Source: Geodermatophilus ruber (GTDB lineage: Bacteria; Actinomycetota; Actinomycetes; Mycobacteriales; Geodermatophilaceae). Taken from it: DNA of 64,000 nt. Made by a program: the position numbers and the translations under genes. Of this stretch, positions 1 to 64,000 are shown piece after piece. Each line of letters starts with the position of its first letter. Position 1 is the first letter of the stretch. A model generated the notes under the pieces. That model saw only the letters and a program-made list of their open reading frames with translations. It had not been told where the DNA came from and ran no database searches. Location of the stretch: positions 1-64,000 of the forward strand of contig NZ_FOSW01000001.1 of NCBI RefSeq assembly GCF_900114385.1, written 5' to 3'.

Positions 1-542
1 AAGCCGTTGACCGAGACGGAGAAACCGAACCCGAAGTCCTCGCTGAACCACGGGATGATCATGAAGATCAGGTACGCGACGACGCTGCCGGCCACCACGT
101 AGTCACCCAGGGACAGCTTCTTCGGGTCGAAGCCCACCGAACCGCCCGTCCCGGCCGGCCGGCCGTGCGGGTGCTGCCCGTACGGCTGCTGCTGCCCGTA
201 GCCGGGCTGCTGCACGTAGGGCGGCTGGGGCTGCCCGTAGCCGGGCTGCTGCGGGGGCTGGGGCTGCCCGTAGCCGGGCTGCTGCGGGGGCTGGGGCTGC
301 CCGTAGCCGGGCTGCTGCGGGGGCTGAGGCTGCCCGTAGGGCTGCTGCGGGGGCTGAGGCTGCCCGTAGGGCTGCTGCGGGGGCTGCGGCTGGCCGTAGC
401 CCTCCGGCGCCTGGCCGTAGCCCTGGGGCGGCTGGCCGTAACCCTGGGGCGGCTGGCCGTAGCCCTCCGGCGTCGGCGAGCCGGACGGCTGCTGGCCCTG
501 CCCGTACCCCCCGGGCTGCGACGGGGGCTGACTGGACGTCAT
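1..542 (-). CDS. Gln/Pro/Gly/Tyr-rich membrane protein, C-terminus cut by window edge
   Basis: The frame opens at ATG 542 and runs off the left edge without a stop, giving 180 visible residues. Residues 1 to about 130 are low-complexity, built of GYGQPPQ heptads and then [15 protein letters not shown] units. A short basic linker with [11 protein letters not shown] follows, and then a hydrophobic segment ([18 protein letters not shown]) that is probably the first transmembrane helix. This architecture, a flexible disordered cytoplasmic tail ahead of membrane helices, is common in actinobacterial membrane proteins of unknown role. It lies downstream of, and in the same direction as, three other membrane protein genes, 115 bases away. 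No function is assigned. Confidence 0.8.
231..475 (-). repeat. In-frame tandem repeats in the Q/P/G/Y tail
   Basis: Units beginning with ctgcccgtag start at 231, 264, 297 and 330 (33-base period, 11 residues). The period then becomes 30 bases (330, 360, 390) and 21 bases (390, 411, 432, 453). All periods are multiples of three, so unit gain or loss keeps the reading frame. The units encode YGQ-containing peptides. Confidence 0.85.
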
Positions 543-657
543 CGTTCGGCTCTCCTCAGTAGTTGCTTTCCGCGTCGCGCATCGTGGTCGCACCGGTGCG
601 GCGGGCGCAACACCGCCGCGCCCCGGTATACCCCCACGAGGGGAGACGCACCGGGCA

Positions 658-1503
658 TCAGTCGAACAGCGCGGCGCACCGGCCGCGCAGCTCCTCCTGC
701 GCACGTCCCCCGCAGGTGCTGCCGTACTCCTCGTAGGCGCTGCCGACGTCGGCCTGCAGGTAGAGGTCGTCGCACGCCGCCAGGGAGCCGTCCGCGCAGT
801 CGTCGGCGAGCTGGTCCAGGCCGAACTCGAACTGCGGGTCGGACGGCTCGATCGGCAGGGGCACCGACGAGTCCCCGGGCGAGAACGCCTGCCCGGTGAC
901 CGGCTCGGCCGAGCCCGTGACGACCAGCGCCGCCCCGGCCACGGTCGCGACCACGAGGACCGCACCGGCCGCCACCCAGCCGGGTCCGCGGCCGACGACG
1001 GCGTCCGGGCCCGCACCGGCGGGGCGGGCGAGGACCCGGGCGACCGCCCGCTCCGCCGCCCGGCGCTCCCCCGCCCCGTACCAGCGCCGGGACGGGCCGG
1101 CACCGGCGAGGACGACGACCGCTCCGCCGGCGAGGACGAGCAGGGCACCGATCACCGTGCGGGCCACATCCCGGTCCTGCAGCAGCTCGGTGACCACGAC
1201 GACGGTGGCCAGCACCGCCAGGCCGAGCGCCGATACCGCCAGCAGGCGCCCGCCCCGGCCGCCCAGCGCCGCGGCTCCGCCTCCGACCAGGCCAGCGACC
1301 GACGGCACGGCGAGGAGCGCGGGCAGCAGCTCGGCGTCGTGCCGCCACCAGCCGGCCTCCCCGAGCAGGTCGCCGAGCCCACCGGTGGCGGCGGCCAGCA
1401 GCACGGCCACGACCAGGAGGAAGCTCAGCCCGGCCGCGACGAGCAGCGTGGGCGGTGGGACCGGTGCGGCCGGCCGGCCCGGTGCGGGTGGGCGCAGGTT
1501 CAC
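658..1503 (-). CDS. Membrane protein with Cys-rich extracytoplasmic C-terminal domain
   Basis: A 281-residue protein of unknown function. The GTG start at 1503 overlaps the upstream stop as GTGA, which decides the start. About four hydrophobic segments can be seen: near residues 20-40, 60-80 and 90-110 and near residue 180. The last 60 residues are polar and hold four cysteines in the pattern [13 protein letters not shown]...STCGGR...RGRC, which probably form disulfides outside the cell. Similar Cys-containing tails (C..ACDDLY...YEEYG.TCGGR) are found at the ends of many actinobacterial membrane proteins. It is the last gene of a tightly coupled three-gene operon. Confidence 0.7.
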
Positions 1504-2132
1504 CACGCACCCCCGACCGGGGCGGTCACCGGGCGCTGCGCGGCCCGGTCGGCCAGCGGCGCGACGAGCAGGGCCACCAGCCCCGGCAGGCCGGCGATCA
1601 GGGCCAGGGTGGCCAGGACCCGCCCGGCGCCGGTGGCGGCGACCTCGGGGTCCTCGGCCGCGACGCGCACCAGGTCGAGGAAGTGCCCGGCGTAGCCGAG
1701 GACCAGCCAGACGACGCCGACCGTCACCGAGACGGCGAGGACGGCGGCCGCACCCGCGACGGTCCGCAGCCGCACCGACCACCGGGCGACGGCGGCGAGC
1801 ACGGCGGCCGCCAGGAGCAGCACCGCGGCGGCGACCATCGGCAGGCCGAACTCCGGCGCCGGGAGGAAACCGGCCCCCGCGCCCCCCCAGCCGGTGGACG
1901 AGTAGCGGACCTCGCCCTCCCGGGCGACCGAGACCAGGTCGAGGAACGGGGCCAGCGCCAGCAGGGTGCCGCCGACCAGGAGCAGCCCCGCGGCGACCAG
2001 CCGCAGCACGCCCGCCACGTCCACCGAACGGCGCGGCAGCACGGGGCCACCGCCCCCCGGAGGCGCCGACGCGGCCCAGGCGACCGGGGACGGCGGCGCC
2101 GCCGGCTGCCCCCAGGGACCGGGCGCGCTCAC
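1500..2132 (-). CDS. Four-helix membrane protein, unknown function
   Basis: A 210-residue protein starting at GTG 2132, which overlaps the stop of the upstream gene as GTGA. A Pro/Gly/Ala-rich N-terminal tail of about 35 residues precedes four hydrophobic helices. The layout is helix, a polar loop of about 35 residues (LVSVAREGEVRYSSTGWG), helix, helix, polar loop, helix. The same helix-loop-helix-helix-loop-helix order is seen in the gene upstream, so the two may be distant paralogues. No catalytic motif is visible. Confidence 0.65.
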   Translation of the reverse strand: MSAPGPWGQPAAPPSPVAWAASAPPGGGGPVLPRRSVDVAGVLRLVAAGLLLVGGTLLALAPFLDLVSVAREGEVRYSSTGWGGAGAGFLPAPEFGLPMVAAAVLLLAAAVLAAVARWSVRLRTVAGAAAVLAVSVTVGVVWLVLGYAGHFLDLVRVAAEDPEVAATGAGRVLATLALIAGLPGLVALLVAPLADRAAQRPVTAPVGGAW

Positions 2133-2749
2133 CGGGCGCCCCACGGCACGTCGGCCGGGACGCCGGCCGGTGCCGGACGCATCCCCACCGTCGCGAGGAC
2201 CGCTGCCCGGCCACGCCGCGCCGTCAGGGCGGCCGCCACGGCCAGCAGCGCCCCGGCCCCGGCCGCGCCCGGCACCGGCCCCCACCAGGTGGCGAACTCC
2301 TCCTGCGCGACGCCGAGGGCGAAGTCCGCGGAGCCCACGGCGACCTGCACCCCGGTCACCCCGGCGAGCAGCCCCCCACCGGCCAGGGCGAGCAGCTGCG
2401 CTGCCGTGGCCCACCGACCCGGCAGGTCGGCCCGCGCCCCCAGCAGCGCGGCCAGGGCGGCGGCGGTCAGCAGCAGCACGGCCGACGTCACCGGCCCGGT
2501 CCAGACGAGGGAGGGCCAGGCCCACGGGTCGCTGCCGTCGTAACCGGTGAGGACCTCGCCGCCGGCGACGCGCACGATCGACTCGGTGGCGCCCTCCTCG
2601 GCGGATCGCACCGTGCTCAGGCTCAGCCCCAGCGCCAGCGTTCCGGCGAGCGCGGCCGCGACCGCCAGGCCGGCCGACACCTGCCGCACCGCCACCGGGC
2701 GGAGCACCCGCACGCCCTGGGGCGAACCCTCCTGCCCCGCGACCGTCAT
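2129..2749 (-). CDS. Four-helix membrane protein, first gene of a three-gene operon
   Basis: A 206-residue protein. ATG 2749 is chosen because GGAGGAG lies five bases upstream; a start 48 bases further out lacks a ribosome binding site. A basic N-terminus of about 20 residues is followed by a helix, an extracytoplasmic loop with GYDGSDPWAWPS, two helices, a second loop (GSADFALGVAQEEFATWWG) and a last helix. It is chained to the next two genes by GTGA overlaps, so the three products are probably made together and may form one membrane complex. The function is not recognised. Confidence 0.65.
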   Translation of the reverse strand: MTVAGQEGSPQGVRVLRPVAVRQVSAGLAVAAALAGTLALGLSLSTVRSAEEGATESIVRVAGGEVLTGYDGSDPWAWPSLVWTGPVTSAVLLLTAAALAALLGARADLPGRWATAAQLLALAGGGLLAGVTGVQVAVGSADFALGVAQEEFATWWGPVPGAAGAGALLAVAAALTARRGRAAVLATVGMRPAPAGVPADVPWGAR

Positions 2750-2875
2750 CGCGCTCCTCCGCGCCGCACTGCACATCCCTCGATCCGGCCTGCGCACCGG
2801 TCGGCGCGAACCGAGGTCTTCCTACCCGGCCCGGGTGACACGGCCGGCCCGGCACGCCGCTCGCTACCGAGACGA

Positions 2876-2915
2876 CGCGGGTCCGACTCCCCCGATCGGG
2901 GAAGCCGGACCCGCG
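2876..2915 (-). terminator. Hairpin terminator of sucCD
   Basis: Stem of 10 pairs (2876-2885 with 2906-2915) with an inner TCCCC/GGGGA stem, 47 bases beyond the sucD stop. No clear T run follows, as is usual in high-GC actinobacteria. Confidence 0.65.
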
Positions 2916-2962
2916 TTGCGGTCCCGCGTGCTCAGGCGCCGGGTCGATGCGGCGCCTCTCGC

Positions 2963-3841
2963 TCAGGCGCCGACGATCTCCCGCATGAGGCGGGCGGTCT
3001 CCGACGGCGTCTTGCCCACGCGCACACCGGCGGCCTCGAGGGCCTCCTTCTTGGCCTGCGCGGTGCCGGCCGAGCCGGAGACGATGGCGCCGGCGTGGCC
3101 CATCGTCTTGCCCTCGGGCGCGGTGAAGCCGGCGACGTAGCCGACGACCGGCTTGGTCACGTTGGCCTTGATGAAGTCCGCGGCCCGCTCCTCGGCGTCG
3201 CCACCGATCTCACCGATCATCACGATGGCCTCGGTCTCCGGGTCGTCCTGGAAGGCCTGCAGGCAGTCGATGTGCGTGGTGCCGATGACCGGGTCGCCAC
3301 CGATGCCGACGGCGGTGGAGAAACCGATGTCCCGGAGCTCGTACATCATCTGGTAGGTCAGCGTGCCGGACTTGCTGACCAGCCCGATCTTGCCCTGCTG
3401 GGTGATGTTGGCCGGGATGATGCCGGCGTTGGAGCGCCCGGGGCTGATCAGGCCGGGGCAGTTCGGGCCGATGATGCGGGTCGAGCCGCCCTGGGCGTGC
3501 GCCCAGAAGTAGGTCGAATCGTGCACCGGGATGCCCTCGGTGATGACGACGGCGAGCCCGATCTGGGCGTCGACGGCCTCGATGACGGCGTTCCTGGCGC
3601 CGGCCGGCGGCACGAAGATGACGCTGACGTCGGCGCCGGTCTCCTTCATCGCCTCGGCGACGCTGCCGAACACCGGCACGGCGGCGCCCTCGAAGTCGAC
3701 CTTCTGGCCGGCCTTCTTGGGGTTCACGCCACCGACGATCGACGTGCCCGAGGCGAGCATGCGCTGGGTGTGCTTGCGCCCCTCGGAGCCGGTCATGCCC
3801 TGGACGATGACCTTGCTGTTCTCGTTGAGGAAGATCGACAT
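2963..3841 (-). CDS. sucD: Succinyl-CoA ligase (ADP-forming), alpha subunit
   Basis: A 292-residue subunit of the TCA-cycle enzyme that interconverts succinyl-CoA and succinate with ADP/GDP phosphorylation in the cytoplasm. The CoA-binding Rossmann domain starts with [11 protein letters not shown], and IIGPNCPG follows. The ligase domain carries the phosphohistidine in [11 protein letters not shown] (His249). Length is normal for the family. It sits 89 bases downstream of sucC, with which it forms the alpha2beta2 or alpha-beta enzyme, and is followed by a hairpin terminator. Nothing unusual. Confidence 0.97.
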
Positions 3842-3930
3842 CTCTCTGGTGTCCTGTCTGAGTAGAAGGACCTCGCCCTCCTCACCCCTCGCACGCTCGG
3901 GGCGAGCCTCTGGACGAGGCCGAAAGACGA

Positions 3931-5094
3931 TTAGGCGGCGGCGAGCTCGGCGGCCCGGCGCGCGGCGCCGTCCATCGTGTCCACCAGGGTCACCAGCGGG
4001 TGGTTGGCCTCGGCGAGGATCCGCCGGCCCTCCTCCACGTTGTTGCCGTCGAGCCGGACGACCAGCGGCTTGGTGGCCTCGTCGCCGAGCAGCTGCAGGG
4101 CGTGCACGATGCCGTTGGCGACCGCGTCGCAGGCGGTGATGCCGCCGAAGACGTTGACGAACACGCTCTTCACGGCGGGGTCGGACAGGATGATGTGCAG
4201 GCCGTTGGCCATCACCTCGGCCGAGGCGCCACCGCCGATGTCGAGGAAGTTGGCCGGCTTGACGCCGCCGAACTCCTCACCGGCGTAGGCGACGACGTCC
4301 AGCGTGCTCATGACCAGGCCGGCACCGTTGCCGATGATGCCGACCTCGCCCTCGAGCTTGACGTAGTTGAGGTCCTTCTCCTTGGCCGCGGCCTCGAGCG
4401 GGTCGGCGGAGGCGGTGTCCTCCAGCTGCTCGTGGCCGGGGTGCCGGAAGCGGGCGTTGTCGTCGAGGGTGACCTTGGCGTCGAGCGCGAGGACGGTGCC
4501 GTCGGGGGCCTTGGCCAGCGGGTTGACCTCGACCAGCGTGGCGTCCTCCTTGCTGAAGACGTCCCACAGCTGCACCGCGATGGCGATGACCTGGTCGCGC
4601 ACCTCGGCCGGGAAGCCGGCCGCGTCGACGATCTCGGCAGCCTTCTGGGTGTCGACGCCGACCGTGGCGTCCACGGGGATGCGGGCCAGCGCCTCGGGCT
4701 TGCTGACCGCGATCTCCTCGATCTCCATGCCGCCCTCGACGCTGGCCATGGCCAGGAAGGTGCGGTTGGCGCGGTCGAGCAGGTAGGAGAAGTAGTACTC
4801 CTCGGCGATGTCGCTGGCCTGGGCAACCATCACGCGGTGCGTGATGTGGCCCTTGATGTCCAGCCCGAGGATGTTCTGGGCGTGCTCCCGGGCACTCTCG
4901 GCGTCGTCGGCCAGCTTGACGCCGCCGGCCTTGCCGCGGCCGCCGGTCTTCACCTGCGCCTTGACGACGACGGGTGCGGCGATCTCCCGTGCGATCGCCT
5001 CCGCCTGCTGGGGGGTCTCGGCGACACCGCCGGGGAGAACGGGCACGCCGTGCGAGGCCAACAGGTCACGGGCCTGGTACTCGAAGAGATCCAC
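3931..5094 (-). CDS. sucC: Succinyl-CoA ligase (ADP-forming), beta subunit
   Basis: A 387-residue beta subunit that supplies the ATP-grasp nucleotide site. The N-terminus [12 protein letters not shown] and the segment [17 protein letters not shown] are family signatures, as are VEVNPL and [24 protein letters not shown] and FVNVFGGI follow in the C-terminal half. The start ATG 5094 gives the standard length. It is the first gene of the sucCD pair. A gap of about 145 bases separates it from the upstream B12-binding-like gene. Confidence 0.97.
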
Positions 5095-5239
5095 GAGCAG
5101 TCACCGTAGCCCGCCGGTAACCGCCTCGCCGCCCCGGCGTTCGAGCGGTGGGCGGCATCACACCCGACCGGGTGCCGGCGTGGCCCGGTGGCGCGGAGCC
5201 CTCTGCTGACGACGGCGCTGCTCAGGCGCGCGCACGCGG

Positions 5240-5641
5240 TCAGCGGCGGACGGCCCCGGGACCGACCCGCTCGCGCAGCCAGCCGGCGATGTCCGCCACC
5301 GGGGCGGCCGGGGGGAAGAGCCGGGTGAGGCCGGGCAGCGCCATCCCGGTGTCCTCGCCGCCGCCGAACACGACCACGTCGTCGTCCACGCCCCGCTCGC
5401 GCATCAGCTCGGCGAGCCGGGCCAGCAGGGCGGCGGGCTCCGCGGGCAGGACCGGGAGGCCGACCGCGTCGGCGTCCTCCTGGACGAGGGTGTCGACGAT
5501 CTGCTCGGGGGTCTGGTGGCGGCCGGCGTAGACGACCTCCATCCCGGCATCGCGCAGCGCACGGGCCACGGTCTCGGCCGCCCGGCCGTGCCCGTCCTCC
5601 CCCGGCGTGGCGATCACCACCCGGATGCGTTCCTCACCCAC
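5240..5641 (-). CDS. Free-standing cobalamin-binding-like domain protein (methylmalonyl-CoA mutase C-terminal type)
   Basis: A 133-residue single-domain protein. It aligns by eye with the B12-binding domain found at the C-terminus of methylmalonyl-CoA mutase: VVIATPGEDGHGRAAETVARALRDAG, then YAGRHQTPEQIV and VVFGGGED. The canonical D-x-H-x-x-G cobalt-ligand motif appears as DGHGRA, so His is kept but the Gly is Ala. The expected Ser of the SxL motif (usually GLSIL) is Pro here (GLPVLP). Real binding of B12 is therefore uncertain. No mutase large subunit is nearby. It may be a regulator or a chaperone-like paralogue. Confidence 0.75.
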   Translation of the reverse strand: MGEERIRVVIATPGEDGHGRAAETVARALRDAGMEVVYAGRHQTPEQIVDTLVQEDADAVGLPVLPAEPAALLARLAELMRERGVDDDVVVFGGGEDTGMALPGLTRLFPPAAPVADIAGWLRERVGPGAVRR

Positions 5642-5677
5642 CCGGCCACCCTAGGCAGCAGGCGGGTGCGGCTCCCG

Positions 5678-6712
5678 TCAGCGCGGGCGGTGCACACGCT
5701 GGGCCAGCACGGTGAGCGCGGTGTACCCGAGGCCGGCCAGGAGCAGGCCGACCCCGGGCAGGGTCCACTCCAGCTCCGCGGAGACGGCGGCATCGCGCAG
5801 GCCCGCGAGCCCCGCGGCGAGGACGACGGCGGTGATGGCCAGCAGCCCGCCGACCGCCGCCAGCCGGGGCCGCAGCGAGGGGGCCAGCACCGAGCACAGC
5901 ACGATGGCCCCGGCGAGCAGCAGGCCGCCGAGCAGCGCGAGCCCCGGCCGCTCCAGCAGGCCCTGCGCCCCCTCCTGCTCGACCACCGTCTGCAGGCCGG
6001 TCGACGGGTCGGTGACCAGCCGGTCGGGCACGTCGGCGGCCGGCAGGACGAGGCAGAGCACCGTGCCGACGCCGAGCAGCGCGGCGGCCCCCGCCAGCGC
6101 CGGGCGGGCGGGGTCGAGCGACCCGCCGTCCTCCATGACCGTGCGCCCCCACGACGCGAGGGCGAGCGCTCCGGCGAGCACGGTGAGCGCGAGCCCCACG
6201 GCGCCGAGCACCCAGCCGGGACCGATCTCGACCGAGCTGGTGAGCACCCGGCGGCCCGCGAGCACCTCGAGGCCGGGGCGGACGGTCGAGGTACTGGCCC
6301 GGTACAGCTCGATGAGCAGCAGGCCGAGCGCCAGCGCACCGCCCACGCCGGCGTACGCGAGGCCGAACCGGGGGACCCGGCCAGCGGCCAGCCCTGCCCC
6401 GACCAGCGCGCCGGCCACCGGCACGACGGCGGCGGCGAGCACGCTGCCGACCCCGGTCCCCAGCGAGACCTCCTGGCCCCCGACGACGAGGTAGGTCGGG
6501 AAGACGGCGACCAGGCCGGCCAGGCCGGCCAGGACCAGCAGCGCCCCCGCGATCCGCGCAGCCACCGGCGCTCCGCCCACGACCAGCTCGTCCCGCGGCG
6601 CGGGGCGGGTCGGAACGGCCGCGCGCGGCGAGCGCCGGGCCGTCGCCGTCCGGCCCCGTCCGGCACCGGCGGCGGGTCGGTTGCGGGTGGGCCCCTCACT
6701 GCGGCTGGCCAC
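5678..6712 (-). CDS. Multi-spanning membrane protein, unknown function
   Basis: A 344-residue protein. The first 45 residues are basic and Arg/Pro-rich. About eight hydrophobic helices follow, with a soluble extracytoplasmic loop near residues 225-260 (PDRLVTDPSTGLQTVVEQEG). No motif ties it to a transporter family. It is divergent from the lipase gene that starts 180 bases away on the other strand, and is probably monocistronic. A role cannot be given. Confidence 0.7.
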   Translation of the reverse strand: MASRSEGPTRNRPAAGAGRGRTATARRSPRAAVPTRPAPRDELVVGGAPVAARIAGALLVLAGLAGLVAVFPTYLVVGGQEVSLGTGVGSVLAAAVVPVAGALVGAGLAAGRVPRFGLAYAGVGGALALGLLLIELYRASTSTVRPGLEVLAGRRVLTSSVEIGPGWVLGAVGLALTVLAGALALASWGRTVMEDGGSLDPARPALAGAAALLGVGTVLCLVLPAADVPDRLVTDPSTGLQTVVEQEGAQGLLERPGLALLGGLLLAGAIVLCSVLAPSLRPRLAAVGGLLAITAVVLAAGLAGLRDAAVSAELEWTLPGVGLLLAGLGYTALTVLAQRVHRPR

Positions 6713-6892
6713 GGTCCCCTCCTCGGATGGGTCACGGATCGGCCTCGATCGGCCCGGCTGGACGACGGCTGTGTGACGACTGACACACCCGGGATTTACG
6801 GTTCGGTGAACCGGGCATTACCCGGAGGTGTCGCCGCAGGCCCGAGTCGAACCCCAGCTCCGCCGACGGCCCTGAACGGGAAGGGACGAACG

Positions 6893-7789
6893 ATGCGTCC
6901 GCTCAGCGATCCGGGCTCGGATCCAGCGTCGCACACCGCGGACGCCGGGCCGGGGTCGCCACCAGGCTCTCGGCGCTCACTGGTCACCCGCGCCGCACTG
7001 ACCGGTGGGATCACCGAACTGGCCCTCGTCGGGGCGCACGCGCTCATGTACCCGCTCGGCACCCGCACCGAGCAGTTGCGGCCCGATCCGCGCCGCCGGC
7101 CCGGCGAGCAACCGCCGAGCGTCCGCGCACTCTTCGCCGCCGACCCGCTGGCCGCCCGGGTGCCGGTCGTGCTCGTGCACGGCTTCATCGACAACCACTC
7201 GATCTTCGCGGTGATGCGCCGCGGCCTCCGCCGTCGCGGGTTCGCCCACGTCTGCTCCTGGAACTACAGCCCGCTGCTCGGCGACGTCGCCCGCGGTGCC
7301 CGTGACCTCGGCGCGCACCTCGAGCGGATCTGCGAGCAGACAGGGCATGACCGCGTGCACGTCGTCGGGCACAGCCTGGGCGGCCTGATCGCCCGCTACC
7401 ACCTGCAGCGCCAGGGCGGCGACCGGTGGATGGAGTCCCTGGTGACCCTGGGGACCCCGCACCAGGGCACGCTGCTCGCGCACCTGGTGCCCTCGCCGCT
7501 GATCCGCCAGCTGCGGCCGGGGTCCCGGGTCCTGCGGGAGCTGGACGAGCCGGCCCCGGGCGTCCGCACACCGGTGACCGCGATCTACAGCGACCTGGAC
7601 CAGGTGGTGCTGCCGACCACCGCCGGGCGCTGCGACCACCCGCACCTGCGCGTCCGCAACGTCCTCGTCCGCGGGGTGGGCCACATGTCCCTCCCGTTCC
7701 ACCGCTCCGTGGTCGACGAGGTTGCCGCGACACTGGCCGGGCTGCGCCCCCACGGCGGGACCGCGCCGGCCCCTCTCGCGGTCGCCTGA
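6893..7789 (+). CDS. Alpha/beta-hydrolase, triacylglycerol lipase/PGAP1-like
   Basis: A 298-residue hydrolase. The start ATG 6893 has an AGGGA ribosome binding site. After a 30-residue polar N-terminus the core opens with VVLVHGFIDNHSIF, which provides the oxyanion HG, followed by the nucleophile elbow GHSLGG (Ser161). The catalytic acid is probably in IYSDLDQVV and the His in GVGHMSLPFH. The sequence TLGTPHQGT matches bacterial lipases of the EstA/LipB type. No strong signal peptide can be seen, although residues 40-55 are mildly hydrophobic. The gene stands alone, ahead of an M23 peptidase. The substrate is probably a lipid ester, by family only. Confidence 0.85.
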   Translation: MRPLSDPGSDPASHTADAGPGSPPGSRRSLVTRAALTGGITELALVGAHALMYPLGTRTEQLRPDPRRRPGEQPPSVRALFAADPLAARVPVVLVHGFIDNHSIFAVMRRGLRRRGFAHVCSWNYSPLLGDVARGARDLGAHLERICEQTGHDRVHVVGHSLGGLIARYHLQRQGGDRWMESLVTLGTPHQGTLLAHLVPSPLIRQLRPGSRVLRELDEPAPGVRTPVTAIYSDLDQVVLPTTAGRCDHPHLRVRNVLVRGVGHMSLPFHRSVVDEVAATLAGLRPHGGTAPAPLAVA

Positions 7790-8058
7790 CCGCCTGACCC
7801 GCCACCCGGCTGCCGCAGCACTGCGGCGACCGGGCATGGGCTGCGCCACAGCGCCCGCACACCCGACCCAGCTCACACCGTGCAGACAAAGCGATACGGA
7901 GTGTCGCTGACGGGCGGCGACCTGACCGATCGTTACGGTCCGATCACGGCACCGGTAACCACCGGCGGGCGTCGCAGCACCGGACACCCTCGCCGCCGTC
8001 GCTCCCCTGGCGGGTTGCCCTCGGCACCCCGGCGGAGGCGCCGAGGGAAGGGGCTCCG

Positions 8059-8856
8059 GTGACACCGCAGACTGGTGCCGCGCTGCTGGAGCGGCGCGGG
8101 ACCGACCGCGACGTCACCGCATCGGCGGCCCCGGCGCCCCGCACCGCCGTCCGCCCGCCGGCCCCCGCGGACGCCGGACCGACGCCCCCCGCGCGGCGGC
8201 GCGGCGTGCCCCGCCCGCCCGGCAGGCGCGGCCCGCTGTGGCTGGCGGCGCTGGTCGCCGGAGCGCTCGTCGCCGCCCTGCCCAGCACCATGACCGCCGA
8301 GTCCACGCCGGTGGCCGCCGGCGCCGCCGACTACGGCCTGGGCGTCGCCTCCGACCTCGGCGTGACCGGGGACATGGAGGACGCCAGCGTCCGCCAGGGC
8401 ATCACCGAGGCGCAGGCCCGGGTGCGGCTGGAGGAGCTCGCCGCCTCCCGCGCCGCCCGCACCCCCGCCACCGTGCTCCCGGCCCAGGGCCGGCTCACCA
8501 CCTGCTTCTGCATGCGCTGGGGCTCCATGCACTACGGGCTCGACCTCGCCGGCCCGCTCGGCACGCCGATCTACGCCTCCACCGACGGCGTGGTCATCCG
8601 GGCCGGCCGCGCCTCCGGCTACGGCAACGCGGTCTACATCCAGGACGCCGACGGCAACGTGCACATCTACGGCCACATGCGCTACTACGACGTGCAGGCC
8701 GGGGACCTGGTGCGCGCCGGGGACCAGATCGCCAAGATCGGCAACGAGGGCTTCTCGACCGGGCCGCACCTGCACTACGAGATCCACCGCGGCGGCATGA
8801 CCGGCCGGCCCATCGACCCCCAGGAGTGGCTGGCCGAGCGCGGCGTCCACATCTGA
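8059..8856 (+). CDS. M23 family metallopeptidase, membrane-anchored or secreted
   Basis: A 265-residue cell-wall hydrolase-like protein. GTG 8059 opens a Pro/Ala/Arg-rich tail, one hydrophobic segment (residues about 59-75), and an alpha-helical stalk (VRQGITEAQARVRLEELAA). The LytM/M23 domain follows, with zinc-ligand motifs HYGLDLAG (H-x3-D) and GPHLHYEIH (HxH), plus the typical ASTDGVVIRAGRASGYGN and YGHM segments. It should cut peptidoglycan cross-links outside the membrane. The 269-base leader holds an inverted GTTAC/GTAAC pair (7932-7936 and 7955-7959), which could be a regulator site. I saw no c-di-AMP riboswitch. Confidence 0.9.
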   Translation: MTPQTGAALLERRGTDRDVTASAAPAPRTAVRPPAPADAGPTPPARRRGVPRPPGRRGPLWLAALVAGALVAALPSTMTAESTPVAAGAADYGLGVASDLGVTGDMEDASVRQGITEAQARVRLEELAASRAARTPATVLPAQGRLTTCFCMRWGSMHYGLDLAGPLGTPIYASTDGVVIRAGRASGYGNAVYIQDADGNVHIYGHMRYYDVQAGDLVRAGDQIAKIGNEGFSTGPHLHYEIHRGGMTGRPIDPQEWLAERGVHI

Positions 8857-8866
8857 CGGCGCTACT

Positions 8867-9058
8867 TCACTTCGAGTTCTCCCAGGCGGCCATCGCCTCG
8901 TACATCCCCCGGCCGTAGAGGTAGGTGCCCACCGACCGCTCGAGGTCGCTGACGAAGGCGTGCAGCTGCGCGTCGGGTTCGGCCCAGTCGAAGCCGCCGG
9001 TCCCGTCCTCGTCACGGCCGTCGAGCGAGGTGATCGCCGTGTGGATCAGCGAGGCCAC
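8867..9058 (-). pseudogene. Truncated dihydrofolate-reductase-family (RibD C-terminal-like) protein
   Basis: The 63-residue frame reads like the first third of the actinobacterial dihydrofolate reductase family: TAITSLDG near the N-terminus, GGFDW, and the signature DLERSVGTYLYGRGMYEAM. Complete members are about 180-200 residues. This frame stops after AAWENSK, 11 bases from the end of the convergent M23 gene, so the nucleotide-binding and catalytic remainder is gone. A remnant, not a working enzyme, is the likely reading. Confidence 0.7.
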
Positions 9059-9108
9059 GTCGTCTCCCGGTCAGCAGGCGCCAGAGCGCCCCACTCCACC
9101 AGGGAGTG

Positions 9109-11427
9109 CTACAGCTTCACCAGCGGGGCGTAGCGCAGCACCAGACGCTTCGTGCCGCCGGAGCCGAAGTCGACGGTCGCCTGAGCCTTGTCGCCGATGC
9201 CGTTGACCTCGACGACCGTGCCGAGCCCGAACGCGTCATGGCTGACCCGGTCGCCCACCTCCACCGAGATCACCTGACGGTTGCCTGCACCGCCCCGCAG
9301 CCCCCCGGTGGACAGGCCGGTGGCCGCCACCCGCCGCTGCGCCGAGGAGTACCCGGTCGACGGTGCGGGCGCCGGCTCCTTGCCGGCCCACTGCACCGTG
9401 TCCCCGGGCAGCTCGTCGAGGAACCGCGAGGGCGGGTTGTAGGCCGGCTGGCCCCAGCTGGTGCGCACCTGGGCGCGGGAGAGGTGCAGCCGCTCCTGGG
9501 CGCGGGTGATGCCGACGTAGGCCAGCCGGCGCTCCTCCTCGAGCTCCCGCGGGTCGCCGAGGGCGCGCAGGTGCGGGAAGACGCCGTCCTCCATCCCGGT
9601 GAGGAACACGACCGGGAACTCCAGCCCCTTGGCGGTGTGCAACGTCATCAGCGTGACGACGCCGGCCTCGTCCCCGGCGACCGGGATCTGGTCGGCGTCG
9701 GCGACCAGCGACACCTGCTCGAGGAAGTCGGTGACCGTGCCGCCGGGGTTGGCCGCCTCGAACTCCGCGGCGACCGAGATGAGCTCGTTGAGGTTGTCGA
9801 CCCGGCCCTCGTCCTGCGGGTCGGTGCTCGCCTGCAGCTCCGTGAGGTACCCGGTGCGGTCCAGGATGCTCTCCAGCAGCGCGGCCGGGCCCGACCCGGT
9901 CTCCGCCAGGTGCTCGAACTCCTCGAGCAGCGCGACGAACTCGCCGATCGCCTTCTGCGACCGGGTGGCCAGGCCGGGCACCTCCGCGGAGCGGCGCAGC
10001 GCCGAGGCGAAGGCGATCCGCTCCCGGTCGGCGAAGCCCTCGACGCAGGCCTCCGCCCGCTCCCCGATGCCGCGCTTGGGCGTGTTGAGGACCCGGCGCA
10101 GGCTCACCACGTCGGCAGGGTTGGCGACCACCTTGAGGTAGGCCAGCGCGTCGCGGACCTCCTTGCGCTCGTAGAAGCGCACTCCACCGACCACCTTGTA
10201 GGGCATGCCGACGCGGATGAACACCTCCTCGAAGACGCGGGAGGCGTTGTTGGTCCGGTAGAAGACGGCGATGTCCTTGGGCTGCGCCTTGCCCTCGTCG
10301 ACCAGCGCGTCGATCTGCTCGGCGACCCAGGCGGCCTCGTCGTGCTCGTTCTCGGCGACGTAGCCCTCGATCAGCTCGCCGTCGCCGGCGTCGGTCCACA
10401 GGTTCTTCGGGCGGCGGCCGGTGTTCCTGGAGATGACCTGGTTGGCCGCCCTGAGGATGCGCTGGGTGGAGCGGTAGTTCTGCTCCAGCAGGATCGTCGT
10501 GGCGTCGGGGTAGTCGCGCTCGAACTCGTCGATGTTGCGGATCGTCGCGCCGCGGAAGGCGTAGATGGACTGGTCGGCGTCGCCCACCACGCACAGCTCG
10601 GCCGGCGGCACCGGGCCCTCCCCCGTGCCGACCAGCTCGCGGACCAGCACGTACTGGGCGTGGTTGGTGTCCTGGTACTCGTCGACCAGCACGTGCCGGA
10701 AGCGCCGGCGGTAGTGCTCGGCGACGTCGGGGAACGCCTGCAACAGGTGCACCGTCGTCATGATCAGGTCGTCGAAGTCCAGCGCGTGCGCCTGACGCAG
10801 CCGCTGCTGGTAGAGCCGGTAGGTCTCCGCGAGCACCTTCTCCGGCGCCGTCTGCGGGACGTAGCTCTCCTCGTCGATCAGCTCGTTCTTCAGGTTCGAG
10901 ACCTGCGCGGCGAGGCTGCGGCCGGGGTAGCGCTTCGCGTCGAGGTCCAGATCGCGGGCGACCATGGTCATCAGCCGGACCGAGTCGCCCTGGTCGTAGA
11001 TCGTGAACGAGGACTTCAGGCCCAGCTTGGCCGCCTCGGCGCGCAGGATGCGCACGCACATCGAGTGGAAGGTCGACACCCACATCGCCCGGGCGCGGGG
11101 CCCGACCAGCGCGGCGACCCGCTCCTTCATCTCGCCGGCGGCCTTGTTGGTGAAGGTGATCGCCAGCACCTCACCCGGCTGCACGCCGCGAGCGCCCAGC
11201 AGGTAGGCGATCCGGTGGGTGAGCACGCGGGTCTTGCCGGAGCCGGCGCCGGCGACGATGAGCAGCGGGCTGCCCTCGTGGGCGACGGCCTGGCGCTGCG
11301 GGCCGTTGAGCCCGGCGAGCATGCGGTCCAGTTCCCGCCCCACGGAACCGGAGGCGGAGCGCGGCAGCGCCTCCGTACCTGGGAGGGACTTCTGGGCACC
11401 GGGAAGGGCCTGCTGGATGCTGCTCAT
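9109..11427 (-). CDS. pcrA: ATP-dependent DNA helicase PcrA/UvrD
   Basis: A 772-residue superfamily 1A 3'-5' helicase used in nucleotide excision repair and in clearing replication-transcription conflicts. It has a Q-motif region (LNGPQRQAVAH), Walker A GAGSGKT (Lys65), motif Ia ITFTNKAA, motif II DEYQDTN, motif III GDADQSIYAFRGA and motif IV LEQNYRST. Motif V TLHTAKGLEFPVVFL and motif VI RRLAYVGITRA follow. A C-terminal SH3/Tudor-like module (VGDRVSHDAFGLGTVVEV) resembles the RNA-polymerase-binding tail of PcrA. The N-terminus has about 30 extra polar residues before the core. It is divergent from aroQ. Confidence 0.96.
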   Translation of the reverse strand: MSSIQQALPGAQKSLPGTEALPRSASGSVGRELDRMLAGLNGPQRQAVAHEGSPLLIVAGAGSGKTRVLTHRIAYLLGARGVQPGEVLAITFTNKAAGEMKERVAALVGPRARAMWVSTFHSMCVRILRAEAAKLGLKSSFTIYDQGDSVRLMTMVARDLDLDAKRYPGRSLAAQVSNLKNELIDEESYVPQTAPEKVLAETYRLYQQRLRQAHALDFDDLIMTTVHLLQAFPDVAEHYRRRFRHVLVDEYQDTNHAQYVLVRELVGTGEGPVPPAELCVVGDADQSIYAFRGATIRNIDEFERDYPDATTILLEQNYRSTQRILRAANQVISRNTGRRPKNLWTDAGDGELIEGYVAENEHDEAAWVAEQIDALVDEGKAQPKDIAVFYRTNNASRVFEEVFIRVGMPYKVVGGVRFYERKEVRDALAYLKVVANPADVVSLRRVLNTPKRGIGERAEACVEGFADRERIAFASALRRSAEVPGLATRSQKAIGEFVALLEEFEHLAETGSGPAALLESILDRTGYLTELQASTDPQDEGRVDNLNELISVAAEFEAANPGGTVTDFLEQVSLVADADQIPVAGDEAGVVTLMTLHTAKGLEFPVVFLTGMEDGVFPHLRALGDPRELEEERRLAYVGITRAQERLHLSRAQVRTSWGQPAYNPPSRFLDELPGDTVQWAGKEPAPAPSTGYSSAQRRVAATGLSTGGLRGGAGNRQVISVEVGDRVSHDAFGLGTVVEVNGIGDKAQATVDFGSGGTKRLVLRYAPLVKL

Positions 11428-11567
11428 GACCCGCCCACTGTATGTCGGGCGGCCGACGAACCCGGCCCCCTCCGACCAGGCGCCACAGCGGTCCCGAGCG
11501 GCGCGCCCGACACACCGATCGGGGGCGGGGGTGGCGCTCGGCCCCCCGTCGTGCCAGACTTCCTGCC

Positions 11568-11630
11568 GTGCTCGCCTCGTTCAGCTTTTACTACGGCCAC
11601 CGGGTTCCGGTGTCCGTCACCGCTGGCTGA
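11568..11630 (+). CDS. Aromatic leader peptide of the aroQ attenuator
   Basis: A 20-codon open frame, GTG to TGA, encoding MLASFSFYYGHRVPVSVTAG. It places Phe, Phe, Tyr and Tyr codons (TTC, TTT, TAC, TAC at 11580-11594) within five codons. It is followed 16 bases later by a strong intrinsic terminator and then by the chorismate mutase gene, whose product channels chorismate to Phe and Tyr. A CAGACT hexamer at 11554-11559 could be a -10 box, which would make the peptide mRNA leaderless (inference). By analogy with trp and phe leaders, ribosome stalling at scarce Phe or Tyr would favour read-through. Confidence 0.75.
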   Translation: MLASFSFYYGHRVPVSVTAG

Positions 11631-11680
11631 GCACACGCCGCAACAGACGCCCCGGGCCCGAAGAGCCCGGGGCGTTTCTC
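11598..11680 (+). promoter_or_regulatory. Transcription attenuator upstream of aroQ
   Basis: A 6-pair hairpin CACCGG/CCGGTG (11598-11603 with 11607-11612) lies just after the Tyr codons. The segment 11601-11610 can instead pair with 11651-11660, the left arm of the terminator (9 of 10 positions, two of them G-U), so an antiterminator is possible. The terminator stem is 11647-11657 with 11665-11675. These mutually exclusive pairings are what a ribosome-mediated attenuator needs. The pairing is read by eye; no energies were calculated. Confidence 0.65.
11647..11678 (+). terminator. Intrinsic terminator of the aroQ leader
   Basis: A perfect 11-pair stem (11647-11657 with 11665-11675), a 7-base loop and a TTTCTCGTT tail. 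It sits between the leader peptide and aroQ, the expected place for an attenuator. Confidence 0.85.
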
Positions 11681-11727
11681 GTTCCCGGGGTCCGAGAGCC
11701 TTCCGAACGCCCCGGAGGACCACCGCC

Positions 11728-12006
11728 ATGACCAGCACGCTCGCCACCGACGCCGCTGCTTCCGCCGACGAGCAGATCGCCGGGCTGCGCGAGGAGATCG
11801 ACGACTGCGACGCCGAGATCATCCGGCTGGTGCAGCGCCGGCTGGCCGTCTCCCAGCAGATCGGCGAGCTGCGGCGCGCCGCCGGCGGGACCCGCCTGTC
11901 GCTGTCCCGCGAGCAGAAGGTGCTGGCCCGCTTCCAGGCCGCCCTCGGCCGTGACGGCGCGACCCTCGGGATGATGCTGCTCCGCCAGGGCCGCGGCCGG
12001 CTCTAG
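11728..12006 (+). CDS. aroQ: Chorismate mutase, AroQ type
   Basis: A 92-residue helical enzyme converting chorismate to prephenate, the branch point to phenylalanine and tyrosine. ATG 11728 has a GGAGG site upstream. It shows the AroQ pattern: ADEQIAGLREEIDDCDAEIIRLVQRRLAVSQ in helix 1, Arg residues for substrate carboxylates, then the SREQKVLARF segment. It resembles the short AroQ-delta form of mycobacteria, which is activated by complexing with DAHP synthase; that activation is family knowledge, not visible here. The upstream attenuator suggests control by Phe/Tyr supply. Confidence 0.88.
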   Translation: MTSTLATDAAASADEQIAGLREEIDDCDAEIIRLVQRRLAVSQQIGELRRAAGGTRLSLSREQKVLARFQAALGRDGATLGMMLLRQGRGRL

Positions 12007-12033
12007 AAGGACCCCGTCCTCCCCACCCGAACT

Positions 12034-12056
12034 GGCCCGCGGTCGGACCGTGGGCC
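12034..12056 (+). terminator. Hairpin after aroQ
   Basis: GGCCC-G-CGGT (from 12034) pairs with ACCG-T-GGGCC (to 12056). It lies 28 bases after the stop and next to a half-copy of the dispersed GAAGGACCCCG repeat. Confidence 0.5.
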
Positions 12057-12084
12057 CGCATGACGGCCGCCTAGGCTCCATCGG

Positions 12085-12819
12085 GTGACCGCATCCCTGT
12101 CCCGGAAGCCCGCCGAGCACGTCGAGCGCGCGCTGTGCGTGCTCGCCCACCCCGACGACGTCGACTTCGGCAGTGCCGGCACCGTCGCCACCTGGACGGC
12201 GGCGGGCACCGAGGTCACCTACTGCATCGTCACCGACGGTGACGCGGGCGGCTTCGACGACACCCCGCGGCACGAGATGGGGCCGCTGCGCCGGGCCGAG
12301 CAGGAGGCCGCCGCCGCAGCGGTCGGCGTGAAGGAGGTCCGGTTCCTCGGTTACCCCGACGGCCGGCTCGAGCTGACCCTCGACCTGCGGCGCGACATCG
12401 CCCGGGTGATCCGGGAGGTGCGCCCGCAGCGGGTGCTCACCAGCTCGCCGGAGCGGTTCTACGAGCGGATCGGCGCCAGCCACCCCGACCACATGACCGT
12501 CGGCGAGTCCACCCTGCGGGCGGTCTACCCCGACGCCCGCAACCCGTTCGCCTTCCCCGAGCTGCTCGCCGACGAGGGCCTGGAGGCGTGGACGGTCGAC
12601 GAGGTGTGGTTGACCGCCAGTCCGCGCGCCGACCACGTCGTCGACGTCACCGACGTGGTGGAGCTGAAGTTCGCCGCGCTCAAGAGCCACGTCAGCCAGG
12701 TCGGGCACCTCGACGACCTCGAGGGGTTCGTCACCGGCTGGATGCGCGAGACCGCCCGCCGCCTGGGCCTGCCCGAGGGCCGGCTCGGCGAGGCCTTCCA
12801 CGTCGTCCACACGGCATGA
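12085..12819 (+). CDS. PIG-L family zinc-dependent N-deacetylase
   Basis: A 244-residue LmbE/PIG-L fold protein. The zinc site shows as AHPDDVDFGSAG near residues 21-32 and as the H in SHPDHMTVG (about residues 132-140). The family includes the mycothiol enzymes MshB and Mca and many deacetylases of GlcNAc-type substrates. This protein is shorter than typical MshB or Mca (about 290-300 residues) and has no mycothiol gene beside it, so the substrate is left open. It ends against a perfect palindrome shared with the convergent response regulator. Confidence 0.85.
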   Translation: MTASLSRKPAEHVERALCVLAHPDDVDFGSAGTVATWTAAGTEVTYCIVTDGDAGGFDDTPRHEMGPLRRAEQEAAAAAVGVKEVRFLGYPDGRLELTLDLRRDIARVIREVRPQRVLTSSPERFYERIGASHPDHMTVGESTLRAVYPDARNPFAFPELLADEGLEAWTVDEVWLTASPRADHVVDVTDVVELKFAALKSHVSQVGHLDDLEGFVTGWMRETARRLGLPEGRLGEAFHVVHTA

Positions 12820-12820
12820 T

Positions 12821-12856
12821 CCGGAGGGGCAGAAATGGCCATTTCTGCCCCTCCGG
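12821..12856. terminator. Perfect 36-base palindrome between convergent genes
   Basis: An 18-pair perfect inverted repeat (12821-12838 with 12839-12856), centred on ATGGCCAT. It lies two bases after the PIG-L stop and seven before the response-regulator stop, so it can serve both transcripts. It has no loop bases and no T run. Confidence 0.7.
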
Positions 12857-12863
12857 GCACGGA

Positions 12864-13541
12864 TCAGAGCAGGCGGTTCGTGGCCGCCCAGCGGGTGAGC
12901 TCGTTGCGGTTGGACAGCTGCAGCTTGCGCAGCACGTTGGACGCGTGGGACTCCACCGTCTTCACCGAGATGAACAGCCGCGAGCCGATCTCCCGGTAGG
13001 TGTAGCCGCGGGCCAGCAGCTGCATGACCTCCCGCTCGCGGGCGCTGAGCAGGTCCAGCCCGGGATCGGTGGCGTCCTCGGGTTCCGGGGCGGACGCCGA
13101 GGTCGCGGCGAAGGCGTCCAGCACGAACCCGGCCAGCCGCGGGCTGAACACGACGTCGCCGTCGGCCACCCGGTTCACCGCGTCGCGCAGGTCCGGCCCG
13201 GAGATCGTCTTGGTGACGTAGCCGCGGGCGCCGGCCCGGATGACGGCGATGACGTCCTCGGCGGCGTCGGACACCGACAGGGCCAGCCAGCGCACCTCCG
13301 GCAGCTCGGCCCGCAGCGCCTCCAGGACCGCCCGGCCGCCACCGCCGGGCAGGTGCACGTCGAGCAGGACGACGTCCGGCACGGTGGCCCGGATGCCCTC
13401 GATCGCGCCGGAGACATCGGCGGCCTCGCCGACCACGGCGACGGCGTCCCCCAGCTCGGTGCGCACGCCGGACCGCACCATCGCGTGGTCATCGACGAGG
13501 AACACCCGCGTCCTCCCGGGCGAGTGCGCGAGCTCACTCAT
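12864..13541 (-). CDS. NarL/LuxR-type response regulator (LiaR/VraR-like)
   Basis: A 225-residue regulator. The receiver domain has VFLVDDHAMVR (acidic pocket), phospho-acceptor Asp in VVLLDVHLPG, LALSVSD and the Lys in GYVTKTI. After a linker the LuxR HTH reads LLSAREREVMQLLARGYTYREIG...SVKTVESHASNVLRKL. ATG 13541 overlaps the kinase stop as ATGA, so the two are translationally coupled. With the PspC-domain kinase and the divergent PspC/LiaF-like gene it forms a LiaFSR-style envelope-stress system. Confidence 0.92.
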   Translation of the reverse strand: MSELAHSPGRTRVFLVDDHAMVRSGVRTELGDAVAVVGEAADVSGAIEGIRATVPDVVLLDVHLPGGGGRAVLEALRAELPEVRWLALSVSDAAEDVIAVIRAGARGYVTKTISGPDLRDAVNRVADGDVVFSPRLAGFVLDAFAATSASAPEPEDATDPGLDLLSAREREVMQLLARGYTYREIGSRLFISVKTVESHASNVLRKLQLSNRNELTRWAATNRLL

Positions 13542-14716
13542 GCAGCGGCCTCCCTGGGCAGGAACAGCTCCACCTCGGTCCCCTCCCCCGGCGCCGAGCG
13601 CACGGTCGCCGTCCCGCCGAGCCGGGCCAGCCGGCCGGTCACCGAGTCCCGCAGCCCGCGCCGGTCGGCCGGCACCGCCGCCGGGTCGAACCCGGCGCCG
13701 CGGTCGCGGACGAACACCTCGACCCGTGCGGGGGTCACCTCGGTGTACAGGTCGGCCGACGTCGCGCCCGAGTGCTTCGCCGCGTTCACCAGTGCCTCCC
13801 GGGTGGCGGCGCCGAGGGCGACGAGCGCGTCGTCGACCGGGGCGTCCCCGACGACGACCGACTCCACGGTGAGCGCGTGGTCGGCCTCCACCTCGGCGAC
13901 CATCCCCGCCACCAGCGACGCCCACGTGCCTTCGGTGGCCTTCTCCGGCTCGTAGAGCCAGATCCGCAGCTCCCGCTCCTGGCTGCGGGCCAGCCGGGCG
14001 ACGGCCGTCGGGTCCTCGGCGTGCCGCTGGATGAGCGCGAGGGTCTGCAGCACCGAGTCGTGCAGGTGGGCGGCGACGGCGGCCCGCTCCTCGGACCGGA
14101 CGCGGGCGGTGCGCTCGGCCTCCCGGGAGGCGAGCAGCCGGCGCCACAGCGGGGCGGTGGCCAGGGTGATGCCGACCAGGATCACCAGCGTCGCGGCGAA
14201 GCCGTTGCGGGCGTTGGCCAGCTGCCCGGTGGTGGCCAGCAGCAGGACCAGCCCGGCCACGCCGAGCAACACGCCACCCGCGAGCACCCAGCGCACCCTC
14301 GGGCGGGCCAACGTGCGGTCGGTGTCCAGCTGCCGCCAGATGACCGCCAGCCCGACGCCGACCAGCAACAACGGCAGGACGAGGCTGCCGCTGCCCCAGC
14401 TCGACAGCTGGGTCACCAGCACCAGCGCCCCGAGGCCGAGCAGCCCCAACCCCAGAGCCTGCCGGCGGGTGGGTTCCTCGGCCTCCCCCGGCACCACCGG
14501 CGAGGCCTCCACGTCGGCGACCGGCATGAAGAACCACAGCAGCGCGTAGGCCACGACGCCGATCCCGGTGGCGGCGAGGACGACGAAGGCCACCCGGACG
14601 ACCAGCGGATCGGCACGCAGGTGGATCGCCGTCCCCGCGGCCACCCCGGCCAGCAACCGCCCGGAGCGCGGCCGCACCAGCGGCGGCCGCAGCGGCACGA
14701 GGGCGGTCGTCGTCAC
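13538..14716 (-). CDS. Sensor histidine kinase with N-terminal PspC domain (LiaS-like)
   Basis: A 392-residue membrane kinase. GTG 14716 is chosen because the conserved PspC domain begins just after it (RPRSGRLLAGVAAGTAIHLRADPLVVRVAF, then a helix ending LLWFFMP). Further transmembrane helices follow at about residues 95-200. The cytoplasmic part has the HisKA_3 motif AAHLHDSVLQTL with the phosphorylated His. The ATPase then shows EALVNAAKHSGA (N box) and VRDRGAGFDP (G1). It is coupled to the response regulator by a 4-base overlap and is divergent, 124 bases away, from the PspC gene. Confidence 0.9.
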   Translation of the reverse strand: MTTTALVPLRPPLVRPRSGRLLAGVAAGTAIHLRADPLVVRVAFVVLAATGIGVVAYALLWFFMPVADVEASPVVPGEAEEPTRRQALGLGLLGLGALVLVTQLSSWGSGSLVLPLLLVGVGLAVIWRQLDTDRTLARPRVRWVLAGGVLLGVAGLVLLLATTGQLANARNGFAATLVILVGITLATAPLWRRLLASREAERTARVRSEERAAVAAHLHDSVLQTLALIQRHAEDPTAVARLARSQERELRIWLYEPEKATEGTWASLVAGMVAEVEADHALTVESVVVGDAPVDDALVALGAATREALVNAAKHSGATSADLYTEVTPARVEVFVRDRGAGFDPAAVPADRRGLRDSVTGRLARLGGTATVRSAPGEGTEVELFLPREAAA

Positions 14717-14840
14717 GGCACTGATCGTCGCACCGGCCCACCCTGCCCCGACACCGGTGATCCCCCGGGAGGGCGGACCAGGGTCGGATGGGGGCGTTCC
14801 CTGATGGATCCGGGCGCCCGGTGGCGGCAGGGTCGGTGCC

Positions 14841-15758
14841 ATGACATCCGCACCTCCTCCCGCTCCGCCGTCGCCGGACCCACCGGCGACCGCGTACCCG
14901 CCGCCGCCCGGGCCGCCGGAGCGGTCGCCGCTGCGGCGCAGCCGCACCGACAAGGTCATCGGCGGCGTCTCCGGCGGCCTGGCCGAGTACAGCGGCATCG
15001 ACGCGCTGCTCTGGCGGGTCGGCTTCGTCGCCCTCGCGCTGGCCGGCCCCGGCGTCCCCGTCTACCTGCTGCTGTGGATCTTCATGCCGGCCGGGACGAC
15101 CGGCGCCGGCGAGCACGAGCGGCGCGCCGCCCGCTGGGCCGGGCCGCGCTCGGCGGTGCCGGGGCTGACCCTCGCCGGGCTGCTCATCGCCGTCGGTCTG
15201 CTCGCGGCGCTCACCCGGCTCACCGGCTGGGACGTCGGCCCCGTCGGCTTCTTCGGCACCGCGCTCCTGGTGGTAGGCCTCGGCCTGGTCGCCGCGGCCT
15301 TCTCCGGCGGACGGCGGGCCAAGGGCGGCCTGATCGCGCTCGGCGTCGTCCTCTCCGTGGCGCTGCTCGCCTCCACGGCCGACTGGAGGCACGTCGACGG
15401 TGACGTGGGCGACCGCACGTACCGCCCGCTGACCGCCGCCGACGTCCGCCCCTCCTACGACGGCGGGGTCGGCGACGTCACCCTCGACCTGTCCGACCTC
15501 GACGACCTCGGGGCCCTCGACCACCCGGTGACCACGCGGCTGGACGCCGGCGTCGGCGACGTGGAGGTCCTCCTCCCCCGCTCGGCCGACGTCCGGATCA
15601 CCGTGGACAGCGGGATCGGTGACGTCGACATCCTGGACGGCAGCTCCGACGGCGGCTTCTTCCCGGGCAGAGGAGCGTCCTGGTCCGACGACAGCAGGGA
15701 AGAGATCGTGCTCACCATCGACGCCGGCATCGGCAACGTGGAGGTGGACCGTGGCTGA
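14841..15758 (+). CDS. PspC-domain membrane protein with LiaF-like C-terminal domain
   Basis: A 305-residue protein. A Pro-rich tail (residues 1-30) leads to the PspC domain (SRTDKVIGGVSGGLAEYSG...LYLLLWIFMPAG pattern) and three further helices. From about residue 190 there is a repeat-rich beta domain with GGVGDVTLDLSDL, AGVGDVEVLLP, SGIGDVDI and AGIGNVEVD, as in LiaF/DUF1707-linked toastrack domains. Its position, divergent from a PspC-kinase/regulator pair, supports a role as accessory sensor or inhibitor of that system. Confidence 0.88.
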   Translation: MTSAPPPAPPSPDPPATAYPPPPGPPERSPLRRSRTDKVIGGVSGGLAEYSGIDALLWRVGFVALALAGPGVPVYLLLWIFMPAGTTGAGEHERRAARWAGPRSAVPGLTLAGLLIAVGLLAALTRLTGWDVGPVGFFGTALLVVGLGLVAAAFSGGRRAKGGLIALGVVLSVALLASTADWRHVDGDVGDRTYRPLTAADVRPSYDGGVGDVTLDLSDLDDLGALDHPVTTRLDAGVGDVEVLLPRSADVRITVDSGIGDVDILDGSSDGGFFPGRGASWSDDSREEIVLTIDAGIGNVEVDRG

Positions 15759-16044
15759 CTACAGCGAGTTCCCGACGACGCCCACGGCCTGGCAGGAGCA
15801 GGCCTGGCAGGACGTCACCCCGCTGGAGACCGAGGACCCGCCGCAGCCGCACCGTCGCGGTGTCGACCTCACCGCCCTCGTCCCGGGCCTGGTGTTCGTG
15901 GTCCTGGCGATCGCCGTGATGGTCGGGGCGGTCCTGCCCTTCGACCTCCTGTTCGACGGGGGCCTGCTCTGGCTGGTGCTGATCGGCGGTGGCCTCGCGC
16001 TGCTGGTCACCGAACTACGCCGGGCCCGCCGCCGGCGGCGCTGA
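15751..16044 (+). CDS. Small two-helix membrane protein
   Basis: A 97-residue protein whose GTG start at 15751 overlaps the end of the PspC gene by eight bases, showing translational coupling. The N-terminal 45 residues are polar (YSEFPTTPTAWQEQAWQDV). Two hydrophobic helices follow, then a very basic tail, RRARRRRR. It is probably a small accessory of the envelope-stress module. No family was recognised. Confidence 0.75.
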   Translation: MADYSEFPTTPTAWQEQAWQDVTPLETEDPPQPHRRGVDLTALVPGLVFVVLAIAVMVGAVLPFDLLFDGGLLWLVLIGGGLALLVTELRRARRRRR

Positions 16045-16106
16045 CCCCGCGGGAGGGCGGAACGGGCGGAGGGCCGGGGAGCGATGCTCCCCGGCCCTCC
16101 GCCGTG

Positions 16107-16691
16107 TCAGGAGGCGATCCGGGCGAGGAACGCCAGGGCCCGGGACCACAGGAGCTCGGTGGCCGGCTCGTCGTACTCGGCCGGCAGGCTCGGGTCGGTG
16201 AACAGGTGGCCGGTGACCGGGTGGTCGACGAGCTCGACCGGGCTGCCGCTGCGCCGGACGTCGGAGACGAAGGCGTCCACCCACTCCGGGGAGCGGAGCG
16301 GGTCGCGCTCGCCGTAGTGGAGCTGCACGGGGACGCCCCCGGGCCAGGCGTCGGCGCCGAGCACCGCGAGCGGGAGGGCGCCGGAGAAGAGCAGCGCGCC
16401 GCCGCAGCGGCGCTGCGTGGCCACGTGCTCGGCCATCCCCGCGCCGTTGGAGAACCCCGCGGCGACGAACCCGTCGGGCAGGTCGCGGACGGCGTCCAGC
16501 GCCTGCTGCATCAGCGCCGGGAAACCGATCCGCTCGACGTACGCGGAGGCCTTCGCGTAGTCGTCGAACACCTGCCCGTCGCACTGGTCGACGACGAGCA
16601 CGTCGTGGCCGGCGGCCCGCAGCCGGGCGGCGGCATCGGTGATGCCGGGGCGGACCCCGAGGGCGGAGTGGAAGAGAGCGATGGAAGCCAT
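16107..16691 (-). CDS. Dienelactone hydrolase family protein
   Basis: A 194-residue alpha/beta hydrolase. The nucleophile elbow is GFSNGAG, so Ser replaces the Cys of true dienelactone hydrolases; the acid is probably in HYGERDPL, and the His is in VTGHLF. The opening MASIALFHSALGVRPGI and the segment DDYAKASAYVERIGF fit the family. The start is ATG 16691. A WYL regulator is divergently encoded 63 bases away and is a candidate controller. The substrate is unknown. Confidence 0.85.
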   Translation of the reverse strand: MASIALFHSALGVRPGITDAAARLRAAGHDVLVVDQCDGQVFDDYAKASAYVERIGFPALMQQALDAVRDLPDGFVAAGFSNGAGMAEHVATQRRCGGALLFSGALPLAVLGADAWPGGVPVQLHYGERDPLRSPEWVDAFVSDVRRSGSPVELVDHPVTGHLFTDPSLPAEYDEPATELLWSRALAFLARIAS

Positions 16692-16754
16692 GGGAGGAGC
16701 GTGGCCGCTCCCTGGTGACACCGTCCTGTCACCGACTCCTGCGAGAATTGCGCC

Positions 16755-17453
16755 GTGAACCGCACCGACCGGTTGCACGCCCTCAGCGAGGAGCTGCGCC
16801 GGGCCGGGCCGCGCGGCCGGACGGCGGAGCGGCTGGCCCGGTGGCTGGAGGTCTCGACCCGGACGATCAAGCGGGACGTCGCCGCGCTGCAGCAGGCCGG
16901 GCTGCCGATCTGGGCGACGTCCGGCCCGGGGGGCGGGTACGTGCTCGATGCCGCCGCCACCTTGCCTCCGGTCAACCTCACGCCGGCCCAGGCGGTGGCG
17001 GTCGCCGTGGCACTGGCCGGAGCGGAGGACGCACCGTTCGCCGCCGACGGCCGGGCGGCGCTGGAGAAGGTGCTCGACGTCCTGGGCCCCACGGCTCGGC
17101 AGGAGGCCGAGCGGCTGGGCGGGCGGGTGTGGGTTCGCGCCCGGCAGCACACCCGCCCGGGGCCGGCAGCGGTCGTCGAGGAGGCACTGGTGCGACGCCG
17201 GGTCGCGGCGATCACCTACCGCGATGGAACCGGCCGCGTGTCCCGGCGCCGGGTCGAGCCGCAACTGGTGGCCCGCACGCAGGGCCGCTGGTACGTGCTG
17301 GCCTGGTGCCGCGCCCGGGACGCGCCGCGCTGGTTCCGCTGGGACCGCATCGAGGCCGCCGACCTCACCACGGAGACCGCCCCCGAACGCGATCCAGCGG
17401 TGTTCGGCACCCCGCCGGCAGACGCCCACGCCGTCCGGCGGCCGACGATCTAG
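16755..17453 (+). CDS. HTH/WYL-domain transcriptional regulator
   Basis: A 232-residue regulator starting at GTG 16755. The N-terminal HTH_11-type domain has RTAERLARWLEVSTRTIKRDVAALQQAGLPI, with the recognition helix in the middle, followed by the wing GPGGGYVLD. The WYL domain is in the last 90 residues (AAITYRDGTG, VEPQLVARTQGRWYVLAWCRARDAPRWFRWDRI). Such domains sense nucleic acid or small ligands. It probably acts on the divergent hydrolase gene and on itself. Confidence 0.88.
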   Translation: MNRTDRLHALSEELRRAGPRGRTAERLARWLEVSTRTIKRDVAALQQAGLPIWATSGPGGGYVLDAAATLPPVNLTPAQAVAVAVALAGAEDAPFAADGRAALEKVLDVLGPTARQEAERLGGRVWVRARQHTRPGPAAVVEEALVRRRVAAITYRDGTGRVSRRRVEPQLVARTQGRWYVLAWCRARDAPRWFRWDRIEAADLTTETAPERDPAVFGTPPADAHAVRRPTI

Positions 17454-17459
17454 CGGGGA

Positions 17460-19022
<1,563 letters not shown>

Positions 19023-19023
<1 letters not shown>

Positions 19024-20159
19024 CAGTCCGACCGGCCCCCCAGCACGAGGTCGACCCGCTGGAACTCCTTGAGGTCCCGGTAGCCGGTCTTGGCCATCGT
19101 GCGGCGCAGCGCCCCGAACAGGTTGGTCCGCCCGTCGGCGCTGTGCGCCTCGCCGAGCAGCACGTCGTGCAGCGACCCCACCGGGTCGACCGGCGCGGAG
19201 GTACCGCCGCGTGGCAGCCGCGGATGGGCGGCGACCGAGTCCCACCAGACGCCGCCGCCCGGCGCCTCGGCCGCCGCGCGCAGCGGCTCGCCCAGCTGCA
19301 CGGCGTCCGCCCCGCAGGCCAGCGCCCGCGCGATGGCGCCGCTGGTCTCGATCCGGCCGTTGGCGATGACGTGCACGTACCGGCCGCCGGTCTCGTCCAG
19401 GTAGTCGCGGCGAGCCGCGGCGGCGTCGGCGATGGCGCTGGCCAGCGGCACCCGGATGCCCATGACGGTGTCGGTGGTGGAGTAGCTGTCGGCGCCCACG
19501 CCCACGATCACGCCGGCCGCGCCGGTGCGCATCAGGTGCAGGGCGGTCTGGTAGTTCGCCGCCCCGCCCACGATGACCGGGACGTCGAGGTCGGCGATGA
19601 ACTCCTTGAGGTTGAGCGCGTCTCCGGAGGTGGTGACGTGCTCGGCGGAGACGATCGTGCCCTGGATGACCAGCAGGTCCACCCCGGCAGCCAGCACCGT
19701 GGGAGCCAGCTGCAGCGTGTGCTGCGGGGAGACCCGGACGGCGGTGGTGACGCCGGCCTCGCGGATCTCCTTGACCCGGGTGGTGACCAGGTCCGGCTTG
19801 ACCGGCTCGGCGTAGACCTCCTGCAGCAGCGCCACCGGCGGGGCGCCGTCCCCGGCCGCCTCCCGCAGTCGCCGGTAGACCGGCTCCGGGTCGTCGTAGC
19901 GGGTCCACAACCCCTCGGCGTTGAGGACGCCCAGGCCGCCGGCCTGGCCGACGGCGATCGCCGTCGCCGGGCTGACGACGGCGTCCGAGGGGCTGGTCAC
20001 CAACGGGAAGTCGAACCGGAAGGCGTCGATCTGCCAGGCGGTGGAGACGTCATCGACGTCCCGCGTGCGCCGCGAGGGGACGATGGAGACCTCGTCCAGG
20101 TCGTAGCCACGGCGGGCGGAGCGGTTCAGCCCGATGTCGACGGTGTCACGCATGTTCAT
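19023..20159 (-). CDS. guaB3: GuaB3 family IMP dehydrogenase-related protein
   Basis: A 378-residue TIM-barrel protein of the actinobacterial GuaB3 group (opening [32 protein letters not shown]). It lacks the CBS pair found in GuaB. IMPDH-like phosphate-binding segments such as [11 protein letters not shown] and [10 protein letters not shown] are present, but the usual GPGSICTTR catalytic-Cys loop of GuaB is not. The exact reaction in actinobacteria is unsettled. It lies between guaB (two-base gap) and guaA (one-base overlap), which supports a role in guanine nucleotide metabolism. Confidence 0.9.
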
Positions 20160-20161
20160 GG

Positions 20162-21748
<1,587 letters not shown>

Positions 21749-21782
21749 TCAGGGGCGGTGTGATCCCCGTCAGAGCACTACC

Positions 21783-22184
21783 GTGGCAGGCGTGAGTTCG
21801 TTCGATGACGGCCCCGACTTCGGGGGCACCGACCGGCCGGGTCCGCCGCCGCTGACCATGGAGGAGCGGGCCGGTGTGCTGGACGACCTCGCCGAGCTCG
21901 AGGTGTTCCGCACGCTGCTGGAGCCCAGCGGGATCAAGGGCATCGTCGTCGACTGCCCCGACTGCGACGAGGAACACCACGTCGACTGGGCGCTGATGCA
22001 GGCCAACCTGCGCCAGCTGCTCGAGGAGGGGCAGACCGGCCGGCACGAGCCGCCCTTCGACCCGGACCCCGACGACTACGTCAGCTGGGACTACGCCAGC
22101 GGCTACGCCGACGGCGTGGCGGCGATGGCCGAGCGCGAGGAGCCGGGCTCCGGCCGCAGCGGCAAGCACGCCCGCGACGACTGA
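21783..22184 (+). CDS. DUF5319 family protein
   Basis: A 133-residue acidic protein. The core LTMEERAGVLDDLAELEVFRTLL, then GIKGIVVDCPDCDEEHHVDWALM and DPDPDDYVSWDYASGYADG, fits the actinobacterial DUF5319 family. The C-x2-C next to HH suggests a metal site. It is divergent from guaB, the same placement as in mycobacteria. GTG 21783 or GTG 21792 could be the start. The function is unknown. Confidence 0.85.
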   Translation: MAGVSSFDDGPDFGGTDRPGPPPLTMEERAGVLDDLAELEVFRTLLEPSGIKGIVVDCPDCDEEHHVDWALMQANLRQLLEEGQTGRHEPPFDPDPDDYVSWDYASGYADGVAAMAEREEPGSGRSGKHARDD

Positions 22185-22187
22185 GCA

Positions 22188-22212
22188 CACCGCGGTCCTC
22201 CGGACCGCGGTG
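22188..22212 (+). terminator. Terminator of the DUF5319 gene
   Basis: An 11-pair stem (22188-22198 with 22202-22212) with a three-base loop, four bases after the stop. Confidence 0.7.
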
Positions 22213-22279
22213 CCACCGCGTCACCGTCACCGCTGAGCCTGCCCGGACCGCGGGGCGACTGTGGGAGTGCTGTGGGTGT

Positions 22280-22532
22280 TCAGCCCTCGGGCGGGCGGCC
22301 GGCGATCTGCCCGTTGCTCAGGCCGGTCGCCCGCAGGCCGAGCACCTCCCGCTCGCGGTCGGTGAGCCCGGGGAACGCGCCGAGCGCGTCACCGTCGGGG
22401 CTCAGGCGGGCCAGCGCACCACCGCCGACCCCGCGGCCGAGGATCGTCTCGCCGTCGGCCACGGCCTCCAGCGCGCGGATCTGGGCCCGGCTGGCGCCCC
22501 TGACCAGGTAACCGCGGGTGGCGGTGCGACAT
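22280..22532 (-). pseudogene. Remnant of a LuxR/NarL response regulator
   Basis: The minus frame ending at 22280 reads TRGYLVRGASRAQIRALEAVADGE, then FPGLTDREREVLGLRATGLSNGQIAGR before a stop. This is the end of a receiver domain joined to the first helices of a LuxR HTH. The phosphorylation-site half, the start and the recognition helix are missing. It is therefore a decayed gene. No intact parent copy with this sequence is seen in the window. Confidence 0.75.
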
Positions 22533-22786
22533 CGTCCAGCTCCGCGTGACGGCAGTTGGCGGTCACTGGTCACATGCGTGCCGGCCTCGGGCGACGCGAC
22601 GGGTGAACTCACACCATCTCCAGCCGTGAGCAGTGCGGAACCTTCCACAGCATCTGGCCACCGCGGTCCCGTTTCGGAATCATCACGCCGGCCTTCGGGA
22701 CAACCGGCGCACCGGTGCACAGGGAGAACGATGAACAGGACAGGATTCATGCGGTCGGCAGCGGTTGCCCGGCTGCCGCGGAGCGC

Positions 22787-23773
22787 GTGTTGAGCACGCC
22801 CGGCGGCTGGCCTCCGCCCGAGCAGCGCGGCCCTGGGTGGAACGCTCCACGCTGGGACGACCGGACGGCCAGCCAGGAGCCGCCGCCGGGTCTTGCGCTC
22901 ACCATCGTGATCACGGTCCTGTTCGGGCTGTTCGGCCTCATCCCCGCCGCGCTTGCGGCCAGCCGGGCACGGAAGACGGGCCACTCGGAGAACCGCTACT
23001 GGATCGCGTTCGGCGTCAGCCTCATCGGATCGGTGGCCCTGTACATCGTCGCCGTCTTGGGGGTGCTCTCCCTCTTCGTGACCACCGTCGGGAGCTCCGA
23101 CACCCCCAGCGCCTTCACCCCCGACTCCGTCCCCGCGCCCTCCACCGACTACATCCCCGCGCCGACCGCGACCAATGCCGACGGCACCGTGGCGTGCAAC
23201 TTCATCCCCGACACGTCGGGCAACGTCAACATCATCGACGTGGGCACCCCGCCGGACGCGGCGCGCACGCCCACCACCGGCACCTCCACGCTGTTGATGA
23301 GCACCGGGCAGGGCGACCTCACGCTCACCCTCGACCGGGCCACCGCGCCCTGCGCCGTGTCCAGCTTCACCTTCCTGGCTCAGCAGGGCTTCTTCGACGG
23401 CAGCCCATGCCACCGGGAGGTCAACCAGGAGACCTTCGGTGTGCTGCAGTGCGGCGACCCGTCGGGCACCGGGCAGGGCGGGCCGAGCTACAAGTACGGC
23501 CAGGAGGTCACCGCCTCCACGGCCTATCCGCGCGGCACGATCGCGATGGCGAACAGCGGCCAGGTGAACTCCACCGGCAGCCAGTTCTTCCTGTGCTTCA
23601 CCGACACGCAACTGCCCCCCGACTACACCGCCGTCGGCACCGTCGACGAGGCCGGGCTGGCCGTGCTGGACACGATCGCCGCAGCGGGCAACGACGGATC
23701 ATTCGAGCCCAGCCCCGGCGGCGGCGCACCCAACATCCCCGTGGTCATCACGGCGATGACCACACAAGACTGA
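22787..23773 (+). CDS. Membrane-anchored cyclophilin-type peptidyl-prolyl isomerase
   Basis: A 328-residue protein. The start is GTG 22787 or TTG 22790; a small upstream frame (22731-22793, MNRTGFMRSAAVARLPRSAC) with a GGGAGA site ends on a TGA overlapping the TTG and may couple initiation. Two transmembrane helices at about residues 35-90 are arranged as in DUF4190 proteins. A Thr/Pro linker follows, then a cyclophilin domain from about residue 130 with FTFLAQQGFFDGSPCHR, MANSGQVNSTGSQFF and FTDTQLPPDYTAVGTV. Proline isomerisation outside the membrane is the likely role. The hydrophobic anchor indicates an envelope protein. Confidence 0.88.
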   Translation: MLSTPGGWPPPEQRGPGWNAPRWDDRTASQEPPPGLALTIVITVLFGLFGLIPAALAASRARKTGHSENRYWIAFGVSLIGSVALYIVAVLGVLSLFVTTVGSSDTPSAFTPDSVPAPSTDYIPAPTATNADGTVACNFIPDTSGNVNIIDVGTPPDAARTPTTGTSTLLMSTGQGDLTLTLDRATAPCAVSSFTFLAQQGFFDGSPCHREVNQETFGVLQCGDPSGTGQGGPSYKYGQEVTASTAYPRGTIAMANSGQVNSTGSQFFLCFTDTQLPPDYTAVGTVDEAGLAVLDTIAAAGNDGSFEPSPGGGAPNIPVVITAMTTQD

Positions 23774-23820
23774 CCGACTTCGCCAGGAGGCGAAGTGACC
23801 CGTCCCGGCTGAGGGCACCT

Positions 23821-23850
23821 CCGCAGCCGGGTGACAGCAACCGGCTGCGG
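23821..23850 (+). terminator. Terminator after the cyclophilin gene
   Basis: A perfect 10-pair stem CCGCAGCCGG/CCGGCTGCGG with a 10-base loop, 47 bases after the stop. Confidence 0.65.
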
Positions 23851-23968
23851 CTCCTGGTGGCTGGCTGATCGGTGGAGTACGTGGCCAGATCGACCGGATG
23901 TCCCACCGAGGACGTTGGTGCTGACTAGAGCTGGGAAGTGCCAACTGAAGGTGGGAATCTCAACCGCG

Positions 23969-24730
23969 TCACTGCATCATGCCGCGACGGAAGCCGGTGG
24001 CCACCGCCTCGGCGCGGTCCTTGGCGCCCAGCTTGCGGAACAGCCGGCGGGCGTGGGTCTTGATGGTGTCCTCGGAGAGGTAGAGCTCCCGGCCGATCTG
24101 GGCGTTGCTCTTGCCCTGGCTCATGCCGGTGAGCACCTGCATCTCCCGCATCGACAGGCTGACCGGCGCGACCTCGCGCACGGTGGAGCGCACCGTCGTG
24201 GGCGTACTCCCCGCCAGCGGGGAGGCGCCGTTCCAGGACGAGAAGGAGCCCGGACCGCCGGATGACGCGCCGACCGAGGCCAGCGGGACCGGCTGGTGCG
24301 GGATCGCCGGCGCCGGACCCCGCCCGTCCACGCGCAGGCCCACCCGGGAGAGCCCCAGGCCCATCTCGAGGGCGGTGGCGTCCCAGCGCAGGTAGCCGCG
24401 GGCACCGACGGCGACCGCCGCGCGCACGGTCTCGGCGTCGTCGGGCGCGCCGAGGACGAGAACGGGCAGCCGCGGATGGGCCCGCAGCGCCTGGGTGGCG
24501 ACGGTGAGCCCGGAGTCGGTGGCCCGCTGGGTGCCGATCAGGAGGACGTCGGGCATCCGGGTGGCCAGCCGGGCCATGAGCGCCGCGGCCTCGCCGATGA
24601 CCTCCACCCGGCCGACGAAGGGCAGCGCCACGAGGCGGCCCGCGATGTCGTCCCGGACCCGGCGACGCTCGTCGTAGACCCACACGGTGGTGGCACCGTG
24701 GCCGGGAACGCGCATCCTGTCGTCGATCAC
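23969..24730 (-). CDS. BldM-like orphan LuxR-type response regulator
   Basis: A 253-residue regulator. GTG 24730 is chosen because GAGGAG lies five bases upstream. The C-terminal HTH (SMREMQVLTGMSQGKSNAQIGRELYLS...TIKTHARRLFRKLGAKDRAEAV) closely matches Streptomyces BldM. The receiver is degenerate: the acidic pocket is VYDERR and the usual phospho-acceptor Asp is Gly (DVLLIGTQ), so aspartate phosphorylation is not expected. A 50-residue Ser/Pro linker is longer than usual. It neighbours whiB3 and groEL1; bldM also lies near groES/groEL1 in Streptomyces. The orthology to BldM is an inference from sequence and context. Confidence 0.78.
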   Translation of the reverse strand: MIDDRMRVPGHGATTVWVYDERRRVRDDIAGRLVALPFVGRVEVIGEAAALMARLATRMPDVLLIGTQRATDSGLTVATQALRAHPRLPVLVLGAPDDAETVRAAVAVGARGYLRWDATALEMGLGLSRVGLRVDGRGPAPAIPHQPVPLASVGASSGGPGSFSSWNGASPLAGSTPTTVRSTVREVAPVSLSMREMQVLTGMSQGKSNAQIGRELYLSEDTIKTHARRLFRKLGAKDRAEAVATGFRRGMMQ

Positions 24731-25085
24731 GCCTGCTCCTCGCTCTCCCGGCCGCACCGCGCCTGCCGGGTCCCCACCGCCCGGGGATTCCCCCGGTCGG
24801 GTGTCGCTCGGGCGGGCGGGCCCCGTAAGGGGCCCCCGTCGCCGTCACCGTGGTCACACCGCGCACCCGACGGGTGACGGGGTGTCCCACGCCGGTGTTC
24901 GGCACGACCTGAGGCCACCTTGATCGACTGCGGCGGGTGGCGACAGCGGCTCTCACCCAGCAGGGGGAGGAGGGAGCCGGGAAAATGCGGGGTCGCTGTG
25001 TGTTTGATCCAGGGATCCCTCGGGCACCGGCCCCCTTGCAGCCGGACCGCCCCCTCCGGCTCGCACCGAGCCGAGGAGGACCGAC
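24731..25085. other. 355-base intergenic region between the bldM-like and whiB3 genes
   Basis: A divergent promoter region for two developmental-type regulators. I see one short hairpin (GGGCCCC-gtaa-GGGGCCC, 24818-24835) and no convincing ORF. No consensus promoter could be placed with confidence. Confidence 0.5.
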
Positions 25086-25385
25086 ATGGCCGACATTCGC
25101 CGACTCCCCACCCCCGTTGCGGAGGTCTGGGATTGGCAGCTGCACGGAGCCTGCCGTGGCGAGAGCACGACCCTGTTCTTCCACCCCGACGGAGAGCGCG
25201 GCCCCGCCCGGGCCCGGCGCCAGGCGGCGGCCAAGGCCGTCTGCGCCCGCTGCCCCGTCGTCGACGCCTGCCTCCAGCACGCGCTGGCCGTCCGCGAGCC
25301 CTACGGGGTGTGGGGCGGGATGAGCGAGGAGGAGCGGGCCCGGCTGATCGCCGCGGAGCCCGCAGCGGTCGCCGCGGGGGTCTGA
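25086..25385 (+). CDS. whiB3: WhiB-family iron-sulfur transcription factor, WhiB3-like
   Basis: A 99-residue protein with the four cluster-binding cysteines Cys23, Cys53, Cys56 and Cys62 (C...CxxC...C) and the GVWGG turn at 74-78. These proteins hold a 4Fe-4S cluster sensitive to NO and oxygen and bind the main sigma factor. VWDWQLHGACRG and FFHPDGERG match WhiB3. Synteny with groEL1 and guaB, as in M. tuberculosis, supports the assignment. The C-terminus is short and lacks the strongly basic tail of some WhiBs. Confidence 0.88.
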   Translation: MADIRRLPTPVAEVWDWQLHGACRGESTTLFFHPDGERGPARARRQAAAKAVCARCPVVDACLQHALAVREPYGVWGGMSEEERARLIAAEPAAVAAGV

Positions 25386-25405
25386 GCCTCCCCACACACG
25401 TACGA

Positions 25406-25440
25406 GAGGGCCCGGTCCAGACGATCTGGACCGGGCCCTC
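25406..25440 (+). terminator. Terminator of whiB3
   Basis: A perfect 16-pair stem with a CGA loop (25406-25421 with 25425-25440), 20 bases after the stop, followed by GTCGTTCG. Confidence 0.8.
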
Positions 25441-25458
25441 GTCGTTCGGTGCTGGAGC

Positions 25459-25517
25459 GGCCTCCTTCAGGGCCCCGCCGCGAGCCTGCGAGTGGTGGGG
25501 CCCTGAGGGAGGTCCTT
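25459..25517 (-). repeat. Dispersed hairpin repeat acting as groEL1 terminator
   Basis: Read on the minus strand it starts GAAGGACCTCC right after the groEL1 stop. It forms a long stem (GGACCTCCCTCAGGGCCCCACC against GGCGGGGCCCTGAAGGAGGCC) with the loop ACTCGCAGGCTCGC. The same loop and stem recur at 44475-44533, and the first half recurs at 12006-12030. Confidence 0.75.
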
Positions 25518-25519
25518 CG

Positions 25520-27262
<1,743 letters not shown>

Positions 27263-27279
27263 TCAGGATCGAGGAGAGG

Positions 27280-27588
27280 TCACTTCTCCACGACGGCGAG
27301 CAGGTCGCGCGCGGCGAGCACGAGGTAGTCCTCGCCGCCGTAGATGATCTCGGTGCCGCCGTACTTGGAGTAGATGACCACGTCGCCGACCTTGACGTCG
27401 AGCGGGATGCGGCTGCCCTTGTCGTCGATGCGGCCGGGGCCCACGGCGACGACCGTGCCCTCCGTCGGCTTCTCCTTGGCGGTGTCGGGGATGACCAGGC
27501 CGGAAGCGGTCGTGGTCTCGGCCTCGTTGGCCTGGACCACCACCCGGTCCTCCAGCGGCTTGATGTTGACCTTGGTAGCGGTCGTCAC
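27280..27588 (-). CDS. groES: Co-chaperonin GroES
   Basis: A 102-residue co-chaperonin that caps the GroEL ring. GTG 27588 has an AGGGGG site about 10 bases upstream. [28 protein letters not shown], with the mobile loop, and [17 protein letters not shown] are family features. It is preceded by a CIRCE operator at 27691-27717. The start of a divergent methyltransferase gene lies within 200 bases. Confidence 0.95.
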
Positions 27589-27690
27589 GTCGGCGACGCC
27601 CCCTTCGGTGTCGGACGGCTGGTGAGTACTGACGTAGTGGCACGAGTACGGGCCTGCCGTCGCGGGGGTCAGGCACCTGCCCGTGTCGAT

Positions 27691-27717
27691 TTGGCACTCT
27701 ACCCACGAGAGTGCCAG
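27691..27717. promoter_or_regulatory. CIRCE operator (HrcA binding site)
   Basis: TTGGCACTC, nine bases, GAGTGCCAG: 8 of 9 positions pair, against the consensus TTAGCACTC-N9-GAGTGCTAA. It lies about 100 bases upstream of groES, so heat-shock repression by HrcA is expected. Confidence 0.92.
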
Positions 27718-27783
27718 CCACTCAATAGCGGTCCCCGACCGGGTGACAGCACAGCTCCTCACACCGTGCGCCAGGCTGGGGCG

Positions 27784-29016
27784 GTGCCGCCCGAGCCCTT
27801 CTCCGATGCTCTCGCCCAGCTCCGATGGCTGCGGACGGCGGAAGGGACGGCCGCCGCGGCCCGGGCCGGGGCCCTGCTCGCCGAGGGCGCCGACCTGCTC
27901 CCCGGCCTGGCGCGGCTGCGCGCCGAGGTGGGGCCGGGGCACGCCGGGCCGGCCTGGGAGCTGGCCCGGCTGCGGGCCCGGGCCCGGCCGGTCTTCGGCG
28001 CCGACGCCGACCGCCTGTTCCTCACCGCCGACTCCCTCGAGCAGGCCGGCCGGCCCGCGCTGGCCGCGCGGCGGGCGGCCCGGTTGCTGGCCGGCAGCAC
28101 CGGCTCGGTGGCCGACCTCGGCTGCGCGGCGGGCACCGACACGATCGCGCTGGCCCGGGGCGGGGCGCACGTGACGGCGGTGGACCGGGACCCGGTCGCC
28201 CGGGAGCTCACCGCGGCCAACGTCGCGGCGCTCGGGCTGGCCGACCGGGTCCGGGTGGTCGACGGCGACGCCGTCGAGCTGGTCGCCGCGGCCGCGGGCG
28301 GCACGGTGGCCGGCTGCGCCGCCGCGACCCTGGACCCCGCCCGCCGGGCGGGCGGGCGGCGGCAGCTCGACCCGGACCGCTGGTCCCCGCCCTGGTCGAC
28401 GGTCGCGACGCTGCTGGAGCGGGTCCCGACGACGGTGGTCAAGGTGGCCCCCGGGCTCGACCACGACCGGGTGCCGGCCGGGATCGAAGCCGAGTGGGTG
28501 TCGGTCGGCGGATCGATCGTCGAGGCGCTGCTGTGGGGCCGCGGCCGCGCGGAGACCTGGCGCCGGGCCACCCTGGTGCGGGACGGCGAGGTGCGGGAGC
28601 TGACCGCGGGCGCCGACCCGGGGCCGGCGCCGGTGGGGCCGGTCCGCGCCTGGCTGCACGAACCCGACCCGGCCGCGATCCGTTCCGGCCTGGTCTCCCT
28701 GGTCGCCGCCGACCTGGGCGCGACGCTGGTCGACCCGACGATCGCCTACCTCACCTCCGACTCGGCGTCGGACAGTCCGTGGGTGAGCTCCTACCGGGTC
28801 GACGAGGTGCTGCCCTTCAACCTCAAGAAGCTGAAGGCGCTGCTGCGGGTCCGCGGCGTCGGGCGGGTCACCGTGAAGAAGCGCGGCTCGGCGATCGAGC
28901 CCGAAACCCTCGCCCGGCAGCTGCGCGGCCCGGGCGGCGGGACGGCGACCGTCGTCGTCACCCGCGTCGCCGGCGCCCCCACCGCCCTGGTCTGCGGAGT
29001 GGATTCGTCCGCGTGA
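27784..29016 (+). CDS. Class I SAM-dependent methyltransferase with THUMP-like domain
   Basis: A 410-residue protein from GTG 27784 (an in-frame GTG 27766 is also possible). The central Rossmann fold has the SAM motif [15 protein letters not shown], then [10 protein letters not shown]. The C-terminal quarter contains [29 protein letters not shown], typical of the THUMP-like domain in actinobacterial proteins of this kind. It is probably an RNA or nucleotide modifier, but the target is unknown. It is convergent with tsaD, and the stop codon forms the loop of a 20-pair hairpin. Confidence 0.85.
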
Positions 29017-29036
29017 CGCGGACGAATCCACTCCGC
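28994..29036. terminator. 20-pair perfect hairpin with a stop codon as its loop
   Basis: 28994-29013 pairs perfectly with 29017-29036. The three loop bases TGA (29014-29016) are the stop of the methyltransferase gene, and the tsaD stop begins at 29037. One element thus closes two convergent genes. Confidence 0.8.
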
Positions 29037-30071
29037 TCAGCGGGTGACGACCTCGATCGGCAGCGAGCTGTCGGCGCCGATGTCCGGGGCGGACGGCGCG
29101 ACGCCGGCCTCGACCAGCCGCGAGCCCAGCGCGGCCACCATCGCACCGTTGTCGGTGCACAGCCGCGGGCTCGGCACGCGCAGCACGATGCCGGCGGCGG
29201 CGCAGCGCTCCTCGGCCAGGGCCCGCAGTCGCGAGTTGGCCGCCACGCCCCCGCCCAGCACCAGGTGGTCCACCCCGGCGTCCTTGCAGGCCCGCACCGC
29301 CTTGGCGGTCAGCACGTCGGCGACCGCCTCCTGGAACGAGGCCGCCACGTCGGCCACCGGCACCGGCTCGCCCGCCCGCTGCCGGGCCTCCACCCAGCGG
29401 GCGACGGCGGTCTTCAGCCCGGAGAAGGAGAAGTCGTAGGGGGCGTCGCGCGGGCCGGTCAGCCCGCGCGGGAAGTCGATCGCGTGCGGGTTCCCCGCGC
29501 GGGCCGCCTTGTCGATCGGCGGGCCGCCCGGGAAGGGCAGGCCGAGCACACGGGCCACCTTGTCGAAGGCCTCCCCCGCCGCGTCGTCGATGGTCCGGCC
29601 CAGCGACTGCACCTCCTGGGCCAGGTCGGGCACCAGCAGCAGCGAGCTGTGCCCGCCGGAGACCAGCAGCGCCATGGACGGCTCGGCCAGCCGGCCGTGC
29701 TGCAGCTCGTCGACGGCGACGTGCGCCGCCAGGTGATTCACCCCGTACAGCGGCTTGCCCAGCGCCAGCGCGTAGGCCTTGGCCGCGGCCAGCCCGACCA
29801 GCAGCGCCCCGGTCAGCCCCGGGCCGGCGGTCACCGCGATCGCGTCCACGTCGGAGGCCTCCACCCCGGCCTCGGCCAGTGCCCGGTGCACCGTGGGCAC
29901 CATCGCCTCCAGGTGCGCCCGGGAGGCGATCTCCGGGACCACCCCGCCGAAGCGCTCGTGCTCGGCCATCGACGTGGCCAGCGCGTCGGACAGCAGCGTC
30001 TGCCCGCGCACGAGGCCGACGCCGGTCTCGTCGCACGAGGTCTCGAACCCGAGCACGAGTGGCTCGCTCAC
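29037..30071 (-). CDS. tsaD: tRNA N6-threonylcarbamoyladenosine transferase subunit TsaD
   Basis: A 344-residue Kae1/TsaD enzyme that transfers threonylcarbamoyl to A37 of ANN-decoding tRNAs, with TsaB and TsaE. Visible are [14 protein letters not shown] at the N-terminus, the metal ligands in VNHLAAHV (HxxxH), [11 protein letters not shown] and [13 protein letters not shown] 30071 overlaps the rimI stop (GTGA). It is the last gene of tsaB-rimI-tsaD, the mycobacterial order. Confidence 0.96.
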
Positions 30072-30520
30072 GACTTCTCCCGTTTCATCACGACGGCATC
30101 GGTGCCGCTGGGCTGGTAGTAGCGCGGCCGGCGGCCGACCTCGGTGAATCCGCGCCGCCGGTAGAGGCCCTGGGCGACCTCGTTGTCGGCGCGGACCTCC
30201 AGCAGCACCACCGGGCTGCGCCGGTCGGCCTCGGCCAGCAGGGCATCGAGCAGCAGGGCGCCGATGCCCTCCCGCTGCCGGGCGGCGGACACCCCGATCG
30301 TGGCCACGTGCGCCTCGTCGTCGTAGGCGATCAGGCCCGCGTAGCCCACGACCCGGTCCTCGTCCTCGTCCTCGGCGACCAGGTAGTACCGGGTGTCGGT
30401 GCGGGCGAGCTCGTCGCGGTACATCGCCGCCGTCCAGGTGTCCGGCGCGAAGAGCTCCTCCTCCAGCACCAGCACGGCCTCGAGGTCGCCCGGCCGCATC
30501 GGCCGCAGCCGGGCGCTCAC
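30068..30520 (-). CDS. rimI: Ribosomal protein S18-alanine N-acetyltransferase RimI
   Basis: A 150-residue GNAT acetyltransferase. The acetyl-CoA site is in [23 protein letters not shown], with [29 protein letters not shown] typical of RimI. GTG 30520 overlaps the tsaB stop (GTGA), and its own stop overlaps tsaD. The coupling to tsa genes is a conserved actinobacterial arrangement. Confidence 0.92.
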
Positions 30521-31170
30521 GCGGTGGTCACCGGCTTGTACGACGTCGGCGGGACGGCGTCGGGACGGCGGAGGTACAGCGGCACCGGCGTCGGGCGGGT
30601 GCTGGCCGACAGCCCAGCCGGGTCGGCCAGCTGCGCCGCGGCCGCCCGGAGCAGCCCCGCCGTCGTCACCTCGGCCGGCGTCACCGGCACCCCGAGCCGG
30701 TCGGCGAACCGGGCGTCGCCCACCACCGGGCCGGCCGGGGCGAGCTCCTCCGGGAGGCTCACCCCCGGGCCGTCGGCGCGCGTGCCGTCGGCGGCGTAGG
30801 TGGCCCAGTAGACCTCCTTGCGTCGCGCGTCGGTCACCACCGTGCGGGCGCCGGACCCGATCGCGTCGAGCGAGCAGACGCCGACCACCGGCCGGTCCCG
30901 GGCATCGGCCAGCGCGGCCGCGGTGACGACGCCGACCCGCAGGCCGGTGAACGGCCCGGGCCCGAGGCCGGTCACGACGGCGTCGAGGTCGGCCATCGAC
31001 AGCCCCGCGTCCGCGAGCACCTCGGTGACGGCGACGGTGAGCAGCTCGGCGTGCCGGTTCCCCGAGGGGACGGCGCGCTCGGCCAGCACCTCCGCGGCGC
31101 CATCGGGCGACCAGCGCGCCAGACCGGCGACGAGCGTCGACGTGGCGGTGTCGAGAGCGAGGACGAGCAC
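30517..31170 (-). CDS. tsaB: tRNA t6A modification protein TsaB
   Basis: A 217-residue inactive TsaD paralogue that partners TsaD. GTG 31170 directly precedes [17 protein letters not shown], the conserved start. [20 protein letters not shown] is the family signature. In mycobacteria tsaE lies immediately upstream; here a hydrolase on the opposite strand separates the two. Confidence 0.93.
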
Positions 31171-31258
31171 GACCGCCCAGCGTAGTTGCGTCCACGGGAC
31201 GGCGCCCGCGTCGGGCATGATCCCCTGGCGCACCCGCCCCGACGGAGAGGATCACTCC

Positions 31259-31939
31259 ATGACCGCCACCCTGCTGCTCGTCCACGGCGCCTGGCACGGC
31301 TCCTGGTGCTGGGAGCCGCTGATCGACGCCCTCGACGGTGTGCCGGTCCGGACGGTGGACCTCCCCAGCGTGGGCAGCGACCCCGGCGCACTGGGTTCCC
31401 TGGACGACGACGCGCAGACGGTCCGCGGCGCCCTGGCCGACATCGAGGGGCCGGTGGTCGTCCTGGGGCACTCCTACGGGGGCATCCCGATCACCGAGGC
31501 AGCCACGGCCGAGGCCGGTGTCGCGCACCTGGTGTACCTGTGCGCCTTCCAGCTCGACGTCGGCGACTCGCTGGTGGGCAGCCTCGGCGGGGAGGTGCCG
31601 CCGTGGCAGGACGTGCAGGAGACCCACGTCCGGGTCACCACCCCCGAGCCGGTCTTCTACAACGGGGTGGACCCCGAGCTGACCGAGCGAGCGGTGAGCC
31701 GTCTCGGGCTGCACTCGGTCAGCGCGCTCACCCAGCCGCTCAGCCGCGCCGCCTGGACCGAACTGCCCAGCACCTACATCGTGTGCGAGCAGGACCAGGC
31801 GATCCCCGTCGTCGCCCAGGAGGCGATGGCGCAGCGCGCCGGGGAGGTGCTGCGGCTGGACGCCGGGCACTCGCCGTTCCTGTCCCAGCCGAAGGAGCTC
31901 GCCGCGCTGCTGCGGCCGATCCTCGACCGGGCCGGCTGA
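31259..31939 (+). CDS. Alpha/beta-hydrolase inserted between tsaB and tsaE
   Basis: A 226-residue esterase-like protein. ATG 31259 has a GGAGAGG site. The opening LLLVHGAWHGSWCWEPLIDAL, the nucleophile elbow GHSYGG and the final His in LDAGHSPFLSQP match the pyrethroid-hydrolase/EstA type. The likely acid is in VCEQDQAIP. It lies on the opposite strand to its neighbours, within a cluster otherwise conserved in mycobacteria, so it is a local insertion. The substrate is unknown. Confidence 0.88.
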   Translation: MTATLLLVHGAWHGSWCWEPLIDALDGVPVRTVDLPSVGSDPGALGSLDDDAQTVRGALADIEGPVVVLGHSYGGIPITEAATAEAGVAHLVYLCAFQLDVGDSLVGSLGGEVPPWQDVQETHVRVTTPEPVFYNGVDPELTERAVSRLGLHSVSALTQPLSRAAWTELPSTYIVCEQDQAIPVVAQEAMAQRAGEVLRLDAGHSPFLSQPKELAALLRPILDRAG

Positions 31940-31946
31940 CCCCGGT

Positions 31947-32396
31947 TCAGCCGGACAGGCGCTGCTCCCAGCCGGGCCCGTGCGGCACGAGCAGCGCCGT
32001 CCGGACGTCGTCGTCGCGCCGCTCCAGCCGCACCTCGAGGTGCTCGTCGGCGAGCTGCTCGACCAGGCCCTGCCCCCACTCCACGATGGTGACCGACTCC
32101 TCGGTGGAGGCGTCCAGGTCGAGGTCCTCGACATCGGCGACGCCGCCCAGCCGGTAGGCGTCGACGTGCACCAGCGGCACCCGCCCGCCGCGGTGCACCC
32201 GGGCGATCACGAAGGTCGGTGAGGTCACCGCCTCCCGCACGCCCAACCCGGCACCGAGGCCCTGGGTGAAGGCGGTCTTGCCCGCGCCCAGCGGGCCCAC
32301 CAGGACGACGAGGTCACCGGCGCGGACGACCTCGGCCAGCGCGGCGCCGAGGGCGCGGGTGTCCTCCGGGGTCGGCAGCACGTGCTCGCGCTTCAC
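31947..32396 (-). CDS. tsaE: tRNA t6A ATPase TsaE
   Basis: A 149-residue P-loop ATPase that cycles the TsaB-TsaD complex. Walker A is GPLGAGKTAFTQGL, SPTFVI follows, and the Walker B-like part is VHVDAYRL. GTG 32396 overlaps the stop of the uracil-DNA glycosylase gene (GTGA). It is convergent with the hydrolase; only seven bases separate their stops. Confidence 0.93.
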   Translation of the reverse strand: MKREHVLPTPEDTRALGAALAEVVRAGDLVVLVGPLGAGKTAFTQGLGAGLGVREAVTSPTFVIARVHRGGRVPLVHVDAYRLGGVADVEDLDLDASTEESVTIVEWGQGLVEQLADEHLEVRLERRDDDVRTALLVPHGPGWEQRLSG

Positions 32397-33016
32397 GGCA
32401 GGCTCTCCGCCACGGCCCTCAGGTCGGCCAGCAGCCCGGCCCGCGGTGCCCCGTTCGGGCCGAACCGGAGCGCCGCCGACGGGTGGTAGGTGGCCCACAC
32501 GGCGCGGCCGTCGACCTCGTGCGCCCGGCCGCGGACCGCGGCGAGCGTGATGCGGCGGCCGAGGAACCACTTGGCCGCCGACAGGCCCAGCGCCACCACC
32601 ACCGGCGGGTCGAGCAGCTCCAGCTGGCGGCGCAGCCAGCCGCTGCAGCGGGCGACCTCGGAGGCCTTGGGCGTCCGGTTGCCCGGCGGCCGGCACTTCA
32701 CCACGTTGAGCACCGCGGCGTGCCCGCGGTCCAGCCCGGCCTCGGCCAGAAGCTCGTCGAGCAGCGCCCCCGACCGGCCCACGAACGGCCGGCCGGTGGC
32801 GTCCTCCTGCGCACCCGGCGCCTCGCCGACCAGCGCGAACCGCGCCCGCCCGCCGGCCGGGACGTCACCGACGACGACGTGCCGGCGGGTGGCGGCCAGC
32901 TCCGGGCAGGCGACGCAGGACCGGGCGGCCGCAGCGAGCGTCGGCCAGTCCGGGGCCGCGGCGGCGATCCGGGCAACTTCCTCGGCGGAGGCGCCGACGC
33001 CGGGGGAACGGGTCAC
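32393..33016 (-). CDS. Family 4-type uracil-DNA glycosylase (4Fe-4S)
   Basis: A 207-residue DNA repair glycosylase. Motif 1 is VGEAPGAQEDATGRPFVGRSG and motif 3 is TYHPSAAL. Four cysteines (SCVACPEL, KCRPPGNR and, 16 residues on, RCSGW) fit the iron-sulfur cluster of family 4. It removes uracil from DNA, which matters in a high-GC genome prone to cytosine deamination. GTG 33016 and the stop both overlap the neighbouring genes by four bases. Confidence 0.9.
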   Translation of the reverse strand: MTRSPGVGASAEEVARIAAAAPDWPTLAAAARSCVACPELAATRRHVVVGDVPAGGRARFALVGEAPGAQEDATGRPFVGRSGALLDELLAEAGLDRGHAAVLNVVKCRPPGNRTPKASEVARCSGWLRRQLELLDPPVVVALGLSAAKWFLGRRITLAAVRGRAHEVDGRAVWATYHPSAALRFGPNGAPRAGLLADLRAVAESLP

Positions 33017-34182
33017 CGGCCCACCAGGGCCGGGAGCCGGGCAGCCACCCCGCGGAGCAGGGCCGACAGCGCCGCGGTGACCTCCTCGGGCTTCTCGAGC
33101 AGCACCATGTGGCCGGCGTCGGGGACGACGACGTACTCGCAGCCGGGCAGGCGCTCCGCGATGCGCTCGCTGTGCGCGGGCGGGATGAGCCTGTCCGCGT
33201 CGCCGGTGAGCACCAGGGTGGGGATCCGCCGCAGCGGCTCCAGCGCGCCGGTGTGGTCCAGGCCGGCCAGCGCCGGGTAGAACTCGGCGATGACGTCCAC
33301 CGGCGTGCCGGCGATCATCGAGTCGACGTAGCGGCCGAGCGCCGGATCGACGTCGGTGGAGGCGAACGACAGCGACCAGGTCACTGACGAGATCAGCTCG
33401 GCGGCCAGCCGGCGGGTCCGCTCGGCCAGCCCCGGACGGCGCCGCATGGTGAACGCCGCGATCGGCAGCACCGCCGCCCGCAGCCGGGTGAGCAGCTCCG
33501 GCATGCCGAAGTCCAGCTCGGCGAGGTTGCCGCTGGAGGTGGACAGCAGGGCGGTGGCGACCACCCGGGAGCCGAACAGCTCGGGCCGCAGGGCGGCCAG
33601 GGCCATGATCGTCATCCCGCCCATCGAGTGCCCGGCGAGCACGATGGGGCCTCGGGGCACCCGGGTCTCGAGAACCGTCGCCAGGTCGCGGGCCAGCTGC
33701 TCCATCGTGGCGTTCGCGGCGCTGCCGCGGCCGGAGGCGCCGTGGCCGCGGTGGTCGTAGAAGACCAGCCGCGCCGTGGGCCGGGAGCCGTTGGCGGTGG
33801 CGAGCGCGGTGGCCAGCGCGCGCCGCTGGAACGTCCACGACGCCATCGACAGCGTGTAGCCGTGCACGAAGACGACGGTCAGCGGCGCGTCGAGCGGGCC
33901 GATCTCCTCCACGGCCAGCTGCACGCCGTCATCGGCGTGCACCACCGTCGTCCGGTCGGCGCGGCGGGAGGCGTGGCCGAGCGGGTCCTCCTCGCGGAGC
34001 TCGGCGTCCGACCGGCCCGGAGGGAGTCCGGCGGCCGAGCCCAGCCGCTCGGCACCGACCCGGCGGGCCGCCGCCCGGCTGACCGCGACGCCGACCGCCG
34101 TGCCCGCGGCGGCCAGCCCGACGACGGCGCCCACGATCCCGGCCCGAGGGCGGGCGCGGCCCCCGGGCGTGCGCCCCGCCAT
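33013..34182 (-). CDS. Alpha/beta-hydrolase with N-terminal membrane anchor
   Basis: A 389-residue protein. ATG 34182 overlaps the alr stop (TGATG). A signal-anchor-like helix lies near residues 14-40 (AGIVGAVVGLAAAGTAVGVAV). The hydrolase fold has VVFVHGYTLSMASW, YDHRGHGASG, the nucleophile elbow AGHSMGGM, a TGDADRLIP acid and the His in DAGHMVLLE. A protein of this type often lies between alr and tsaE in actinobacteria. The substrate is unknown. Confidence 0.88.
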   Translation of the reverse strand: MAGRTPGGRARPRAGIVGAVVGLAAAGTAVGVAVSRAAARRVGAERLGSAAGLPPGRSDAELREEDPLGHASRRADRTTVVHADDGVQLAVEEIGPLDAPLTVVFVHGYTLSMASWTFQRRALATALATANGSRPTARLVFYDHRGHGASGRGSAANATMEQLARDLATVLETRVPRGPIVLAGHSMGGMTIMALAALRPELFGSRVVATALLSTSSGNLAELDFGMPELLTRLRAAVLPIAAFTMRRRPGLAERTRRLAAELISSVTWSLSFASTDVDPALGRYVDSMIAGTPVDVIAEFYPALAGLDHTGALEPLRRIPTLVLTGDADRLIPPAHSERIAERLPGCEYVVVPDAGHMVLLEKPEEVTAALSALLRGVAARLPALVGR

Positions 34183-35318
34183 CAGACCGCCCCGGCCGAG
34201 CCCACGTGCCGGCGCACGAAGCGCCCGCCGATCCGGCTCACGAGCTCGTAGTGGATGGTGTCGACCGCGTCGGCCCACTGCTGTGCGGTGGGCTCGCCGT
34301 CGGTGCCCGGACCCCACAGCACCACGGGGTCACCGGGCGCCACGGGCGCGTCGCCGACGTCGAGGACGAACTGGTCCATGCAGACCCGGCCGGCGATGAC
34401 CCGCTGCCGCCCGCCGGCCAGGACCGGCGCCCGGTTCCCGCCGGCGCGCGGCACCCCGTCGGCGTAGCCGACCGGCACCACGGCCAGGGTCGTCTCCGCC
34501 TGCGGGACGTAGGTGTGGCCGTAGGAGACGCCGACGCCGGCGGGCACCCGCTTGGTGTGCATCACCCGCGCCTGCACGGTCATCGCCGGGCGGAGGCCGT
34601 GGACCGCGGGGTCCCCGCCCAGGGGGTCCAGCCCGTAGAGGGCGACGCCGGGGCGGACCATGTCGAACCAGGTGTCCGGCAGGGCCACGGTGGCCGCGGA
34701 GTTGGCCAGGTGCCGGCGGGCCTCGGTGAGGCCCGCCTCGCGGGCGACGGTCACCGCCTGCTCGAAGACGCCGACCTGCAGGCCGATCGTCGGGTGGGTG
34801 GGCGCGTCGGCGTAGGCCAGGTGGCTCCACAGGCCGACCACCTCCACCGCGCCGTCGGCCTGGGCGCGGGCCGCGGCGGCGACCAGCGCGGGCCACTCCT
34901 CCGGCGTCGCCCCGCCCCGGGAGAGCCCGGTGTCGATCTTCAGGTGCAGGCGGGCGGTCCGGCCGGTGGCCCGGGCGGCGGCGACGACCTCCGCCAGCCC
35001 CCACACGGCGTTGACCGAGAGCTCCACGTCGGCGGCCAGCGCGGCCGCGAAGTCCTCCCCCGGCCCGTTGAGCCAGGCCAGCACGGGCGCGGTGACGCCG
35101 GCGGCGCGCAGCGCGAGGGCCTCCTCGATGACGGCGACGCCGAGCGCATCGGCGCCGCCGGCCAGCGCGGCCCGCGCCGCCGGGACCATGCCGTGGCCGT
35201 AGCCGTCGGCCTTGACCACCGCCATCAGCGGCCGCCCGACCCGCCCGCGCAGCACCGCCGTGTTGGCGGCGATGGCGTCCAGGTCGACGACCACCTCCGC
35301 CCGATGTCCGTTCGTCAC
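34182..35318 (-). CDS. alr: Alanine racemase
   Basis: A 378-residue PLP enzyme making D-alanine for peptidoglycan. The PLP lysine is in AVVKADGYGHG. The catalytic Tyr of the second half is in VSYGHTYVP, and RVCMDQFVLDVG is typical. GTG 35318 overlaps the nnr stop (GTGA). It belongs to a chain acpS-nnr-alr-hydrolase-udg-tsaE in which every junction overlaps by one to four bases. Confidence 0.95.
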   Translation of the reverse strand: MTNGHRAEVVVDLDAIAANTAVLRGRVGRPLMAVVKADGYGHGMVPAARAALAGGADALGVAVIEEALALRAAGVTAPVLAWLNGPGEDFAAALAADVELSVNAVWGLAEVVAAARATGRTARLHLKIDTGLSRGGATPEEWPALVAAAARAQADGAVEVVGLWSHLAYADAPTHPTIGLQVGVFEQAVTVAREAGLTEARRHLANSAATVALPDTWFDMVRPGVALYGLDPLGGDPAVHGLRPAMTVQARVMHTKRVPAGVGVSYGHTYVPQAETTLAVVPVGYADGVPRAGGNRAPVLAGGRQRVIAGRVCMDQFVLDVGDAPVAPGDPVVLWGPGTDGEPTAQQWADAVDTIHYELVSRIGGRFVRRHVGSAGAV

Positions 35319-36778
35319 GCCCCCGAGTCTCCCAGGCCGCCGGTCGGCGCCCGGTACAGGCGGGCCAGTGTCCCGGGAAGCCAGCGGACCAGGTCGCCGG
35401 CGATCAACGGGCCCCGCTCGTCGGCCAGCTGCCCGGTGCGCCCGTGCACGTGCGCGGCCACCGCGGCCGCCTCGACCGCCGGCAGCCCCATGGCCAGCAA
35501 CGCGCCGCCGATGCCGGAGAGCACGTCGCCGGTGCCCGCGGTGGCCAGCCACGGGGTGCCCGTGCCGTTGACGAAGGCGGTCCCGTCCGCGTCGGCGACC
35601 ACCGTGGCGTCGCCCTTGAGCAGGACGACGGCGCCGAGTGCGGCGGCCAGCCGGCGGGCCGCCCCGACCCGGTCGGGCCCGACCTCCTGCCCGAAGCGGG
35701 CGAACTCGCGGTCGTGCGGGGTGAGCACGGTCGGCGCCCGCCGGTCGCGGACCAGCGCCGGCTCGCGGGCGGCCAGCGTCAGCGCGTCGGCGTCCACCAG
35801 CACCGGCAGGTCGGTGGCCAGCACCTCGGCCAGCACGCCCGCCGCGGCGTCGTCGGTACCCATGCCCGGTCCGACCACCCAGGCCTGCACCCGGCCGGCG
35901 TCCCCGGGCCGGCCGGCGGTGACGATCGCCTCCGGCCAGGCCGCCCGCACGCCGTCGGCCGCCGTCCCGGCGTAGCGGACCAGCCCCGGCCGGGTCCGCA
36001 GCGCCGCCCCGGTGCACAGGACGGCCGCCCCCGGGTACGTCGAGGAGCCGGCGACGACGCCGGTGACGCCCCGGGAGTACTTGTCGTCCTCCGGCGTCGG
36101 CGGCGGGATCCGTGCGGCGGCGTCGGCGTCGGTGAGCTGCCGCGTGCGCGGCGGCGGCAGGTGCTCGCCGAGGCCGATGTCGACGAGGTGGACCACCCCG
36201 GCGTGGTGGCGGCCCTCCCCCACCGCCAGGCCGACCTTGACCGCGCCGAAGGTGACCGTGTGCTGCGCCGGGAAGGCCGCGCCGGGCACGGCCCCGGTGC
36301 TCGCGTCCACACCGCTGGGGACGTCGACGGCGACCCGCAGGCCCGGACCGGCGACGGCCTGCGCGACGAGCGCGGCGGCCGGCGGGCGCAGCCCCCCGGT
36401 GCCGCCGATGCCGACGATGCCGTCGAGCACCAGGTCGGCCCGGTCCAGCCCGGTCGGCCCCTCGGTTCCCGCGATGCGGCCGCCCGCCGCGCGCAGGGCG
36501 GCCAGCCCGGCCGGGTGCGCCCGGTCGGGGTCGAGCAGGACCGCGGTGACCCGTGCGCCGCGGCGGCCGAGGTGGGCGCCGGCGAAGAGCGCGTCGCCGC
36601 CGTTGTTGCCGGCACCGACCAGCACGGTGACCCGCACCCCGACGGCGCGGCCGAGCAGCCGCAGGCAGACCGTCGCCAGCCCGGTGGCGGCCCGCTGCAT
36701 GAGGGCCCCCTCGCGGGTCCGCGTCAGCAGGACCGCCTCCGCCGCCCGCACCTCGGCGGCGGTGTACAGGCCGATCAT
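35315..36778 (-). CDS. nnr: Bifunctional NAD(P)H-hydrate epimerase/ADP-dependent dehydratase
   Basis: A 487-residue metabolite-repair enzyme that restores damaged NAD(P)H hydrates. The YjeF N-terminal epimerase domain (residues 1 to about 205) has [14 protein letters not shown]. The C-terminal ribokinase-like dehydratase has [33 protein letters not shown] and [17 protein letters not shown] 36778 overlaps the acpS stop (ATGA). Confidence 0.95.
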
Positions 36779-37167
36779 GCGGTCGGGTCCTGCCGGGCGA
36801 GCCCCTCGGCGATGACCACGGCCGAGGCGATGCCGCCGTCGTGGCTCAGCGACAGGTGCCAGGACGTGATCCCCAGCTGCGCCGCCCGCCCGGCGACCGT
36901 GCCGCGGACCTGCAGGTGCGGGCGGCCGTTCTCGCTGGTGACCACCTCGGCGTCGTGCCAGCGCAGGTCGCCAGGAGCGCCGAGGGCCTTCACCAGCGCC
37001 TCCTTGGCGGCGAACCGGGCGGCCAGGGACTCACCCGTGCGGGGGGCGCCGGACGGCGTCCGCTGCTCGGCCGCGGTGAACAGCCGGTCGCGCAGCGCCG
37101 GAGTGCGGGTGAGCGACTCGGCGAACCGCTGCACGGGCACGACGTCGATCCCGACCCCGATGATCAC
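36775..37167 (-). CDS. acpS: Holo-[acyl-carrier-protein] synthase
   Basis: A 130-residue phosphopantetheinyl transferase that activates acyl carrier protein. GTG 37167 directly precedes [14 protein letters not shown], the conserved start with the metal-binding Asp. [15 protein letters not shown] holds the second metal site. It heads the coupled acpS-nnr-alr chain. The 175 bases up to glmS contain no convincing gene. Confidence 0.95.
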
Positions 37168-37342
37168 CCGCTCAGTCTGCCCTGGCCGGGCACCGCCCGG
37201 GTCAGGCCGGGCGCTCCAGCTCCTCGAGGAAGCCGCGGACGGCCGCGGTGACACCCCGCTCATCGCCATGGACGGACGTTGCCATGCGCAACCAGCGAGC
37301 AGGCGGCGGCCGGGTCAGCGGGGCCCGGTGCTCACGGCACCG

Positions 37343-39205
37343 TCACTCGACGGTGACGCTCTTCGCGAGGTTGCGCGGCTGGTCGACGTCGAAGCCGCGG
37401 GTGTCGGCGATCTCGCAGGCCAGGATCTGCAGCGGCACCGTGGTCACCACGGGCGTGAGCAGGGTCGACGTGCGCGGCACGCGGATGAGGTGGTCGGCGT
37501 AGGGGACGACGGCCTCGTCGCCCTCCTCGGCGATCACGATGGTCCGCGCCCCCCGGGCCCGGACCTCCTGGATGTTGGAGACCACCTTGCTGTGCAGCAC
37601 GCTGCGGCCCCGCGGCGACGGGACGACGACGACCACCGGGGTGCCCTCGTCGATGACCGCGATCGGCCCGTGCTTGAGCTCGCCGGCGGCGAAGCCCTCG
37701 GCGTGGATGTAGGCCAGCTCCTTGAGCTTGAGCGCGCCCTCGAGCGCCACGGGGAAGCCCACGTGCCGGCCGAGGAACAGGATCGTGCCGGCGTCGGCCA
37801 GGGAGCGGCCGAGCTCCCGCACCGGCTCCATCTGGGTGAGCACCCGCGCCACCGCGTCGGGCAGCTGGCGCAGCTCGTCGACGATCGCGGCGACCTCGTC
37901 GACGTACTTGACGCCGCGGACCTGGGCGAGGAAGAGGCCGACCAGGTAGCAGGCGACGATCTGCGCCAGGAAGCTCTTGGTCGAGGCGACGGCGATCTCC
38001 GGGCCGGCGTGGGTGTAGAGCACCGCGTCGGACTCGCGCGGGATGGTCGAACCGTTCACGTTGCAGATCGCCAGCACGCGGGCCTTCTGGTCCTTGGCGT
38101 GCCGCAGCGCCATCAGCGTGTCCATCGTCTCGCCGGACTGGCTGATGACCACCACCAGCGTGGAGCGGTCGAGCACCGGGTCGCGGTAGCGGAACTCGCT
38201 GGCCACCTCGACCTCGACCGGGATGCGGGTCCAGTGCTCGATGGCGTACTTGGCGATCAGCCCGGCATGGAACGAGGTACCGCAGGAGACGACGAAGATC
38301 TTGTCGATGTCGCGCAGCTCCTGGTCGGAGAGGCGCACCTCGTCGAGGACCAGTTCGCCGTCGTCGCCCAGCCGGCCGAGCAGGGTGTCGGCGATCGCCT
38401 GGGGCTGCTCGGCGATCTCCTTGAGCATGAACCAGTCGTGGCCGCCCTTCTCGGCGGCCTCGGCGTCCCAGTCGACGGTGAACGCCTTCGGCTCCACCGG
38501 GGTGCCGGCGAAGTCGGTGACGGTGAGCCCGCGCTGCCGGTCGATCTCGACGACCTGGTCCTGCCCGAGCTCGCGGGCCTCGCGGGTGTGCGCGATGAAC
38601 GCGGCGACGTCGGAGCCCAGGAAGTACTCGCCGTCCCCGACCCCGACCACCAGGGGGCTGTTGCGCCGGGACGCGACGAGGGTGTCGGGCTCGGCGACGT
38701 GCGAGGCCACCAGGGTGAAGGCGCCCTCGAGTCGGCGGCTGACCGCGCGCATCGCCTCGGCCAGCCGGCCGGGACCCTCCGGCGTCCGGGTGTACTCGGC
38801 GGCGAGCAGGTGGGCCACGACCTCGGTGTCGGTCTCGGAGGCGAACTCGACCCCGGCCGCCTCGCACTCGCCGCGCAGCGCGGCGAAGTTCTCGATGATC
38901 CCGTTGTGGATCACCGCCACCGAGCCGTCCGCGGACAGGTGCGGGTGGGCGTTGCGGTCGGTGGGCCCGCCGTGGGTCGCCCACCTGGTGTGGCCGATGC
39001 CGATGGTCGCCTCGGGCAGCGGCTGCTCGGCGAGCACCTTCTCCAGGTTGGCCAGCTTGCCGGCCCGCTTGGCCGTGGCCATCCCCTCACCGGTGAGGAC
39101 GGCGACTCCCGCCGAGTCGTATCCCCGGTACTCCAGCCGGCGCAGACCCTCCAGGACGACGTCCCGGGCGTTCTGCGGGCCGACGTAACCCACGATGCCG
39201 CACAT
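37343..39205 (-). CDS. glmS: Glutamine-fructose-6-phosphate aminotransferase (isomerizing)
   Basis: A 620-residue enzyme making glucosamine-6-phosphate, the first step to UDP-GlcNAc. ATG 39205 exposes the catalytic Cys as residue 2 (MCGIVGYVG). The glutaminase domain (1-235) also has RWATHGGP. Two SIS domains follow, with SCGTSFHAGLIAKY, ISQSGETMDTL and the C-terminal PRNLAKSVTVE. The gene order glmM-glmS is shared with many actinobacteria. Confidence 0.97.
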   Translation of the reverse strand: MCGIVGYVGPQNARDVVLEGLRRLEYRGYDSAGVAVLTGEGMATAKRAGKLANLEKVLAEQPLPEATIGIGHTRWATHGGPTDRNAHPHLSADGSVAVIHNGIIENFAALRGECEAAGVEFASETDTEVVAHLLAAEYTRTPEGPGRLAEAMRAVSRRLEGAFTLVASHVAEPDTLVASRRNSPLVVGVGDGEYFLGSDVAAFIAHTREARELGQDQVVEIDRQRGLTVTDFAGTPVEPKAFTVDWDAEAAEKGGHDWFMLKEIAEQPQAIADTLLGRLGDDGELVLDEVRLSDQELRDIDKIFVVSCGTSFHAGLIAKYAIEHWTRIPVEVEVASEFRYRDPVLDRSTLVVVISQSGETMDTLMALRHAKDQKARVLAICNVNGSTIPRESDAVLYTHAGPEIAVASTKSFLAQIVACYLVGLFLAQVRGVKYVDEVAAIVDELRQLPDAVARVLTQMEPVRELGRSLADAGTILFLGRHVGFPVALEGALKLKELAYIHAEGFAAGELKHGPIAVIDEGTPVVVVVPSPRGRSVLHSKVVSNIQEVRARGARTIVIAEEGDEAVVPYADHLIRVPRTSTLLTPVVTTVPLQILACEIADTRGFDVDQPRNLAKSVTVE

Positions 39206-39263
39206 TTCACCGAGGGTACCGGGGGCAGCAGGACCGACCGGCCCTTGTCGCGAGACGCTCGCC

Positions 39264-40607
39264 TCAGTTGCAGGCGGCCACGACGTCGGCCAGCCGCTTG
39301 GCCACCTGGTCGGCCAGCTCCTGGGTGGGTGCTTCGACCATGACCCGCACCAGCTGCTCGGTGCCGGAGGGGCGCAGCAGCACTCGGCCGTCGTCCCCGA
39401 GCTCGGCCTCGCAGGCGTTGACCGCGTCGGCCACCGACTCGCTCTCGACCACGGCCAGCCGGTCGCGCACCGGCACGTTGACCAGCGTCTGCGGCAGCCG
39501 CTGCACCACCGAGGCGAGCTCGGCGAGCGACGCCCCGGTCGCACCCATCCGCGACAGCAGCGACAGCCCGGTCAGCAGGCCGTCGCCGGTGGTGGCGTGG
39601 TCGAGGAACACCAGGTGGCCGCTCTGCTCGCCGCCCAGGCTCAGCCCGCGGGCCCGCAGCGCCTCGAGCACGTACCGGTCGCCGACGGCGGTGGTGTGCA
39701 CCGCGATTCCGGCGTCGCGCATCGCGTGGTGGAAACCCAGGTTGCTCATCACCGTGGCGACCACGGTGTCCCCGGCCAGCTCGCCGCGCTCCTTGAGGGC
39801 CAGCGCGCACACGGCCAGGATCGCGTCGCCGTCGACCGGGTCCCCGGCGGCGGTCACCGCGAGGCAGCGGTCGGCGTCGCCGTCGTGAGCGATGCCGAGG
39901 TCGGCACCGTGCGCCCGCACGGCCTCGGTGAGCGGGCCGAGGTGGGTGGAGCCGATGCCGTCGTTGATGTTCCAGCCGTCGGGCTCGCCACCGATGACGT
40001 GCACGGTCGCGCCGGCCCGGCGGTAGACCTCCGGTGCGCACACGGCGGCCGAGCCGTGCGCGCAGTCGACCACGAGGGTGAGGCCGGACAGCGGCTGCGG
40101 CACCGTCGACAGCAGGTGCTCGATGTAGGTCTCGGCGGCGGCGGGGAGATCACGCACGCGGCCGATGTCGGCACCGGTCGGGCGGGGCCCGCCCGGGCCG
40201 CCTGCGGTGACGGCCTGCTCGATCGCGGCCTCGACGGCGTCGGGCAGCTTGTGCCCGCCGCGGCTGAACAACTTGATGCCGTTGTCCGGCATCGGGTTGT
40301 GGCTGGCGGAGATCATCACGCCGAGATCCGCGCCGGTCTGCCCGGTCAGGTGCGCGACCGCCGGGGTGGGCAGCACCCCGGCCCGCAGCACCTCGGCACC
40401 GGCGCTCGCGAGACCCGCCACGACGGCGGCCTCGAGCATCTCCCCGCTGGCGCGGGGGTCGCGGCCGACGACCGCGACGGGACGCGAGGTCCCGTCGCGG
40501 TCGGCGAGCACGCCGGCGGCAGCACGTGCCACCGAGAGGGCCAACTCCGGCGTGAGGTCGGCGTTGGCCCGACCCCGGACGCCGTCGGTCCCGAAGAGGC
40601 GACCCAC
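39264..40607 (-). CDS. glmM: Phosphoglucosamine mutase
   Basis: A 447-residue enzyme converting glucosamine-6-phosphate to the 1-phosphate. The phosphoserine is Ser102 in [15 protein letters not shown]. The metal loop DGDADRC and the sugar-binding GGEQSGH are present, and the phosphate-binding [12 protein letters not shown] is near the end. It lies 11 bases downstream of rpsI and upstream of glmS. Confidence 0.97.
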
Positions 40608-40618
40608 GGGCGTACCGG

Positions 40619-41038
40619 TCAGCGCTTCGAGTACTGAGGCGCCTTGCGGGCCTTCTTGAGCCCGTACTTCTTGCGCTCGGTGACGCGGGCGTCACGGGTG
40701 AGGAAGCCGGCCTTCTTCAGGGCCGGGCGGTCGTCGGGCTCGACCTCGACGAGCGCGCGGGCGATCGCCAGGCGCAGCGCGCCGGCCTGCCCGCTGACGC
40801 CACCTCCGTGGAGGATGCCCACGACGTCGTACTGCTCGGCCTTCTCCAGGATCACGAACGGCTCACGGATGAGCTGCTGGTGCACCTTGTTGGGGAAGTA
40901 GTCCTCGATGGTGCGCCCGTTGAGCCGGAACTGGCCGGTGCCGGGCAGCAGCCGCACGCGGACGATGGCTTCCTTGCGGCGACCGACGGTCTGCACGGGA
41001 CGCCCGTCGGCGTCGGTCACGGTCAGTGCGCTGGTCAC
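40619..41038 (-). CDS. rpsI: 30S ribosomal protein S9 (uS9)
   Basis: A 139-residue protein of the 30S head whose C-terminal tail reaches the P-site t[21 protein letters not shown], the segment [14 protein letters not shown] and the end [12 protein letters not shown] are diagnostic. GTG 41038 overlaps the rplM stop (GTGA), an unusually tight coupling. The N-terminus is short compared with mycobacterial S9. Confidence 0.96.
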
Positions 41039-41478
41039 TGGGCCACCTGCTTGATCTCGTAGGTCTGGGGCTGCTGCGCGGCATGCGGGTGCTCGGGCCC
41101 GGCGTACACCTTCAGCTTCTTGAGCATCTGACGGCCCAGGCTGTTGTGCGGCAGCATCCCCTTGATCGCGCGCTCGATGACGCGGTCGGGGTGGGTGCGC
41201 AGCTGGTCGCCCACGGGGATCGTCTTCAGCCCGCCCGGGTGACCCGAGTGGCGGTAGGCCATCTTCGTGTCCCGCTTGGTGCCGGTCAGTGCCACCTTGC
41301 CGGCGTTGACGATGACGACGAAGTCGCCGACGTCCACGTGCGGGGCGTACTGGGGCTTGTGCTTGCCGCGAAGCAGGATCGCGGTCTGGCTGGCGAGTCG
41401 ACCGAGCACCACATCGGTGGCGTCGATGACGTGCCAGGCCCGGGCGACCTCGCCGGGCTTGGGGGTGTACGTGCGCAT
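41035..41478 (-). CDS. rplM: 50S ribosomal protein L13 (uL13)
   Basis: A 147-residue early-assembly 50S protein. [30 protein letters not shown] and [22 protein letters not shown] are family features. It leads the rplM-rpsI pair, with about 150 bases of leader that may hold its promoter. Nothing unusual. Confidence 0.97.
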
Positions 41479-41628
41479 GGCGCTCGTGTCCTCCGTCGTC
41501 GTGGGGAACGGCTGGTGGGATCGCCTCACCGAGCACGGGAGACGGTGCAGCACGCGCGGGCACCAGCCGGCTCCGCGCGCCAGCCGGACACGATACCAGC
41601 CGGGCCGCCGGGCCACCCCGACCGCGGA

Positions 41629-42123
41629 TCAGCCCTCCGCCGCGACCTCGCGCAGCCGCCCCGTGGCGACGTCGTAGACGGTGCCGCAGATCTCGCGGGA
41701 GAGCAGGTAGGGGCTCGCACGGAGTCGCCGGATCGATTCCCGGACGTCCTCGTCGACGTCGGTGAACGCCTGCGCCGGCCATGGCGGCCGGTGCCCGGTG
41801 GCCTGCTCGACGAGGTCGGCGAAGGCGGTGTCGTCGGTCTTCTGGAGACCGCAGTCCGTGTGGTGCACGAGCACGATCTCGCGGGTTCCGAGCAGGTGCT
41901 GGGAGATGGTCAGCGAACGGATGGTGTCCTCGGTCACCACGCCGCCCGCGTTGCGGATGACGTGCGCGTCACCGACCGCCAGCCCCAGCAGCGGGAACAG
42001 CGGCATGCGCGAGTCCATGCACGCGACCACGGCCACCGCCCGCCGGGGCCGCACCGGCAACTCGCCGGCGAAGTTCCGCGCCCACTCCTCGTTCGCCGTC
42101 AGCATCTGCTCGTACTCGGCCAC
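41629..42123 (-). CDS. Beta-class carbonic anhydrase
   Basis: A 164-residue zinc enzyme interconverting CO2 and bicarbonate. The zinc and catalytic residues are in VACMDSRM (Cys and the Asp-Arg dyad) and HHTDCGL (His, Cys), as in the compact beta class of mycobacteria. GTG 42123 has a GGAGGGG site five bases upstream. [15 protein letters not shown] is also typical. Monocistronic. Confidence 0.93.
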
Positions 42124-42188
42124 GCCCACCCCTCCCACTGGCAACTGCCCCGACCCTAACCAGGCCGGACGCGACCGGAGGGGCGGGA

Positions 42189-42254
42189 TCAGGCGGCCCG
42201 GCGGCGGCGCACGAGGTCCCGGCCCAGCTGTCCCAGCACCACGACGTCGGCCAC
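42189..42254 (-). pseudogene. Possible start fragment of a PfkB-type sugar kinase
   Basis: A 21-codon frame from GTG 42254, with a GGGGAGGG site eight bases upstream, encodes VADVVVLGQLGRDLVRRRRAA. The part VADVVVLGQLGRDLV is how many actinobacterial PfkB-family kinases begin; the rest is absent. It may be a remnant of a deleted kinase gene, or chance. It is divergent from moeA. Confidence 0.4.
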
Positions 42255-42304
42255 GCGCTGTCCCTCCCCGGTGCGTCCAGCGGCGATCCGTCAGGATGTG
42301 CCCC

Positions 42305-43513
42305 GTGCGCACGGTCGAGGAACACCAGGCGGTCGTGGCCGCGCTGCTGCCCGCGCTGCCCGCGGAGGAGGTCGCGCTGGGGGCGGCGCACAACCGGGTC
42401 CTCGCCCGGGACGTCACCGCGCAGGTGGCGCTGCCCGGGTTCGACAACTCCGCCATGGACGGCTACGCGGCCCGCTGGTCGGAGATCACCGGCACCCCGG
42501 TCCGACTGCCGGTCGCCGACGACATCCCGGCCGGGCGCACCGACGTCCGCCCGCTCGCGCCGGGCACCGTGCAGCGCATCATGACCGGCGCGCCGCTGCC
42601 TCCCGGCGCGGACGTGGTCGTGCCCGTGGAGCTGACCGACGGCCGCACCGACGTGGTGGAGATCCGCGACGTTCCCGCCGCCGGCAGCCACCTGCGGCAC
42701 GCCGGTGAGGACATCGCCGCCGGCGCGGTCGCGCTGACCGCCGGGACGCCGCTGGGCGCCGCGCAGCTGGGCCTGGCCGCCGCCGTCGGCGCGCGCAGCC
42801 TGTGGGTCCGGCGCCGGCCCCGCGTGCTGGTGCTCTCGACCGGCAGCGAGCTCGTCGACCCCGGGACGCCGCTGCTGCCCGGGCAGATCTACGAGTCCAA
42901 CTCGGCGCTGCTGGCCGCCGCGGTGGAGGACGCGGGAGGGACGGCGCGGCGGCTGCACTTCGTGCCCGACGACGTCGACCAGTTCCTCACCACCGTGCGC
43001 GCCGAGCTGGGTGGGCGGGGGGATGGCCCGGCCGACCTGCTGCTCACCAGCGGCGGGGTCAGCGCCGGCGCCTACGAGGTCGTGAAGGACGCCTTCGGGG
43101 ACCTGGGCACCGTGGAGTTCGTCAAGGTGGCCATGCAGCCCGGCGGCCCCCAGGGGGCGGGCACCGTGGACGGCGTCCCGGTCGTCACCCTGCCCGGCAA
43201 CCCGGTGAGCTCGTTCGTCTCGTTCGAGGTCTTCGTCCGCCCCGCGCTGCGCCGCGCGCTCGGCCACGCGGCGCCGGGCCGGCTGCGCGCCCCGGCGACG
43301 CTCACCGCGCCCCTGCGCTCCCCCGCCGGGAAGCGCCAGTTCCTGCGCGGGCGCTACGACGCCGGCCAGGTCTCCCAGGTCGGCGGGCCCGGGTCGCACC
43401 TGGTCGCGCACCTGGCCCGCGCCAACTGCCTGGTCGCCGTCCCCGAGGACGTGACGGAACTGCCCGCCGGCGCCCAGGTGGACGTCGTGCTGATCGAAGG
43501 AGCCCTCCAGTGA
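42305..43513 (+). CDS. moeA: Molybdopterin molybdenumtransferase MoeA
   Basis: A 402-residue enzyme that inserts molybdate into adenylated molybdopterin. LPGFDNSAMDGYA is the MoeA signature, with MTGAPLPPGADVVVPVE, LVLSTGSELVDPG, LLTSGGVSAGAYEVVK and VTLPGNPVSSFVSFEVF. GTG 42305 is used; ATG 42296 in frame is possible, and neither has a strong ribosome site. It is the first of moeA-moaC-mogA, joined by GTGA overlaps. Confidence 0.95.
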   Translation: MRTVEEHQAVVAALLPALPAEEVALGAAHNRVLARDVTAQVALPGFDNSAMDGYAARWSEITGTPVRLPVADDIPAGRTDVRPLAPGTVQRIMTGAPLPPGADVVVPVELTDGRTDVVEIRDVPAAGSHLRHAGEDIAAGAVALTAGTPLGAAQLGLAAAVGARSLWVRRRPRVLVLSTGSELVDPGTPLLPGQIYESNSALLAAAVEDAGGTARRLHFVPDDVDQFLTTVRAELGGRGDGPADLLLTSGGVSAGAYEVVKDAFGDLGTVEFVKVAMQPGGPQGAGTVDGVPVVTLPGNPVSSFVSFEVFVRPALRRALGHAAPGRLRAPATLTAPLRSPAGKRQFLRGRYDAGQVSQVGGPGSHLVAHLARANCLVAVPEDVTELPAGAQVDVVLIEGALQ

Positions 43514-43983
43514 GCGAACGGCGTCTGACCCACGTGGACGACGCGGGTGCCGCCCGGATGGTGGACGTCTCCGCCAAGCCGGTCACTGCCCGCGAGGCCA
43601 CCGCCGCCGGCCGGGTTCTGGTGAGCCCCGAGGTGGTGGCGCTGCTGCGCGGCGAGGGGGTGCCGAAGGGGGACGCGGTCGCGGTCGCCCGGATCGCCGG
43701 CATCGCCGGGGCGAAGCGGACGCCGGACCTCGTGCCGCTGTGCCATCCGATCGCCCTGCACGGCGTCACGGTCGACATCGTGGTCGCCGACGACGCCGTG
43801 GAGATCACCGCGACGGCCCGCACCGCCGACCGCACCGGGGTGGAGATGGAGGCGCTCACCTCGGTGGCCGTCGCCGGGCTCACCGTCATCGACATGGTCA
43901 AGGCCGTCGACCCGCGGGCCGCGATCACCGACGTCCGGCTGCTCGCGAAGTCCGGCGGCAAGAGCGGGGAGTGGCGGCGGTGA
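43510..43983 (+). CDS. moaC: Cyclic pyranopterin monophosphate synthase MoaC
   Basis: A 157-residue enzyme of early molybdopterin synthesis that acts after MoaA. LTHVDDAGAARMVDVSAKP, KRTPDLVPLCHPIAL and the catalytic region TGVEMEALTSVAVAGLTVIDM are diagnostic. GTG 43510 overlaps the moeA stop and its own stop overlaps mogA. No moaA is in the window, so it must lie elsewhere. Confidence 0.96.
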   Translation: MSERRLTHVDDAGAARMVDVSAKPVTAREATAAGRVLVSPEVVALLRGEGVPKGDAVAVARIAGIAGAKRTPDLVPLCHPIALHGVTVDIVVADDAVEITATARTADRTGVEMEALTSVAVAGLTVIDMVKAVDPRAAITDVRLLAKSGGKSGEWRR

Positions 43984-44474
43984 GCTCCGAGCTGCCCGAG
44001 GGCGCGCGGGCCGTCGTCGTCACCGCGTCCAATCGCGCCGCCGCCGGGGTGTACGAGGACCGCAGCGGGCAGGCGCTCGCCGAGGGCCTGCGCCAGCTGG
44101 GCTTCGCGGTCGAGGGACCGCACGTGCGCCCCGACGACGTCGCCGAGCTGGAGGTGGCGCTGCGCCAGGCGGTCGCCTCCGGGGCGGACGTGGTCCTCAC
44201 CACCGGCGGCACCGGGCTCTCCCCCACCGACGTCACCCCCGAGGCGACCCGCGCCGTGCTCGACCGGGAGGCCCCCGGGATCGCGGAGGCGATCCGCAGG
44301 CACGGGGCGGCCGCGGTGCCGACCGCGGTGCTCTCCCGCGGCCTGGCCGGCACCGCCGGGCAGACGCTGATCGTCAACCTGCCGGGCTCTCCCGGCGGGG
44401 TGCGCGACGGCCTGGCGGTGCTGGGGCCGCTGCTGCCGCACGTGGTCAGCCAGCTGCGCGGCGGCGACCACTGA
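43980..44474 (+). CDS. mog: MogA/MoaB family molybdopterin adenylyltransferase
   Basis: A 164-residue MoCF-fold protein that adenylylates molybdopterin before metal insertion by MoeA. LTTGGTGLSPTDVTPEAT is the signature, with NLPGSPGGVRDGLAVL following. GTG 43980 overlaps the moaC stop (GTGA). Its stop is followed at once by a copy of the dispersed hairpin repeat. Confidence 0.93.
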   Translation: MSSELPEGARAVVVTASNRAAAGVYEDRSGQALAEGLRQLGFAVEGPHVRPDDVAELEVALRQAVASGADVVLTTGGTGLSPTDVTPEATRAVLDREAPGIAEAIRRHGAAAVPTAVLSRGLAGTAGQTLIVNLPGSPGGVRDGLAVLGPLLPHVVSQLRGGDH

Positions 44475-44533
44475 GGAAGGACCCCGCTGCCCCCCACCGC
44501 TCGCAGGCTCGCGGCGGGGCCCTGCAGCGGGGC
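44475..44533 (+). repeat. Dispersed hairpin repeat after mog
   Basis: It begins GGAAGGACCCCG directly after the TGA. CCCCGCTG and CCCC arms pair with GGGG and CAGCGGGG around the loop GCTCGCAGGCTCGC. The loop and stem are nearly identical to the groEL1 copy at 25459-25517. It can act as the operon terminator. Confidence 0.75.
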
Positions 44534-44540
44534 CGAACGC

Positions 44541-45368
44541 TCACACACCGGTCAGGCGGTCCTCGCGGGTGTAGACGTTGCAGCCGTCGCCGCGCAGGAA
44601 CCCGACCAGGGTGATGCCCACGTCTGCGGCCAGCTCGACGGCCAGGGACGACGGCGCCGACACCGCCGCCAGCACCGGGATGCCCGCCATCGCGGCCTTC
44701 TGGGTGAGCTCGAAGCTGGCCCGCCCGCTGACCATCAGCACGTGCCCGGCCAGCGGCAGCCGGCCCGCGCAGACCGCGTCGCCGATCACCTTGTCCACGG
44801 CGTTGTGCCGGCCGACGTCCTCCCGCAGGGTCACCAGCTCGCCGTCGGCGGTGAACAGCCCCGCCGCGTGCAGCCCGCCGGTCTTGTCGAACACCCGCTG
44901 GGCGGCGCGCAGCCGGTCGGGCAGTGCGAGCAGGGTCTCCAGCGGCAGCCGCGTGGCGTCCGCGGCGACGTCGTGCCGGGTCCGGGTGCGGATGGCGTCG
45001 ATGCTGGCCTTGCCGCAGACCCCGCAGGAGCTGGAGGTGTAGAAGTTGCGGTCCAGCGCGGTGTCCGGCGGCTCCACGCCCGGGGCCAGGTCGACGTCCA
45101 CCACGTTGTAGGTGTTGCGCCCGTCGGCGTCCACGGAGTCGCAGTACCGCAGCCCGAGGACGTCGTCGCTGCCGGCGATCACGCCCTCGGTGGCGAGGAA
45201 GCCGTGCACCAGGTCGAAGTCGTGCCCCGGCGTACGCATGGTCACCGCCAGCGGGCTCCCCGAGAGCCGGATCTCCAGGGGTTCCTCGGCCGCGACGACG
45301 TCCGGGCGCGTCGTGCGGGCCGCGCCGCGGATGCGCAGCACCGGCGTTCGGCTGGTCACTCGTCCCAC
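44541..45368 (-). CDS. fdhD: Formate dehydrogenase accessory sulfurtransferase FdhD
   Basis: A 275-residue protein that transfers sulfur to the molybdenum cofactor of formate dehydrogenase. The CxxC is SSCGVCGK (Cys115, Cys118). [27 protein letters not shown] and [19 protein letters not shown] are diagnostic. GTG 45368 is divergent from mobA, 40 bases away. It lies within a set of Moco genes. Confidence 0.95.
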
Positions 45369-45408
45369 GCACGGGACGCTACCGACCCGGAACCCCTACG
45401 GTCGTCCC

Positions 45409-46029
45409 GTGCCCACGCTGCCGCCGTACGCCGCCGTCGTCCTCGCCGGTGGCCGGGCGGCCCGGATGGGCGGGCAGGCCAAGCCGCAGCTCGACGTCGG
45501 TGGCCGGACCATGCTCACCGCCGTGCTCGCCGCCGTCGCCGACGCCGCTGCGCGGATCGTCGTCGGCCCGCCGCAGCCGGCGCCCCCCGACGTCGTCGTC
45601 GTCCGGGAGGAGCCCCCGCGCGGCGGCCCGGTCGCCGCGATGCGGGCCGGCCTGGCCCCGGTGGAGACCGAGGTGGTCGCGCTCCTGGCCGGCGACCTGC
45701 CGTTCGTCACGCACGGCCTGATCCAGGCGCTCCGCGAGCGGCTCACCGGCGACGGGGTGCTCGTCATCGACGACACCGACCGCGACCAGCTGCTGCTCGG
45801 CGTGTGGCGGACCGCGGCCCTCCGGCACGCCGTCGCCGACGTCTCCGGCCCGACGTCGGTGCGCAAGGTGCTCGCCCCCCTGGCGGTGCGCCGGCTGCAC
45901 CCCACCGTCGCGCCGGGGCAACCGCCGCCCTGGACCGACTGCGACACCCCCGCCGACCTTGCGCAGGCACGGGCGGCCGCGGCCGCCGCGGTGCGCACGG
46001 GACGGGTAGCCCACCGCCCGCCCGGGTAG
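45409..46029 (+). CDS. mobA: Molybdenum cofactor guanylyltransferase (MobA-like)
   Basis: A 206-residue nucleotidyltransferase that joins GMP to molybdopterin. AAVVLAGGRAARMGGQAKPQL is the GTP-binding start, with GPVAAMRAGL and LLAGDLPFV. WTDCDTPADL near the end fits MobA. GTG 45409. It continues the Moco cluster and runs into the SDR gene 10 bases later. Confidence 0.9.
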   Translation: MPTLPPYAAVVLAGGRAARMGGQAKPQLDVGGRTMLTAVLAAVADAAARIVVGPPQPAPPDVVVVREEPPRGGPVAAMRAGLAPVETEVVALLAGDLPFVTHGLIQALRERLTGDGVLVIDDTDRDQLLLGVWRTAALRHAVADVSGPTSVRKVLAPLAVRRLHPTVAPGQPPPWTDCDTPADLAQARAAAAAAVRTGRVAHRPPG

Positions 46030-46038
46030 CTCACCGCC

Positions 46039-46701
46039 GTGCGCATCGTCATCGCCGGGGGCCACGGGAAGGTCGCCCGCCGCCTCGGCCGCCTGCTGTC
46101 CCGCAGGGGGGACACGGCCGTGGGGCTCATCCGCAACCCAGACCACGAGGCCGACCTCGTGGGCGACGGGATGGAGCCGGTCGTCCTCGACCTGGAGCAC
46201 ACCGTGACCCATGACGTCGCCGACGTGCTGATCGGCGCGGACGCGGTCGTGTTCGCGGCGGGCGCCGGCCCGGGCAGCGGCATCGAGCGCAAGCTGACCG
46301 TCGACAAGGGCGCGGCGCTGCTCCTCGCCGACGCCGCCGACCAGGCCCGTGTCCGGCCCTACCTGCTGGTGTCCTCGATGGGGGTCGAGCTGGCCCGCCA
46401 CGGAACCCCGCGCGGGATGGACCCCGTCTTCGCCGCGTACCTGCAGGCCAAGCTGGCCGCCGAGGACCGGATCCTGCCCCGGCCGGAGCTGGACACGGTC
46501 GTGCTGCGGCCCGGACGGCTCACCGACGACCCCGGCACCGGCCGGGTCACGCTCGACCACGGGGTCCCGCCCGGCGAGGTCCCCCGGGACGACGTGGCCG
46601 CGGTCCTGCTGGCCTTCCTCGACGCGGGGAAGCGGGACGTGGTGGTGGAGCTGGTGAGCGGGTCCACCCCGATCAGCGAGGCCGTGGCAGCGGTGCCGTG
46701 A
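46039..46701 (+). CDS. NAD(P)H-binding SDR-type protein (atypical SDR, NmrA/YwnB-like)
   Basis: A 220-residue Rossmann protein. The dinucleotide motif is VIAGGHGKVARRLG. VVFAAGAGPGSG, then LLVSSMGVE and a Tyr/Lys-like region AYLQAKLAAED, are seen in atypical short-chain dehydrogenases of the nucleoside-epimerase-like group. Reaction unknown. It lies directly before the decayed truA copy and so marks the left edge of the inserted cassette. Confidence 0.85.
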   Translation: MRIVIAGGHGKVARRLGRLLSRRGDTAVGLIRNPDHEADLVGDGMEPVVLDLEHTVTHDVADVLIGADAVVFAAGAGPGSGIERKLTVDKGAALLLADAADQARVRPYLLVSSMGVELARHGTPRGMDPVFAAYLQAKLAAEDRILPRPELDTVVLRPGRLTDDPGTGRVTLDHGVPPGEVPRDDVAAVLLAFLDAGKRDVVVELVSGSTPISEAVAAVP

Positions 46702-46711
46702 ACGCGGGCGC

Positions 46712-46862
46712 CGGTCAGCCGCGACGGGCGCGGGTGAGGCGCGCGCGGGCGGCGAGCATGTCGTCGGGCGGGTAGTCGGGCGGGTAGTCGGACGGTCAGC
46801 CGGCCCACCAGGCTGCGCACCCATCGAGTGGCAGAAGGCGTCCGCCGACGCGGACACGGTGT
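46712..46862 (-). pseudogene. Decayed partial duplicate of the truA 3' end
   Basis: 46722-46778 is identical to 48652-48708 in intact truA. 46794-46861 matches 48822-48888 with one substitution and one inserted base. The 113 bases between the two blocks are missing, and the junction holds a repeated gggcgggtagtcg. On the minus strand it retains a short C-terminus (LTRARRG then stop) that differs from intact truA. It appears to be what is left of the original end of truA. Confidence 0.88.
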
Positions 46863-46925
46863 ATCAGCAGCCCGTCCCGCCGTCCCTCGGGGAGGCGGTC
46901 AGCGCGGCGGTGGACCGACAGGACG

Positions 46926-46953
46926 CCTTGGTGGTACACCTGTATCATCAAGG
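46926..46953. promoter_or_regulatory. Probable TetR operator ahead of the hydrolase gene
   Basis: CCTTGGTGGTACA-CC-TGTATCATCAAGG is an inverted repeat with 11 of 13 pairs. It covers a TATCAT hexamer (46943-46948) that could be the -10 box and ends 15 bases before the hydrolase ATG. The TetR gene is the third in the same operon, so autoregulation is likely. Confidence 0.75.
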
Positions 46954-46968
46954 CTCTGGAGGGCTTCC

Positions 46969-47883
46969 ATGACGACGATCGACCGTCCGTCCGGCTTCAC
47001 CAGCGACCGCGGCCGCGCGAGGTTCCTCGCTGCTTACGACAGGGCGTTCACGGCGTTGTGGCCCGTTCCGGTGTCGGCCGAGGACGTCCCGACGTCGCTG
47101 GGAGTCGTTCGCGCCTACCGGGCGGGGCCGTCGGGCCCAGATCCCGTCGTCCTGCTCAGCGGAGCCGGAGGCAACGCCCTCGGGTGGTACCGCCACGTGG
47201 CCGCCCTGAGCGCGCACCGACCGGTGCTGGCCGTCGATCCGCTCGGGGAGCCCGGCCGCTCGGTGCCGAGCCAGGCACTAGCGGACGGCGTGACGGCGGC
47301 GCGCTGGCTGGACGAGGTGCTGGCTGCTGTCGGCGCCGAGCGGGCGCACCTGGTCGGATCCTCCTACGGCGGATGGATCGCCCTGGAACACGAACGGCAC
47401 CTGTCGGGACGGGTGAGCGCGGTGACGCTCGTCGACCCGGCCGGCCTGGCAGACCTGAGCGGCCGGTTCTACCGCTGGGTGATCCTCGGCGGACTGTCGG
47501 TTCTGCTGCCACGACCACTGCGCCACCGGGCCGCCCGCGCGCTGGTCAACGGCACGCTGACGGAGGACGAGTTGATGCGCCTGGGGCTCGCTGCCCGCTC
47601 GTTCCGCCGCCGGCTTCCCGCTCCACCGGTGTGGACCGATCCTGACCTGGCAGCGATCACCACGCCCGTGCAGCTACTCCTCGGCGCGCGGAGCGCGTTG
47701 CACGACTCCACCGCCGTGGCTCGACGGATCGCCACGGTAGCCCCCTCATGGCGGACCGAGGTGGTGCCCGCGACCGGGCATGCCCTTCCTCTCGAGGCGC
47801 CCGGGCTCGTCGTCGCCCGCGTGCTCGCCTTCCACCCGACCCGCGCCGGCGACGATCTCCCCGACGAGCTGACGTGCTCCTGA
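46969..47883 (+). CDS. Alpha/beta-hydrolase of the TetR-controlled cassette
   Basis: A 304-residue hydrolase. An N-terminal segment of about 60 residues precedes VVLLSGAGGNALGWYRHVAAL. The nucleophile elbow is VGSSYGGW, the acid may be in LLLGARSALHD, and the His is in ATGHALPLEAP. LAVDPLGEPGRSV resembles haloalkane dehalogenase and ester hydrolase relatives. It leads a cassette with a small membrane protein and a TetR regulator and has an operator-like palindrome in its promoter. Its codon use looks slightly less GC-biased than its neighbours. The substrate is unknown. Confidence 0.88.
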   Translation: MTTIDRPSGFTSDRGRARFLAAYDRAFTALWPVPVSAEDVPTSLGVVRAYRAGPSGPDPVVLLSGAGGNALGWYRHVAALSAHRPVLAVDPLGEPGRSVPSQALADGVTAARWLDEVLAAVGAERAHLVGSSYGGWIALEHERHLSGRVSAVTLVDPAGLADLSGRFYRWVILGGLSVLLPRPLRHRAARALVNGTLTEDELMRLGLAARSFRRRLPAPPVWTDPDLAAITTPVQLLLGARSALHDSTAVARRIATVAPSWRTEVVPATGHALPLEAPGLVVARVLAFHPTRAGDDLPDELTCS

Positions 47884-48035
47884 ACGCCGCTGTCCTCTCC
47901 GTGGCCATCGACGTCTTGGCGGTGGCGATCGCGCACCCGTCCGCCCCGCGCGAGCCATGGCTGCACCGGCTGGTCTGCGTCGTCCCGTTGTCCGCCATCG
48001 CCGGAACAGTGCTCGCCCTGGCCGCGGGCGCCTGA
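47874..48035 (+). CDS. Small two-helix membrane protein
   Basis: A 53-residue hydrophobic protein from GTG 47874, overlapping the hydrolase end by 10 bases. Its TGA overlaps the TetR ATG (TGATG). Helices are LLNAAVLSVAIDVLAVAIA and LVCVVPLSAIAGTVLALAA, with a polar loop between. The coupling on both sides argues that it is translated. No homologue was recognised. Confidence 0.55.
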   Translation: MLLNAAVLSVAIDVLAVAIAHPSAPREPWLHRLVCVVPLSAIAGTVLALAAGA

Positions 48036-48646
48036 TGCCCCGCCGGGTCGATCACGAGGAGCGGCGGGCCCACATCACCGCCGCCCTCCTCCGCATTGCC
48101 GGCACCCGAGGCCTGCAGGCGGTGTCCATGCGGGAGGTTGCCGCCGAAGCGGGGATCTCCCTCCGCCTGGTCCAGTACTACGTCAGCGACAAGCCGACCC
48201 TGCTGCGGCTGGGGCTCGATGAGCTCGCAGCACGCCTCGACCGGCGGATCCGAGAGCGAGCCGCCGCCCGCGGGGCCGGGTTGGCGCCGCGGGCGGTCCT
48301 GGAGGTGGTGCTGACGAGCATCCTGCCCGTCGACGAGGCGAGCCGACTCGATCGGATGGCATGGAGCGCGTACTTCGCGGTCGCGCTCACCGATCCCGCC
48401 CTGCTCGCCGGCGCCACCAACCATCCCGACGCGCTGGAGGACTGGTTGACCACCGTGCTCGTGCGCGCCCGAGACTCGGGTGACGTGAACTCCGGCCGGG
48501 AACCACGCACGGAGGTGGCCGCCCTGCTGGCCCTCACCAACGGACTGAGCGACAGTGTCGTGGGCGGCCAGCGCGACGCCGATGCCGCGCTCGCGATCCT
48601 CGACTACCAGCTGGATCGGCTGTTCGACCGGTCTACGCCGGCCTAA
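48035..48646 (+). CDS. TetR family transcriptional regulator
   Basis: A 203-residue regulator. The N-terminal HTH reads HITAALLRIAGTRGLQAVSMREVAAEAGISLRLVQYYVSDK, the TetR/BetI-type pattern. The C-terminal ligand domain (residues 70-200) is helical, with AWSAYFAVALTDPALL. It is translationally coupled to the small membrane protein and probably represses the cassette through the palindrome at 46926-46953. Its stop lies inside the tail of convergent truA, so the two genes overlap by 14 bases. Confidence 0.92.
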   Translation: MPRRVDHEERRAHITAALLRIAGTRGLQAVSMREVAAEAGISLRLVQYYVSDKPTLLRLGLDELAARLDRRIRERAAARGAGLAPRAVLEVVLTSILPVDEASRLDRMAWSAYFAVALTDPALLAGATNHPDALEDWLTTVLVRARDSGDVNSGREPRTEVAALLALTNGLSDSVVGGQRDADAALAILDYQLDRLFDRSTPA

Positions 48647-49439
48647 TCTCCCGACGGGCGCGGGTGAGGCGCGCGCGGGCGGCGAGCATGTCGTCGGGCG
48701 GGTAGTCGACCCGCACCAGCGTCAGGCCCGCGGCCGGCGCGACCGGGACCTCCCCGGCCCGCTCGGCGCGGGCCAGCAGCGCGGCCGGCCAGTTCACCGG
48801 CCGGCGGCCCTCCCCCACCACGGTCAGCCCGCCCACCAGGCTGCGCACCATCGAGTGGCAGAAGGCGTCCGCCGACGCGGACACGGTGATCAGCGGGCCC
48901 TCCCGGCGGACGTCCAGGGCCAGCAGAGCGCGGACCGTAGAGGCGCCCTCCCGCCGCCGGCAGAAGGCGGCGAAGTCGTGCTCGCCGAGCAGCAGGGCGG
49001 CGGCCACCGCCATCGCGTCGGCGTCCAGGCGCCGCGGCCAGCCGACCGTGTCGGCGCGGCGCAGCGGCGGCGGGCCCTCGGGGGCGTCGGTGAGCCGATA
49101 GACGTAGTGCCGCGCCAGCGCGCCGAACCGCGCGTCGAAATCCGCCGGCGCCTCCTCGACGGCGGTCACCGCGATGTCGGGCGGCAGCACCCCCCGCAGC
49201 CGCCGCACCAGGCGCTCGCGCTGCGCCTCCCACACCGGCCGGGGGACGTCGCAGTGCGCCACCTGCCCGGTGGCGTGCACCCCGGCGTCGGTCCGCCCGG
49301 CCACGGTGAGCGCAACAGGCACGCGCAGCACCCGGCTGAGGCCCTCCTCCAGGTCCCCCTGCACGGTGCGCTGTCCGGGCTGCCGGGCCCAGCCGTGCAG
49401 CCCGGCACCGTCGTACTGGACGCGCAGGCGGAGACGGAC
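48633..49439 (-). CDS. truA: tRNA pseudouridine synthase A (start uncertain)
   Basis: An enzyme making pseudouridine at positions 38-40 of the tRNA anticodon arm. The conserved body runs VRLRLRVQYDGAGLHGWARQPGQRTVQGDLE, with the catalytic Asp in AGRTDAGVHATGQVAH, then DFDARFGALARHYVYRL and FCHSMVRSLVGGL. No ATG, GTG or TTG lies in frame between the rplQ stop and this conserved start, so 49439 is a placeholder for the first conserved codons (GTC). A CTG at 49493 or a non-standard start is possible. The C-terminal EIRPA tail is encoded by the inserted cassette. Confidence 0.85.
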   Translation of the reverse strand, partial: VRLRLRVQYDGAGLHGWARQPGQRTVQGDLEEGLSRVLRVPVALTVAGRTDAGVHATGQVAHCDVPRPVWEAQRERLVRRLRGVLPPDIAVTAVEEAPADFDARFGALARHYVYRLTDAPEGPPPLRRADTVGWPRRLDADAMAVAAALLLGEHDFAAFCRRREGASTVRALLALDVRREGPLITVSASADAFCHSMVRSLVGGLTVVGEGRRPVNWPAALLARAERAGEVPVAPAAGLTLVRVDYPPDDMLAARARLTRARREIRPA

Positions 49440-49469
49440 GAGCCCGCCACCGGAGTCGGTGGCGGGCTC
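49440..49469 (-). terminator. Hairpin between rplQ and truA
   Basis: A 13-pair perfect stem (49440-49452 with 49457-49469) and a four-base loop, about 30 bases after the rplQ stop and abutting the conserved N-terminus of truA. Confidence 0.75.
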
Positions 49470-49497
49470 ATCGGGGTGCTGCTGGATGTTCAGGGGG

Positions 49498-50241
49498 TCA
49501 CTTGGGGTCGGGCGCGGCCTCGCCGCCGGGGGCCTGCCGGCCCGCGGTCGCGGCGTCCTGGCTCTCGGCGGCCTCGATCTCGGCAGCCGCAGCGGCAGCC
49601 AGCTCGGGCGAGAGGTTCGGGTCGGACACCACGCCCGACTCCGCAGCCGTCGGCTGGGGCTCGACGTCCTGGTCGTCCAGGCGCTCACCGTCCGGGAGGA
49701 AGACGTCGGCGGCCACCTCGTCGGTGGTGTCCGCGGAGGCGGCGCCGTCCGCGCTGTCGGCGCTCTCGGCCGACTCGAGGGCGTCGGCCGTGACCTCACC
49801 GGCGGCGGCCGCGGCGCCGGTGCCGGAGGCGAACCGGGTGCCACGGGCGCGCTCGGCCTCGCCGACCGCCTGCTGGCCCACGGTCAGCGCCTCGACCAGC
49901 TCGATGACCGCCATCGGGGCGTTGTCACCCTTGCGGGGGCCCACCTTGGTGATCCGCGTGTAGCCGCCGGGCCGGTTCTCGTACCGGGGACCGATGTCGG
50001 CGAACAGGTGGTGGACGACGTCCTTGTCGCGGATGACGGTCATCACCTGACGGCGGGCGTGCAGGTCCCCGCGCTTGGCGAAGGTGACCAGCTTCTCCGC
50101 GAACGGACGCAGCCGCTTCGCCTTCGCCTCGGTGGTGGTGATCCGCCCGTGCTCGAACAGCGAGGTGGCCAGGTTGGCCAGCATCAGCCGCTCGTGCGCA
50201 GGGGACCCGCCGAGACGGGGGCCCTTGGTGGGGGTGGGCAT
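49498..50241 (-). CDS. rplQ: 50S ribosomal protein L17 (bL17) with long acidic C-terminal extension
   Basis: A 247-residue protein. The L17 core is residues 1 to about 125: [46 protein letters not shown], and MAVIELVE near its end. The remaining 120 residues are Ala/Glu/Asp/Ser-rich and low in complexity ([20 protein letters not shown], for example), far beyond bacterial norms of about 120-130 residues and longer than in mycobacteria. The tail is probably disordered. It is the last gene before truA in the rpoA operon. Confidence 0.95.
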
Positions 50242-50315
50242 GTCGGTCCTTCCTCAGGCGGCCGGGCGGTGCGTGCCGGGCTGCATCATCCGTGGTGCTG
50301 TCGTCGCTTCAGTGT

Positions 50316-50374
50316 GGCTGTCCGGACGACGGCGCCGGACGGCGGGTCACCCCGCCGCCCGGCACCGGACAGCC
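50316..50374 (-). terminator. Hairpin between rpoA and rplQ
   Basis: GGCTGTCCGG (50316-50325) pairs with CCGGACAGCC (50365-50374), enclosing a second stem CGGCGGG/CCCGCCG. It could attenuate or process the rpoA-rplQ transcript. Confidence 0.55.
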
Positions 50375-50381
50375 GTGCAGC

Positions 50382-51449
50382 TCAGAGCTGCTCGGTCTCC
50401 TGGTACGAGCCCTCGCCGTACTCACCGGCGTCGCCGTACTCGGCGGTGCCGTGGTAGGCGTCGGTCTCGTAGCCCTCGTCATAGCTCTCCACCGAGGTGG
50501 GGATGAACCCGGGCGGGCTGTCCTTGAGCGCCAGGCCCATCGCCGCCAGCTTCATCTTGACCTCGTCGATGGACTTGGCCCCGAAGTTGCGGATGTCGAG
50601 CAGGTCGGCCTCGGAGCGGGTGACGAGCTCACCGACGGTGTGCACGCCCTCGCGCTTGAGGCAGTTGTAGGACCGGACGGTGAGGTCCATGTCCTCGATC
50701 GGCATCGAGAAGTTCGCGATGTCCGCGGCCTCGGCCGGGCTGGGGCCGACCTCGATGCCCTCCGCGTCGATGTTCAGCTCGCGCAGCAGGCCGAACAGCT
50801 CGACGAGGGTGGACCCGGCGCTGGCGATCGCGTCGCGCGGGGCGATGGAGGGCTTGGTCTCGACGTCGACGACCAGGCGGTCGAAGTCGGTGCGCTGCTC
50901 GACACGGGTCGCCTCGACGGCGTAGGTCACCTTGAGGACCGGCGAGTAGATGGAGTCGACCGGGATCCGGCCGATCTCCTGGCCCGGCTGCTTGTTCTGC
51001 GGCGCCGGCACGTAGCCGCGGCCCCGCTCGACGACCAGCTCGATCTCCAGCCGGCCCTTGCCGTTGAGGGTGGCGATGTGCAGCTCGGGGTTGTGGACCT
51101 CGACGCCCGCGGGCGGCGCGATGTCGGCCGCGGTGACCTCACCCGGGCCCTGCTTGCGCAGGTACATGGTCACCGGCTCGTCGGAGTCGGAGCTGACCAC
51201 GAGACCCTTGAGGTTCAGGATGATCTCGGTGACGTCCTCCTTGACCCCGGGCACGGTGGTGAACTCGTGCAGAGTGCCCTCGATCCGGATGCTGGTGACA
51301 GCAGCCCCGGGGATCGAGGAGAGGAGGGTGCGGCGCAGCGAGTTGCCGAGGGTGTAGCCGAAGCCCGGCTCCAGCGGCTCGATGACGAACCGTGAGCGCT
51401 GCTCGGTGATCGTCTCCTCGGTCAGCGTCGGACGCTGTGCGATGAGCAT
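50382..51449 (-). CDS. rpoA: DNA-directed RNA polymerase subunit alpha
   Basis: A 355-residue subunit whose dimer nucleates RNA polymerase assembly. The N-terminal domain has [34 protein letters not shown]. The C-terminal domain, which touches UP elements and activators, has [16 protein letters not shown] and [24 protein letters not shown] short acidic Tyr/Glu-rich tail (residues 325-355) is typical of actinobacteria. It lies between rpsD and rplQ, with hairpins on both sides. Confidence 0.98.
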
Positions 51450-51509
51450 GGGAGTTCTCCTTCAGGTCCTCCGGCGCCCGCCATATGACGCCGTGAGGGG
51501 GGTGGTGCG

Positions 51510-51601
51510 GGCTCCGGCGGACATCGGTCCGCCCGCCGGAGCCTTGGCCCCTTCGCAGGGTCCCGCGCCGCGCGAAGCGTGGCGTGGGGGGCGAAGGGGC
51601 C
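51510..51601 (-). terminator. Two hairpins between rpsD and rpoA
   Basis: Stem one is 51510-51520 with 51533-51543 (11 pairs). Stem two is 51546-51556 with 51591-51601 (11 pairs, long loop). The 158-base gap may also hold an rpoA promoter. Confidence 0.55.
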
Positions 51602-51607
51602 CTTTCG

Positions 51608-52234
51608 TTACTTCGAGTAGAGCTCGACGATCAGCTGCTCCTGGACCGGCGTGTCGATGACCTGCCGGGCCGGGACGCCGTGGACCAGCACGCGCAGCTG
51701 GCTGCTGATGACCTCGAGCCACGCGGGCACGGGGCGCTCGCCGGCGCGGGCCTGGGCGACCTCGAACGGCAGCATCCGCCGCGACTTCTCGGCGACCTCG
51801 ATGATGTCGTTGGCGCTCACCCGGTAGGACGGGATGTCGACCTTGCGGCCGTTGACCCGGATGTGGCCGTGGCGCACCAGCTGGCGGGCCATGTCACGGG
51901 ACTCGGCGAAGCCGGCCCGGTACACCACGTTGTCCAGCCGCGACTCGAGGATCTGCAGCAGGACCTCACCGGTCTTGCCGGACTTCTTGTTGGCCTCTTC
52001 GTAGTAGCCGCGGAACTGCTTCTCCAGGACGCCGTAGATGCGGCGCGCCTTCTGCTTCTCACGCAGCTGCAGCAGGTACTCGCTGTCCTTGCTGCGGCCC
52101 CGGCCGTGCTCGCCCGGCGGGTAGGGCCGGATCTCGATCGGGCACTTCGGGGACTCGCACTTGCTGCCCTTGAGGAACAGCTTCATCTTCTCGCGCCGGC
52201 ACAGGCGGCAGTCGGCTCCGGTGTAACGGGCCAC
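51608..52234 (-). CDS. rpsD: 30S ribosomal protein S4 (uS4), zinc-type
   Basis: A 208-residue 16S rRNA assembly initiator. Four cysteines (Cys9, Cys12, Cys26, Cys31) near the N-terminus make it the zinc-binding form. The S4 RNA-binding domain is [39 protein letters not shown] zinc-free paralogue elsewhere would not be unusual in actinobacteria. It follows rpsK. Confidence 0.97.
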
Positions 52235-52269
52235 GTCAGGTACTCCTCGTTCGTCTCGTCAGTGGCCGG

Positions 52270-52677
52270 TCAGACCCGGCGGCGCTTCTTGGGGCGGCAG
52301 CCGTTGTGCGGCTGCGGCGTGACGTCCTGGATCTGACCGACCTCGAGGCCGGTGGCCTGGAGGGACCGGATGGCGGTCTCGCGACCGGAGCCGGGGCCCT
52401 TGACGAAGACGTCGACCTTGCGCATGCCGTGCTCCTGCGCCTTGCGGGCAGCGTTCTCGGCCGCCATCTGCGCGGCGAACGGCGTGGACTTGCGCGAGCC
52501 CTTGAAGCCGACGTGGCCCGCGGAGGCCCAGCTGATCACGTTCCCGCTCGGGTCGGTGATCGAGACGATCGTGTTGTTGAACGTGCTCTTGATGTGCGCG
52601 GCGCCGTGGGCGACGTTCTTCTTTTCCTTGCGGCGGACCTTCTTGGCGCCGGCCGCGGCGCGAGCCCTGGGAGGCAT
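52270..52677 (-). CDS. rpsK: 30S ribosomal protein S11 (uS11)
   Basis: A 135-residue platform protein of the 30S subunit. [45 protein letters not shown] and the C-terminal [15 protein letters not shown] are diagnostic. It sits in the rpsM-rpsK-rpsD-rpoA-rplQ operon. Confidence 0.98.
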
Positions 52678-52774
52678 GTCTCTCCGGTTTCCTTCAGATC
52701 AGTGGCCAGATGCGCACGCGCCGCGCGCCGTCGCTCCCGCCCTCCCGGGTCGCTGCGACGGCGCGCGATGCGGC

Positions 52775-53155
52775 TTACTTCCTGCCGGCCTTCTTCTTGC
52801 CGGCGATGGTCTTGCGCGGGCCCTTGCTCGAGCGCGCGTTGGTGCGGGTGCGCTGACCGTGGACGGGCAGCCCACGACGGTGACGCAGCCCCTGGTAGCA
52901 GCCGATCTCCACCTTGCGGCGGATGTCGGCGGCCACCTCACGGCGCAGGTCACCCTCGACGCGGAAGTGCTCGTCGATGTAGTCGCGCAGCTTCAGCAGG
53001 TCCTCGTCGCTGAGGTCCTTGGCGCGCAGGTCCGGGCTGACGCCCGTTGCGGCCAGGGTCTCCTTCGCGTGGGCCTTGCCGATGCCGTAGATGTAGGTGA
53101 GCGCGATCTCCATCCGCTTCTCGCGGGGCAGGTCGACGCCGGCCAGTCGTGCCAT
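52775..53155 (-). CDS. rpsM: 30S ribosomal protein S13 (uS13)
   Basis: A 126-residue protein of the 30S head that contacts the large subunit and P-site t[29 protein letters not shown] at the N-terminus and the end [32 protein letters not shown] are standard. ATG 53155 is chosen as the conserved start. rpmJ lies 14 bases upstream. Confidence 0.98.
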
Positions 53156-53169
53156 GTCCAGGTACTCCC

Positions 53170-53283
53170 TCAGCCCTGCCGCTGCTTGTGGCGGGCGTTG
53201 TCGCAGATGACCATGACCCGGCCGTGCCGGCGGATCACCTTGCACTTGTCGCAGATCTTCTTCACCGACGGCTGGACCTTCAC
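53170..53283 (-). CDS. rpmJ: 50S ribosomal protein L36 (bL36), zinc-type
   Basis: A 37-residue protein from GTG 53283. It reads [19 protein letters not shown], then [18 protein letters not shown]. The zinc ligands Cys11, Cys14, Cys27 and His32 are intact. It lies between infA and rpsM, the usual position. Confidence 0.95.
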
Positions 53284-53356
53284 CGGTGCCGCCCCTCATT
53301 CCTCAGATCGTGTGCCGAGCGCACTCCACCCGGGAGGGGTGGGCGCGCAGCGGCGG

Positions 53357-53578
53357 TTACTTGTACCGGTAGACGATGCGACCGCGGGTCAGGTCGTAGG
53401 GCGAGAGCTCCACGACCACGCGGTCCTCGGGCAGGATGCGGATGTAGTGCTGACGCATCTTGCCGCTGATGTGGGCGAGCACCCGGTGCCCGTTCTGCAG
53501 CTCGACCCGGAACATCGCGTTGGGCAGCGGCTCGACGACGCGACCCTCGACCTCGATGGCCCCGTCCTTCTTCGCCAT
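53357..53578 (-). CDS. infA: Translation initiation factor IF-1
   Basis: A 73-residue OB-fold factor that blocks the A site during initiation. ATG 53578 gives the standard start [33 protein letters not shown]-type and [16 protein letters not shown] segments are present. About 300 bases separate it from map, so it probably has its own promoter. Confidence 0.97.
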
Positions 53579-53830
53579 GCCCGACACGGCCTCCCTGACT
53601 CGATGGTGCTGACGGTCCTCCCGCGCACGCCGGAGCGGCTGTCACGCGTTCGGTTGTGTGCAGAACAAGTGGTGCAGGCGCTCTCGCGAGGGCGCCCTGC
53701 GCCGCGCGGCCACAGCGCGGCGACAGGACGGCGCGAACGCCATCGGCCACTGTACCCCGCCTCGGCGCGCCCCTCCAACCCGGGGTCGTGTGATCCGGGA
53801 AGCTGGAGCGCTGACCTGGGCGGGACGCTT

Positions 53831-53888
53831 CAGGTGCGGCGAGGCACCGACGCTCAGGTGCGGCGAGGCACCGAAGCTCAGGTGCGAG
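53831..53888. repeat. 24-base tandem repeat at the map 3' end
   Basis: The unit caggtgcggcgaggcaccga starts at 53831 and 53855, and a third, partial unit starts at 53879 (24-base period). The partial unit overlaps the last codons and stop of map. It lies in the 299-base map-infA gap, which otherwise shows no gene. Confidence 0.75.
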
Positions 53889-54681
53889 GCGTGATCCCGA
53901 AGGGAGCAAGCCCTGCCACGCCGCCGTCCTCGGCCGTGAGGACCCAGGGGCCCTCCGGCGTGATGGCGACGGTGTGCTCGAAGTGGGCCGCACGCGACCC
54001 GTCCTTGGTGACGACCGTCCAGCCGTCCTCGAGCTCCACGGTGGCCGGGTCGCCCACGGTCACCATCGGCTCGATGGCCAGCGCCAGACCGGGGACCAGC
54101 TTCGGCCCCCGCCCCGGCCGGCCGTAGTTCAGCACGTGCGGGTCCTGGTGCATCTCGGTCCCGATGCCGTGTCCGCCGTAGTGGTCGACGATCCCGTATC
54201 CGTGCTGCTCCGCCACGATCGTCTGCTCCACGGCGTGGCTGATGTCGGTGAGCCGGCCGCCGGCGATCGCCCGGGCCAGCCCGGCCCACATGGACCGCTC
54301 GGTGACGTCGATCAGCGCGGCATCCTCGGCCGAGGGCTCCCCCACCGTCACGGTGACCGCGGAGTCCCCGTGCCAGCCCTGCAGGATGGCCCCGCAGTCG
54401 ATGGAGATGTTGTCCCCCAGGGCGAGCGTCCGGCTCTTGTTCGGGATGCCGTGCACGATCTCGTCGTTGATCGACGCGCAGATGCTGCCGGTGAACCCGT
54501 GGTAGCCGAGGAAGGAGGGCACCGCCCCCGCGCTCCGGATGTGGTCCTCCGCGATGGCGTCGAGCTCCCCGGTGGTGACCCCGGGACGGACGGCCGCGCG
54601 GACGGCCCCGAGGGCGCCGGCCACGACCAGCCCGGCAGCGCGCATGAGCTCGAGCTCGTGCGGCGTCTTGATCTGGATCAT
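53878..54681 (-). CDS. map: Type I methionine aminopeptidase
   Basis: A 267-residue metalloenzyme that removes the initiator Met. ATG 54681 (MIQIKTPHELELM) is the conserved start; an ATG 54 bases upstream lacks a ribosome site. Metal ligands appear in NISIDCGAILQGWHGDSAVT (Asp, Asp), GHGIG (His), AIEPMVT (Glu) and FEHTVAIT (Glu region). It follows adk in the secY-adk-map run. Confidence 0.97.
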   Translation of the reverse strand: MIQIKTPHELELMRAAGLVVAGALGAVRAAVRPGVTTGELDAIAEDHIRSAGAVPSFLGYHGFTGSICASINDEIVHGIPNKSRTLALGDNISIDCGAILQGWHGDSAVTVTVGEPSAEDAALIDVTERSMWAGLARAIAGGRLTDISHAVEQTIVAEQHGYGIVDHYGGHGIGTEMHQDPHVLNYGRPGRGPKLVPGLALAIEPMVTVGDPATVELEDGWTVVTKDGSRAAHFEHTVAITPEGPWVLTAEDGGVAGLAPFGITPRT

Positions 54682-54750
54682 GCGTCCACTCCACTTCGCC
54701 AGCAGCGGGAGGCGGCTGAGGATGCCGGCCGTCATCTGCGGCGCCGTTCC

Positions 54751-55386
54751 TCAGCCCGCGCTCTGCTGCCCGGTCGGCCCGTCGGACTGCCGGGTCGCGG
54801 CGGAGCCACCCTGCCCGAGGGCGTTCATGGCCCGCTCGGTGACCTCGTCCACCGTCCCGATCGCGTGGATCCGGGTCAGCAGCCCTTGTGAGTCGTAGAA
54901 CCCCGACAGCGGTGCGGTCTGTTCCCGGTACACCCCGAGACGGTGACGCACGGTCTCGGGCTTGTCGTCCTCCCGCTGCACCCACTCGCCGTCGACGAGC
55001 ATCCGCCGGCCGGAGAGCCGGCGGACCAGCTCGTCCTCGTCCACGACGAGCTCCAGGACCGAGTCCAGCCCGTGCCCGAGCTCCTGCAGCGACTCGCGCA
55101 ACTGCTCGGCCTGGGCGATCGTCCGGGGGAAGCCGTCGAGCAGAAAGCCGGCCTTGGCATCCGGCTCGGCGAGCCGGTCCTTCACCATCGCCACCGTGAT
55201 CTCGTCGGGCACCAGGTCACCGGCGTCCATGTAGACCTTGGCCTGCCGGCCCAGCTCCGTCTCACCGCTCACGTTCGCCCGGAAGATGTCCCCGGTGGAG
55301 ATGGCCGGCACGCCCAGCCGGCCGGCGATGATCTGGGCCTGGGTGCCCTTACCCGCTCCGGGGGGGCCGAGCAGCACGACGCGCAC
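54751..55386 (-). CDS. adk: Adenylate kinase
   Basis: A 211-residue kinase balancing AMP, ADP and ATP. The P-loop is [19 protein letters not shown] and the AMP-binding motif is [26 protein letters not shown] is diagnostic. The LID is short and lacks the Cys cluster. GTG 55386 overlaps the secY stop (TAGTG). The last 20 residues are a polar tail. Confidence 0.97.
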
Positions 55387-56696
55387 TACTTCAGGAACCC
55401 TTCGTAGTTGCGCTGGTTGAGTTGCGTCTCGATCTGCTTCACCGTTTCCAACCCCACTCCCACCATGATGAGCACCGCGGTCCCGCCGAACGGGAAGTTC
55501 TGGTTCTGCCCCTCCTGCGTGATGGAGAGGAACAGGTTGGGCAGCACCGCCACGAGCCCCAGGTAGATCGACCCGGGCAGCGTGATCCGGGACAGCACGT
55601 ACTGGAGGTACTCCGCGGTCGGTCTGCCCGGCCGGATACCGGGGATGAACCCGCCGTAGCGCTTCATGTCCTCGGCACGTTCCTCCGGGTTGAACGTGAT
55701 CGACACGTAGAAGTACGTGAAGAACACGATCAGGCCGAAGTAGAGGGCGACGTGGACCGGGCTGCTCTGGTCGATGATGTAGTTCTCGAAGAACTGCCGG
55801 ATCCGGCCTGTGTCGTTGCCCTGCAGCTGGCTGATCAGCTGGGGCAGGTAGAGCAGCGAGGACGCGAAGATCACCGGGATGACGCCCGCCTGGTTGACCT
55901 TCAGCGGCAGGTAGGTCGACGTCCCGCCGTACATGCGGCGCCCGACCATCCGCTTGGCGTACTGGACCGGGATCCGTCGCTGCGCCTGCTCGACGTAGAT
56001 CACCGCACCGATGATCAGCAGCGCGAAGGCGCACACGACGGCGAAGACGAACGCTCCGCGGGTCTGCAGGATCGCGCCGCCCTCGGCCGGGATGCGCGCG
56101 GCGATCGAGGTGAAGATCAGCACGGACATGCCGTTGCCGATCCCCTTCTCGGTGAGCAGCTCGCCCAGCCACATGATCAACGCGGTGCCGGCGGTCAGCG
56201 CGACCACGAGGACGACCGTCGTCCAGATGGACTCCGACGGGATGATGCTCTGCGAGCAGCCCGGGAACAGCTGGCCGCTGCGGGCCAGGGCGATGATGCC
56301 GGTGCTCTGCAGGATCGCCAGCGCAATGGTCAGGTAGCGGGTGTACTGGGTCAGCTTCGCCTGACCCGACTGCCCTTCCTTCTTCAGCTGCTCGAACCGC
56401 GGGATGACCACGACCAGCAACTGCACGATGATGCTGGCCGTGATGTACGGCATGATGCCGAGCGCAAAGACCGACAGGCGCAGCAGCGCCCCGCCGGAGA
56501 ACAGGTTGACCAGCGAGTAGAGGTCGCGCTGATCGGATGCCTGGGCCTGCTCGAGACAGCTGTTGATGGCCTCGACGGAGACCCCGGGCCCCGGGACGGC
56601 GGCGCCGAGCCGGTACACGGCGATGATCGCCAGGGAGAACAGCAGCTTGCGCCGGAGGTCTGGCGTCCGGAACGCCGCGGCGAACGCCTGCAGCAC
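55386..56696 (-). CDS. secY: Protein translocase subunit SecY
   Basis: A 436-residue, ten-helix membrane channel for protein export and membrane insertion, working with SecE and SecA. GTG 56696 has GGGGAGGG five bases upstream. [26 protein letters not shown] at the N-terminus, the plug-region [24 protein letters not shown] and [25 protein letters not shown] are diagnostic. It is separated from rplO by a strong terminator-like hairpin. Confidence 0.97.
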
Positions 56697-56766
56697 GTGC
56701 CCTCCCCTGCTCGGTCGGATGAGGTTAGCAACGAGCCCGTCCAGCAGAGGCGCGGGACGGGCAGCA

Positions 56767-56804
56767 GTCGACCCCCGGAGGCACGAAAGCCTCCGGGGGT
56801 CGAC
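56767..56804 (-). terminator. 16-pair hairpin between rplO and secY
   Basis: 56767-56782 pairs perfectly with 56789-56804 around an ACGAAA loop. It would end or thin the spc transcript before secY. Confidence 0.8.
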
Positions 56805-56808
56805 GGCG

Positions 56809-57252
56809 TCAGATGCGGGTGATGCTGCCCCCGGCCGCGCTGATCTTCTCCGCCGCGGAGGAGGAGAAGGCGTGCGCGTGCACGTGGACCTCGATGCCGC
56901 CCAGGTCACCGGTGCCGAGCACCTTGACCGGCTGGCCCCGGCGGACGGCGCCGGCCTCGGCCAGCGAGTCCGGGTTGATGGACCCGCCCTGGGGGAACAG
57001 CGCCGCGATCCGGTCGAGGTTGACGACCTGGAACACGACCTTGTTCGGGTTCTTGAAGCCCGAGAGCTTGGGCAGCCGCATGTGCAGCGGGGTCTGGCCG
57101 CCCTCGAAGCGCGGGTTCGTGTTCCCCCGGGCTCCGGTGCCCTTGGTGCCGCGACCGGCGGTCTTCCCCTTCGAGCCCTCACCGCGACCCACGCGGGTCT
57201 TGGGGGTGTGGGCGCCCGGGGCCGGACGCAGGTGGTGGACCTTGAGAGTCAT
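56809..57252 (-). CDS. rplO: 50S ribosomal protein L15 (uL15)
   Basis: A 147-residue protein. [37 protein letters not shown] and [20 protein letters not shown] are diagnostic. It closes the spc ribosomal run before the hairpin ahead of secY. Confidence 0.97.
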
Positions 57253-57275
57253 GAGATGTCCCTACTCAGCCGCGG

Positions 57276-57458
57276 TCAGCTGATCTCTTCGACGGTGACC
57301 AGGTGCGGCACCGTCGCGACCATCCCGCGGATCTCGGGACGGTCCTCCTGCACGACCGAGTCGTTGATCCGCTTGAGCCCCAGGGAACGCAGCGTCTGAC
57401 GCTGGTTCGGCTTGGTGCCGATCGCCGACCGGATCTGGGTGACCTTGAGCTGCGTCAT
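57276..57458 (-). CDS. rpmD: 50S ribosomal protein L30 (uL30)
   Basis: A 60-residue protein from ATG 57458 ([31 protein letters not shown]). It is of usual length and one base from the rpsE stop. Confidence 0.97.
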
Positions 57459-57459
57459 G

Positions 57460-58074
57460 TCAGACCCCCTGGCCCGCACGCGCCCGCAGCATCGCCGCCG
57501 GAGCGACGTCCTCGAGCGGCAGACCACGGCGGGCCGCGATCTCCTCGGGACGCACGAGATCCTTCAGCGCCTGCATGGTCGCGTGCACGATGTTGATCGG
57601 GTTGGAGGACCCGAGGCTCTTGGACAGCACGTCGTGGATGCCCGCGCACTCCAGGACGGCGCGCACCGGGCCACCGGCGATGACCCCGGTACCGGGGCTG
57701 GCCGGCTTGAGCAGCACGACGCCCGCGGCCGCCTCACCCTGCACCGGGTGCGGGATGGTGCTGGCGATGCGGGGCACCTTGTAGAAGTGCTTCTTGGCCT
57801 CCTCGACGCCCTTGGCGATCGCCGCGGGCACCTCCTTGGCCTTGCCGTAGCCGACGCCCACGGTGCCGTCGCCGTCGCCCACGATCACCAGGGCGGTGAA
57901 GCTGAAGCGCCGACCGCCCTTGACCACCTTGGACACGCGGTTGATGGCCACCACGCGCTCGATGAAGTTGCTCTTCTCGGCAGGTGCGCCGCCGGGCCCC
58001 CGCCCGCCGTCACGACGGTCGCGGCGGTCGTTACCGCCGCCGGCGCCGCCGCCGCGTCGCTGTGGTCCTGGCAT
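57460..58074 (-). CDS. rpsE: 30S ribosomal protein S5 (uS5)
   Basis: A 204-residue decoding-fidelity protein. The first 33 residues are Gly/Arg-rich ([21 protein letters not shown]) and specific to this lineage. The core has [32 protein letters not shown] and [16 protein letters not shown]. It lies between rplR and rpmD. Confidence 0.97.
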
Positions 58075-58114
58075 CAGACGTCCCTCTCGATCTGCTTGTT
58101 CGCGGTGCTGCTCA

Positions 58115-58522
58115 TCAGAAGTCCAGACCACCCTCGCGGGCGGCGTCGGCCAGCGCAGCGATCCGGCCGTGGTAGCGGTTGCCGCCCCGGTCGAGGACGA
58201 CCGCGGAGATGCCGATGGCCTTGGCCCGCTCGGCGACGAGCGCGCCGACCCGGCGGGCCAGGGACGACTTGTCGCCCTCGGCGCCACGCAGGCTCGGGTC
58301 CAGAGTGGAGGCACTGGCCAGCGTACGGCCGACGGTGTCGTCGACCAGCTGCACGTGGATGTGCCGCGAGCTGCGGTTGACCACCAGGCGCGGACGCTCC
58401 GGCGTGCCCGAGACCCGCTTGCGCAGCCGCTTGTGCCGGCGCTGGCGGGCCAACCGCCGCGCGGTGCTGATGTCGGTGCCGACGGGCTTGTGGACCCGAG
58501 CGGACTTCTCTGCCTGAGTCAT
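58115..58522 (-). CDS. rplR: 50S ribosomal protein L18 (uL18)
   Basis: A 135-residue 5S rRNA-binding protein. ATG 58522 overlaps the rplF stop (TGATG). [35 protein letters not shown] and [25 protein letters not shown] are diagnostic. Confidence 0.97.
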
Positions 58523-59061
58523 CACTTACCCGTCTTCCCGACCTTGCGCTTGATGACCTCACCCTGGTACCGCACGCCCTTGCCCTTGTAGGGGTCGGGG
58601 CGGCGCAGCTTGCGGATGTTGGCCGCGATCTGGCCCACCTGCTGCTTGTCGATCCCGGTCACCCGCAGGCGGGTCGGGGACTCGACGGTGAAGGTGATGC
58701 CCTCGGGGGCCTTCACCGGCACCGGGTGGCTGTAGCCCAGGGCGAACTCGAGGTCCGAGCCTCGGGCCTGCACGCGGTACCCCACGCCGACGATCTCGAG
58801 GGTCTTGGTGTAGCCCTCGGTGACGCCGGTGATCATGTTGGCGATGAGCGTGCGCGACAGCCCGTGCAGGGCGCGGCTCTCCCGCGCGTCGTCGGGCCGC
58901 GCCACCGTCAGGGTGCCGTCCTCGCCGCGCGCGACGGTGATCGGCGCCGCGACGGTGTGGGCCAGGGAGCCCTTGGGCCCCTTCACGCTGACCGTCTGAC
59001 CGTCGATGGCGACGTCCACCCCACCGGGCACGGGAATCGGGAGTCGTCCGATCCGTGACAT
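58522..59061 (-). CDS. rplF: 50S ribosomal protein L6 (uL6)
   Basis: A 179-residue protein near the factor-binding site. [31 protein letters not shown] at the N-terminus and the C-terminal [27 protein letters not shown] are typical. Coupled to rplR by a one-base overlap. Confidence 0.97.
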
Positions 59062-59073
59062 CTGCTCGCTCCC

Positions 59074-59484
59074 TTACCAGACGTAGGCGAGGACTTCCCC
59101 GCCCACGCCCTTCTTGTTCGCCTGCCGGTCGGTCAGCAGCCCGGTCGAGGTGGAGATGATGGCCACCCCGAGGCCGCCGAGCACCTTGGGCAGCGCGTTG
59201 GACTTGGCGTACACCCGCAGACCGGGCTTGGAGACGCGCCGGACGCCGGCGATGCTCCGCTCACGGTTCGGGCCGTACTTGAGGTCGATCACCAGCTCCT
59301 TGCGGGTGGTGCCGTCCTTCTCGACCTCGTTGACGGTCCAGCCGGCGATGTAGCCCTCCTGCTGGAGGATCTCGGCGATGTGCGTCTTCAGCTTCGACGA
59401 CGGCATGATCGCGCTGTCGTGGTACGCCTGATTGGCGTTCCGCAGCCGCGTGAGCATGTCCGCGATCGGGTCGGTCATCGTCAT
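59074..59484 (-). CDS. rpsH: 30S ribosomal protein S8 (uS8)
   Basis: A 136-residue central-domain assembly protein. ATG 59484 starts [22 protein letters not shown]; another ATG lies two codons in. The end [11 protein letters not shown] is typical. Confidence 0.96.
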
Positions 59485-59602
59485 GGGTGTCGTGCCTCTC
59501 TCGCCGCGGTTCCTCACGCGATTCTGCGCGGGCCTCTCGGCGATCGGTGGTGCTCTGGGTGGACCGCCCCGTCGGGTCAGCGCGCGGGACGGGCGCTGGG
59601 GA

Positions 59603-59788
59603 CTACCAGCTGGACTTGCTCACGCCCGGGAGCTCGCCGGCGTGGGCCATCTCCCGCAGGCAGATCCGGCACAGGCCGAACTTGCGGAAGACCGAGTGCG
59701 GACGACCGCACCGCTGGCAGCGGGTGTAGGCGCGGACCGCGAACTTGGGCTTGCGGGCCGCCTTGTTGATCAGAGCCTTCTTGGCCAT
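59603..59788 (-). CDS. rpsZ: 30S ribosomal protein S14 type Z (uS14), zinc-binding
   Basis: A 61-residue short zinc form with Cys24, Cys27, Cys40 and Cys43. [23 protein letters not shown] and [21 protein letters not shown] are diagnostic. Gaps of 118 and 22 bases flank it. Confidence 0.97.
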
Positions 59789-59810
59789 CTGTCTGTCTCC
59801 TCGCCCCGGC

Positions 59811-60395
59811 TCAGCGGGTGGTGGTCACGACGGGCTGGCCGGCGAACGGGAAGCCCAGCAGGCGGAGGAGCTCGCGACCCTCCTCGTCGTTCGTGGCGGT
59901 GTTGACCAGCGTGATGTCCATGCCCCGGGGACGGTCGATCTTGTCGACGTCGATCTCCCGGAACATCGACTGCTCGGTCAGCCCGAACGTGTAGTTCCCG
60001 TGCCCGTCGAACTGCTTCGGGTTCAGGCCACGGAAGTCACGGATGCGGGGCAGGGCCAACGACAGGAGCCGGTCCAGGAACTCCCACATGCGGTCACCGC
60101 GGAGGGTGACCTTGGCGCCGATCGGCATGCCCTCGCGAAGCTTGAACTGCGCGATGGACTTGCGGGCCCGCACCACGGCCGGCCGCTGACCGGTGATGGC
60201 GGTGAGGTCGCGGACCGCGCCGTCCATCAGCTTGGCGTCACGGGTCGCCTCGCCGACGCCCATGTTGACGACGATCTTCGTCAGCCGCGGGATCTGCATG
60301 ACGTTGCTGTAGTTGAACTCCGCCTGCAGCGCCGGCGCGATCTGCTCGCGGTAGTGGGCGAGCATGCGGGGCAGCTCACGGGTGGGTGCGCTCAT
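59811..60395 (-). CDS. rplE: 50S ribosomal protein L5 (uL5)
   Basis: A 194-residue 5S rRNA-binding protein of the central protuberance. [52 protein letters not shown] and [26 protein letters not shown] are diagnostic. Confidence 0.97.
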
Positions 60396-60400
60396 GGCCG

Positions 60401-60739
60401 TCAGAGGTCCTTACCGGTGCGCCGCGACACCCGGATGCTGCGGCCTTCCTCGTCCTTGCGGAAACCGACCCGGGTCGGCGTGCCCTCGGAGTCGATCACC
60501 ATCACGTTGCTCACGTGGATGGGCGCCTCCTGGGTGACGATCCCGCCCGACTGGGCACCGCGCTGGGTGGAGCTGATCCGGGTGTGCTTCTTCACCCGGC
60601 CGACGCCCTCGACCAGGACCTTCTGGAGCTTGGGGTAGGCGGCGATGACGCGGCCCTTGGCGCCCTTGTCCTTGCCCGACAGGACGACGACCGTGTCGCC
60701 CTTCTTGACCTTCAGCTTCGACGGGGTCTTGTCCGCCAT
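60401..60739 (-). CDS. rplX: 50S ribosomal protein L24 (uL24)
   Basis: A 112-residue assembly initiator. ATG 60739 starts [29 protein letters not shown] with the KOW motif. It lies two bases after the rplN stop. Confidence 0.96.
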
Positions 60740-60741
60740 GA

Positions 60742-61110
60742 TCACAACACCTCCGGGGCGAGCGAGATGATCCGCATGAACCGCTTGTCGCGCAGCTCCC
60801 GGCCGACGGGGCCGAAGATGCGCGTCCCGCGGGGGTCGCCGCTGTCGCGGATGATGACCGCGGCGTTCTCGTCGAAGCGGATGTAGGACCCGTCGGGACG
60901 ACGGCGCTCCTTCACCGTGCGGACGACGACGGCCTTGACCACGTCACCCCGCTTGACCCCGGCACCGGGCAGCGCGTCCTTCACGGTCGCGACGATGACG
61001 TCGCCGATGCCCGCGTAGCGTCGCCCCGAGCCGCCGAGCACTCGGATGCAGAGGATCTCCTTTGCCCCGGTGTTGTCGGCGACCCGCAGTCGCGACTCCT
61101 GCTGGATCAC
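60742..61110 (-). CDS. rplN: 50S ribosomal protein L14 (uL14)
   Basis: A 122-residue subunit-interface protein. [27 protein letters not shown] and [34 protein letters not shown] are diagnostic. A 194-base gap with strong hairpins separates it from rpsQ upstream. Confidence 0.98.
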
Positions 61111-61180
61111 GTTGCTACTCCCAAATCTCAGTGGTGACAGCCGGGCCGGAACGGTGAACCGGCTGTCCGGTACCTACGTG

Positions 61181-61216
61181 CGGACGCACCGGCAGCCTGC
61201 GCCGCCGGTGCGTCCG
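61181..61216 (-). terminator. 13-pair hairpin in the rpsQ-rplN gap
   Basis: 61181-61193 pairs with 61204-61216 around a 10-base loop. The surrounding 194-base gap has three GGTACC-type repeats (near 61170, 61224 and 61269) and no ORF, in a position where these genes are usually nearly adjacent. Confidence 0.65.
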
Positions 61217-61304
61217 AACACGGGTACCGGGATGCGGCGCGCACCCGGAGGGGCGCCGGTCGTCCAGGGTACCTGGTCCTGGGACGGCCCCGGAGGGCCG
61301 CGTC

Positions 61305-61604
61305 CTACTTGGCCTTCTCGACGACCTCGACCAGCCGCCACCGCTTGGTGGCCGACGTGGGCCGGGTCTCCATGATCTGCACGCGGTCACCGATGCCGGC
61401 GACCTCCTGCTCGTCGTGCGCCTTCAGCTTGCTCGTGCGACGGATGACCTTGCCGTAGAGACCGTGCTTCACCCGGTCCTCGACCTCGACCACGATGGTC
61501 TTGTTCATCTTGTCGCTGACCACGAGTCCTTCACGGACCTTGCGGTAACCCCGCCCGGCCAGGCCGGGGCCGGTCGCGGCCTGCGTCTCCTGGGCCTCGC
61601 TCAT
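61305..61604 (-). CDS. rpsQ: 30S ribosomal protein S17 (uS17)
   Basis: A 99-residue OB-fold protein. [39 protein letters not shown] is diagnostic. An N-terminal extension of about 20 residues is usual in actinobacteria. Its stop is followed by the hairpin-rich gap before rplN. Confidence 0.97.
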
Positions 61605-61834
61605 GCCACACCCTCAGTCGGGGCGACCGAGAGGCCCAGCTCGCGCTCGCGCATGATCGTGTAGATCCGGGCGATGTCGCGGCGGACGGTCTGCAGCCGC
61701 CGGTTGTTGTCCAGCTGGCCGGTGGCCACCTGGAACCGCAGGTTGAACAGTTCTTCCTTGGACTCGCGCAGCCGCGTGGCGAGCTCCTCGGGGGAGAGCT
61801 CACGCAGCTCGGAAGCGGTCAGCCCGGCGGCCAT
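61601..61834 (-). CDS. rpmC: 50S ribosomal protein L29 (uL29)
   Basis: A 77-residue protein at the tunnel exit. ATG 61834 overlaps the rplP stop (TGATG). [37 protein letters not shown] is typical. Its stop overlaps the start of rpsQ (ATGA-type). Confidence 0.96.
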
Positions 61835-62250
61835 CACACCTCTCCTTCACGAGTGATGAAGCGGCACTTCATCGGGAGCTTGTGGATCGCTCGGCGCATG
61901 GCCTCGCGGGCCACCGGCTCGGCGACACCGGAGAGCTCGAACATGATGCGTCCGGGCTTGACGTTGGCGACCCACCACTCGGGCGAGCCCTTACCGGAAC
62001 CCATGCGCGTCTCGGCCGGCTTCTTGGTCAGGGGGCGGTCCGGGTAGATCGAGATCCAGACCTTCCCACCGCGGCGGATGTGACGGGTCATGGCGATACG
62101 AGCGGACTCGATCTGCCGGTTGGTGACGTACGCCGGCTCGAGGGCCTGGATGGCGTACTCACCGAAGTTGATCTCGGTTCCGCCCTTGGCCCGGCCCTTG
62201 CGACTCGGGTGGTGCTGCTTGCGGTGCTTGACGCGCCGTGGGATCAGCAC
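61834..62250 (-). CDS. rplP: 50S ribosomal protein L16 (uL16)
   Basis: A 138-residue protein near the A-site tRNA elbow. GTG 62250 starts [48 protein letters not shown] is diagnostic. Confidence 0.97.
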
Positions 62251-62253
62251 GTG

Positions 62254-63168
62254 TCAGCCCTCCGTGTTCTGCGCGGCCGTGTTCTCGGCCGCAGCGGTGG
62301 CCTCGGCGCCTGCGGCGTCCGAAACGGTCTGCTCGGTCGCGACCTCACCAGAGGTCGCGGCCACGGTGGAGTCGGCGGGCTCGGCGGCGGGGCCGGTCGA
62401 GGACTCGGCCGCGGCGCGACCGGCCTCGGTCCCGCCGGCGGTCGTGCCCGACGAGCCGGAGCGGCGCTGCGGGCGCTGGGCCCGCTCGCGACGCTGCTGG
62501 CGGGCGGCGAGGGCCTCGAGGGCATCGCGCTCGGCACGCGAGCCGCTGACGTCACCCTTGTAGATCCACACCTTCACGCCGATGCGGCCGAAGGTGGTGC
62601 GGGCCTCGTAGATGCCGTAGTCGATGTTCGCGCGGAGCGTGTGCAGCGGCACACGGCCCTCGCGGTAGAACTCCGACCGGCTCATCTCGGTGCCGCCCAG
62701 GCGACCCGAGCACTGCACCCGGATGCCCTTGACCTGCGGGCTGCGCTGCGCGGACTGCATCGCCTTGCGCATGGCGCGGCGGAAGCTGACCCGGCTGGAG
62801 AGCTGCTCGGCGACGCCCTGGGCGACCAGCTGCGCGTCGGCCTCGGGGTTCTTCACCTCGAGGATGTTCAGCTGCACCTGCTTGCCGGTGAGCTTCTCCA
62901 GCTCGCCCCGGATCCGGTCGGCCTCGGCGCCGCGGCGACCGATGACGATGCCCGGACGGGCGGTGTGGATGTCGACGCGGACCCGGTCACGGGTGCGCTC
63001 GATCTCCACCTTGGAGATGCCGGCCCGCTCCATGCCCTTGGACATGAGCTTGCGGATCGCGACGTCTTCCTTGACGTAGTCCTTGTACAGCTTGTCGGCG
63101 TACCACCGGGACTTGTAGTCGGTGGTGATGCCGAGCCGGAACCCGTGCGGGTTGACCTTCTGACCCAC
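62254..63168 (-). CDS. rpsC: 30S ribosomal protein S3 (uS3) with long Ala/Thr/Glu-rich tail
   Basis: A 304-residue protein of the mRNA entry site. GTG 63168 overlaps the rplV stop (TAGTG). [23 protein letters not shown] and the KH domain [28 protein letters not shown] mark the core. From about residue 220 an Arg/Gln-rich stretch passes into about 60 residues of Ala/Thr/Glu low complexity, longer than the usual 210-275 residues. The tail is probably disordered. Confidence 0.97.
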
Positions 63169-63635
63169 TAGCGGGTCCCTCCCCTCGTGTTGCTGCTCTG
63201 CTGCTGGGTGGCCGGACCGGACTGGCCGGTGCGGCGACGCGCCTCGCGGGACTTGCCGGCCAGCTCGGCGCTGCCGCCGACCTCGGCGACCTCGACGGTG
63301 ATGTGGCAGGTCCGCTTGTTGATGCGGAAGGCCCGGCCCTGGGCGCGCGGGCGGATCCGCTTGAGCGTGGGCCCCTCGTCGACATACGCGGCGCTCACGA
63401 CCAGGGCGGCCGGGTCCAGCCGCAGGTTGTGCTCGGCGTTGGCGACGGCGCTGGCCACGACCTTCAGGACCGGCTCGCTGGCCGCCTGCGGGGCGTAGCG
63501 CAGCAGCGCCAGCGCCTCGTCGGTGGGCAGGTAGCGGATGAGGTCCACCACCCGGCGTGCCTTCATGGGGGTGACGCGGACGAACCGGGCCGTAGCCCGG
63601 GCCGCCGGCGCCTCCTGTCCCAACTGGGAAGTCAT
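63168..63635 (-). CDS. rplV: 50S ribosomal protein L22 (uL22)
   Basis: A 155-residue tunnel-lining protein. [35 protein letters not shown] and the loop [25 protein letters not shown] are diagnostic. The last 30 residues are a polar extension. Confidence 0.97.
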
Positions 63636-63655
63636 CGAAATCTCTCTCTACCTGG

Positions 63656-63937
<282 letters not shown>

Positions 63938-63960
63938 GTCTGTCGGACTCCTCTACCCGC

Positions 63961-64000
63961 TCAGCGCTTCTTGTTGGTGCGCCGGCGGCGCACGATCATG
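63961..64000 (-). CDS. rplB: 50S ribosomal protein L2 (uL2), C-terminal end only
   Basis: The last 12 codons read MIVRRRRTNKKR and then a stop, the conserved end of L2. The rest lies beyond the right edge. Position after rpsS fits the S10 operon. Confidence 0.9.
   Translation of the reverse strand, partial: MIVRRRRTNKKR

Follow-up and report, generated by a model that had tools for sequence, protein, structure and literature searches.

Upstream of the chorismate mutase gene aroQ of Geodermatophilus ruber lies a short leader which, judged from comparative sequence analysis, we consider with a probability of about 0.9 to be a ribosome-mediated transcription attenuator sensing charged tRNA-Phe and tRNA-Tyr. 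Very probably, this element raises aroQ expression when phenylalanine and tyrosine run short. The control codons, the reading frame, its stop codon, a hairpin adjoining the codons (hairpin A) and a terminator are conserved; hairpin A covaries, and the two arms of the predicted antiterminator (arms 2 and 3) co-evolve. All positions refer to the window, i.e. the whole 64,000-nt stretch of DNA that was analysed, in which a first-pass annotation had placed the element correctly to within one or two bases. The features are as follows.

9109-11427, minus strand: divergent uvrD/pcrA helicase gene
11555-11560, plus strand: -10-like promoter motif CAGACT, 7 nt 5' of the leader GTG, suggesting a leaderless start
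11568-11630, plus strand: leader ORF, GTG at 11568, 20 codons, MLASFSFYYGHRVPVSVTAG, TGA at 11628-11630
11580-11594, plus strand: control codons TTC AGC TTT TAC TAC (Phe-Ser-Phe-Tyr-Tyr)
11586-11594, plus strand: conserved core TTT-x-TAC within the control codons
11593-11617, plus strand: hairpin A, 10 pairs and one mismatch, loop 11604-11606, from folding and covariation
11601-11610, plus strand: antiterminator arm 2, spanning the upper parts of both arms of hairpin A and the loop between them
11646-11676, plus strand: intrinsic terminator hairpin GACGCCCCGGGC-CCGAAGA-GCCCGGGGCGTT, 12 pairs, -26.1 kcal/mol
11652-11660, plus strand: antiterminator arm 3, running from the terminator 5' arm into the beginning of the terminator loop
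11714-11718, plus strand: aroQ Shine-Dalgarno sequence GGAGG, by eye
11728-12006, plus strand: aroQ, AroQ-delta-type chorismate mutase, ATG at 11728, with Pfam, NCBIfam and PDB matches

A gap of 300 nt separates uvrD/pcrA from aroQ, and both genes point outward from it, so the terminator is not the end of an upstream gene. The aroQ product matched PF01817 (CM_2) in Pfam (E = 6.2e-12), NF005894 in NCBIfam (E = 1.1e-28) and, in the PDB, the M. tuberculosis intracellular chorismate mutase 2qbv (E = 2.2e-19); it was the only PF01817 match in the whole genome at E <= 0.001. Residues 16-92 aligned with the Rv0948c structures, C-terminal GRGRL included. The relation to MtCM and the C-terminal Arg-Gly dyad, described in PMC4281200, assign the protein to the AroQ-delta type.

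The 20-codon frame with two Phe and two Tyr within five codons, which the first-pass annotation had pointed out, was seen at 11568-11630 with its aromatic run at 11580-11594. The same-family sample comprised 96 genomes, 94 of them with an aroQ match, and the upstream regions of 90 of these 94 were taken (four were not fetched). The leader was present in all 90 regions, with the frame conserved and the stop at the same place. The core Phe was kept throughout (TTT in 86, TTC in 4), as were the core Tyr, the following Gly in any of its four synonymous codons (GGC, GGT, GGG, GGA), an Arg, a Pro and, ten codons past Phe, a Val encoded by four codons. The N-terminal codons were variable, and the residue after the core Phe was Tyr, Ser, Phe, Ala or Pro in 45, 19, 16, 6 and 4 loci, respectively. 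Since Phe, Tyr and Gly are invariant while their neighbours vary, the conserved core is Phe-x-Tyr-Gly; the doubled Phe and doubled Tyr are present in the window and are not conserved as such. TTT accounted for 0 of 159 Phe codons in the 17 coding-like ORFs of the window, and for 0 of 24 in uvrD; the leader thus favours a codon unused by the window's genes. Phe and Tyr were both found in 155 of 155 leaders of the wider collection and Trp in none (six codons ending at the Tyr-Gly position), which fits the two products of prephenate. In the manner of an attenuator, the short ORF carries control codons for the product amino acids.

The -10-like motif CAGACT, which had been proposed as part of a leaderless promoter, exists, one base further downstream than noted. 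In all 90 same-family loci a GTG with such a motif was found in frame 6, 7, 11 or 12 codons 5' of Phe, and CA-N-ACT stood 6-7 nt 5' of the GTG in 87. Over all families, 145 of 155 leaders had such a motif ending 6-8 nt 5' of the start, whereas among the other start-like codons of these stretches the count was 35 of 2554; the ten leaders lacking it belonged to the family-level groups f4 (four), f13 and f15 (two each), f9 and f2 (one each). The proposal of a leaderless promoter thus gained support, and leaderless initiation at the leader GTG is the start that these data suggest.

A relative of aroQ was detected in 279 of 298 sampled genomes of the order and in 54 of 158 of the class; in many genomes of the class an AroQ-delta is thus not detectable. 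We collected 180 aroQ upstream regions: the 90 of the same family, 40 from the order (out of 228 genomes outside the family), 20 from the class (out of 40 genomes outside the order) and 30 chosen ones; outside the family, sampling favoured high-scoring aroQ matches whose place was listed. A strict finder, which demands two or more aromatic codons, an aromatic-Gly pair at their end, and a start and stop in frame, matched 156 regions, one of which (L129) was judged a false leader. Among the 180 reverse complements it matched only 2, and each of ten Markov shuffles gave 0-6 matches in 180 regions, hence the leader is not a product of chance. Leader and terminator together were present in 155 of the 180 regions, under 18 family labels of the class Actinomycetes. 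Examples are RFYFYYGTGSPAAVGRA (f16), RFFYGTRTPAPVIA (f15), RRFFYGYRSAVPVG (f8), REFYFGYRTPVPVSG (f4) and LFTYGNRPTGCHGRAA (f31), where we take f16 to be Micromonospora-like, f15 Pseudonocardia-like, f31 Streptomyces-like and f8 Mycobacteriaceae-like, four f8 genomes being presumably Corynebacterium-like. The aromatic codons and stems were thus kept when the regions upstream of aroQ were aligned across relatives, as the first-pass annotation had recommended, and hairpin A was seen to covary.

The 25 regions without strict leader and terminator include L122, L124, L125, L127, L129, L130, L141 and L145, and the rest are L164-L166, L169, L170, L174, L178, L182-L185 and L195-L200. Among them are all four Corynebacterium-like regions (L182-L185), 7 of the 11 other f8 regions, one of these being the rejected finder match, and four remote chorismate-mutase homologues. 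Variant aromatic leaders, left uncounted, were visible by eye in L122, L164, L165, L166, L170, L178, L195 and L196. Six further f8 regions were inspected; two had a leader and four had none.

A covariance model (R1), for which 42 sequences were used, all from the window's family, matched 99 of 121 whole genomes of the order (E <= 0.01). Outside the family, 43 genomes had both a listed best match and a known aroQ place (G150, whose match place was not listed, was left out); in 40 of them the best match fell in the 500 nt 5' of aroQ, and the exceptions were G159, where the aroQ site was the second match, G186 and G156. At least 11 order genomes whose aroQ place is known were without an R1 match, among them G097 and G135, in which a leader is visible by eye, so the model is not fully sensitive. 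Eight matches away from aroQ, taken from a longer list, were examined by eye; seven looked like gene-end terminators, and the eighth, L210, resembled a Thr leader (see below). In the G. ruber genome itself, a degenerate leader pattern found the aroQ copy and one match with two mismatches, the control count being 1 per strand. The scan of genome contigs gave four close loci only, and named Geodermatophilus and Klenkia records were among the relatives fetched. No separate aromatic leader was present within 600 nt upstream of the genome's own prephenate dehydratase gene or of its type II DAHP synthase gene, where the candidates listed were the end of the preceding reading frame.

Hairpin A corresponds to the small hairpin that had been noted after the Tyr codons; it is longer than described and begins inside the second Tyr codon. 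For the covariation count, 62 distinct 27-nt segments aligned without gaps (set A2, in which L117 was re-registered by 6 nt) were used out of 76 distinct segments of 27-28 nt; the 14 others, of different length or register, were eight Streptomyces-like segments (A3), five from f16 and L131. In A2, 88.9% of cells were paired (82.0 in shuffles), double-sided changes numbered 45 against 15.4 +/- 4.2 in shuffles, and the covariation score reached 0.209 against 0.107; neither of the last two values was equalled in any of 500 shuffles. Slid registers gave at most 15 cells with double-sided change. The number of pairs showing such a change was five, matched by 68 of 500 shuffles and thus not significant alone. 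Column pair 6-22 used six pair types and 7-21 five. In the A3 set, Tyr is encoded by TAT where the partner CCAT replaces CCGT, so that the pair is kept. A hairpin therefore adjoins the control codons, as in attenuators. Where the codon in its loop (11604-11606) was Asp, it was GAT in 51 of 51 family loci, and the coding-like ORFs of the window use GAC in 444 of 458 Asp codons; the constant choice of GAT against the habit of these ORFs likely reflects a constraint on the RNA.

These changes bear on a nascent-peptide arrest, in which F-x-Y-G-H-R-x-P-V would stall the ribosome in response to a ligand and not to uncharged tRNA. In favour of such an arrest, conservation within the family extends beyond the aromatic residues, to Arg, Pro and Val in 90 of 90 loci each. 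But the codons concerned sit in hairpin A and covary as RNA; in L029, for example, Arg replaces His and Ala replaces Val together, and the pair is preserved. Moreover, the C-terminal residues are quite different in other families. In L131 (f15), L159 (f31) and five f16 loci, the frame differs from that of relatives after the Tyr-Gly codon, and in L159 it runs past the usual stop; the peptides diverge, yet the hairpin and terminator segments are kept (by eye, outside the covariation count), which argues against a signal in the nascent peptide. We therefore regard peptide arrest as very unlikely. The data argue for codons through Tyr that matter by the amino acids they encode, and for a downstream part that acts as RNA.

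The terminator with T-rich tail that had been noted before aroQ is present, with 12 pairs instead of the 11 noted. Its tail, TTTCTCGTT, reaches 11683, and the T-tract is interrupted by C and G. In 155 of 156 leader loci a terminator-like hairpin began 44-69 nt 3' of the Tyr-Gly codon, the exception being the false leader L129; an intrinsic terminator thus stands between leader and gene, with the reservation that the two hairpins taken as terminators in f30 are weak (-9.9 and -11.9). In f16 loci (L111, L114 and others) we noticed by eye a second stem, CGTAGGTC...GACCTACG, 3' of hairpin A, which encloses the leader stop codon just 5' of the terminator.

The leader might instead act by translational attenuation, governing access to the aroQ Shine-Dalgarno sequence and not termination. 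Compatible with this, both CCGGGG at 11685-11690 and the terminator 3' arm can pair, by eye, with CCCCGG at 11710-11715, a segment whose last two bases are also the first two of the Shine-Dalgarno sequence. Such a mode of action would however not account for the hairpin and T-rich tail being kept in 155 of 156 leader loci, nor for the co-evolution of arm 2 with the terminator 5' arm shown below, and as the sole mechanism we consider it about as improbable as peptide arrest. Many same-family relatives carry CCGGGGTCCGACGGCC at the place of 11684-11718, and a second, translational layer of control is possible there. An independently functional small protein next to an unrelated terminator has almost no probability, for although the short reading frame is conserved, its residues 5' of the aromatic core vary within the family and those 3' of it differ between families, the RNA pairing persists, and the element stands directly before aroQ in 40 of 43 genomes.

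Transcription attenuation demands an antiterminator that excludes the terminator. The first-pass annotation had suggested an alternative pairing of 11601-11610 with 11651-11660; the partner is 11652-11660, with 9 pairs around one bulged base and -16.2 kcal/mol as a duplex of 11 x 19 nt, and the two arms co-evolve across 19 family-level groups. When terminators were swapped among these groups in 20,000 permutations, the cognate mean of arm 2 with the terminator 5' arm was -14.19 compared with -11.09 +/- 0.44 for permuted partners (z = -7.0; p = 0.00005, the lowest value that this number of permutations allows), a value obtained after the arms had been narrowed to the predicted pairing following a first, wider test that gave only p = 0.04. 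In that wider test the region-2 shuffle z averaged -0.76, and its weakness is due to long GC-rich arms pairing with much else. The own partner was favoured in 17 of the 19 groups, in f2 only slightly; f12 and f9 were the exceptions. Among eleven controls, z ranged from -2.3 to +2.1; they comprised arm 2 in reverse, five position shuffles, three other segments, the 5' arm in reverse and the terminator 3' arm, and the one at -2.3 (p = 0.009) was the hairpin A 5' arm, which shares three bases with arm 2. In G010, CGC replaces CGG in arm 2 and the terminator has CCGCG, so that by eye the pairing is preserved.

RNAalifold gave no covariation support for the stalled-state fold in the family alignment, and little covariation in single families. 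When the whole 5' arm of hairpin A is taken as covered, the family means were -25.3 for the terminator and -19.6 for the stalled-state fold, the comparison figure becoming -27.4 if the ribosome waits at the Phe codon. As the prediction thus gives the terminator, and not the stalled-state fold, the higher stability, antitermination would be a kinetic effect or depend on where the ribosome stalls. Likewise, the window RNA from 11601 to the terminator loop folded with -25.9 kcal/mol, near the -26.1 of the terminator, and from 11604 with -18.0; since the energy depends on the start, the switch would hinge on where the ribosome waits and on timing.

The following course of events is the one we favour. 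Transcription would start at the GTG, and the leader would be translated as a leaderless mRNA. With Phe and Tyr plentiful, the ribosome should reach the stop codon, where it would cover much of arm 2; arm 2 being occupied by hairpin A or by the ribosome itself, the terminator at 11646-11676 would form and transcription would stop short of aroQ. If tRNA-Phe or tRNA-Tyr is uncharged, the ribosome would wait at TTT or TAC. A ribosome covers about 12 nt beyond its A site. Because the Tyr codon is the foot of hairpin A, a ribosome waiting there would cover the 5' arm and open the hairpin. The freed arm 2 could then pair with the terminator 5' arm (11652-11660) while RNA polymerase is making the latter, and with the antiterminator formed the polymerase would continue into aroQ. 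Translation, stalling, read-through and the direction of the response are the parts of this scheme that we infer.

A T-box or metabolite riboswitch, which the T-box control of tyrosine genes in other species (PMC1262725) might suggest, is extremely unlikely, because neither was among the Rfam 15 matches at E <= 5 for the window region and at E <= 1 for six other loci, and all matches listed there were below their gathering scores.

In the searchable text of open papers and in Rfam we found no description of the aroQ leader; over the same ground this agrees with the first-pass annotation, which knew of no described case for a stand-alone AroQ in this group. A Phe/Tyr attenuator of aroQ is apparently undescribed so far; the mycobacterial copy may well be present in some table of unannotated small ORFs. 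The nearest known case, compared by description only, is another actinobacterial aromatic leader, AroR of C. glutamicum, whose Phe-Tyr-Phe codons precede the DAHP synthase gene aroF (PMC11802643, PMC7356990; work of Neshat et al. 2014). Under Phe limitation the ribosome stalls in AroR and transcription rises, whereas Tyr availability is without effect (PMC11802643, PMC7356990); in the aroQ leader, by contrast, Phe and Tyr codons are both invariant. AroR controls DAHP synthase and the present element, upstream of aroQ, a chorismate mutase; the latter differs from the AroR attenuator in its target. The Corynebacterium-like regions L182-L185 are without the strict aroQ leader, while C. glutamicum has AroR before aroF; the aromatic control point may have moved from aroQ to aroF in Corynebacterium-like genomes.

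The pheA gene of E. coli encodes a fused chorismate mutase-prephenate dehydratase, and its leader is Phe-only. The pheL-pheA attenuator (named in PMC11802643) is similar in being a Phe-sensing leader before a gene that bears a chorismate mutase; here, in contrast, the gene is a stand-alone AroQ-delta of Actinomycetes, initiation is probably leaderless, and the leader contains Phe and Tyr. The actinobacterial leaderless trpL, leuL and ilvL share the short ORF with control codons and, in several cases, a terminator with competing hairpins (PMC1262725, PMC8079986). They differ from the aroQ leader in their amino acids and genes. The title of Canestrari 2020 reportedly refers to Cys-rich uORFs as attenuators of operonic expression. 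In mycobacteria, leaderless uORFs of this kind are tied to amino-acid genes, with support from M. smegmatis ribosome profiling (PMC4633059; see also PMC9094748); they differ in concerning cysteine, and section 12 of PMC4633059 contains no aromatic example. An ilvB1 uORF is treated in PMC13236596, and in the accessible main text of PMC9094748 and PMC13236596 neither chorismate nor Rv0948c is mentioned. Other work covers attenuators of tyrA operons (PMC1173090), trp, ilvB and leu leaders of C. diphtheriae (PMC5784534) and, in C. glutamicum, aro genes counted among attenuated ones (PMC6892785). For S. lividans, the accessible part of PMC8079986 lists eight leaders, none for Phe or Tyr, and in Actinobacteria the part of the survey PMC1262725 available to us reports that Phe and Tyr operons were not seen to be preceded by a conserved RNA structure.

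The aroQ leader would supply Phe/Tyr-responsive control in the Actinomycetes, where that survey, in the same part, saw no such RNA structure (PMC1262725). Its interest lies in its breadth, in the position of the enzyme at a branch point and in the separability of codon function from RNA function, for which the frame-differing leaders are natural experiments, separating RNA from peptide function. The 18 family labels include groups that we take to be Streptomyces-, Micromonospora- and Mycobacterium-like. For natural-product producers drawing on aromatic amino acids, the element would offer a direct handle on flux. The mycobacterial chorismate mutase is poorly active until DAHP synthase binds (PMC4281200); regulation of the transcript and assembly of the complex would then converge on a single branch point.

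A wider reading, which we offer tentatively and hold to be rather less probable than its negation, would join these points. The leader would be an ancestral two-amino-acid sensor spanning the class; in the window's family it retains one Phe codon unused by the window's genes (UUU) and one Tyr codon that also forms the foot of the switch hairpin. Either amino acid running short, or UUU being decoded slowly through wobble (e.g. by under-modified tRNA-Phe), would then open aroQ. The complex of DAHP synthase and chorismate mutase would thereby be controlled at its activatable subunit; Corynebacterium-like genomes are without this control point, while C. glutamicum has its aromatic attenuator at DAHP synthase.

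Two minor observations concern leaders outside the family. The codon directly 5' of the aromatic cluster was CGA in 25 of 65 such leaders (e.g. L135, L119, L126, L189), compared with 0 of 90 inside the family; one guess is that CGA is a slow codon that sets the pace of the ribosome. In L210 (f15), the stretch at about 300-420 of 1201 holds a leader, MQRALVTTTPDPVPAR, that contains three Thr codons and is followed by a strong terminator. The frame 3' of it looks to us like a threonyl-tRNA synthetase (thrS-like), so that the element is probably a Thr attenuator; a thrL upstream of thrS has been reported in S. lividans (PMC8079986).
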